The notes beneath the pieces were generated by a model. It searched no databases, was not told the DNA's origin, and saw only the letters and a list, made by a program, of their open reading frames with translations. Of a stretch of 38,398 nucleotides of DNA, positions 1 to 38,398 are shown in pieces (the first letter of the stretch is position 1; each line of letters opens with the position of its first letter). Origin of the DNA: a virus. Both the position numbers and the translations under genes were made by a program. The stretch is from positions 1-38,398 of the IMG/VR virus record IMGVR_UViG_3300028115_000053; one strand, written 5' to 3'.

Positions 1-3000
1 AAAATAAAATGTTTCCCCAAAGTTCCAATTTGTTGGGTCAAAATATCTATTAAATGCTCTAATAATTCTTGTTTTAATTTCGTTATCACTAAATCTTTCG
101 TTTAATTTTACTACTCTGAATTTTGCCCTCAATTCCGGACTTGCATCGTTGCCAAATAAAAGTTTAAATTTACCGCTTTTATATACTAGTATATCACTTG
201 CTGTTTTAAATTGATTTAGATCTGCAAATTCTAATGCAAGATCATTACTTGTTGGAGGTAATGGGAAGGCAGTTCCAGGAACATTTAGGTATCTTTGTAC
301 TTGGTCATTATATGTTTCAGTCAATACTAAAAATTCTACAACATTGCTGATACTGGGATCAATTCTTACATTCTTATCAGCAACATGATTCCATTTAAAT
401 ATCATTGCATTTTTAACTGGTAAAAGTGTATTTTGTGTTTCCCCTCTACCGTTTCTTACAGAACAATCTGTTGTTACAACACCTCTAATCTGTAATGTAT
501 TCGTACTATTAGGTGTGAGTAAATATACCTTATCTTCTGATTCAACATATACCTTTGTACCGGAAAGTTTACCACTGTCATTTTCTAAATCATTCTCTAA
601 TATAGATTTACTTACAACTGATATCCATGCTATATCATTACCACTTATATCAACTGGGTCACTATAAGATGTAGGACTTATTGTATCTGAACCTATGTCC
701 AAATTAACAGATGTTTCTTTACGGTAATCTAAAATTTTTCCTGAAGATGGGACATCATAACTATATCCATCAAAGTCTAAATACTTTTCTAAATAAACTA
801 AGTCATCAGTATCAACAAATTCATAAAATTGTAACGGTCTATCCGGGATCAAATCGTTATCAGTATCAAAAGGCGCAATTACAACTTTAGATCTATCGGT
901 ATACCCGTCATCTTCTATAACAGTATCAACTATATGCCAATCTATGTTAGTGTCTAATCTTTCTTTATAATTCACATAATCCAATCTTATTTTATCTGTA
1001 CTTGTTACAGCAGTAGAATCTTGTGCTAAAAGATGATTATTATTATCTAAATCTTCATATAGGAATGTGCCTGATTGTGTGGATGTATTTGAGCTTGTTA
1101 ATATTAAATGCCCATCTGCACTAGCATTATAAGTTGCTCCGTCTGTACCAAAACTTTTTGTGGCTCCACTATTATTTGCCTGATAAAATTCTACGACTCC
1201 TGTGCCTGAATTTAATTGCTTGTAATGTACATTTCCGGACCCATCTAAAATATTAAAGCCGAATGTTGCATTATTAAATGATACATTTACGTTACTAGGT
1301 ACTCTATTTACTCTACCCAAATTATTTGCTATAGTTACATTTGGTGTAAGTGCGGCCGCATCACCGTTATCAAAATATGTATTAATTGGAACTACTGCTT
1401 CATGAACAAATTCATTTTCTGCAGTAATTACTGAAACATTGGATTCTCCCTCTGATTTTAAAATACCAAAGTTACTGACCCAGTTAAATTCAACATCATA
1501 CCATTTTTGATTTCTTGTTCTTAATGGAAGATTTATTTCAAATCCGTTTGGTGTGGTAGTAGAAGCAGTCTCTTCACTGTACCAGGTATCGCCTATTCCA
1601 TTACCTGTACTGTCGTACCATCTAAATACTTCACTACTGCCGGGTTTATCGTTAAATGTTGTGATTGTAATTTTATCTGTGTTTGCTTTATTATTAGAAT
1701 CTACAACTTTTATATTTTTGATATTGTAAAATTTTATATCTTTAGCACTTTGTAATATATATTGTTCACCTCGTATGGATACATCATACTTGTATGAATT
1801 ATCATCTATTGGAACGTAATTAAATAATACTACCCAACTTGCATCTATTGGTGAGCCCGTTGTGCTACCTGCATTGGATACGTTGTATGGACTTGTTTTA
1901 TCTAAATTTTCATTTTCTATTACATACCATTTATCTGCTAAAAGAGATGTAGATTTATTAGTCAACATGTATCCTATGCCAAACGTTTTCTTATCTTCTA
2001 TCTGCTGTTGTATTGAAGATATTTCTGCACTATCAAATTCTTTTCTTAATGTAACAATAACTTCATGTGCAGTCCAATTTAAGGGAACATCTTCACTGAG
2101 TGTCCATGGACCTACACTTGTACTTAATCCACTTGTTAAAAGACCTGCATTGGTTTCTTTAGTGATTCTTACCCATTTGTAATCTGCTGGGTCATTTGGA
2201 TTAACAAATTTTATAAAATTATTTTCTTGTATTTGTTTAAATGTTTCATATACATTTGTTAAAACTTGTTCACTGCCAGAGGACGAAACACTTGTGGTTT
2301 CCGTCATATAACCTGTTGAGCTTTCTGATGATACCGGTAGTGGTTTCCATTTAATATCTAATGTTTCTAAATTAAAAGAAACACTTTTATAATCTATCCA
2401 GGCACGTCTAGCACCATCATATATAAAATTATTGACATTTTGTTGTCTTAACAGATCAGGAATCGTGTTTTTAATAATATTATTAGCAGTATTATTCGCA
2501 CTAACAATTACAGAAGATGATGTATCTTTCTTTTGTTTGTATATGTATCCGTCATCAGCAAATAATTCTATATTTTGGAATGTTCCTGTTGGGTCGTTTA
2601 TATCAATATATCTACTATGCCCAGCATGTGTTTTATTAACCGCTCTTAATTTTTTAATATTACTGCTTTGTGAAAATGGGAAAATATTATAATCCTGTGC
2701 TGACACCATTCTATTTTGTGTGTAATATGTTTGTGGTGCTTTAGATTTAATACTTGCAAGAGTTTCGGTAGGTAAACTATTATTTACAGATGTCTGTAAA
2801 CTCAGTATTACTGTTAGAATATATTTTCCACCGTTTTTGTTTTCATATGGTATTTCTATGGGAATATTTCTTGCATTCTCAGGTTGAATAGAATACCTAT
2901 CACCAGAACTTGCTCTATGCCATACTCTAAATGAACCTACCGGAATATTACCAAAATTACCGTCTGGAAATTTTATTCTTACTCCGTCATTATTTAAATT

Positions 3001-3999
3001 TTCTGTTGCAAATAGATTTCTAGAACCTAATGCTTGGCTGTTAAAGTTAAGAGTTTGCCCTACTGTATTAGGTATCCTTGTCCATTTATTTAAAACGCCG
3101 CCGTTTTCTGTAAGTTCTTGTACATATAAATCTGTTTCATTTATGTTAGTTAGATTTATATCTGCTACTCTGTTTGCTATTGGAGTTGTAAAATTTAAAT
3201 CTGTGAACGACAAATTTCCTTGTTTAAATAACATAAAGAAACCAGTGTTACTACTGTTTAATCCTTTACCGTCGTTTCTATAAAAAACACCCATATCGTT
3301 AAGAGGGTCAGGATGTCTTTCAAAGAAAAATTCACCGTCATTAAAATCACCATCTACTGCTTCGAAATTACGTTGTACTCCGTTTATAGTTAGTGGCATG
3401 GAAATAGCATTTGTAGTTCCAATTTGTTTTGTTATTCTATATAATTCAGTTTTTATATTACTAATTTTGCCTGATTTAATAGGATATGAGAATCTATTTG
3501 TATTACTAAATGTGCTATTTAAAATAGTAATAAATTGTTCGTAACTTTCAGGATTGTTTACATCGTCCCAAAAGACTGTCTTGTTTGCAAGGTTCCTATT
3601 GAGACTATCTGTTAAAGGCTCGTTTGTTCGTAAGCCTGTAATTTTCATTAATCCACTTGCTGGTACGTTTCTTCTTGGATTGTATCCAAGCATTCTGGCA
3701 AGTTTAAATACTGAGTCTCTTCGTTCAGCAGTTTCTAAAAAGTTTTCCCTGCTGTTTAAATCCATTCTAAAGGCCAATGATTGAGATAGATATGCAAGTA
3801 ATTCTATAATTGCTATAAACTCTGAGCTCTCAATGTAGTCGTTGAAATTTTCTGGAAAATTTTGTCTTATGTAATTTACCATAGACAATCTCATGGTATC
3901 AAAATCATAAGATGTAAAATCTATGTTAGAGAAGGCTTTATATGCGACTTTCCAATCTTCTGCCGCGAATAAATTATTTTGTCTTTCTGAATATGCCAT
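1..3999 (-). CDS. 6: Baseplate wedge protein gp6-like (3' end off window)
   Basis: The reading frame stays open from an ATG at 3999 to the left edge, giving at least 1333 residues; I checked the frame near 2040, 1083 and 1-36. The N-terminus (roughly residues 1-110) reads as a T4 gp6 family start, with a conserved ESSEFIAIIELLAYLSQSLAFRMD stretch followed by a NSRENFLETA-type segment. The last visible residues, PTNWNFGETFYF, resemble the conserved gp6 C-terminus, so the stop is probably just outside the window. In T4, gp6 dimers form the ring of wedges that clamps the baseplate periphery. T4 gp6 is about 660 aa, so this protein is about twice that size; the extra length is a Ser/Thr/Asn-rich beta-type middle part. 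It starts 2 nt after the gp25 stop, as in other T4-like phages where 25 and 6 are adjacent. Family call is firm; the role of the enlarged middle is unknown. Confidence 0.85.
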   Translation of the reverse strand, partial: MAYSERQNNLFAAEDWKVAYKAFSNIDFTSYDFDTMRLSMVNYIRQNFPENFNDYIESSEFIAIIELLAYLSQSLAFRMDLNSRENFLETAERRDSVFKLARMLGYNPRRNVPASGLMKITGLRTNEPLTDSLNRNLANKTVFWDDVNNPESYEQFITILNSTFSNTNRFSYPIKSGKISNIKTELYRITKQIGTTNAISMPLTINGVQRNFEAVDGDFNDGEFFFERHPDPLNDMGVFYRNDGKGLNSSNTGFFMLFKQGNLSFTDLNFTTPIANRVADINLTNINETDLYVQELTENGGVLNKWTRIPNTVGQTLNFNSQALGSRNLFATENLNNDGVRIKFPDGNFGNIPVGSFRVWHRASSGDRYSIQPENARNIPIEIPYENKNGGKYILTVILSLQTSVNNSLPTETLASIKSKAPQTYYTQNRMVSAQDYNIFPFSQSSNIKKLRAVNKTHAGHSRYIDINDPTGTFQNIELFADDGYIYKQKKDTSSSVIVSANNTANNIIKNTIPDLLRQQNVNNFIYDGARRAWIDYKSVSFNLETLDIKWKPLPVSSESSTGYMTETTSVSSSGSEQVLTNVYETFKQIQENNFIKFVNPNDPADYKWVRITKETNAGLLTSGLSTSVGPWTLSEDVPLNWTAHEVIVTLRKEFDSAEISSIQQQIEDKKTFGIGYMLTNKSTSLLADKWYVIENENLDKTSPYNVSNAGSTTGSPIDASWVVLFNYVPIDDNSYKYDVSIRGEQYILQSAKDIKFYNIKNIKVVDSNNKANTDKITITTFNDKPGSSEVFRWYDSTGNGIGDTWYSEETASTTTPNGFEINLPLRTRNQKWYDVEFNWVSNFGILKSEGESNVSVITAENEFVHEAVVPINTYFDNGDAAALTPNVTIANNLGRVNRVPSNVNVSFNNATFGFNILDGSGNVHYKQLNSGTGVVEFYQANNSGATKSFGTDGATYNASADGHLILTSSNTSTQSGTFLYEDLDNNNHLLAQDSTAVTSTDKIRLDYVNYKERLDTNIDWHIVDTVIEDDGYTDRSKVVIAPFDTDNDLIPDRPLQFYEFVDTDDLVYLEKYLDFDGYSYDVPSSGKILDYRKETSVNLDIGSDTISPTSYSDPVDISGNDIAWISVVSKSILENDLENDSGKLSGTKVYVESEDKVYLLTPNSTNTLQIRGVVTTDCSVRNGRGETQNTLLPVKNAMIFKWNHVADKNVRIDPSISNVVEFLVLTETYNDQVQRYLNVPGTAFPLPPTSNDLALEFADLNQFKTASDILVYKSGKFKLLFGNDASPELRAKFRVVKLNERFSDNEIKTRIIRAFNRYFDPTNWNFGETFYF

Positions 4000-4001
4000 T
4001 T

Positions 4002-4373
4002 TTATTGTTCGTCTAATACTTTGTTTACGAATTCTAAATACAATATATCTTCATCGTTTATTCCCCTATAGGTCAAAGTTACCTCTGCTCTAATTGTGTG
4101 ATCTAAAATAAAAATACTGGTATCTATTAAATCTACTCTGGGGTCTGTATCTATAATTCGTTCTATATCTTCTTTTACTAAATCTTCTGTAAGATCATCT
4201 TCTGGGTTCATTAATAGATCCCAAATAATAGACCCAAATTGTGGTCTCATTAATCTTTCGCCCTTGCGTGTATGAAAATGGTTTAAAAGATCTCTTTTTA
4301 CAAGTTCTTTATCTATAAGAGTATAAGGCGCTCTTGCCTTATCTATTGTACTAAATCCTTTAAACATTGCCAT
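4002..4373 (-). CDS. 25: Baseplate wedge protein gp25
   Basis: About 123 residues from the ATG at 4373; an in-frame ATG at 4388 would add MINTC. The segment HTRKGERLMRPQFGSIIWDLL, followed by an acidic helix and DPRVDL, is the gp25/GPW lysozyme-like fold shared by T4 gp25 and type VI secretion TssE. This fold has no muramidase activity in T4-like baseplates and links wedge to sheath. I place the start at 4373 because the upstream ATG at 4388 lies inside the late promoter box (4379-4386), so a late transcript would not contain it. That leaves almost no leader and no Shine-Dalgarno sequence, so the exact start is uncertain and a third in-frame ATG at 4367 is also possible. Followed after 2 nt by gp6. 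Confidence 0.88.
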   Translation of the reverse strand: MAMFKGFSTIDKARAPYTLIDKELVKRDLLNHFHTRKGERLMRPQFGSIIWDLLMNPEDDLTEDLVKEDIERIIDTDPRVDLIDTSIFILDHTIRAEVTLTYRGINDEDILYLEFVNKVLDEQ

Positions 4374-4378
4374 ACAAG

Positions 4379-4386
4379 TATTTATC
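4379..4386 (-). promoter_or_regulatory. Late promoter box for gp25-gp6
   Basis: GATAAATA on the minus strand, in context TTATGATAAATACTTG. It has the same core as nine other intergenic boxes in this window and resembles the T4 late box TATAAATA. It overlaps the upstream candidate gp25 start codon. Confidence 0.7.
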
Positions 4387-4416
4387 ATAATAATTAAATA
4401 TAGTTTTAATAAGATA

Positions 4417-4445
4417 TTGACTATTGGGTAAAAAGACTGTATAAT
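4417..4445 (+). promoter_or_regulatory. Sigma70-type (early) promoter
   Basis: TTGACT at 4417-4422, a 17-nt spacer and TATAAT at 4440-4445, upstream of the small plus-strand gene at 4489. The spacer ends in AAAAGACTG, a string also present in the promoter of gp55. Confidence 0.75.
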
Positions 4446-4488
4446 GTGTCTAATTTGTATTTTTTAATTAAATACAAGTGAGGAGAAA

Positions 4489-4674
4489 ATGGAAATATCA
4501 TTAAACAACACCCTAGAAGAAGAACTAAGAGTAATGCTTGTTGATAAAAATAATGAATGTGCCGCTCTAAGAGCTCATATTGAATTATTGGAAAAAGCAG
4601 TAGCAGAAGAGCAAGAGCAAAAATATAGATTGCTTGTTGAGAATGCTGATCTTAAAAAGTTAATTAAAACTTAG
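4489..4674 (+). CDS. Small coiled-coil protein of unknown function
   Basis: 61 residues, starting after a good Shine-Dalgarno (GAGGAG, 7 nt upstream). The sequence is almost entirely heptad-like and charged, with Leu/Ile at regular spacing, so a single amphipathic helix or coiled coil is expected; no Cys pairs, signal peptide or membrane segment. I do not recognise a family. It is the only plus-strand gene inside the minus-strand baseplate block and has its own sigma70-type promoter, so it should be expressed early, not with its neighbours. Its stop overlaps the stop of the convergent lysozyme-like gene by 3 nt. The promoter, ribosome site and compact placement argue that it is real. Confidence 0.7.
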   Translation: MEISLNNTLEEELRVMLVDKNNECAALRAHIELLEKAVAEEQEQKYRLLVENADLKKLIKT

Positions 4675-5321
4675 TAAATAGGGTAATTCGGATTATCTGG
4701 TAGATCGCCTGGTTCTACAGGTTGTCCAGTCACTGGGTCATCATTAATGAATTTTTTAGCCTCTAATTCTGCTAAGGCTTCTTTTTTATATTTTTTTAAT
4801 TTCGCTGTTAATTGGGCCCAAGTCAAACTGGAGCCTTCACTTGGTTTATAATCAAAATTTACAAAGTCTGGTGTTGTGAATAATTCTGCTTCAAATCTTC
4901 TTCTATCAGCATATTCTTTTTTATACTGCGGTGGAGTATTATCATTTATAGGGCCTTTCCTCCATCTTTGAATCAAGCCGGGTATTCTTTCGTAAAATTC
5001 TTTATTAAGTTCTCTTACTATTGTGCTTTTTGCAAAATTCTTTGGTCCTATATGCATTGCCAAACTTACTAGAGAAATGAATTGAAAATCACTTATTTTG
5101 ACCTTGATTAATTTTTTCACAGCAACTGATGCCTCCTCTGCCTGTGATATAATTGTCATATTAGTTCCAACTGGGCCTAGACCGTTAGAAAAATCAACAA
5201 GTTTTGTTCCTTTTTTGTCTACTAAAATAATACTTGGGCCATCTATAATTGGTTCTATGCCTTCTTTTAAAAGTCCCTCAACTATGTCTTTAAATAATTT
5301 TATATTTGTATTACTTGCCAT
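4671..5321 (-). CDS. Virion-associated protein with lysozyme-like C-terminal lobe
   Basis: 216 residues. Residues about 78-125 read ISLVSLAMHIGPKNFAKST, then REL...FYERIPGLIQRW; this matches the C-terminal lobe of phage GH24 lysozymes (ALISFAYNVG..F..STLLRKLN...Y..A...L.RW in the P21/lambdoid type), and ADRRRFEAELF matches their RRR.AE..LF end. The N-terminal catalytic lobe (the E-8-D/C-5-T glutamate region) is not visible; residues 1-75 are something else. It is therefore probably catalytically inert or acts with a partner. It starts at the TAATG stop/start overlap with the gp5-like spike, so the two are translationally coupled. In T4 the lysozyme domain is inside gp5; here it seems to be a separate, degenerate neighbour. 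Inference: hub-associated structural protein. Confidence 0.6.
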   Translation of the reverse strand: MASNTNIKLFKDIVEGLLKEGIEPIIDGPSIILVDKKGTKLVDFSNGLGPVGTNMTIISQAEEASVAVKKLIKVKISDFQFISLVSLAMHIGPKNFAKSTIVRELNKEFYERIPGLIQRWRKGPINDNTPPQYKKEYADRRRFEAELFTTPDFVNFDYKPSEGSSLTWAQLTAKLKKYKKEALAELEAKKFINDDPVTGQPVEPGDLPDNPNYPIY

Positions 5322-7516
5322 TATCCAATTCCTTTTTTAGCATCTTTAACAATATTTTGTAATGTGTCTACAGAAACTTCATTTTGTAATGTATTAGATA
5401 GATTACTAAGATCTTTTAAACCACCGCCTGGAAGACCTGCTTTAGCAAAAACTCCTCCTATTGCCCCGTCTACTTTGCCTTTTAATTCTGATAATGCATT
5501 AAGTTTCCCACTTGCAATATTTTCTAAATCTTGAAACTCCAAAGGAAGACCATCAAACCCAAATCCCATTGCTGAAAATCTTGCTTCTAATTCTGTGAGT
5601 ATTTTAGATTGTCCTATAATTTTTTGTGCAAATGCATTAGTTGTAGGGAATCTCAAAGGCGGTAATAATTTAGTTAGCATATCACTATAATTAGAAAATC
5701 CTTGCAGACTTTGTAAGTATTTCATACCAGGTATATTAAAGTTACTTAATTTGTCTTTAAGAGGGCCTCCAAACTTGTCTCCCAGTCCACTGATTTTATC
5801 TGTTATACCACCAAGTTTATCTGATATTCCTGAAACACCTTTAGCAAGATCCTTGGCCTTAGATGCCGCCTTGCTTTTTTCTATGGTTAATAAACTTGCT
5901 TCAATTGCCTGTTTATACCCTTCAGGAGAATTGGCATCTGCTACCGGCTGTGTCGCAGGGTCTATGTCCGCTTCAGTATCTTCCACCATACCTTCACTGC
6001 TATGTGTCATAAGGTCTGGCATGTCGTGTCCGTCCCAAGGTTCAGCAGTTACAAGGACACCAACTAAAGAATCTAATTCTGTGGGGCCGCCTGGACGTTC
6101 ACCGTTTTCAGGTAATTTTTGTTCGCTGTCTCTGTCATATTCTGGTTGATCTTTAGGTTGATCTACATGTGTTTGTACTTCTAATTCAGGTGCTGTCTGT
6201 GCCTTTACAGGAATAATAGGAGCCGCACCAGGACCACTGTTTAATAGTACTGTGAGACCTTGTACTGCTGTCGCCACTTCACTTTTAAATGTAGCACCTA
6301 AAAGACTGCTCATATACATTTGTCCCTGTGTGCCCACAGAGATTCCTCCTACTCCAACATCTAAATCATATTTTAGCCCTGACTGCCTAATCATGCCTGC
6401 CGCATTTATATCAAAGTCGCCGTCTTTGGATGTGAGTTTTGTTCCTGTACCAGCATGTGCTGTAAATTCACCTACACTTTCTAATCTTATATGTCCGCCG
6501 TATCCAAGAGGACCACCTGGTAAAGGTATTCCTTTTTTAGGTATACCAACATTTTTATCCCCAAGTGTGTCTCCTGCGGCTTTTATTTTTACGTCGCCAC
6601 CTGCCTCTATTTTTATATCTTTATCTGCACGTAGGTTAAAATCTCCTTTAGTTCTTACATTAAAAGATCTTTCACCGTATAAATTTATAGACCCGTCTGC
6701 ACCCAATTCAACCCAGGCTCTACCGCTTTTGTTAATGATATAAACTGTGCCAGTTGTATCGTCTAATAATAACTGATTACCACCGCCCGTTCTTAATCTT
6801 ATATTTCTACTGTTAAGATTGTCGTCCATTATAAACTGGTGACCAGTGTGTCTATGACCGTCATTTTTGGCGTCTTTAGGACCGGGTGTTAAAATACCAA
6901 ATACTTCACTTGGTGATTCTCTTTTTGCACCACTAGATGATGCACCTCTTATTGTGTCGTTTATGAGACCCTGTTTTGTGATTGTTTCTGCTAAATCGTC
7001 ATGCACTGGCCTTAAAATATCAGTACCATCTTCTGGCATGGGGTCAAATTTATTTTTTTCTGCTACAGGTAAGTTGTTCCCTAATGCACCGTAATTTCTG
7101 ACACTACCAGGTATGCCTGGTATCATATGATTTGCTCTATGTGGGTATAAACAACTAATAATGAAAGGATATTTCATATTGCCGTCACCAAAAGCAACAA
7201 GTACAATATTACCTTTATCGGGCGGTACCATCCACATACCATAAGATTTTTGTGTGCCTATAAATGATTTCGTATCATTAACCTGGATTGCCGCATAATT
7301 TGTTCCACCTGCAAACGGTGAGCTCCAAATACATTCAAAGTATCCGTTTTTATCTTCTTTATTTTTTGCTAGGGAGGCGATGAATACTGTAAGTGTACCT
7401 GTTTTGGTAATGTCTGTTGTAGCCATTACTTCGCCCAGATAAATGCCTGCTCTTTTACTAGTTCTTAGTTGTTTCCTATTAATCGGATTATTTGTTGACT
7501 GTTTGCTACTATCCAT
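5321..7516 (-). CDS. 5: Baseplate hub spike gp5-like (no lysozyme domain)
   Basis: 731 residues. Residues roughly 20-135 look like the OB-fold of T4 gp5/VgrG-type spikes (RAGIYLGEVMATTD, then KSYGMWMVPPDKGNIVLVAFGDG and a YPFIISCLYP motif). Residues about 220-320 carry a beta-helix of short repeats (GDFNLRADKDIKIEAGGDVK type), as in membrane-piercing spikes. Between the two there is only a linker where T4 gp5 carries its lysozyme. The C-terminal part (about 470-731) is a Pro/Glu-rich linker then a Gly/Leu-rich helical region not found in T4 gp5. In T4 the trimer forms the needle below the hub and penetrates the outer membrane. It lies 9 nt downstream of the large structural gene and overlaps the next start as TAATG. 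Confidence 0.82.
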   Translation of the reverse strand: MDSSKQSTNNPINRKQLRTSKRAGIYLGEVMATTDITKTGTLTVFIASLAKNKEDKNGYFECIWSSPFAGGTNYAAIQVNDTKSFIGTQKSYGMWMVPPDKGNIVLVAFGDGNMKYPFIISCLYPHRANHMIPGIPGSVRNYGALGNNLPVAEKNKFDPMPEDGTDILRPVHDDLAETITKQGLINDTIRGASSSGAKRESPSEVFGILTPGPKDAKNDGHRHTGHQFIMDDNLNSRNIRLRTGGGNQLLLDDTTGTVYIINKSGRAWVELGADGSINLYGERSFNVRTKGDFNLRADKDIKIEAGGDVKIKAAGDTLGDKNVGIPKKGIPLPGGPLGYGGHIRLESVGEFTAHAGTGTKLTSKDGDFDINAAGMIRQSGLKYDLDVGVGGISVGTQGQMYMSSLLGATFKSEVATAVQGLTVLLNSGPGAAPIIPVKAQTAPELEVQTHVDQPKDQPEYDRDSEQKLPENGERPGGPTELDSLVGVLVTAEPWDGHDMPDLMTHSSEGMVEDTEADIDPATQPVADANSPEGYKQAIEASLLTIEKSKAASKAKDLAKGVSGISDKLGGITDKISGLGDKFGGPLKDKLSNFNIPGMKYLQSLQGFSNYSDMLTKLLPPLRFPTTNAFAQKIIGQSKILTELEARFSAMGFGFDGLPLEFQDLENIASGKLNALSELKGKVDGAIGGVFAKAGLPGGGLKDLSNLSNTLQNEVSVDTLQNIVKDAKKGIG

Positions 7517-7525
7517 CTATTATCT

Positions 7526-10500
7526 CTATGACAATGGTACACCGTCAGGACCAATATTGCTATTAAGTACTTCATCTATTACACCTTCACGAGCCACGTC
7601 ACCTCTTCTTTCTTCAAACTGTGTGTTAATTTCCTGTTTAATTTGTTCTAACATAGACATTTCGTATGCGTTATTTTTCTTAGCATGTAAGTCGCATGTA
7701 AATAATCCATTACTGAAATTTAAGGTTGTTTTTAAACACTGATAAACACCACTCATAGTATAATTTATCCCAGAAAAATCATATAATCCTGTATTTTGGT
7801 CTTCATCGTCTATATTAAAATCTAATTTTCTTGGACTCTCTAAAACAAGTAAAAAATCTGTGTCTGAATCATCGTAAGACATACCAAATAAATTTGTTGT
7901 TAGATGTTTTTCTGGTTTGACATTAATACTAGTGTTTTCGTTTATACTTCCTACTGCATCATCATATAAATTATTATTTCCTATCCACCAAGGATCTCCC
8001 CTAACAGTCATATTAATTTCTAATGTACTCTTTGTTTTATTACTGTGAGCATCCATTAAATGAGAAAACATACTGGGTCTAAACGATCCCCTTTCTCCTG
8101 GAGCATTTGTAGTTTTATCGCCGGGTTCTACTGATTTAACCGCAGTTTTATTTCTAACATTTGCTAATACAACATTTTTAGCAATTTGTTCATCTCGTAT
8201 AGCATCTTGATCAGACCCGTCACCCTCTAAACCTTTAATAAGTTCAGAAGAATACAAAAAGTCTATATACCCCTTGTCATTATAGGAAAGGTCATCATCA
8301 AATTCGTCACCATCAGTGGGAGACCCCTCCTGAGGTGCTGTTACTTTTTTAACAAGTTCGTTACTTGCTAATGCAGAACTTATCTGTTCATCTGCTAAAC
8401 TTTCTGCTAATTGTTGAGCTTTTGTGCCGTTAATGTCGTTTTCAATTTCTTTAATTTCTGCATCAGTGAACCCAACATATTCACCAAACTGTCCTAAAAT
8501 ATTACTAAATTCATACCCTTTTCTTTGCTCATCAAATTTGTTTTTTAAATCAGTAAGACCTGCTAATATACCTTGCTTTTTAGATTCTTTCTTTTGTTTT
8601 TCTACAACAGGAGCCTTATCTTGAACATTTTCAGAGGCTTCGTCCTCAGTTAGTGATGTTGCTGTAGCCATTGCGGCTTGATCTGCAAAACTTCCCTCTC
8701 CGTAATAAGGAGATGTAAGAACAAATGCCTCATCAAAACGTAAATTTAAATCTATAACTTGATCGTTTTTACCTGTAAACATATAATAATATTCTTTGTA
8801 TATTTTAAGATCATTAATTCGTTTCTTTACGTTTTCCAATTGTAAATTTTGACCAGCATTAAGTTCATTCATAGAAACGCCTACGTCTGTACGGCTTTCT
8901 CTTGTAAGCACAGGTTCAAATATAAAAATTCTTTTATATTCATTGCGTTTTGTATCAAGTTTATTATAATCTATAATTACTTTTGTATTAATTTTATACC
9001 AACTAATAAAAGCCTGATCTAATTCAACACTACTTCTTGGATCATTTGGATCTGTCATTCTGGTTGCTTTTTTAAATAGATCTTCACTTAGTGATAAAAT
9101 TGTTGCTAAAATATCTTCAAAACTTTCTTTTTCAGGAAAATTAATTATTACCCCTTGTGTACGAGGAATAGCCAAAGCGCCTGTGGTCTCCGGATTTAAA
9201 AAAACGCTGGTTGGATTCGACTCTAATTCTAATGATGGTCCGTCTCCTGTGTCATCTGTAATTTGCTGATTTTCTTCTTCATCGCCTCCAACAGTAAATG
9301 TTCCTCCTGGAAATCTTTGAGCAAATTCTTCTTTAAGTGCTATACTATGAAATAATTTGTCTTGTAATAAATGTTCATCGCCTTCATATTCATCGCTTGT
9401 AACTTGAACCTCTTTGTGAACACCGTCTATAGTTGGTGTCCTACTAGCAGAATTTTGTATTAAATTATCTACATTTATTATAACTTCATCTGCTACAGTT
9501 CCATCCTTTTCTGCATTTTCTTTAAGTTTTGCATTCCATACTGATTGCAAACTTCCATCACCGTCGTTTAGTAATGTTCTTAATGTTGTACCTGTGATTT
9601 TTAATTGTTTGGGTATTCTGTAGTTTTGGTCAAATAATGCTATGTCATTATTTGGTGTTGCTGTAAAATCATATATACCTCCTTCCGGTGTAATTTCCAT
9701 AGTATATGTTACAGCACCTAGTTGAAAAAAGAAAGGGCCTTTTATAACAATAGGTGAGCCACCACCGTCTTCATTAGAGTTCGCATCTTGTCCTACATAT
9801 CCTTTGAATTCTATTTCTAAAATTAAAGGCAACTCCGTCGCTTCATATCCACAAAAAGATTTTGTTGCCGCAAGTCTGTCTAATAATGTTACTGCGCCTG
9901 CTTCTGTTAATGTAAATTTAACCTGAGCCGCTTTATCTGGGAAATTTAATATACTGAGATTATCTATATTGATATCCGTACTTCCAGTTTCTGCAATAAT
10001 TACTATATCTCTGGGATCAGGTGTGGTACGTTTTACATCAAATTCCTCTCTGCCATATTCGTTTTCTCGCTCTTGTTGTGATTTTTGTCTTTCTATTAAA
10101 TTATTTTGTTCGATTGCCGCGGCATCTTTCTTCTTCATGAATAATCTAAGTTTGTATGTTGATACATCAAAATTATCTAAAATATTGCCGGCTACAGGAT
10201 GATCAAGGTATAGTGAATCCCTAAAGGTCTTACTTGCGTCGGTGGGGTCAAGACCTAATTTTTTAAGTGTTTCGTCAGCGATATTACTAATCGGGCCTTC
10301 TTTTCTTTGTTCAAATAGTCTATCTAATTCTGCACGTTCTTCTGTGGTAAGTAGACCATTTCCTACAAGGTCCAGTTTATTTCCATCGTATGTTATAGTC
10401 TCATCGCCCTTACCCAGAGCTTGTTCATCAGCAGTAGTCTTTCTTTTGCCTATATTGCCTTTTATTCTATTATCATTTTGTATAATTTGATCATAATAAT

Positions 10501-10603
10501 TTGTGAAGTCACCTAGTGTGCCCTTTTGTGCAATCTCGGTTAAATTAAATAAGTTTGTGGTTAATCCATATGGCTGAAATTTAGGAGGTGTGTAATTGGA
10601 CAT
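7526..10603 (-). CDS. Large virion structural protein, probably baseplate hub
   Basis: 1025 residues, rich in acidic and polar residues, with no signal peptide or membrane segment. Sequences such as FIFEPVLTRESRTDVGVSMN, the long KIYKEYYYMFTGKNDQVIDL stretch and a later RGDPWWIGNNNLYDD segment are of the type seen in large structural proteins at the same place in marine T4-like phages. The position between gp53 and the gp5 spike is where a hub protein that carries the spike (the gp27 role in T4) would be expected. A long acidic low-complexity segment (about residues 650-830) separates the two conserved parts. I infer a gp27-like hub function with extra domains; sequence similarity to T4 gp27 itself is not evident by eye. 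The start overlaps the gp53 stop. Confidence 0.65.
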   Translation of the reverse strand: MSNYTPPKFQPYGLTTNLFNLTEIAQKGTLGDFTNYYDQIIQNDNRIKGNIGKRKTTADEQALGKGDETITYDGNKLDLVGNGLLTTEERAELDRLFEQRKEGPISNIADETLKKLGLDPTDASKTFRDSLYLDHPVAGNILDNFDVSTYKLRLFMKKKDAAAIEQNNLIERQKSQQERENEYGREEFDVKRTTPDPRDIVIIAETGSTDINIDNLSILNFPDKAAQVKFTLTEAGAVTLLDRLAATKSFCGYEATELPLILEIEFKGYVGQDANSNEDGGGSPIVIKGPFFFQLGAVTYTMEITPEGGIYDFTATPNNDIALFDQNYRIPKQLKITGTTLRTLLNDGDGSLQSVWNAKLKENAEKDGTVADEVIINVDNLIQNSASRTPTIDGVHKEVQVTSDEYEGDEHLLQDKLFHSIALKEEFAQRFPGGTFTVGGDEEENQQITDDTGDGPSLELESNPTSVFLNPETTGALAIPRTQGVIINFPEKESFEDILATILSLSEDLFKKATRMTDPNDPRSSVELDQAFISWYKINTKVIIDYNKLDTKRNEYKRIFIFEPVLTRESRTDVGVSMNELNAGQNLQLENVKKRINDLKIYKEYYYMFTGKNDQVIDLNLRFDEAFVLTSPYYGEGSFADQAAMATATSLTEDEASENVQDKAPVVEKQKKESKKQGILAGLTDLKNKFDEQRKGYEFSNILGQFGEYVGFTDAEIKEIENDINGTKAQQLAESLADEQISSALASNELVKKVTAPQEGSPTDGDEFDDDLSYNDKGYIDFLYSSELIKGLEGDGSDQDAIRDEQIAKNVVLANVRNKTAVKSVEPGDKTTNAPGERGSFRPSMFSHLMDAHSNKTKSTLEINMTVRGDPWWIGNNNLYDDAVGSINENTSINVKPEKHLTTNLFGMSYDDSDTDFLLVLESPRKLDFNIDDEDQNTGLYDFSGINYTMSGVYQCLKTTLNFSNGLFTCDLHAKKNNAYEMSMLEQIKQEINTQFEERRGDVAREGVIDEVLNSNIGPDGVPLS

Positions 10604-10905
10604 TATCTACCTCTAAATCTTAATACAATATTCTCTGCCGGTAGTTTGATTGTTTTACCTGCTTTGAAATCTCGTATAGGGTCACGTATTTCATCTAAAT
10701 TTCTCATAGCAAAAACCCACCATAGTCTAGAACTTTCGTATAATTGGTATGCTAAAAGATCAGGCCTTTCATCATATTGTTGAGGTATTACATAATCTTC
10801 ATCATAAGGTGATGCTTGTATTGTAGGTAACTTATTTACATCCAAAAATTTTCCTTCCATGACTGAAAAATTTTTAATAAATGATTCGTTAGTATAAGTA
10901 GCCAT
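10603..10905 (-). CDS. 53: Baseplate wedge protein gp53
   Basis: 100 residues. The segment RPDLLAYQLYESSRLWWVFA followed by MRNLDEIRDP and a short basic end (KTIKLPAENIVLRF) is the recognisable gp53 signature, ending in a LysM-like strand. T4 gp53 is about 196 aa, so this is the short form typical of marine T4-like phages. In T4 it completes the wedge and is needed for wedges to join around the hub. It overlaps both neighbours by a single stop/start base, so gp48, gp53 and the hub gene form one tightly coupled operon. Confidence 0.88.
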   Translation of the reverse strand: MATYTNESFIKNFSVMEGKFLDVNKLPTIQASPYDEDYVIPQQYDERPDLLAYQLYESSRLWWVFAMRNLDEIRDPIRDFKAGKTIKLPAENIVLRFRGR

Positions 10906-11777
10906 TAAATAAATCCGTCCTTATAAAGTTTACCATTTCTAAATGATTCAACATTAAATTTCTCTCTAACTTTCTTAGGTGTTAATGCTGGTACCAAGTT
11001 AATACTGATATTCATTCTAACTGGCATGTATGTGGTTTGATCTTTACCTGCTACTTTTGTTTTTACAGGAATATAATCAACATCATCTGGTAACTGTATT
11101 GTGTAGTCTCTTAAAATTACTGGTACTTTATTAAACCCATGCTCTCCCATGTATTCAAAAAGTAATACCGGTGGGGGTGTGCCTTTTTTATCTGGTCCTG
11201 TTTGGTCACCAAAATAACTTTTTGTAACTGTTCTTAAAAAATGAAATACTGCCAAAAGATATTGTGCATCATATATGTCATTTGCATAAAAGTCTGCTGT
11301 AACAGGTAATATAGGCGGTCTTGTTGCACTATATGAATATATTGGATAGTTCATACCATGTAAAAGTTGCTCTGCATATTCCACGATACCTGATATAAAG
11401 ATGTTTGGTGTTGTTTGCCAAACTAAGCCACCAGCACGTCTTAAAGGTTCTAATAGACCATTATTATCAGCAGAGTAAATTACATCTGCACCACCGTCTT
11501 TAGGTCTCAATCTAGCTCTCCAGTCAGACCTTGGTACACTACCGCCTTGAGCAGACTTGTTTTGAACAAGTCCTGCATTTATGACTTGATCTGATAATTC
11601 TTGTGAGTTTAATTGCTGAGCCTGAAAAAATGTATTATCTGAATAATTTTCAATACCACCTGCTAATCCAGGCAAAAATGCATTGAGAACACTTTGTACT
11701 CTAGGGTCTAACTTACTTACAGCCTTGCCTGCTTTTTTAGTTAGATAGTTATTTACTGATTTTTCAAAAAATGACAT
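10905..11777 (-). CDS. 48: Baseplate tail-tube cap protein gp48/gp54-like
   Basis: 290 residues. The C-terminal half (about 150-290) has a tail-tube-like beta fold: LLFEYMGEHGFNKVPVILRD, then YTIQLPDDVDYIPV and MNISINLVPALTPKKVREKF. In T4, gp48 and gp54 cap the hub and nucleate the tail tube; the position immediately before gp53 fits gp48 in related marine phages, but gp54 cannot be excluded by eye. It is the first gene of the minus-strand baseplate operon, with a Shine-Dalgarno (GGAG) 9 nt before the ATG and a late promoter box 19-26 nt upstream. Confidence 0.75.
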   Translation of the reverse strand: MSFFEKSVNNYLTKKAGKAVSKLDPRVQSVLNAFLPGLAGGIENYSDNTFFQAQQLNSQELSDQVINAGLVQNKSAQGGSVPRSDWRARLRPKDGGADVIYSADNNGLLEPLRRAGGLVWQTTPNIFISGIVEYAEQLLHGMNYPIYSYSATRPPILPVTADFYANDIYDAQYLLAVFHFLRTVTKSYFGDQTGPDKKGTPPPVLLFEYMGEHGFNKVPVILRDYTIQLPDDVDYIPVKTKVAGKDQTTYMPVRMNISINLVPALTPKKVREKFNVESFRNGKLYKDGFI

Positions 11778-11795
11778 TATAAATCTCCATGCTTA

Positions 11796-11803
11796 TATTT
11801 ATC
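11796..11803 (-). promoter_or_regulatory. Late promoter box for the baseplate operon
   Basis: GATAAATA on the minus strand (context ATACGATAAATATAAGC), giving a short leader with GGAG before the gp48-like gene. Same core as the other late boxes here. Confidence 0.7.
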
Positions 11804-11810
11804 GTATTCA

Positions 11811-11826
11811 TTAAAACTAGTTTTAA
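11811..11826. promoter_or_regulatory. 16-nt perfect palindrome between divergent promoters
   Basis: TTAAAACTAGTTTTAA is fully self-complementary and sits between the minus-strand late box and the plus-strand gp55 promoter. It may be a regulator site or an AT-rich upstream element; no direct evidence of either. Confidence 0.4.
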
Positions 11827-11850
11827 TCTGCCAGTTTTACTAAATACTAA

Positions 11851-11878
11851 TTGACATACACAAAAGACTGTGTATAAT
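11851..11878 (+). promoter_or_regulatory. Sigma70-type (early) promoter of the gp55-gp47-gp46 operon
   Basis: TTGACA at 11851-11856, a 16-nt spacer and TATAAT at 11873-11878; the gp55 ATG follows 39 nt downstream with GAGGAG. The spacer contains AAAAGACTGTG, shared with the promoter at 4417. Confidence 0.8.
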
Positions 11879-11917
11879 ACTAACAATATAAATGAACGAT
11901 AATTTTGAGGAGAGTTA

Positions 11918-12778
11918 ATGGCACAGCCTAAAAAAGTTAATTATCTTAATAATAGAGATATATTAAAAGAAATACACAAAAGCAAGATGTCTTTTTGCTA
12001 TCTTGCAGACGAAAAATATTCTATATTTGATATCATATTAGAAGATGTCAAAAAAATCAATAGAAACAGCATAAAATTAGCCAGAGAAAACAGGGCCGCT
12101 AGGATACAATATGATGGGTATCAGGCCGCAATGGCAACACATGATGTTAAGGATTATAAAAATAAACCCAAACAAAAAGAATTTGCTGTAGACCCTAAAG
12201 AGATACCCTTAGAGGATTTAGTATTTAGGGTTATGACATATGATCATATTCCAGATGCCCCAGGCAGAAAGAAAAATCCCAAAAACGAAGCAGAAACCAA
12301 AGAAAGAGTAAACTTCCCTGCATATAAACATTATGCTTATATAAATGATGAACTTAAAGAAGTTGCTAGAAGCCATTGGGAGGGCAGTTTAAGTAATGGG
12401 CACTTTAGTGTTTCTCATGGAACCCTAACAAATAAATTAGGAATCATGTTTTTAAAACTAGTTGAAAGATATAGTCATAGATCTAATTGGCGTGGATATA
12501 CTTATGTTGACGAAATGCGAGGACAAGCAATTCTTCAATTAGCACAAATTGGATTGCAATTTAACGAAGCAAAATCAGATAATCCATTTGCATACTATAC
12601 TGCGGCGGTTAATAATAGTTTTACAAGAGTTCTTAATATGGAAAAAAGGAACCAAACAATCAGAGACGATATTTTAATAGACTCTGGACATTTACCAAGT
12701 TATGGCAGACAAATAAGGCACGAAGAAGAAATGAGAGCCATTAGAGAATCTGCACAAAATGAATCAAACCCAGAATAA
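11918..12778 (+). CDS. 55: Late-transcription sigma factor gp55
   Basis: 286 residues. The stretch LMFLKLVERYSHRSNWRGYTY-like (about 184-203), then VDEMRGQAILQLAQIGLQF and NPFAYYTAAVNNSFTRVLNM, is the conserved sigma region 2-like core of T4 gp55, which binds the host RNA polymerase core and recognises the single late box around -10. The N-terminal 150 residues are longer than in T4 gp55 (185 aa total) and contain a basic linker (GRKKNPKNEAETKERVN). It has a strong early promoter and GAGGAG ribosome site, as expected for a protein that must accumulate before late genes are read. The ten GATAAATA boxes in this window are its likely targets. Confidence 0.92.
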   Translation: MAQPKKVNYLNNRDILKEIHKSKMSFCYLADEKYSIFDIILEDVKKINRNSIKLARENRAARIQYDGYQAAMATHDVKDYKNKPKQKEFAVDPKEIPLEDLVFRVMTYDHIPDAPGRKKNPKNEAETKERVNFPAYKHYAYINDELKEVARSHWEGSLSNGHFSVSHGTLTNKLGIMFLKLVERYSHRSNWRGYTYVDEMRGQAILQLAQIGLQFNEAKSDNPFAYYTAAVNNSFTRVLNMEKRNQTIRDDILIDSGHLPSYGRQIRHEEEMRAIRESAQNESNPE

Positions 12779-12781
12779 TTT

Positions 12782-13798
12782 ATGAGTCAGTTGTTTAAGA
12801 CAGCGGCCTGTTTTACGGACATACATTACGGATTAAAACAGAACAGTCGTTTACACTTACAGGATTGTGAGAGATATGTTGACTGGTTTATTGCAGAAGC
12901 AAAAGCCAGAAATGCAGAAACTTGTATATTCCTTGGTGACTGGCATCATCACAGAGCAAGTGTTAATGTTGCTACAATGAATGCAACTATCAGAGATCTT
13001 AAAAAAATAAATGAAGCATTTGAAACTGTTTACTTTATAACAGGTAATCATGATTTATATTACAGAGAAAAACGTGATTTAAACAGTATTGAATACGCCA
13101 GAGACCTGTCTAATTTTGTAATGGTGGACGAACATTTTGTCCAAGATGACGTTGCTATTATACCTTGGCTTGTAGGGGACGAACACAAACAAGTAGCAAA
13201 GATGGATGTCAAATATATGTTTGGACATTTTGAATTACCTTACTTTAAAATGAATGCAATGGTAGAGATGCCAGACCACGGAGGTATAAACGACAAAATG
13301 CTGAGTGGTCCTGAATATGTGTTTAGTGGCCATTTCCATAAACGCCAATATAAAAATAATATACATTATATAGGAAATGCTTTCCCACATAATTATGCAG
13401 ATGTAGGGGACGAAGAAAGAGGAGCAATGTTTTTGACATGGGGCGAAGAACCTCAATATGTAAATTGGGAAGATTGTCCTAAGTATAGAGTATTTACATT
13501 AAAAGAACTATTGGACAACCACCAAGATTTATTAGATGAATACACTTATGCAAGGGTAAAATTAGATATTAGTATTTCATATGAAGAAGCAAATTTTATC
13601 AGAGAAAAATTTGCAGAACAATATAAGGTTAGAGAATTACAACTTATTCCTGTAAAAGACGAAGAAGAATTTGAGGGCGGTGATATAAGTTTTGAAAGTG
13701 TTGATCAAATAGTTTTACAACAACTTGAAACAATAGAAAGCAACACGGTAGACAAACAAAAATTAATTGATATTTACAATGAGATCGAGATACAATAA
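12782..13798 (+). CDS. 47: Recombination endonuclease subunit gp47 (Mre11/SbcD-like)
   Basis: 338 residues, close to T4 gp47 (339). The calcineurin-like metallophosphoesterase motifs are intact: DIHYG (residues 12-16), GDWHH (about 51-55), GNHD (about 88-91) and GHFH (about 182-185), which together bind two metal ions. With gp46 it forms a nuclease that resects double-strand ends for recombination-dependent replication. It begins 3 nt after the gp55 stop. In related phages gp47 and gp46 are nearly adjacent; here a small ORF and a pyrophosphatase gene lie between them. Confidence 0.93.
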   Translation: MSQLFKTAACFTDIHYGLKQNSRLHLQDCERYVDWFIAEAKARNAETCIFLGDWHHHRASVNVATMNATIRDLKKINEAFETVYFITGNHDLYYREKRDLNSIEYARDLSNFVMVDEHFVQDDVAIIPWLVGDEHKQVAKMDVKYMFGHFELPYFKMNAMVEMPDHGGINDKMLSGPEYVFSGHFHKRQYKNNIHYIGNAFPHNYADVGDEERGAMFLTWGEEPQYVNWEDCPKYRVFTLKELLDNHQDLLDEYTYARVKLDISISYEEANFIREKFAEQYKVRELQLIPVKDEEEFEGGDISFESVDQIVLQQLETIESNTVDKQKLIDIYNEIEIQ

Positions 13799-13800
13799 TA

Positions 13801-13920
13801 ATGGGCAAATTAAGACAATGGTTTAGACGTTGGTTTGACAAACAAATAGAACTAAGTTTTCAACGTCAAGCAAACAAATTATTTTTAAAAGGTCAAAAGA
13901 CAAAGAATGCTAAAAATTAA
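13801..13920 (+). CDS. Small basic protein, 39 aa, between gp47 and the pyrophosphatase
   Basis: ATG 2 nt after the gp47 stop; 39 residues beginning MGKLRQWFRRWFDKQIELSF, strongly basic and amphipathic. Its last 14 nt overlap the start of the next gene, and its end (NAKN) copies the end of the pyrophosphatase (HAKN) because both stops lie in the same repeated sequence. Similar small genes occur between 47 and 46 in some T4-like phages. No function can be given. Tight spacing and overlap support translation. Confidence 0.6.
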   Translation: MGKLRQWFRRWFDKQIELSFQRQANKLFLKGQKTKNAKN

Positions 13921-13933
13921 AAACATATCAGCA
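13907..13933 (+). repeat. Direct repeat copy 1 (5' end of the pyrophosphatase gene)
   Basis: ATGCTAAAAATTAAAAAC followed by ATATCAGCA; matches 14418-14444 at 25 of 27 positions. It gives the pyrophosphatase the same first residues (MLKIKN.SA) as gp46. Confidence 0.9.
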
Positions 13934-14431
13934 GGTAACTTACCAGATGAAGTAAATGTTATCATTGAGATACCAGCAAATTCATCTCCTGTAAAGTATG
14001 AGATAGATAAAGAGTCTGGTGCAATGTTTGTAGATAGATTTTTATCGTCTCCTATGTTTTATCCTTGTAACTATGGATTTGTACCAGATACATTAGCAGA
14101 AGACGGTGACCCTACTGATGTATTAGTTATAACACCGCATCCACTAATACCTCATAGTGTTATTACTGTTAGGCCCGTTGGTGTATTATTAATGACAGAC
14201 GAAGCAGGAAAAGACTCTAAAATATTAGCAGTTCCTACAGATAATTTATCAGAGGCGTACAGACATATTAGATGCATTGATGATGTAGAAACAACACTTA
14301 AGAATCAAATTGAGCATTTCTTTAAGTATTACAAAGATCTAGACGATGGCAAGTGGGTGACTATTGAAGGATGGGGCGATGCCGAAGAAGCCAAGCAAGA
14401 GTTATTAAAGGATAGACATGCTAAAAATTAA
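13907..14431 (+). CDS. ppa: Inorganic pyrophosphatase, family I
   Basis: 174 residues, the length of bacterial soluble pyrophosphatases (E. coli 176 aa). It hydrolyses pyrophosphate to two phosphates with Mg2+. All catalytic positions appear, shifted by one from E. coli numbering: E21, K30, E32, R44, Y56, D66, D68, D71, D98, D103, K105; signatures are VKYEIDKESGAMFVDRF, YPCNYGF, EDGDPTDVLV and MTDEAGKD. It should therefore be active. The residues are closer to beta/gammaproteobacterial enzymes than to the alphaproteobacterial type as I remember them. It sits in the recombination operon between gp47 and gp46, overlapping the 39-aa ORF by 14 nt and gp46 by 14 nt. Its first nine residues copy gp46. 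Likely an acquired host gene that removes pyrophosphate made during DNA and RNA synthesis (inference). Confidence 0.95.
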   Translation: MLKIKNISAGNLPDEVNVIIEIPANSSPVKYEIDKESGAMFVDRFLSSPMFYPCNYGFVPDTLAEDGDPTDVLVITPHPLIPHSVITVRPVGVLLMTDEAGKDSKILAVPTDNLSEAYRHIRCIDDVETTLKNQIEHFFKYYKDLDDGKWVTIEGWGDAEEAKQELLKDRHAKN

Positions 14432-14444
14432 AAACGTTTCAGCA
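14418..14444 (+). repeat. Direct repeat copy 2 (5' end of gp46)
   Basis: ATGCTAAAAATTAAAAAC followed by GTTTCAGCA; partner of 13907-13933. The two copies exactly bracket the pyrophosphatase gene. Confidence 0.9.
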
Positions 14445-16187
14445 AAAAACTTTATGAGTGTTGGCAACAACACACAGGCAGTTAATTTTGACAACTGCCA
14501 ACTTACACTTGTATTAGGACATAACTTAGACATGGGTGGAGACGGTAGCAGAAACGGTACTGGTAAAACTACTATAATAAATGCATTAAGTTATGCACTT
14601 TATGGGGAAGCATTAACAAACATCAGACGTGATAACCTTATAAACAAAACAAACGGTAAAGGAATGATTACTACTGTTGAATTTGAGATTCAAGATAAAA
14701 AGTACAGAATAGAAAGAGGAAGAAGACCTAATATTTTAAAACTGTTTATAGACGGAGAGGATGTTTTAGATAATGAACAACAAGGTGATAGTAGAGAAAC
14801 ACAAAAAGAAATTGAAAAGATAATTGGTTTCCCTCATAATATGTTTAAGCATTTAATTGCTCTCAACACATACACAGAACCTTTCCTAAGTATGAAAGCC
14901 AATGACCAACGTGATATGATTGAACAGTTATTAGGTATAACTGAGCTTTCTAAAAAAGCAGAAGTTCTTAAAGAAAGACAAAAAGTTACTCGTGAAAGTA
15001 TCAAAGAAGAAGAAATCAGAATAAATGCTGTGGAAGAAAGTAATAAAAGAATTGAAAAAAATATTAATGAGATAGAAAGTCGCAGTAGAGCCTGGGAAAA
15101 AAATAAGGATGACAAATTAATAGAGTTAGGCGAAAAAATTATTCGCATGGAACGAATAGATATTGATGCCGAATTAGAAAATCATAAATTGTTATCTACT
15201 ATAAAAGAAAAAATTAATCAAAAAACTACATTAGAAGCAGATCAGAAAAGACTGACTAATAGTGCTGATCGCAGTAAAAATAAACTGGAAGAACTTAAAA
15301 GTAATTTAACAAGAGCCAAAGAGGGTGTATGTCCTGCATGTGGGCAAGATACAGCACATTTAGAAACACATGAGGAATATACCGAAGAATTACAGGAAAA
15401 AATCACAGCAGAAAAAGAATACTATGATGATTTAGAATTACAACTATTAAAAACATGTGGAGCAATAGATGAAATAGGTGATATTCCTGAAGCATCGGAT
15501 GTATATTATAATACATTGGAAGAAGCATTAGAACATAAACATAATCTTGTCACGATGCAGTCAAATTTAGAAACAATGGCATTAGATGTAAATCCGTACA
15601 TAGAACAAATAGAAGGACTAAAAACAACTGGTATACAAGAAATAAGTTTTGAAACAATGAATGAACTTACTCATTTACAGGAACATCAAGAGTTTTTATA
15701 TAAGTTATTAACAAGTAAAGATAGTTTTATTAGAAAGAAAATAATAGATCAAAATATAGCATACTTAAATCACAGATTGGCACACTATTTGGATAAACTA
15801 GGACTTCCACATGATGTTAAATTTGCTAGTGATTTAGGTGTAGAAATTACAGAATATGGCAGGGACTTAGACTTTGATAATTTGAGCAGAGGTGAACGTA
15901 ATAGACTTATACTTGGATTAAGTTGGGCATTCAGAGATATGTATGAAAGTTTAAATAGGCCTATGAATTTAATGTGTATTGACGAACTTATAGATTCAGG
16001 TATGGATACTATGGGTGTAGAAAATGCACTTGGCATACTTAAAAAGATGCACAGGGAACAAGGCAAAAACATCATGCTCATTTCTCACAAAGAAGAACTA
16101 GTCGGACGTGTAAATAATGTTTTAACAGTCGTTAAAGAAGGCGGCTTTACAGCATATAACACGGACACTGAGTATCTTGATGGCTAA
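14418..16187 (+). CDS. 46: Recombination endonuclease ATPase subunit gp46 (Rad50/SbcC-like)
   Basis: 589 residues (T4 gp46 is 560). Walker A NGTGKTT lies near residue 47, long coiled-coil arms run from about 170 to 450, a zinc-hook CPACGQD sits near residue 305 at the arm tip, the ABC signature LSRGERNRL is near 488 and Walker B LMCIDELID near 518. With gp47 it forms the ATP-driven end-resection complex for recombination-dependent replication. Its ATG is inside the pyrophosphatase reading frame (14-nt overlap) and its last codons overlap the GIY-YIG-like gene, so translation is coupled along the operon. Confidence 0.95.
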   Translation: MLKIKNVSAKNFMSVGNNTQAVNFDNCQLTLVLGHNLDMGGDGSRNGTGKTTIINALSYALYGEALTNIRRDNLINKTNGKGMITTVEFEIQDKKYRIERGRRPNILKLFIDGEDVLDNEQQGDSRETQKEIEKIIGFPHNMFKHLIALNTYTEPFLSMKANDQRDMIEQLLGITELSKKAEVLKERQKVTRESIKEEEIRINAVEESNKRIEKNINEIESRSRAWEKNKDDKLIELGEKIIRMERIDIDAELENHKLLSTIKEKINQKTTLEADQKRLTNSADRSKNKLEELKSNLTRAKEGVCPACGQDTAHLETHEEYTEELQEKITAEKEYYDDLELQLLKTCGAIDEIGDIPEASDVYYNTLEEALEHKHNLVTMQSNLETMALDVNPYIEQIEGLKTTGIQEISFETMNELTHLQEHQEFLYKLLTSKDSFIRKKIIDQNIAYLNHRLAHYLDKLGLPHDVKFASDLGVEITEYGRDLDFDNLSRGERNRLILGLSWAFRDMYESLNRPMNLMCIDELIDSGMDTMGVENALGILKKMHREQGKNIMLISHKEELVGRVNNVLTVVKEGGFTAYNTDTEYLDG

Positions 16188-16605
16188 TTGGCTTTACAAA
16201 AACAAAACAGTAACAACATTACCAGACGATTGTGAGGCATTTGTATATCTAATAACGAATAACACAAATGGAAAAATGTATGTTGGTAAAAAATTAGCCA
16301 AATTCAAAACAACCAAACCTCCCTTAAAAGGTAAAAAGAACAAACGTCGTGGCACCAAAGAAAGCGATTGGCAAACTTATTGGGGTAGTAACGATCATCT
16401 CAAAGAAGACGTTGAATCATTGGGAGAAGATAAATTTACACGAGAAATTTTGTACTTTTGTTCCAGTCGAGGCATTGCAAGTTATTTAGAAGCAAAGGAA
16501 CAATTTGACAGAAAAGTATTACTCACAGACGATTATTATAATGGAATTATCAATGTCAGAGTGGGCGGTTCAAAAATCCTCAAGGAAGAGCTCAAAGACA
16601 TATAA
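16180..16605 (+). CDS. GIY-YIG-like endonuclease family protein
   Basis: About 141 residues from the ATG at 16180, which overlaps the end of gp46 (a TTG at 16177 is also in frame). AFVYLITNNTNGKMYVGKK (residues about 20-38) corresponds to the GIY...YIG core with the motif altered to FVY and YVG. YWGSNDHL, then FTREILYFC and a helix with YLEAKEQ (possible catalytic Glu) follow the usual order of small phage GIY-YIG proteins. Such genes are often called Seg-like homing endonucleases in marine T4-like phages, but no separate DNA-binding domain is obvious here, so a nuclease with another role is possible. Last gene of the early operon; followed by the 500-nt gene-free region. Confidence 0.7.
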   Translation: MANWLYKNKTVTTLPDDCEAFVYLITNNTNGKMYVGKKLAKFKTTKPPLKGKKNKRRGTKESDWQTYWGSNDHLKEDVESLGEDKFTREILYFCSSRGIASYLEAKEQFDRKVLLTDDYYNGIINVRVGGSKILKEELKDI

Positions 16606-17010
16606 GTAGGTGTGTTAAAACGAAAGTTAAAACACAATTCACTAAGGCATACAAAGGCACAAACATAGGACTATACACCGGCCCCAACAGAGGCAAATTA
16701 AATCTGGCTCCTTGACAATCCGGCAATGGCAACACCCGGTGCGAGATACTGGAGATGTATAGCGGCAAAGTACAAACACACGACAGACAGTATAAAAGGA
16801 TGTAAGCTCTGAGAAAAAGCAACTTACAAGTTATATAACTAAACTTACCTAGGTTATATGATTTCCGTGAGATTCGTGACGGTAGTGTATGGGGACAGAA
16901 GGCTCACTGGTTCCTAGTAGCACCCGAGGTTAAGATGGCGACGGCATCACATGATGACTTCATTCTCACCTGTATAGGTGAGTTATGGCTTCAACATACA
17001 TGATAACGGT
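16606..17010 (+). ncRNA. Gene-free region with many hairpins: candidate structured RNA
   Basis: The only stretch over 300 nt without a credible gene. Strong local pairings on the plus strand: 16611-16616 with 16631-16636, plus AAC/GTT closing a GAAA tetraloop at 16622-16625; CTATA 16671-16675 with TATAG 16758-16762; CACCGG 16676-16681 with CCGGTG 16736-16741; TGTAAG 16801-16806 with CTTACA 16823-16828; palindrome AGTTATATAACT 16829-16840; CTCACCT 16965-16971 with AGGTGAG 16976-16982. The region looks richer in G and C than its surroundings. I see no tRNA T-arm and no tmRNA or RNase P signatures. It could be a long non-coding RNA, a 3' structure of the gp46 operon, or a ribozyme-like element; strand is inferred from the GNRA loop and from the upstream operon. 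Confidence 0.45.
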
Positions 17011-17016
17011 CTACTT

Positions 17017-17044
17017 AAAAAATTCTTTCAAACAAATGAAAGAA
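17017..17044 (-). terminator. Rho-independent terminator of the gp26 unit
   Basis: On the minus strand TTCTTTC and GAAAGAA form a 7-bp stem (17044-17038 with 17029-17023) followed directly by six T (17022-17017). A second, weaker hairpin AGGTCC/GGACCT lies just upstream at 17079-17093 and is followed by four T. Confidence 0.55.
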
Positions 17045-17109
17045 CGAAGTTTACGAAGTGATTGAATGTAGTTTGAAAAGGTCCGTAGGACCTATATAGA
17101 GTTTAAAGA

Positions 17110-17307
17110 TTAAAGTTGTTCTGTTGGAGATTTGCCTGCTTTTGCTTGATTATAATCATTTATAGTTTTAACTAATGAAGCTCTTTGTTTTGATGACATT
17201 TCCCATGCTTCAGACCAGGTGACAGATCCATTACTATACACAACTAGTTCAGTTATGTTTTTCTCTATGGCGTCTGTTTCTTCGTTGAGCTTCCTAAGGT
17301 ATGCCAC
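17110..17307 (-). CDS. Small ORF downstream of gp26, probable frameshift extension
   Basis: 65 residues if started at the GTG at 17307, which has GAGG 5 nt upstream. The reading frame is open upstream through the gp26 stop, so it can also be entered by a -1 shift at 17343-17349, adding 77 residues to gp26 (HGFLAQSEPEEVVAYLRKLN onward; total about 365 aa). The protein is helical and polar, with a conserved-looking SVTWSEAWEMSSKQRASLVK segment. Genes next to gp26 in T4-like phages include gp51, another hub-assembly factor of the same family group, but I cannot assign it as gp51. The arrangement resembles the overlapping G/GT tail-assembly chaperones that precede tape measure genes in other tailed phages. 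Confidence 0.6.
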   Translation of the reverse strand: MAYLRKLNEETDAIEKNITELVVYSNGSVTWSEAWEMSSKQRASLVKTINDYNQAKAGKSPTEQL

Positions 17308-17349
17308 TACCTCCTCAGGCTCTGATTGAGCTAGGAAGCCGTGAAAAAA
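17289..17349 (-). promoter_or_regulatory. Candidate -1 ribosomal frameshift signal at the gp26 stop
   Basis: On the minus strand, T TTT TTC (17349-17343) is in the gp26 frame and fits the X XXY YYZ slippery rule. Four nt later an 8-bp perfect stem forms between GCTTCCTA (17339-17332) and TAGGAAGC (17296-17289). Inside it are two smaller hairpins, GCTC/GAGC and GGTA/TACC, making a three-way junction. The gp26 stop lies in the first arm. Confidence 0.55.
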
Positions 17350-18206
17350 TTTACGGGATTAAAGTTTACCTGTGCTTGGAACTCATATGGTTCTTCTTCA
17401 GTACCACATGCAGTACATCTCATGAGTACTTCTTTGTTTACACCTATATTGGAAATCTCTGAGATAAATTCTTCTATCTGTTTTCCAACAGCACTTTCAC
17501 AGTTTTCTAAAAATTCGCGAATATTATTTGAGTCATTAACGATTATGTCATCGCTGTCTTTATCAACAGCAGGAATTGTGATAGAAGCCACACTATCCAC
17601 CATTATATCAAAATTTAATTGAGAAAGTTCTATAAAATTACTATTAAATGCACGAATTCTTTCCACTTCATCATCTATGGTAGCAATTGATTGTAAACTT
17701 CTTTCACTTCTAAAGTTTGCTACTCCGGCCTTTACTGTAGTTTCATAACTAAAAGGTCTAATTTCTACTAGTAGACCTGTATCAGTATTAAATTGATATG
17801 CATCATCTAATGTACTCATAGTGGATAAAGCACCCTCTACACTGACGTTTTCAGTGACAACTTCTTCACATTTATCACAAGTGCTGGATACCTCCATATC
17901 ATCACCATAAGTAGCACCCTGAATAGCAATTAGTAATGCATCTATGTCATTACTTAAAAGTTTTCTTGGTAATTTGATTGTTGGTATACAACTGCTAATT
18001 ACTGTGGCAATTGCTTCACCGTTTAATAATGCATCTGGATTTTTTAGCATTAGTTCATCCTTAGCAGTCATGGGATATACTGGTAATTCTCCAGTTTCCG
18101 ACATGTCTACTACATCCGGGGTATAAAATTTACCTTTACTGGGTAATTGTGTATATAACTTTGGCGACCTAAAATGTCCTGCTAGTGGATTGGTATTATC
18201 TGCCAT
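17331..18206 (-). CDS. 26: Baseplate hub / tail assembly protein gp26-like
   Basis: 291 residues. MTAKDELMLKNPDALLNGEA (about 47-66) is typical of the T4 gp26/gp51 baseplate family. Two CxxC pairs, CDKC (about 109-112) and CTAC (about 266-269), look like a zinc site. In T4, gp26 helps assemble the hub; T4 gp26 is 208 aa, so this is longer. ATG has a good Shine-Dalgarno (AGGAG). It is divergent from the tape-measure-like gene and shares the symmetric late promoter region. The end of the gene contains a candidate -1 frameshift signal that would extend it into the next ORF. Confidence 0.8.
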   Translation of the reverse strand: MADNTNPLAGHFRSPKLYTQLPSKGKFYTPDVVDMSETGELPVYPMTAKDELMLKNPDALLNGEAIATVISSCIPTIKLPRKLLSNDIDALLIAIQGATYGDDMEVSSTCDKCEEVVTENVSVEGALSTMSTLDDAYQFNTDTGLLVEIRPFSYETTVKAGVANFRSERSLQSIATIDDEVERIRAFNSNFIELSQLNFDIMVDSVASITIPAVDKDSDDIIVNDSNNIREFLENCESAVGKQIEEFISEISNIGVNKEVLMRCTACGTEEEPYEFQAQVNFNPVNFFTAS

Positions 18207-18230
18207 ATTAAAACTCCTGTTAATTAAGTT

Positions 18231-18238
18231 GATAAATA
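18231..18238 (+). promoter_or_regulatory. Late promoter box for the tape measure gene
   Basis: GATAAATA (context AGTTGATAAATATACAT), 68 nt before the ATG at 18306; one half of a symmetric divergent pair. Confidence 0.65.
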
Positions 18239-18263
18239 TACATAGTGATAATTTATCATGTAG

Positions 18264-18271
18264 TATTTATC
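18264..18271 (-). promoter_or_regulatory. Late promoter box for gp26
   Basis: GATAAATA on the minus strand (context GAAGATAAATACTACAT), 58 nt before the gp26 start; other half of the divergent pair, with GATAATTTATC centred between them. Confidence 0.7.
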
Positions 18272-18305
18272 TTCATTAAATACGCATATAATAGAGAAAC
18301 CGGTA

Positions 18306-20942
18306 ATGGCAAATTTTAAGGGTACGATAACAGACAGTGAAAGCAACACATATAACGTTGATGTGTCTGTGCCTGATTTTGCCCTGGAATCAACATTAAA
18401 AAAGATAGAAGATATTTTAAGTAAGTCAACTAAACTTAATTCTGACACAAAAGAATCCATAGAAAAACTAGTTAAAGAAACAAAATCAGGCAATGAGAAA
18501 AAAGAAACTGATAACCTAGTTAAAACAATGGAAAAGTTCTTTAAAGAAAATCAGTCTAAAAAGAAAACACTCAGAGAAAGAGTTAGTGCTGATGTTCTTG
18601 ATAATATGGAAAGGGACTTCAGACAGGTTGGTAATGCTGTAACTACTTTAACAACAGTATTAATAACAGCAGGTGCAGTTGCAAGTACATTCTTAGTAAA
18701 AGGATTTACAAATTTAGGTGAAGGGTTAAAAACATTAACCGATGTTGGTGGTGCTTTTGGTGATTCTCTCTCACAAACAAGTATAAGTGCAGAAGAGAAT
18801 ATCCTGTCCATGAACAAACTGGGCTTGACAACAGGTCAGGCTGTTGAAGTACTGGGTAATTATTCAAGGACTATGGCGGTATTAGGCCAAAGTAGTGTAG
18901 TTGGTGCAACAAAATCTTTCTTAGACTTATCAGACGGCGGATTAGCATTTGGTTCAACTCTTCAAGATGCAACAGAATTCTTGCAAGAAGACTTAATGTT
19001 CAGAACAATGATGTTGAGAAGAGATCAGATCAACAATGAACAAGCAATTAGAGATTCTTTAGCATTAAATCGAAATCTCAGAATGTTCTCTACATTACTA
19101 GGTATTAACAGTGATGAATTAAAGAAAAATGCTCAGAATGTTATAGACGGAAATACAGCCTTTAAAGCCTATGCGGCTAGTTTGCAAAACGGCCAAAGTG
19201 TTATTACAGGTGCAGAAATGTTGGCAACAGGGTTGTTTGGTTCGTTAGGTGAAGCAGGACAACAGGTTGCAAATGGTCTTTTAACAATATCTGCTACTGG
19301 TGTTGGTGCTATAGATGATTTTGTAAATGAGTTAGTGCCTTTGGCTCCTGGCGTTGCTAGAGTGGTTGAAGATGTTGCGAAAGGATTAAGATCAGGGCGT
19401 ATAGACCAGTCAAATGCCAACCAAGCAGTATTAAGAATAACAGAAGCATTTGCTAATGTAGACCCATCAACAATCAATCAACTAATACCTATTATTTCAG
19501 GATTAGGTGGCGAGCTTGCCGGAACTTCAGAAGTTTTGGTACAAGGATTTATTAATGCAGGTAATAGTGTTGACAAATTAAGACAGCAATTAGATATGCC
19601 ACTTGCATTTAGTGATACACAAAGCGGTCTTATCACATTCCAAAACATTGTAAGTAAAGCACAAGGAGCCTTGTCAGGTTTCCAAAATGCATTGGTGATA
19701 GGTGCAAGTCAAGGATTAAATGGATTTAGTAAATTACTTGATTCCGCAATACAGAACGAAGAATTTGCAGAAATGCTTACAAATGCAGGTAGAAGATTTG
19801 GCACAATATTTAATAATGTGATTTCAAGAATGGGCGGTATGGATGCCGCAATAGCAAAGATTTCAGACGGCATAGGATATCTGCTTGAAGAAGGTGCACA
19901 ATTATTTGAAAATATTTTAAATGGGTTTGTGGACAAACAAGGCAACTTGCAAATATATCAAGGCTTTGTCAACATGATAGCAGAAGGCCTAGTAGCGGCA
20001 CTAAAATTAGCAGGTGTTGTTATAATGGAAGGCTTTAAAATAGCAATTACAAATATGGATGTAGTTGGTGCAATAGTTGGAGGCTTTTTGACCTTGTTTG
20101 CACTAAAAAGTTTGGCTACAGCCGTAACAAGTGTACTTATTGCAGGAATGACCTCTTTATTTACAAAAGCGGCGGCTGGATTGGGTTTAACTACTACATT
20201 AACAACTGCAACGACGGCAGGAACATCAGCCGCAGGTGCGGCCGCAACAGGCACCGCCGCTAATAAACTTTTAAATAAAGATGGTAAACCTAACAACAAG
20301 CCCAAAGCAAACAAAACAACAACTAAAGGAGTACTAAAAGGTGCTACTAGAGTTGCTGGTAAATTCCTACTACCTGTAACTGCGGCATTGGGACTGTATG
20401 ATGCCTTTCAAGGTTTTGGTGCAGATCAGAATGCTTCATTTACTGGCAAAATGGCAAATGCAGGTTCCAGTTTATTAAATGGTTTAACCTTTGGATTATT
20501 AGGTAGCAGTTCCAAAGAAATTGCAGAAAGAGCTCAAGGAAAAGAGGTTGAATCTAATACAGCACTAGACAGCAATGTTGCCTTAAGAGAAGCAGTGATG
20601 AATGTTACTGCAAAATCTATGACAATACATATTACAGACCCAACTATTGTTAGATTGGTTAATCCTGTGATGAATACAACTAATAGGTTGAATGCAACAC
20701 AACGTAATAATACTGCTCCAATAGATGTTGTTACGGCGACACAAAGGGAAATTGATACTGCAACTAATATTCAAAACAGTGGCATAGATCCTAAGAATTA
20801 TACACCTGAGGAAAAAGAACTAGTAGACAAAGTAAACAACCTGTCCGATCAACAAACATCGGTTTTACAACTTATGCTTAGTGAATCTAAAAAACAAACT
20901 AAACATCTTGCAGATTTACTAAACAAAGACTTTAACGATTAA
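18306..20942 (+). CDS. Tape measure-like tail protein (gp29 role)
   Basis: 878 residues. Residues 1-105 are charged and helical. Hydrophobic stretches occur at about 107-135 (TTLTTVLITAGAVASTF) and about 585-615 (VGAIVGGFLTLFALKSLATA), the second followed by an Ala/Thr/Gly-rich linker and a basic KPNNKPKANKTTTK segment. Long helical, Ala/Gly-rich composition with membrane-like segments is typical of tail tape measure proteins that fix tail length and enter the host envelope. The position next to the gp26-type assembly gene fits, since tail-assembly chaperones precede tape measure genes in many phages. T4's tape measure is gp29 (590 aa); similarity to it is not evident by eye, so the assignment rests on composition and context. 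Weak ribosome site (GAGAAA). Confidence 0.65.
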   Translation: MANFKGTITDSESNTYNVDVSVPDFALESTLKKIEDILSKSTKLNSDTKESIEKLVKETKSGNEKKETDNLVKTMEKFFKENQSKKKTLRERVSADVLDNMERDFRQVGNAVTTLTTVLITAGAVASTFLVKGFTNLGEGLKTLTDVGGAFGDSLSQTSISAEENILSMNKLGLTTGQAVEVLGNYSRTMAVLGQSSVVGATKSFLDLSDGGLAFGSTLQDATEFLQEDLMFRTMMLRRDQINNEQAIRDSLALNRNLRMFSTLLGINSDELKKNAQNVIDGNTAFKAYAASLQNGQSVITGAEMLATGLFGSLGEAGQQVANGLLTISATGVGAIDDFVNELVPLAPGVARVVEDVAKGLRSGRIDQSNANQAVLRITEAFANVDPSTINQLIPIISGLGGELAGTSEVLVQGFINAGNSVDKLRQQLDMPLAFSDTQSGLITFQNIVSKAQGALSGFQNALVIGASQGLNGFSKLLDSAIQNEEFAEMLTNAGRRFGTIFNNVISRMGGMDAAIAKISDGIGYLLEEGAQLFENILNGFVDKQGNLQIYQGFVNMIAEGLVAALKLAGVVIMEGFKIAITNMDVVGAIVGGFLTLFALKSLATAVTSVLIAGMTSLFTKAAAGLGLTTTLTTATTAGTSAAGAAATGTAANKLLNKDGKPNNKPKANKTTTKGVLKGATRVAGKFLLPVTAALGLYDAFQGFGADQNASFTGKMANAGSSLLNGLTFGLLGSSSKEIAERAQGKEVESNTALDSNVALREAVMNVTAKSMTIHITDPTIVRLVNPVMNTTNRLNATQRNNTAPIDVVTATQREIDTATNIQNSGIDPKNYTPEEKELVDKVNNLSDQQTSVLQLMLSESKKQTKHLADLLNKDFND

Positions 20943-20975
20943 TTTCCAGTTTCCTGTCAAATATTAAAATCACTC

Positions 20976-21004
20976 TTGACACAATACGATAAATAGTGTA
21001 ATAT
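20976..21004 (+). promoter_or_regulatory. Sigma70-type promoter overlapping a late box, before gp20
   Basis: TTGACA 20976-20981, 17-nt spacer, TAATAT 20999-21004. The late box lies inside the spacer. Confidence 0.5.
20988..20995 (+). promoter_or_regulatory. Late promoter box for gp20
   Basis: GATAAATA (context ATACGATAAATAGTGTA), 28 nt before the gp20 ATG, which has AAAGGA as ribosome site. Confidence 0.7.
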
Positions 21005-21023
21005 AACTAAAAGGATTATATTT

Positions 21024-22745
21024 ATGAGTTGGAGAAAATACTTTTCTAGTGTCGATAACAGTGGTTTACCATTAAATGTAACAGGTAATACCCCTGAAGG
21101 AGGCCCAGGAGCGGCAACAAGCAGATATGCTAGTTGGTTGCCGGAAGTTTATGCCGGTTCTCCTAACCGTTTGATGAGATATATGCAATATGATCAAATG
21201 GACAATGACTTAGAAATCAATTCAGCATTGGACACAATAGCAGAATTTGGTACTCAAGAAGATGAATATAGTGGACTTCCTTTTGAAATAAACTATAATA
21301 GAGACCCTTCTGACACAGAACAAAAGATAATTACTAAGACCCTAACTCAATGGTGCAGGCTCAATGAGATGCATAAAAGAGCATTTAGAGTGTTCCGTAG
21401 CACTATAAAATACGGTGATCAATTCTTTATTAGAGACCCAGAGACTTATAAATTATTTTGGATAGACCCTGCTAATGTAGAGAAAGTTATTGTTAATGAA
21501 AGTGAAGGCAAAAAGATAGAAACATATTTCATTAAAAATTTAGAACCTAACTTTGCAGATATGGTTGCTACAGATGTGTCCGGATTACATGCAAGGCCAT
21601 ATGGCTCCGGTGCCGGAATGATGGGCGGTGGACTTCAAGGACCGCAAACTGGTAACTATTTAACTGGTGCAATAGACGGTGTAGACCAGGGTGTTCCTGT
21701 AGATGCAAAACATGTTGTTCATATAAGTTTAACTGAAGCAATGGACCATGCATGGCCTTTTGGTGTAAGTATTTTAGAACCAATATTTAAAGTATTCAAA
21801 CAAAAAGAATTATTAGAAGACAGTATTATTATATACAGGGTTCACAGAGCACCTGAAAGACGTGTGTTCTTTATTGATGTGGGTAACATGCCACCACATA
21901 AAGCAAGACAGTATTTGGAACAAGTAAAATACGAAGTACAGCAAAAACGTGTTCCTAATAAAAAGTCAGATGGCAGTAGTGTTGCAGATGCGGCCTACAA
22001 TCCAATGAGTATGTTAGAAGATTACTTCTTTGCACAAACGGCAGATGGTAGAGGTAGTAAAGTAGACACACTACCAGGCGGTGAAAACTTAGGACAAATA
22101 GACGATTTAAGATATTTTAATAATAAACTTTTAAGAGGTTTAAGAGTACCAAGCAGTTACTTGCCTACTGGACCAGAAGATGGAAGTAGTGTTTATAACG
22201 ACGGTAAAGTGGGTATTGCTTACATTCAGGAATACAGATTTGCTAGATACTGTGAAAGATTACAAAAACAAATACAAGAAGATTTAGATACAGAATTCAA
22301 AATGTTCCTCAAACACAGAGGTATAGAATTAGATAATTCAGATTTCTTTATTACATTTAATAAACCAATGAACTTTAGTTCATATAGAGACCTACAAATT
22401 GATCAGGAAAGAGCTAACTTGTTTAATACATTGGCGGCTACACCGTTCTTAAGTAATCAATTTAAATTGAAGAAATATCTAGGTCTTACAGAAGACGAAT
22501 TTAAAGACAACGAAGAATTATGGCGTAAAGAAAACGGTTATGAAAAATTTGTTGATGGTGAAAAACAAGCAGATCTCAGAAATCTTGGTATAAGACCAGA
22601 GCCTGATGCATCGGTAACACCTGGAGCAGATTTAGACTTTGGTGATTTACCTGATCAAGCAATGGATAATACAGACGATCTAGGCATAAATACTACTGAT
22701 ACAAATCCAAACCAAATACCTGGTGGGAATACACCAGAACTTTAA
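21024..22745 (+). CDS. 20: Portal vertex protein gp20
   Basis: 573 residues (T4 gp20 is 524). SRYASWLPEVYAGSPNRLMR, then YDQMDNDLEINSALDTIAEF and a later FRSTIKYGDQFFIRDPE match the gp20 portal family used as a marker for marine T4-like phages; a LRGLRVPSSYLPTGPEDGSS-type segment follows near residue 375. Twelve copies form the ring at the unique capsid vertex through which DNA is packaged, and which nucleates the prohead. The C-terminal ~50 residues are acidic and Asn/Asp-rich. It opens the head gene block and is followed after 1 nt by a small gene. Confidence 0.95.
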   Translation: MSWRKYFSSVDNSGLPLNVTGNTPEGGPGAATSRYASWLPEVYAGSPNRLMRYMQYDQMDNDLEINSALDTIAEFGTQEDEYSGLPFEINYNRDPSDTEQKIITKTLTQWCRLNEMHKRAFRVFRSTIKYGDQFFIRDPETYKLFWIDPANVEKVIVNESEGKKIETYFIKNLEPNFADMVATDVSGLHARPYGSGAGMMGGGLQGPQTGNYLTGAIDGVDQGVPVDAKHVVHISLTEAMDHAWPFGVSILEPIFKVFKQKELLEDSIIIYRVHRAPERRVFFIDVGNMPPHKARQYLEQVKYEVQQKRVPNKKSDGSSVADAAYNPMSMLEDYFFAQTADGRGSKVDTLPGGENLGQIDDLRYFNNKLLRGLRVPSSYLPTGPEDGSSVYNDGKVGIAYIQEYRFARYCERLQKQIQEDLDTEFKMFLKHRGIELDNSDFFITFNKPMNFSSYRDLQIDQERANLFNTLAATPFLSNQFKLKKYLGLTEDEFKDNEELWRKENGYEKFVDGEKQADLRNLGIRPEPDASVTPGADLDFGDLPDQAMDNTDDLGINTTDTNPNQIPGGNTPEL

Positions 22746-22746
22746 T

Positions 22747-22950
22747 ATGAGATTAAACGAATTTTACAATCCTGAATTTGATGAGTTTCAAAAACAACAT
22801 CAAGATGATACAAGAAAGAGCAAAATGACTCTTGAAACTCTTGGCAAACTCAGAAAAGTTCGCGAAGTACAACGTGCAGAAGAGTTAGAACATGCAAAAT
22901 TTCAGAAGGTAATGTATGCTACTCCAGTTGACAATAATAATGCATTTTAG
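22747..22950 (+). CDS. Small protein in the gp67 position
   Basis: 67 residues from an ATG 1 nt after the gp20 stop (TAATATG), so probably translated by coupling. It is charged and helical, with MTLETLGKLRKVREVQRAEE in the middle. In T4 a small prohead core protein, gp67, follows gp20; the position and size fit but the sequence is basic-acidic mixed rather than clearly gp67-like. The stop codon's last base is the first base of the next late promoter box. Confidence 0.7.
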   Translation: MRLNEFYNPEFDEFQKQHQDDTRKSKMTLETLGKLRKVREVQRAEELEHAKFQKVMYATPVDNNNAF

Positions 22951-22957
22951 ATAAATA
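22950..22957 (+). promoter_or_regulatory. Late promoter box for the prohead core genes
   Basis: GATAAATA (context TTTAGATAAATACTTTA); overlaps the stop of the preceding gene by one base and is 150 nt before the next ATG. Confidence 0.7.
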
Positions 22958-22965
22958 CTTTAGAG

Positions 22966-23081
22966 AAACAACTAAAAAACATCAAAAACACTCAAAAAAC
23001 ACCTTTTTATACATAAAAACACAACTTTACTATAAGTAATTAGATGGCTCGGTATATTTCCGAGCTGAGTGTTCAATCACT
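22966..23081 (+). promoter_or_regulatory. Unusual leader: 70-nt G-free segment then two hairpins
   Basis: 22966-23035 contains no G at all (A/C-rich, then A/T/C). It is followed by GCTCGG/CCGAGC (23047-23052 with 23060-23065) and AGTG/CACT (23068-23071 with 23078-23081), then GGAGAG and the ATG at 23107. Likely the untranslated leader of the core protein mRNA. Confidence 0.5.
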
Positions 23082-23106
23082 TTAAATTTTATATGGAGAG
23101 ACCACA

Positions 23107-23925
23107 ATGTCAGAATCAAGAAGTAAATTAGAAGAAATTCTTGAACTTCTCCTTGCTGAAGAAAACGAAAAAGCAGAAGAAATGCTTCATGAGTATGTTG
23201 TTGCAAAAGCAAGAGCAGAATATGAAAAAGTTCTAGATGAAGACGTTTCTGAAGAAGAAGCAGTTGAAGAAATTGAAGAAGCAGAAGAATCAGAAGAAGA
23301 AGCAGTTGAAGAGGCTGAAGAATCTGAAGAAGAGGCTGTTGAAGAATCAGAAGAAGCAGTCGAAGAAGAGTTCGAAGTTGATGAAGTAATTGATCAATCA
23401 AACGATTTTGAAGATGATATTCTTGCTGATGAAGAAGAAATCGAAGCAGACGAAGTCGGCGAAGAAGAAGAAAGCGAAGAAGAGGAAGAAAACGGAGACC
23501 TAGAGGACAAAGTTGACGACCTAGAAGACGAGCTTGACGAACTTAAAGCAGAATTCGAAAAATTGTTAGCAGACGACGAAGAAGTCGAAGACGGTGAAGA
23601 AGCAGAAATGGACGCAGAAATGGACATGGAAGACGAACTCGATTTAGAGTCAGTTGAATATGATCTTGATGAAGAAGTTGCTGAAGAAGATGAAGTTGTT
23701 GAAGAAGCAACTAAACTTCAAGATAAAGCACCTGAAGTTGCTAAAAACGAAAACCCAGACAACAAAGAATCTTCACTTACAAATGCACCTAAGAAAACAT
23801 TTGTAGTTGACGGTCAAAAAGCAGGCATCGAAAATAAAGATGGCGGCGAAGGTAGTATGGGCGACAACAAACCAGCAGATAACACACCAACAGATAACAT
23901 AAACGTTGAACCTAAAAAGGCGTAA
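23107..23925 (+). CDS. Hyperacidic prohead core protein, gp68-like
   Basis: 272 residues. The first 50 residues (KLEEILELLLAEENEKAEEM, then HEYVVAKARAEYEKVL) resemble the helical start of T4 gp68-type prohead core proteins. Residues about 48-200 are dominated by Glu and Asp, with repeats of EEAVEE/EEAEES type and a coiled-coil LEDKVDDLEDELDELKAEFE segment. T4 gp68 is 141 aa, so this is enlarged by the acidic repeat. Core proteins fill the prohead and are cut by gp21 protease before DNA enters. Lies between portal and protease genes as in T4-like phages. Confidence 0.72.
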   Translation: MSESRSKLEEILELLLAEENEKAEEMLHEYVVAKARAEYEKVLDEDVSEEEAVEEIEEAEESEEEAVEEAEESEEEAVEESEEAVEEEFEVDEVIDQSNDFEDDILADEEEIEADEVGEEEESEEEEENGDLEDKVDDLEDELDELKAEFEKLLADDEEVEDGEEAEMDAEMDMEDELDLESVEYDLDEEVAEEDEVVEEATKLQDKAPEVAKNENPDNKESSLTNAPKKTFVVDGQKAGIENKDGGEGSMGDNKPADNTPTDNINVEPKKA

Positions 23926-23948
23926 GTCTTTTTAATTAGGAGTAACTG

Positions 23949-24575
23949 ATGGCGAGAAAACTATACGAATACATGAGTCCTGAGCAGTCTAAGGTTCAGA
24001 TTACTGAATCTAATGACGGTAAAGACCTGTTCATGCAAGGATTATTCATTCAAGGTGATGTAAAAAACCAAAATGGTAGAGTATATCCCAAAGATGAAAT
24101 AAGAAAAGCAGTAGAAAGTGTAAAATCTCGTTTATCTAGTGGTGAAACTGTAATGGGAGAGTTAGATCACCCAGAAGAATTACAAATTAACCTAGACCGT
24201 GTAAGTCACATAATAACAGATATGCATTGTGATGATTCAAACGGATTAGGAAAATTAAAAATCATAGAAACACCAATGGGTAACATTGCAAGAGCATTGT
24301 TAAAAGCAGGTGCTAAACTTGGTGTAAGTAGTAGAGGTTCAGGAAACGTTAACGAAAGTGGTAAAGTTTCCGACTTCGACATAGTAACAGTGGACATTGT
24401 GGCACAACCAAGTGCACCAGATGCCTACCCAAAGACAATCTATGAAAGTTTATTTAACATGCGAGGCGGAGCATCATTATTTGATACCGCTGGAGCATTA
24501 ACACACGATAAAAGTGCAGAAAAGTATTTGATGAAAGCAATCACTGGTTTCATCAATGAATTAAAAATAAAGTAG
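23949..24575 (+). CDS. 21: Prohead core protease gp21
   Basis: 208 residues (T4 gp21 is 212). GELDHPE with H74 and SSRGSG with S127/S128 are the expected catalytic His and Ser motifs of this assemblin/HK97-like protease family; the FMQGLFIQGDVKNQNGRVYP start is also typical. It degrades the internal core and trims the capsid proteins during head maturation. Good ribosome site (AGGAG). Placed between core protein and scaffold, as in T4. Confidence 0.93.
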   Translation: MARKLYEYMSPEQSKVQITESNDGKDLFMQGLFIQGDVKNQNGRVYPKDEIRKAVESVKSRLSSGETVMGELDHPEELQINLDRVSHIITDMHCDDSNGLGKLKIIETPMGNIARALLKAGAKLGVSSRGSGNVNESGKVSDFDIVTVDIVAQPSAPDAYPKTIYESLFNMRGGASLFDTAGALTHDKSAEKYLMKAITGFINELKIK

Positions 24576-24584
24576 GAGACTACG

Positions 24585-25697
24585 ATGGCAGTGAATTTTA
24601 AAGACCTACTTGAAAATGCGGAACTTACTGAAGAAGTAAAATCTGCTCTTCAAGAAGCATGGGAAGGTAAAATTTCTGAAGCAAGAGAAGAACTTACTGC
24701 GGAACTTAGAGAAGAGTTTGCACAAAGATACGAGCATGACAAAGGTCAAATCGTTGAAGCAATGGACAAATTCATCTCAGAAAAAGTAACAGCAGAAGTG
24801 GCGGAAATTGCAGAGGAAAAAACAGCCCTTGCAAACGATCGAGTAAAATACACGAAAGCCATTAGTGAACATGCCAAAGTTTTAGACAAATTTGTAACTG
24901 AAATGGTTGCAAAGGAAGTTAAAGAACTTAGAGCAGATAGAACAAAAACAAGTGAGCATGTAGCAAAATTAGATAATTTTGTAGCAGAGCAACTTGCTAG
25001 TGAACTGTCTGAATTCCACGAAGACAAAAAAGGCTTAGTGGAGCAAAAAGTTAAAATGGTAAGAGAAGGCAAGAAGCAATTAGCAGAAGCCAAACAAGAT
25101 TTCATTAAGAAAGCGGCAGACAAAGTTGAAAACGTTGTCAATAACGTAATTACTAATGAAGTTAAATCTTTCCGTGATGACATTACTAAGGCACGTGAAA
25201 ATGACTTCGGTCGAAGAATTTTTGAAGCATTTGCAAATGAATATAACGTAAGTTATCTGAATGAAGCAAAAGAAATCAAGAAAGTAGAAAAAACAATCGC
25301 TGAGATGGAAACTAAACTTAACGAAGCACAGCAAATTATTGCTGATAAAGAAGAAGCAGTTGCTTTAACTGAGTCTAAGTTAAGAGTAGCAGAAGATCAA
25401 ATGAATCGTAAAGAAACATTAAACGAACTTTTGGCTCCACTTGGCAAAGAGAAGAAAGAAATTATGTCAGACTTACTTGAAAGTGTTAAGACAGAGAACT
25501 TAGAGAAGCAATTCAATAAGTATCTTCCATCTGTTTTAGATGGCGAAACACCAAGAGTGAAGAAGACGTTGTCAGAATCAGTTACTAGTGAACACACTGG
25601 TAATAAGGCGGCTGTAATAACAGAAGCCGATGACAAAAGTGCGAATGATATCGTAGAAATTGATATGATCCGTAAATTAGCCGGACTTTCAAAATAA
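24585..25697 (+). CDS. 22: Prohead scaffold protein gp22
   Basis: 370 residues, almost wholly charged and helical (Glu, Lys, Ala), with heptad patterns over most of its length, ending in IDMIRKLAGLSK. T4 gp22 (269 aa) is the major scaffold; position between gp21 and gp23 identifies this protein. Several short hydrophobic-x-Glu sites that gp21 could cut are present. Good ribosome site (AGGAG). Starts 9 nt after gp21 and ends 15 nt before gp23. Confidence 0.9.
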   Translation: MAVNFKDLLENAELTEEVKSALQEAWEGKISEAREELTAELREEFAQRYEHDKGQIVEAMDKFISEKVTAEVAEIAEEKTALANDRVKYTKAISEHAKVLDKFVTEMVAKEVKELRADRTKTSEHVAKLDNFVAEQLASELSEFHEDKKGLVEQKVKMVREGKKQLAEAKQDFIKKAADKVENVVNNVITNEVKSFRDDITKARENDFGRRIFEAFANEYNVSYLNEAKEIKKVEKTIAEMETKLNEAQQIIADKEEAVALTESKLRVAEDQMNRKETLNELLAPLGKEKKEIMSDLLESVKTENLEKQFNKYLPSVLDGETPRVKKTLSESVTSEHTGNKAAVITEADDKSANDIVEIDMIRKLAGLSK

Positions 25698-25712
25698 TAA
25701 CAGGAGTTAGAA

Positions 25713-26858
25713 ATGGCAGAATTATTTGAAAGCAACTGGTCCGCAACTAAAGACGCTTTGCTTGAAGGCTTATCTGGAAACAGAAAATCTTCATTAGATG
25801 TGGTCCTCGAAAATACAAAGAGACATTTGTCAGAGGCCGCAACAGCAGGTGCCACAGGTGCAGGTTCAGTAGCAACATTAAACAAAGTTATGTTACCATT
25901 AATTAGAAGGGTTATGCCTTCAGTTATTGCTAACGAACTAGTAGGCGTTCAGCCTATGACTGGTCCAGTAGGACAAATCCACACACTAAGAGTCAGATAT
26001 GCTGAAACTGGTGGTGGAGCAACAGCAGGTGACGAGGCTTTAAGTCCTTTTAAACTTGCAGGTAGTTACGCAGGTTCTCCAGACGCTACAGCGGCGGCTG
26101 AAGGAACAGCAGGTAACAAAATGTCAATCCAAATCTTAAAAGAAACTGTTGAAGCAAAAACAAGACGTTTAAGTGCTAGATGGACATTTGAAGCGGCACA
26201 AGATGCAGAAGCAATGCATGGCGTGGACGTTGAAGCAGAAATTATGCAGGCATTAGCTCAAGAGATCGTAGTTGAAATCGACCAAGAAATTATCGGTTCA
26301 CTAAGAACTCTAGCAGGTGCTGGTACTACACTAGACTTTACAGGTTCATCATTAATTGGTACACCTGCATACGTTGGTGACAGACATGCATTATTGGCTA
26401 TAGAGATCAACAGAGCGGCTAACAGAATCGCGGCTAGAACAAGACGTGGTGCTGGTAACTATATCGTTGTATCTCCAGAAGCATTGACAATCCTACAAAG
26501 TGCGTCAACTTCAACATTTGCTAGAACAACAGAAGGTTCTTTTGAAGCACCTACAAACACTAAGTTTGTTGGTACATTAAACGGAACAATCAAAGTATTC
26601 GTAGACAACTATGCGGCTGACGGTACAAAAGTACTAGTTGGTTACAAAGGTTCAAGCGAAACTGATGCTCCAGCATTCTATTGCCCATACATTCCATTAA
26701 TGAGCACAGGCCCAGTGATGGACCCAAGCACATTTGAACCAGTAGTAAGTTTCATGACTAGATATGGTTATAAAGAACTTACAAATACTGCTTCATCTCT
26801 TGGTAATGCGGCAGACTACGTTGATGCGATTACTTTAAGTAACGTTGTATTCCAGTAA
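25713..26858 (+). CDS. 23: Major capsid protein gp23
   Basis: 381 residues, clearly shorter than T4 gp23 (521 aa), so surface insertions are reduced. LIRRVMPSVIANELVGVQPM, then GPVGQIHTLRVRY and a later FEAAQDAEAMHGVDVEAEIM are characteristic of the gp23 HK97-fold family. Candidate gp21 cleavage sites near the N-terminus are LSE41|A and LLE18|G. The gene has a strong ribosome site (AGGAG) and is followed by a strong terminator, consistent with high expression. Last gene of the head block. Confidence 0.95.
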   Translation: MAELFESNWSATKDALLEGLSGNRKSSLDVVLENTKRHLSEAATAGATGAGSVATLNKVMLPLIRRVMPSVIANELVGVQPMTGPVGQIHTLRVRYAETGGGATAGDEALSPFKLAGSYAGSPDATAAAEGTAGNKMSIQILKETVEAKTRRLSARWTFEAAQDAEAMHGVDVEAEIMQALAQEIVVEIDQEIIGSLRTLAGAGTTLDFTGSSLIGTPAYVGDRHALLAIEINRAANRIAARTRRGAGNYIVVSPEALTILQSASTSTFARTTEGSFEAPTNTKFVGTLNGTIKVFVDNYAADGTKVLVGYKGSSETDAPAFYCPYIPLMSTGPVMDPSTFEPVVSFMTRYGYKELTNTASSLGNAADYVDAITLSNVVFQ

Positions 26859-26913
26859 GCCTTAAAACTTACAGGTTCGTAGACGACCAGTTGCTAGTTT
26901 AACTAGAAACATT

Positions 26914-26942
26914 AAAAAGCACACTACGGTGTGCTTTTTTTT
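26914..26942 (+). terminator. Rho-independent terminator after gp23
   Basis: AAAAAGCACAC, loop TACG, GTGTGCTTTTT, then further T; an 11-bp perfect stem with a T run. By its symmetry it could stop transcription in both directions. Confidence 0.9.
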
Positions 26943-26958
26943 GACTGAAGATAATTAT

Positions 26959-26966
26959 GATAAATA
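26959..26966 (+). promoter_or_regulatory. Late promoter box for the first fibre gene
   Basis: GATAAATA (context TTATGATAAATAGTTCT), 26 nt before the ATG at 26992, just after the terminator. Confidence 0.7.
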
Positions 26967-26991
26967 GTTCTATATATTGGGATTTTAATAA

Positions 26992-29900
26992 ATGGCAACA
27001 AAACGTACCTACATAAATGCAGATGAAGAACTAGTAATCAAAGGTCAACTGACCATTGAAGGAAATGTAACTCAGATTGAAACAACTCAGCAGGTTACAA
27101 ATCTTCAAGGCAATGTTTTCACTATTAACAGTGATGGTGATAATACTCCGGCCATATTAAATTTAAACAGTAACGGTACTTTAGGTTCATTAACATTTAC
27201 TGATGGCGGTAATATTGCCGCAGAACCCGGACTACAAGGAAATTTATTTGTAGCATCTGGCCAATCTATTATTATAGACGGTGGCGGAAGTATAGGTGGT
27301 TCAGGATTTACAGGAAATTTAACAGGTACCGCCAGTAATGCAGATGCATTGAGTAGTGCAGTAACTTTAAATTTAAGCGGTAATGCAACAGGCAGTACAA
27401 GTTTTATAAATGCTGGAGACTCAGTAACTTTACCGGTCAATTTAGTAAACAGTGGAGTAACTGCAGGTACTTATGGTACAAGCAATGATGCGGCACAAAT
27501 TACTGTTGATGCACAAGGTAGAATTACAACAGCAAGTGATGTTGCTATAAATCATGATGCTTTATTAAATTTTGTAGCAGACGAACACATTGCTCATAGT
27601 AGTGTAACTCTTACTGCAGGAGCAGGTTTAACTGGTGGTGGGGACATCACATCAAGTAGAACTTTTGATATTGTAGGCGGAACAGGTATAACTGTAAATG
27701 CTAACGATATACAAACAGATGATTCCTATATCAAAGGATTATTAAGTGCAAGTAATGGTGTTGACTACAATAGTTCAACAGGAGCCTTTCAAGCAGTTGA
27801 AAGTGAAATACAACATGATAGTTTAGATGGCTTTGTAGCAAATGAACATATAAATCACAGTGGCGTAACACTTACAGCAGGAACAGGTCTTACAGGCGGT
27901 GGCGATATAACTACAAGTAGAACATTTAATGTTGTGGGTGGCGATGGTATTACTGCAAATGCAAATGATATACAAGTAGACAGTACTGTAGTTAGAACAA
28001 GTGGTAATCAATCTATTGCAGGAACAAAAACATTTACCGGTACAGTAGATTTAAGTGGGGCAACAGTACCTGGCTTTACAGTTACTGGAGAATTATCAGT
28101 AACAGGAAATGTAAACTCACTTAACTATGTAGATCTACAGGTACAAAATTCAGAAATAATTTTAAACAGTAATGTGGTAACGGCTCAAGATGCAGTAATT
28201 AAAAATGAAAGAGGTTCCACAGGTAACGATACATATTTAAAATGGGACGAAGGAACTAGCAGATGGCAGTTTAGTAATGATGGTAGCACCGATAATAACA
28301 TGCTACTATTTTCAGACTTTAGTGCAAGTAACGGTGTAGACTATAATAGCTCAACAGGAGCATTTCAGGCTGTAGAAAGTGAAATACAACATGACAGTTT
28401 AGATGGATTTGTAGCAAATGAACACATAGACCATACATCTGTAAGTATTACAGCAGGTACAGGTTTAACAGGTGGCGGCACAATAGCATCTACAAGAACA
28501 TTGAATGTTATAGGCGGAGATGGTATTACTGCAAATGCAAATGATATTGAAGTAGATAGTACAGTAATAAGAACAACAGGTAATCAAAGTTTAGCAGGTG
28601 TAAAAACATTTACTGGTGAACTTTTGTTACCAACTACAGATGTAACAACCGAAAATGCTATATTTACAGACAGCAATGAAGCATGGGTATATGTTAATGG
28701 TAGTAAAAAACAAATTACGCCAACAAGCAGTTTAGGTACAGCAGAACAAGCCAATAGTTCTTTATCTTATTCTCTAGTAGGCAGTACAACAGGAACAAGT
28801 ACATACGAACTATACGCAGGTAAAAGAACTATAGGCGTAGACGATTTTCATGCTATTAAAGGTTTAGAAGAAGGAACATATACAAGTTTAAGTGAAACTG
28901 CAACAGCAGTAACAATAGAAGCAGACATAAGTGCAATCAGAGGTGCATTTAGTGTTATTGATAACGGCGGTGATGGTAGTTTATCATATAATTCAGGTAC
29001 AGGTGTTATTACATATACAGGCCCAAGTGCAAGTGATATTAGATCGCATTTTAGTGGCACTGGACTTATTGCGTATAATAGCGGAACAGGAGTAATTAGT
29101 ACATCTGCAGACAATTATGGTAATTGGAATTTTGACACAGATACAAGTTCAAGTGAAAGTGTTTCTAGTGGCAACTTAGTTTCCATATTGGGTGGTAGTG
29201 GAATAGATGTAACACATAGTGGAAAAACTATAACAGTCACAAATACTAATAGTGCTGACATAACAGGTGTTATAGCAGGCTCTGGTTTGTCAGGAGGCGG
29301 ATTAAGTGGTACTGTTACCCTGGACATTGGTGCAGGCACAGGCATAAGTGTTGCGGCTGATACAATAAGTGTTGACATGTCAGCATTTGATACTGATGAT
29401 TTAGCAGAAGGCACAAACAAATATTATACTGACGCCAGAGTAAGAGCGGCAATTAGTGCAACAAATGGTTCTGCAGGTTATAATAGTGCTACTGGTGTGT
29501 TCAGCATACCAAATTCAACATCTCATATTGGTGAAGGTTCCAATCTATATTATACAGATGCAAGAGCCAGAAATGCTATTAGTGTAAGTGGTGATTTAAG
29601 TTATAATAGTGCAACTGGTGTTATCAGTTTCACTAACGATGCTGGTGATATAGAAAGTGTTTCTATAACAGCGGGTACAGGTTTAACAGGTACTGCCAGT
29701 GCATCTAGTGGCGCATTTAGTACAACACTTAATGTAACTGGTTTAACAGTCAGTGAACTAGCACCGACATCATTATTAACCAGCTCAGAAACATTTGCTG
29801 ATAGCGACACACAGTTAATGACAGCGAAGGCTATAGATGACAGAATTATCAGTAAAGGTTACAGCACAACAACAGGTACAGTAACACAAGTCAACGGTGG

Positions 29901-30471
29901 TAGTGGACTTACAGGTAGTGTAACAACATCAGGAAGTTTAGCCGTTGGTGCAGGTAATTATATACTAGTTGGTGCCAATGATGTAGGCGTCGATGCAACA
30001 TCCACAAATACAGCAAACAAAGTTGTGGCTAGAGATGGTAGTGGTAACTTTGCCGCAGGAACTATAACTGCTACAGCAACAAAGGCCCAATATGCTGACT
30101 TGGCTGAGAATTATGTAGCAGACGAAAGTTATGAACCAGGAACTGTTTTAGTAATTGGCGGAAAACACGAAGTAAGTGTAACAGATGAAGCAGGAAGTTA
30201 CAAAGTAGTAGGTGTTGTATCAACAGACCCTGCACACTTAATGAATGTAGATTGTGAAGGCGAACATGTAGTAGCAGTAGCATTACGTGGAAGAGTTCCT
30301 TGTAAAGTAACTGGTAATGTAAACAAAGGCGATGTACTTATTGCTAGTGATACTCCAGGGTTTGCTATGGTAGGTGCTATGGCACATACATTAAGTCCAT
30401 TACAAATAGTTGGTAGATCATTAGAAACTAAAACAGATGCAATGCCTGGTGTTGTTGAAATCATAGTTTAA
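26992..30471 (+). CDS. Long tail fibre-like protein 1
   Basis: 1159 residues, rich in Gly, Ser, Thr and Asn, with short repeated beta motifs (TAGTGLTGGGDI, GVDYNSSTGAF, NLYYTDARAR) typical of trimeric phage fibres. Two 100-codon copies lie at 27742-28041 and 28318-28617. The C-terminal about 130 residues form a distinct domain: QYADLAENYVADESYEPGTV, then VVGVVSTDPAHLMN and a PCKV.GNV.KGD segment, also found at the end of the fibre at 33046. It resembles C-terminal maturation or cap domains of phage fibres and may be distantly related to the peptidase G2-like domain of the gene at 31583. No enzymatic active site is evident. Which T4 fibre it replaces cannot be said. Confidence 0.75.
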   Translation: MATKRTYINADEELVIKGQLTIEGNVTQIETTQQVTNLQGNVFTINSDGDNTPAILNLNSNGTLGSLTFTDGGNIAAEPGLQGNLFVASGQSIIIDGGGSIGGSGFTGNLTGTASNADALSSAVTLNLSGNATGSTSFINAGDSVTLPVNLVNSGVTAGTYGTSNDAAQITVDAQGRITTASDVAINHDALLNFVADEHIAHSSVTLTAGAGLTGGGDITSSRTFDIVGGTGITVNANDIQTDDSYIKGLLSASNGVDYNSSTGAFQAVESEIQHDSLDGFVANEHINHSGVTLTAGTGLTGGGDITTSRTFNVVGGDGITANANDIQVDSTVVRTSGNQSIAGTKTFTGTVDLSGATVPGFTVTGELSVTGNVNSLNYVDLQVQNSEIILNSNVVTAQDAVIKNERGSTGNDTYLKWDEGTSRWQFSNDGSTDNNMLLFSDFSASNGVDYNSSTGAFQAVESEIQHDSLDGFVANEHIDHTSVSITAGTGLTGGGTIASTRTLNVIGGDGITANANDIEVDSTVIRTTGNQSLAGVKTFTGELLLPTTDVTTENAIFTDSNEAWVYVNGSKKQITPTSSLGTAEQANSSLSYSLVGSTTGTSTYELYAGKRTIGVDDFHAIKGLEEGTYTSLSETATAVTIEADISAIRGAFSVIDNGGDGSLSYNSGTGVITYTGPSASDIRSHFSGTGLIAYNSGTGVISTSADNYGNWNFDTDTSSSESVSSGNLVSILGGSGIDVTHSGKTITVTNTNSADITGVIAGSGLSGGGLSGTVTLDIGAGTGISVAADTISVDMSAFDTDDLAEGTNKYYTDARVRAAISATNGSAGYNSATGVFSIPNSTSHIGEGSNLYYTDARARNAISVSGDLSYNSATGVISFTNDAGDIESVSITAGTGLTGTASASSGAFSTTLNVTGLTVSELAPTSLLTSSETFADSDTQLMTAKAIDDRIISKGYSTTTGTVTQVNGGSGLTGSVTTSGSLAVGAGNYILVGANDVGVDATSTNTANKVVARDGSGNFAAGTITATATKAQYADLAENYVADESYEPGTVLVIGGKHEVSVTDEAGSYKVVGVVSTDPAHLMNVDCEGEHVVAVALRGRVPCKVTGNVNKGDVLIASDTPGFAMVGAMAHTLSPLQIVGRSLETKTDAMPGVVEIIV
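27742..28041 (+). repeat. Fibre 1 internal repeat, copy A
   Basis: 100 codons, from the SASNGVDYNSSTGAFQ segment to KTFTG; same length as copy B, with most substitutions in the second half. Confidence 0.85.
28318..28617 (+). repeat. Fibre 1 internal repeat, copy B
   Basis: 100 codons, equal in length to copy A and near-identical in its first 38 residues; the two are separated by 276 nt. Confidence 0.85.
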
Positions 30472-30492
30472 AAAGCATAAATTCCATATAAA

Positions 30493-30500
30493 GATAAATA
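30493..30500 (+). promoter_or_regulatory. Late promoter box before fibre 2
   Basis: GATAAATA (context TAAAGATAAATAGTATT), 115 nt before the ATG at 30615, leaving a long structured leader. Confidence 0.65.
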
Positions 30501-30516
30501 GTATTGACGGAGAAGA

Positions 30517-30553
30517 CTGTGTCGTCATTTATGGATTGGCCATAAAGACACAG
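30517..30553 (+). promoter_or_regulatory. Long hairpin in the fibre 2 leader
   Basis: CTGTGTC (30517-30523) pairs with GACACAG (30547-30553) and TTTATGG (30528-30534) with CCATAAA (30540-30546), loop ATTGG, one 4-nt bulge GTCA. An alternative TGACG/CGTCA pairing (TGACG at 30505-30509) uses the bulge. No T run follows, so not a simple terminator. Confidence 0.6.
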
Positions 30554-30614
30554 ACATCAGTTATTAAGGCATGGTGTCCTTATACAACTTGATGAACTGA
30601 CCTGGACATAAAGT

Positions 30615-31565
30615 ATGGCAATATTTGGAAATTTTAAGGGTACTACTCAATCTGAATTTAAAATCGGAAAAAGTTCTACCGGTTCAAAATTATCCACAGG
30701 CTCCCTACCCTCAAGCGATATATCAAACGGTGATATATACATAGATAGTTCTAATTCAACTTTGCAGGTATATAATAACGCCTGGGTAAGTGTAGGAAGT
30801 ACTTTAACGGACTTGAACGTTGACTCTGGTACATTATTTGTAGACAGCAGTAACGATACAGTCTCCGTCGGCTCAACTAGTTCTAATGACAAACTATTTG
30901 TAAATGGTAGTTTAAGATTAGGAACAAATCCAAGTTTAAAACACGGTGGTGCATATTTAGATGTATCACATAGTAACGGAACTGCTACACAATTAAGGGT
31001 TAGAGATAACAGTAGTGGTAGTGACCCTATATTTAAAATATACAATGCAAGTAATAGTGCCGAGGTATTTAAAGTACAAGGTTCAACTATTAGAATCAAT
31101 GATGCATATAATTTGCCAACAGCAGACGGCACAAGCGGCCAAGTTTTAAAAACAGACGGATCAGGAACAATTAGTTTTGGATCTATACCTGCAAGTGGTA
31201 GTAACACTCATGTACAATTTAATGATGGTGGCGACTTAGCAGGTGATTCAGATTTTACATTTGATAAATCAACCAACACACTTCAAGTAACAAATTTAGA
31301 TGTAATGGGAACTTTCAGTAAATCTGAAGATTACGGTTCTATTACATCAGCGGCAAACATAACAGTCGATTATGGTGACATAACAACAGAAGATAGATTA
31401 CCTACTCCACATGATAGTTATACAGTTTCAGAGGCAAATTCATTAACATATTTGAACACAGGTGATATGATATTTGTTAGTGATGAAACAGGAGGTGCTA
31501 CAATGGCTTTTTATGATGGCACTAACTGGAGAAGAATACAAGATAGGGCAATAATTAGTACATAA
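30615..31565 (+). CDS. Tail fibre-like structural protein 2
   Basis: 316 residues, Ser/Thr/Asn/Gly-rich. The N-terminus (GNFKGTTQSEFKIGKSSTGS) is followed by beta-type motifs and by LPTADGTSGQVLKTDGSGTI, a common fibre linker. The end, MAFYDGTNWRRIQDRAIIST, is a short cap seen in fibres and structural proteins of marine T4-like phages. No enzymatic domain is visible. Weak ribosome site (GGA 8 nt upstream) and a long folded leader, unlike its neighbours. Probably co-transcribed with the next gene, 17 nt downstream. Confidence 0.7.
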   Translation: MAIFGNFKGTTQSEFKIGKSSTGSKLSTGSLPSSDISNGDIYIDSSNSTLQVYNNAWVSVGSTLTDLNVDSGTLFVDSSNDTVSVGSTSSNDKLFVNGSLRLGTNPSLKHGGAYLDVSHSNGTATQLRVRDNSSGSDPIFKIYNASNSAEVFKVQGSTIRINDAYNLPTADGTSGQVLKTDGSGTISFGSIPASGSNTHVQFNDGGDLAGDSDFTFDKSTNTLQVTNLDVMGTFSKSEDYGSITSAANITVDYGDITTEDRLPTPHDSYTVSEANSLTYLNTGDMIFVSDETGGATMAFYDGTNWRRIQDRAIIST

Positions 31566-31582
31566 AAAACCAAGGACACACA

Positions 31583-32998
31583 ATGCCAAGAGCAAAAAAG
31601 ACTACTACAAAGACAGATAAAAAGGTAGTAGCAAAGAAGCAAACAGTACAAGACATAGAAAAGATTATTAAGAAGCAAGTGCAAGAGCAATTAGAGGAAG
31701 CACTTCTTAATATTGAAATAGAGTCGCCCGAACCGGTAAAAACAGATGCTTGGGTTGATATGGATTTGCTTAGAGAGGAAATTAAAAAGGAAGTACAATT
31801 TGCACAACGTAAAGTTGAGCATGTACAAAAAATAGAAAATAAGTCTGATATTAGTATATCTAGAAGTGAACTAAAACTTGTTGGTGAAAAAGAATTTTTA
31901 TTTACAAGCGATTTAGACGGACTTGTAATAAGTGAAAATGATAAGGCTTTAATAACAGCAAGTAAAAGTGGTGCTATAGGATTTGGATTAAAAGCACCTA
32001 GAAGTTTTGGGGTAGGTAGTGCCCATTTTAGAGCTAATTATACCAGTGATGCTCCAATGCCAACAAGTGGTGATGGAAGTACAAGAGGTGTAATTGTTGA
32101 AGGTGACGGTGACGATGATAAAACCTTCACATTTAGAGTTCTAAGTAGAATGAACAGGCAGGGTCTTAATGTAACAGGAGATGGAAGTTTATTAGTAAAT
32201 TCTCCTAAAGATGAAACATTAAGCAGAGTAACAATTAATCAGACTAACAATGATAGGCCTGCATTAAATGTTATAAGTGCTAGTAAATATTTTGATGAAA
32301 CTGTTTTAAATTTACAGGCAAAAGCAGGATTAGAATCAAAATTTAATTTTATTAATGCCAAAGCAGATGTGGATAATAACGGAGGCTCTGGTATAGATGT
32401 TTTTAAAGTAAATGCTGAAGGAAGTGTTTACAGTGAACAGAGTTTTTATTCAAATGGTAAAGGTTATGCAGAACTATTTGAATGGGCAGACGGGAATCAT
32501 AAAAATGAAAACAGAGATGGTTTTACGGTTGCTCTAAACGAAAAAGGACAATTAATTATAGCAGATGAAGGAGATAGTATTATAGGAGTTGTAAGTTCAA
32601 ATCCAGCATTTATTGGAAATGCAGGCTGGAACGGATTACAAGACAGATATAATCTTAATGCAGATAAAGAGCATATGAAAACCAAATACAAAATTGTTGA
32701 ATGGTTAGATGATACTGGTGTTTTACACAGTTATGATGTAAAAGATTTAGACCAAGATTTTGCTTTTCCTGAAAATGCTATAATTTATGAAACAGACAGT
32801 CAAGGTAATGACATGATCAAAAGAATTTATAGAAGTGATTTTGATAAGTCTGAAGAATACACAGATAGAATTAATAACGGTTGGTCGCCGGTGATAATTG
32901 CAGGAACGACGCCAGTTTTTAAAGGGCAATTTATGGGCTCTAACTGGATTAAGGTTTCTGATATTAGTGATGACCTTGAACAATGGATAATCAAATAA
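31583..32998 (+). CDS. Appendage protein with peptidase G2-like C-terminal domain
   Basis: 471 residues. Residues 1-95 are Lys/Glu-rich and helical (coiled coil). The middle holds beta-type structural motifs. Near residue 295 YAELFEWADGNHKNENRDGF begins a segment that continues with IIGVVSSNPAFIGNAGWN; this is the signature of the self-cleaving C-terminal domain (peptidase G2, an intramolecular chaperone) at the end of some phage tail appendages. In those proteins the domain helps trimer folding and is then cut off. Whether cleavage occurs here cannot be seen. Ribosome site AAGGAC. Likely a fibre or spike made with fibre 2. Confidence 0.72.
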   Translation: MPRAKKTTTKTDKKVVAKKQTVQDIEKIIKKQVQEQLEEALLNIEIESPEPVKTDAWVDMDLLREEIKKEVQFAQRKVEHVQKIENKSDISISRSELKLVGEKEFLFTSDLDGLVISENDKALITASKSGAIGFGLKAPRSFGVGSAHFRANYTSDAPMPTSGDGSTRGVIVEGDGDDDKTFTFRVLSRMNRQGLNVTGDGSLLVNSPKDETLSRVTINQTNNDRPALNVISASKYFDETVLNLQAKAGLESKFNFINAKADVDNNGGSGIDVFKVNAEGSVYSEQSFYSNGKGYAELFEWADGNHKNENRDGFTVALNEKGQLIIADEGDSIIGVVSSNPAFIGNAGWNGLQDRYNLNADKEHMKTKYKIVEWLDDTGVLHSYDVKDLDQDFAFPENAIIYETDSQGNDMIKRIYRSDFDKSEEYTDRINNGWSPVIIAGTTPVFKGQFMGSNWIKVSDISDDLEQWIIK

Positions 32999-33002
32999 TA
33001 AT

Positions 33003-33010
33003 GATAAATA
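33003..33010 (+). promoter_or_regulatory. Late promoter box for the largest fibre gene
   Basis: GATAAATA (context TAATGATAAATACTATT), 36 nt before the ATG at 33046, which has AGGGGA. Confidence 0.7.
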
Positions 33011-33045
33011 CTATTAAATATTTTTGCTATATTAGGGGATAAAAA

Positions 33046-36000
33046 ATGGCAACAGCAATTCAAAGAAGAAGAGGTACCACTAGCCAACATAGTAGTTTTA
33101 CTGGTTTGGCAGGTGAGATCACGATAGATACAGATTTAAATACCGTCATAGTTCATGATGGTTCAACAGCAGGTGGTTATAGACTTGCAAAATATACTGA
33201 AGTACAAGCGGCGGCGGCAGGTGATATTACATCTGTTGTAGCAGGTTCTGGTTTAACAGGCGGTACTACAAGTGGTGACGCAACTATAGCCATAGATTAC
33301 GAAAACCTTTCAGGTAACTTGGTTCCAAGTGCAAACAACACTTACAGTTTAGGTACAGCAAGTAATGTTTGGAAAGATGTTTTTGTTGGACCAGGATCAT
33401 TATATGTTAACGGACAACAAGTAATTTCAGATAACTCAGGTACTATTCAAATTAGTGCAGATGCAGGACAAAACATTAGTATTGTAACATCTGGTGCAGG
33501 TAGTGTTGAACTTACATCAGGTTCTGGTGTAATTGAAATGAAATCTAATGTACAAATGACATCAGGAAAAACAATTAGCACAGCAGGTGGCGGTGCTACC
33601 ACACAAGGTGGTAATATTGATATGGATAGTAACAATATTAACAACTTGGATGATCCAGTTGTGGCGCAAGATGCGGCTACTAAGGCATACGTTGATGCAC
33701 AACTTTTAACACAAGATAATACAGATGAAATAACAGAAGGTTCAACTAATCTTTACTTTACAAATGCAAGAGCAGATGCTAGAGTACAAGCGGCAATCGA
33801 TACAGATACTGCTTTTGGTAGTGCTTCAGATTCTTTAGTACCATCACAGTTAGCAGTTAAAACATACGTTGATGCACAAGTTGATACAGTAGATGCTTTA
33901 AGTGAACTAAGTGGTGACACAGATGATGTTACTGAAGGTTCAACTAATTTATACTATACAGATGCTAGATCAAGAGCGGCAATTAGTGTTACTGATTCAG
34001 GTGGCGATGGTTCTTTAGCATACAATAGTTCTACTGGTGTTATTACATATACAGGCCCAAGTGCTAGTGAAGTAAGAGCTCACGTTAGTGCTGGTGACGG
34101 TTTAGATGTTAGCAGTGGTTCTTTCTCAGTAGACAATACTGTAGTAAGAACAAGCGGCACACAAACAATCGCAGGTGCTAAAACATTTAGTGATGATGCA
34201 GTATTTAGTGGTAACTTAACTGTAAGTGGAACACAAACAATTTTAAATACAGAAACCTTAACTGTAGATGATAACTTAATCGTACTTAACAATAACGAGT
34301 CTGGAACCCCTAGCCAGAACGCAGGTATTGAAGTTGAACGTGGAACATCAGCAAATAAAACTTTAGTATGGAACGAAGGAACAGATAAATGGTCTGTAGG
34401 TACTGAAACATTTGTTGCTGGAACATTTGAAGGTGATGTAACTGGTACAGTAAGTGATATTAGTAACCATGATACTGATGATTTATCAGAAGGTTCAACT
34501 AATTTATATTACACAACCGCACGTTGGGATACCAAAATGGCGGCGGCTACTACTGATGATCTTACAGAAGGTTCAAACTTATATTATACTGATGCAAGAG
34601 CAGATGCTAGAATTAGTAATGCTATTGTTGATGAAGATAACATGGCATCAAATAGTGCCACACAAATACCTTCACAACAAAGTGTTAAAGCATACGTTGA
34701 CTCACAAGTAGCAGGTAAAGATGCTTTAAGTGAACTAAGTGGTGATACTGATGATGTATCAGAAGGTTCAACTAATCTTTACTTTACAGATGCAAGAGCA
34801 AGAGCAGTTGTAAGCGGTAGTACAGGTGTTACATATAACAGTTCAACTGGTGCTATTAGTATAGGACAAGATGTTGGTACCACAGATGATGTACAGTTTG
34901 GTAATGTAACAGCAGATTTAACTGGTGACGTAACAGGTCAAGTTAGCGACATAAGTAATCACCTTTTAGATGAAGATAACATGGCATCCAATAGTGCAAC
35001 TAAAGTTCCTTCACAACAAAGTGTTAAGGCATACGTTGATGCACAGGTTGATACAGCAGACTCTTTAGGTGAACTAAGTGGTGATACTGATGATATAACA
35101 GAAGGATCATCAAACTTATTCTTTACAAACGCAAGAGCAGATGCTAGAATTACAGCGGCATTAATTGACGAAGACGATATGTCATCAGATAGTGCTACTA
35201 GAATCCCTTCACAACAAAGTGTTAAGGCATATGTTGATTCACAAGTTGATACAGTAGATGCTTTAAGTGAACTAAGTGGTGATACTGATGATGTATCAGA
35301 AGGTTCAACTAACTTATATTTCACAAACGCAAGAGCAGATGCAAGAGCAGATGCTAGATTTGATGTTAAACTAGCGGCGGCTGATACAGGCGACCTAACT
35401 GAAGGTTCAAATTTATATTATACTGATGCAAGATCCAGAAGTGCTATATCAGTAACAGATGCAGGTGGAGATGGTTCTTTAGGTTACAACAGTTCAACTG
35501 GTGTTATTACATATACAGGACCAAGTGCTAGTGAAGTAAGAGCACATTTAAGCGGTGGCGATGGTATAGATTTTGCAAGTGGTGTTATTGATGTAGACAC
35601 ATCAGTTGTTAGAACATCTGGAAGTCAAACTATTGCAGGTTCTAAAACTTTTAGTGATGATGCAGTATTTAACGGTAATTTAACAGTTAATGGTACACAA
35701 ACTGTTCTTAATACAGAAACTTTAACTGTAGATGACAATGTAATCATACTTAATAATAATGAAACTGGTACACCTTCACAAAATGCAGGTATTGAAGTTG
35801 AACGTGGAACAGGTACAAACGTAACTTTACAATGGAACGAGTCTGGAGATAGATGGCAGTTCACAAACGATGGTTCAACATTCTACAACTTGGTTGTAAA
35901 CTCTGATGACGTTGCAGAAGGCTCTACTAATGAATACTTTACAGATGCAAGAGCTCAGGCGGCAATTAGTGTTACTGATGCAGGTGGAGACGGTAGTTTA

Positions 36001-37572
36001 AGTTACAGTAGTGGTACAATTACATATACAGGACCAAGTGCAAGTGAAGTAAGAGCTCACTTTAGCGGTGGTACTGGTATTACATATGATAGTTCAACTG
36101 GTGCAATTAGTTTAACAGATACAGGTTACTTAACAGGTGTAACAGCAGGTAGTGGTTTAACTGGTGGCGGTGCAAGTGGTACTCCAACTATTAATGCAGT
36201 AGGCGGTTATGGTATTACTGTAAATGCTGATGATATAGAAGTTGCAAATGCAGATATCAGAGGATTGTTTAGTGCTAGTGGAGATATTTCATATAACAGT
36301 ACAACAGGTGTGTTTAGTTTCACTAATGACGCGGGTGACATAGAAAGTGTTACTGCTGGTACTGGTTTAAGCGGTGGCGGCTCTAGTGGTGCAGTTACAT
36401 TGAATGTAGACTTATCAGAACTTACTGATATGACAGCAGGTATGACAGGCTCAGATGAGTTTATTGTATTGGATGCAGGTGCTGATAGAAGAAAAGCGGC
36501 AAGTGAGATTGGATTAAGTATATTTAATAACGATGCAGGCTTTACTACTAACGTAGGTGATATTACAGGTGTTAGTGCAGGTACAGGATTAACAGGTGGC
36601 GGTTCAAGTGGTAGTGTTACATTATCATTAGCAACTTCAGGTGTTACTGCGGCAACTTACGGTGATGCTGATAGTGTTTCCCAAGTAGTGGTCGACGCAT
36701 ATGGTAGAATTACAAGTGCAAGTAGTGTTGACATTGCTATTGCAAGTTCACAAGTAAGTGGATTGGCAGCATCGGCAACAACTAATGCTCTTAACGCAAG
36801 TAATATTAGTTCAGGTACATTGGCAAGTGCTAGATTACCAGACTTAGCAGTATCAGACTTTGGTGGCTCAGCAATCCAAACTGGTTCAGAATCATTTAGT
36901 GATAGTGATACAGTATTGATGACAGCGGCGGCGGTTCAAGACAAGATCTTAAGTTATGGTTATACAACTAATGTTGGTGACATAACAGGTGTTACAGCAG
37001 GTAGTGGTTTAACTGGTGGTGGTAGTTCAGGTACTCCAACAATTAATGTTGGTGCAGGTTCATACATTAATGTAGCGGCAGACAGTATTAGTGTTGACGC
37101 AACAACTACAAATACAGCAAGTAAAGTTGTAGCCAGAGACGCTTCTGGTAACTTTGCGGCAGGTACAATCACTGCAACGGCAACAAACGCTCAATATGCT
37201 GACTTGGCTGAGAACTATGAAGCAGATGCAGAATACGAAGCAGGAACAGTAGTGTGCTTTGGTGGTGAAAAAGAAATCACAGCATGTGATGTTGAATTAA
37301 GCCATGCAGTTGTAGGTGTTATTAGTACAGACCCAGCACATTTAATGAACAGCGAATGTCCAGGTATAGCATTACCAGTAGCATTAGCAGGACGTGTACC
37401 ATGTAAAGTGGTAGGCCCTGTTGCTAAAGGAGATTTAATTGTAAGTTCAGCAGAAAGTGGACATGCTAAAGCAGACAACAACGCATCAGCAGGTAGAATA
37501 ATTGGTAAAGCAATTGGTTCTAAAGACGGCGAAGATGCAGGTATTGTTGAAGTATTAGTTAATATGATGTAA
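33046..37572 (+). CDS. Long tail fibre-like protein 3 (largest)
   Basis: 1508 residues. The N-terminus (AIQRRRGTTSQHSSFTGLAG, then EITIDTDLNTVIVHDGSTAG) is a typical start of marine phage fibres. The shaft repeats units such as SELSGDTDDVSEGSTNLYF.DAR and DEDNMASNSAT.IPSQQSVKAYVD several times, plus two 137-codon copies at 33982-34392 and 35446-35856. The C-terminal 130 residues (QYADLAENYEADAEYEAGTV, then VVGVISTDPAHLMN) match the end of fibre 1. Probably a trimeric long fibre used for host recognition. Repeats and shared ends suggest that it changes by recombination with fibre 1. Ends just before a strong terminator. Confidence 0.78.
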   Translation: MATAIQRRRGTTSQHSSFTGLAGEITIDTDLNTVIVHDGSTAGGYRLAKYTEVQAAAAGDITSVVAGSGLTGGTTSGDATIAIDYENLSGNLVPSANNTYSLGTASNVWKDVFVGPGSLYVNGQQVISDNSGTIQISADAGQNISIVTSGAGSVELTSGSGVIEMKSNVQMTSGKTISTAGGGATTQGGNIDMDSNNINNLDDPVVAQDAATKAYVDAQLLTQDNTDEITEGSTNLYFTNARADARVQAAIDTDTAFGSASDSLVPSQLAVKTYVDAQVDTVDALSELSGDTDDVTEGSTNLYYTDARSRAAISVTDSGGDGSLAYNSSTGVITYTGPSASEVRAHVSAGDGLDVSSGSFSVDNTVVRTSGTQTIAGAKTFSDDAVFSGNLTVSGTQTILNTETLTVDDNLIVLNNNESGTPSQNAGIEVERGTSANKTLVWNEGTDKWSVGTETFVAGTFEGDVTGTVSDISNHDTDDLSEGSTNLYYTTARWDTKMAAATTDDLTEGSNLYYTDARADARISNAIVDEDNMASNSATQIPSQQSVKAYVDSQVAGKDALSELSGDTDDVSEGSTNLYFTDARARAVVSGSTGVTYNSSTGAISIGQDVGTTDDVQFGNVTADLTGDVTGQVSDISNHLLDEDNMASNSATKVPSQQSVKAYVDAQVDTADSLGELSGDTDDITEGSSNLFFTNARADARITAALIDEDDMSSDSATRIPSQQSVKAYVDSQVDTVDALSELSGDTDDVSEGSTNLYFTNARADARADARFDVKLAAADTGDLTEGSNLYYTDARSRSAISVTDAGGDGSLGYNSSTGVITYTGPSASEVRAHLSGGDGIDFASGVIDVDTSVVRTSGSQTIAGSKTFSDDAVFNGNLTVNGTQTVLNTETLTVDDNVIILNNNETGTPSQNAGIEVERGTGTNVTLQWNESGDRWQFTNDGSTFYNLVVNSDDVAEGSTNEYFTDARAQAAISVTDAGGDGSLSYSSGTITYTGPSASEVRAHFSGGTGITYDSSTGAISLTDTGYLTGVTAGSGLTGGGASGTPTINAVGGYGITVNADDIEVANADIRGLFSASGDISYNSTTGVFSFTNDAGDIESVTAGTGLSGGGSSGAVTLNVDLSELTDMTAGMTGSDEFIVLDAGADRRKAASEIGLSIFNNDAGFTTNVGDITGVSAGTGLTGGGSSGSVTLSLATSGVTAATYGDADSVSQVVVDAYGRITSASSVDIAIASSQVSGLAASATTNALNASNISSGTLASARLPDLAVSDFGGSAIQTGSESFSDSDTVLMTAAAVQDKILSYGYTTNVGDITGVTAGSGLTGGGSSGTPTINVGAGSYINVAADSISVDATTTNTASKVVARDASGNFAAGTITATATNAQYADLAENYEADAEYEAGTVVCFGGEKEITACDVELSHAVVGVISTDPAHLMNSECPGIALPVALAGRVPCKVVGPVAKGDLIVSSAESGHAKADNNASAGRIIGKAIGSKDGEDAGIVEVLVNMM
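33982..34392 (+). repeat. Fibre 3 internal repeat, copy A
   Basis: 137 codons from ISVTDSGGDGSL to NEGTDKW; same length as copy B with many synonymous differences. Confidence 0.88.
35446..35856 (+). repeat. Fibre 3 internal repeat, copy B
   Basis: 137 codons from ISVTDAGGDGSL to NESGDRW; no length change relative to copy A. Confidence 0.88.
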
Positions 37573-37587
37573 ACTTTACAAAACTTA

Positions 37588-37620
37588 AAAAAAAGAGGAG
37601 CATTTATGCTCCTTTTTTTT
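37588..37620 (+). terminator. Rho-independent terminator after fibre 3
   Basis: A run, then AGGAGCA, loop TTTA, TGCTCCT and a long T run (7-bp stem, extended by A-T pairs). Confidence 0.9.
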
Positions 37621-37647
37621 GATCAAATAAAATACATACAAAAAAAT

Positions 37648-37655
37648 GATAAATA
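37648..37655 (+). promoter_or_regulatory. Late promoter box for the membrane protein genes
   Basis: GATAAATA (context AAATGATAAATACAACT), 34 nt before the ATG at 37689. Confidence 0.7.
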
Positions 37656-37688
37656 CAACTGAGTAACAGTAAACAGTACAGGGATAAT

Positions 37689-37985
37689 ATGGAAGATATC
37701 TTTAAATTAATTGCAGAGGTAGGCGCTCCGATTGCCGGTAGTCTTGTAATGGGCTTTTTTATCTTTTTGGTGATTAAGCAAATTATGGAAGGTATCGTTG
37801 ATCAAGTAAAAACACTTACAGGTTTTTGTAAGATGTTAGAAGCAAGAGCAAGTACAATGAGTAATGAAATGATGAAAATTGATTTGCTAGTTAGTAGTGC
37901 CTTAGAATTAAGACCAGATATAGAACGTATCGCAAGAGCAGAAAACTTCGTCGAAGACGGCAAGGTTGATGCTAGGAGAGATTAA
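37689..37985 (+). CDS. Small single-pass membrane protein, holin-like (1)
   Basis: 98 residues. A short N-terminal part is followed by one hydrophobic helix (about residues 13-32, APIAGSLVMGFFIFLVIKQI) and a charged helical tail. Layout resembles small phage membrane proteins of the BhlA/UviB holin-like type, but the family is not certain. It is followed by a paralogue-like gene with the same layout, overlapping as TAATG, and then by a CsgF-like gene. Possible roles: lysis or envelope change late in infection. Confidence 0.6.
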   Translation: MEDIFKLIAEVGAPIAGSLVMGFFIFLVIKQIMEGIVDQVKTLTGFCKMLEARASTMSNEMMKIDLLVSSALELRPDIERIARAENFVEDGKVDARRD

Positions 37986-38278
37986 TGGATATTGCTCAAT
38001 TAATTTCTGAATACGGATTTCCGGTTGTTATGGCTGTAGGGTTGGGTTACTTTATATACTTTATATGGAAGTTTATAGGTGAGCATATAGATCCTGCATT
38101 ACAGGATATGCATATTGCTCTTATAAGAGTAATTGATAAAACTCGTATGCTAGATCAGGATATGATACGTTTACAACAGAAAGTAAATGTAGTGTTGGAA
38201 TACAAAGCAACACAAAAAATTCTAGAGCAAAACAAAATGAAAGAGGCTCTAGAAAAACAGGAAGGGAAGAAAAAATGA
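37985..38278 (+). CDS. Small single-pass membrane protein, holin-like (2)
   Basis: 97 residues. One hydrophobic helix at about residues 10-31 (YGFPVVMAVGLGYFIYFIWK) then a charged helix with Leu/Ile spacing and a Lys-rich end (EKQEGKKK). Same size and topology as the preceding gene, with a similar start (IAQLISEYGFP against IFKLIAEVGAP), so the two are probably an old duplication acting as a pair. Its stop overlaps the start of the next gene. Confidence 0.6.
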   Translation: MDIAQLISEYGFPVVMAVGLGYFIYFIWKFIGEHIDPALQDMHIALIRVIDKTRMLDQDMIRLQQKVNVVLEYKATQKILEQNKMKEALEKQEGKKK

Positions 38279-38398
38279 AATTTATTTTACCAGTAGCATT
38301 CTTATTATCAATTTTTAGTTTTAGTTTATCTGCAGATGAGATAAAGTTTAAATTTAAAAATCCAAGTTTTAGTGGCTCAGGAACAGGTGCTCACTATT
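38276..38398 (+). CDS. CsgF-like secreted protein (5' part only)
   Basis: Starts at the ATG overlapping the previous stop (ATGA) and runs off the right edge; 41 residues visible. Residues 1-19 (MKFILPVAFLLSIFSFSLSA) are a clear signal peptide. The mature start, DEIKFKFKNPSFSGSGTG, resembles CsgF, the curli assembly factor whose mature N-terminus (TFQFRNPNFGG) plugs into the outer-membrane pore CsgG. CsgF/CsgG-like genes have, as I recall, been reported in marine T4-like phages of heterotrophs. A CsgG-like gene would be expected next, outside the window. Confidence 0.6.

Follow-up and report, generated by a model that had tools for sequence, protein, structure and literature searches.

What do two small membrane proteins contribute when their genes lead directly into a curli secretion gene in a phage genome? 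This question is raised by the right-hand end of the viral DNA analyzed here (the window, a stretch of 38,398 nucleotides), which a first-pass annotation had read as a possible envelope pore or lysis unit built from curli parts. The features at this end of the window are as follows:

33046 to 37572, plus strand: large structural or tail-fibre-like protein, 1508 amino acids (phrog_697 structural protein, 5e-44; phrog_9648 tail, 7e-12).
37596 to 37621, plus strand: intrinsic terminator-like hairpin, AGGAGCAT/ATGCTCCT and then a T run, between the fibre gene and the module.
37648 to 37655, plus strand: GATAAATA, an element of T4-type late promoters, located 40 nt upstream of P1.
37689 to 37985, plus strand: P1, 98 amino acids, single transmembrane (TM) segment, C-terminal motif GKxDxRxD (phrog_18771, E 2e-22; alignment).
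37985 to 38278, plus strand: P2, 97 amino acids, single TM segment, motif RMLDxDMIRLQxKVxxVLE (phrog_18771, E 5e-25).
38275 to 38398, plus strand: CsgF, N-terminal 41 residues with a signal peptide and the CsgG-binding motif FKFKNPSFSG, open at the window end.

The P1 and P2 genes share one base (TAATG) and P2 shares four with csgF (ATGA), which agrees with the initial description of two small membrane proteins in overlapping frames. That description also placed all three genes behind a single late promoter after a terminator, and both elements are present in this order. The program listing assigns the hairpin to the minus strand, but its palindrome reads alike on both strands and the plus strand likewise ends in a T run; comparable hairpins are present in relatives. 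The record is a 38-kb fragment whose end falls inside csgF, before CsgG. When all of the evidence is considered, positions 37689 to 38398 probably represent the 5′ end of a curli (type VIII) secretion module carried by a marine T4-like phage and transcribed late in infection. As part of the same explanation, P1 and P2 would act in the inner membrane as a component dedicated to curli export and would not form a lysis unit; this role is suggested by linkage and not by homology.

The late promoter is supported by its recurrence. Of 82 relatives that are not near-identical, 75 have ATAAATA in the 150 nt that precede P1, compared with 4.7 (maximum 10) in dinucleotide shuffles, and its presence therefore exceeds chance. 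Elements of the same type precede the window genes at 10905 (minus strand), 17331 (minus strand), 18306, 21024, 26992, 30615, and 33046 by 25–121 nt, and the window encodes its own T4-type late sigma factor (11918–12775; phrog_12791, 2.8e-94). These two observations make the assignment as a late promoter sound.

The spacing between ATAAATA and the following ATG was also examined in loci L004–L159, L230–L309, and L409–L410 (HTVC008M), counting only ATG codons that start a reading frame of at least 80 codons. Exactly 12 nt separate the two in 140 cases from 28 protein groups, and 10, 11, 13, or 14 nt in 4–9 cases each, although these counts are not independent since the loci are related to one another. 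P1 (52 loci) and csgF (31 loci) are included in the 12-nt set. The same spacing occurs in 8 of 16 cases in the 100 kb of phage HTVC008M examined, and in none of 17 in the stretch of T4 examined, where the distances are 19–42 nt. Control motifs that overlap the same element gave shifted peaks as expected (TAAATAA at 11, AATAAAT at 13), whereas ATTAAAT and ATAATAA gave no comparable peak at 12 nt. Transcripts from T4-type late promoters start about 12–13 nt after the first A. With the 12-nt spacing, the start codon should form the very 5′ end of such mRNAs, and many late genes of this phage group appear, as judged from their sequences, to be expressed as leaderless mRNAs. Neither this spacing nor leaderless late mRNAs are mentioned in the papers found. 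The gp25-like baseplate gene at 4002–4388 (minus strand) probably starts at 4373 (MAMFKGF...) and not at 4388; the start at 4373 sits 12 nt after a late promoter, which overlaps the first codons of the longer open reading frame.

The third gene was examined through its relatives. The 41 residues of CsgF in the window consist of a signal peptide and KFKFKNPSFSGSG, and this fragment falls below the Pfam cut-off (E 0.007; 16.9 versus 25.8 bits). The nearest IMG/VR contigs (L004, L005, L006, L085, and L086) match up to the window end at 82–84% nucleotide identity. All five encode a complete CsgF of 163 amino acids that is 83–88% identical to the window fragment over the 41 residues, and the two full-length proteins scanned match PF10614 at 5.6e-12 and 4.3e-13. 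The naming of this gene as csgF, with a signal peptide and a pore-plug motif, is thus upheld by full-length relatives. When compared with the PDB, the CsgF profile aligned to the CsgF of 6l7a over FQFRNPNFGG (E 0.045), the segment of E. coli CsgF that plugs CsgG. The likeness to E. coli CsgF is found at the N-terminus only and not in the body of the protein. AlphaFold2 modelling of CsgF with 16 relatives gave a low-confidence structure (pLDDT 65) without a significant Foldseek match.

The lack of a CsgG gene to the right of the window end would have spoken against the first-pass annotation, but every near relative that continues past this point carries one, and the annotation is not refuted on this count. 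CsgG (341–345 amino acids) follows csgF in all five. A curlin-repeat protein comes next in four, of which three also include FecR (one FecR is cut by the contig end). A second repeat protein is present on L005 and L006, and the start of a cyclase on L006. The usual order in relatives is P1-P2-CsgF-CsgG-curlin-FecR-curlin-cyclase, and for the OM43 phage Melnitz the corresponding Pfam matches are CsgG (1.2e-48), Curlin_rpt, FecR (3.7e-10), and CHASE2 (8e-41) with Guanylate_cyc (1e-18). A profile of the phage CsgG finds E. coli CsgG at 1e-71. The Phe of the pore loop is aligned, whereas the E. coli constriction residues Tyr and Asn are not. Compared with the E. coli system (PDB 6l7a, 6lqh, and 4uv3), the phage modules share CsgG and the N-terminal plug motif of CsgF, were not seen to include CsgE, CsgD, or CsgC, and have P1/P2, FecR, and the cyclase in addition.

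This gene order is that of a module for fibre export, and the proposal of a lysis unit is not sustained by it. It remains to be asked whether fibres or the pore itself are the point of the module. The secreted curlin-repeat proteins adjoin CsgG and CsgF, a sequence arrangement that favours fibre export over a bare pore. A CsgG–CsgF pore could alternatively serve nutrient uptake or leakage across the outer membrane, and the curlin-repeat proteins would then be vestigial. Uptake has been proposed previously (PMC7029224; PMC9599517), and phage modules are without the CsgE gate according to the latter study. However, the curlin-repeat genes are retained in nearly every module long enough to include them, usually twice, and CsgF is kept along with them even though a bare pore would not need it. 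We therefore consider the uptake explanation improbable.

If fibres are exported, what kind of proteins are P1 and P2? Each has one hydrophobic stretch (maximum 19-residue hydropathy of 2.32 for P1 and 1.76 for P2), and application of the positive-inside rule found negative flanks on both sides of the TM segment. The two proteins align with each other by hhalign (probability 96.7, 23% identity) and both match PHROG 18771; on this sequence evidence they are distantly related paralogs, present together as a doublet. They are conserved across hundreds of IMG/VR contigs, with G11 followed by RMLDxDMIRLxxK in alignments of P2 and GKxDxRxD at the end of P1. The AlphaFold2 model of P2 has a short N-terminal helix and then one helix spanning residues 12–96 (pLDDT 90), which makes a TM helix that continues into a coiled coil probable. 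Hydropathy and the modelled helix fit a small membrane protein with a TM segment and a charged tail. No convincing Pfam enzyme domain was found in either protein, and the sequence matches of the pair in the PDB were set aside as generic coiled coils.

Genes that precede csgF were labelled histidine kinases in a survey of pelagiphage type VIII secretion (T8SS) regions (PMC9599517), which would make the pair a signalling element resembling a sensor kinase. The proteins of the pair are only about 93–98 amino acids long, with one TM helix and one long helix; the members scanned have no HisKA or HATPase match in Pfam or NCBIfam, and the AlphaFold model is a single helix without an ATPase domain. 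A kinase-like function is accordingly very improbable. The HTVC023P-type podoviral pelagiphages in that survey likewise carry CsgF, CsgG, curlin repeats, FecR, and a cyclase behind one or two leading genes, and these were called histidine kinases, which the window pair does not resemble. The genes so named may be other genes than this pair, as the podoviral genes were compared by label alone.

A functional assignment for P1 and P2 depends heavily on the company that they keep. In 159 loci, gathered mostly by means of the pair itself, CsgF is present in 155 and CsgG in 145; the four loci without CsgF are truncated by contig ends, either inside the pair or no more than about 470 bp from P2. To avoid this circularity, a reciprocal scan was seeded by CsgG alone and yielded 80 loci, in most of which the doublet lies immediately before csgF. 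The pair genes are on either side of csgF in L238 and L239, and one copy lies between csgF and csgG in L241, whose contig starts just before. In L256, L269, L287, L296, and L308, the pair is on the opposite strand beside the module, with only one gene within reach in L269; the full records of L269 and of L271/L272 have two copies each. The pair was not found within 7 kb in about 15 CsgG-selected loci, all of which are fragments. A further comparison covered 23 larger virus records, of which 14 were selected on the portal protein, six on the pair, and three on CsgG. The pair and CsgG agree in every case (12 with both, 11 with neither) and the pair, where present, always has two copies, although these records are fragments and their absences are only suggestive. 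Among phage isolates, the pair occurs only in HTVC008M and Melnitz strains, and these are also the isolates with this CsgG, apart from distant or unrelated matches.

Bacterial genomes were searched as well. The pair was not found within 1.5 kb of csgF in five true alphaproteobacterial csg operons, and a search of 385 alphaproteobacterial genomes found no true pair: strong matches came from a phage-contaminated metagenome-assembled genome (MAG; G004), and two others were weak (E 7e-4 and 9e-4). The only matches to the pair in the genome_contigs set are MAG contigs that look like binned phage sequence, with the same module or a contig cut right after the pair, and were not accepted as bacterial examples. 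Contigs assigned to MAGs of Planctomycetes, Bacteroidetes, and Rhodobacteraceae (L160–L164 and L310–L314) have the pair and mostly the full module, which probably reflects contamination during binning; at least four modules are in a single Rhodobacteraceae bin. On five short contigs (L259, L260, L266, L267, and L273), P1 and P2 were not found, and csgF is preceded by the gene for a different small membrane protein (MWKNITDTIGNITTVAVQLIGLSV...), on whose other side lies a further phage gene that was judged by eye to be gp32-like. This protein could be a substitute for the pair or simply a neighbour.

The pair thus keeps its neighbourhood while its exact place and strand change, which makes a functional tie to the module likely. 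Since it travels with the curli operon almost everywhere, it probably belongs to this operon and not to a device for bursting the cell. The competing explanation is that the pair is a two-gene holin (holin and antiholin) and that the CsgGF pore aids release, which would make a lysis unit of the entire set. In keeping with this reading, both proteins are small, with one TM segment and a charged tail, and are encoded as tandem paralogs behind a late promoter, and a pinholin-like action of CsgG in Melnitz has been published as speculation (PMC9004378; Buchholz et al.). Moreover, 24 of 30 P2 members weakly match a holin PHROG over about 18 residues (best E 0.00013). The initial label of "holin-like" corresponds to a weak resemblance only (phrog_4898, residues 2–19 of the window P2, E 0.0019). 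This match covers only the N-terminal GFP motif: YvrJ and PHROG 4898 share with the pair a short "GFPIV" motif that leads into a TM helix, whereas the long conserved coiled-coil half of the pair has no counterpart there. CsgG of E. coli is located in the outer membrane, which counts against a pinholin-like action because pinholins act in the inner membrane. In addition, the pair accompanies the curli module and not an endolysin; the sole endolysin-like match among the window proteins scanned (phrog_10457, 6e-13; 4671–5321, minus strand) lies 32 kb off among baseplate genes. The pair was not found in curli-free T4-like phage isolates, and these must nevertheless lyse their hosts. We judge a holin function to be unlikely.

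The same gene order, from the pair through CsgF, CsgG, curlin repeat, FecR, and a second curlin repeat to the cyclase, is found in the pelagimyophage HTVC008M and in Melnitz (PMC7029224; PMC9004378). Relative to these phages, P1 of the window is 46–49% and P2 41–47% identical, and their CsgG is 45–48% identical to that of L005. Their module follows a gp32/2OG-oxygenase region, whereas that of the window follows a tail-fibre-like gene, and the window phage represents another T4-like lineage. Its portal protein (21024–22742) is nearest to those of the jumbo T4-like phages PA5oct, Phosso, Atu_ph07, and 121Q and not to those of marine cyano- or pelagimyophages (identity to the HTVC008M portal is 36% across part of its length). 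Three contigs with the pair, including one of 339,794 bp, encode portals that are 67–77% identical to that of the window. The phage therefore appears to be T4-like and jumbo-related, with the jumbo assignment drawn from the portal protein and the contig sizes only. Other pair-bearing contigs have portals only 31–36% identical to that of the window over half its length, but their P1 is up to 84% identical to the window protein and their CsgG up to 65% identical to that of L005. This difference suggests that phage lineages have exchanged the module, although slower evolution of P1 could contribute.

The proposed model for the module begins with CsgG, which would form a pore in the outer membrane into which the N-terminal FxNPxFxG segment of CsgF would plug. 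Curlin-repeat proteins would be exported through it late in infection. P1 and P2 would assemble as a hetero-oligomeric coiled-coil pair in the inner membrane that serves export, for example by gating, energising, or substrate hand-over in place of the missing CsgE. The exported repeats would most likely coat or link infected cells, which could result in capture of siblings or exclusion of competing phages. Curli-type clumping was sought with phage Melnitz and was not seen (PMC9004378). A stronger version of this model holds that P1 and P2 are a previously uncharacterised, obligate two-protein inner-membrane component that replaces CsgE or host factors and moves with the module between unrelated T4-like lineages. 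We offer this version tentatively, as it is somewhat less likely to be right than to be wrong. If it is true, phage type VIII secretion would be a distinct subtype.

The curli or type VIII module of marine phages, including speculation on a role in lysis, has already been published (PMC9004378), and such modules have been described as widespread in the ocean (PMC9599517). What is new here is the recognition of P1 and P2 as distant paralogs that form a doublet and stay bound to the module even when they are split or switched in strand. The module is thereby placed in a second T4-like lineage, one related to jumbo phages, which argues that phages pass it on as a unit and that it is under selection. 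Two neglected small proteins, for which the histidine kinase label is unfitting, would be a fixed part of this module and give a concrete handle on its function.
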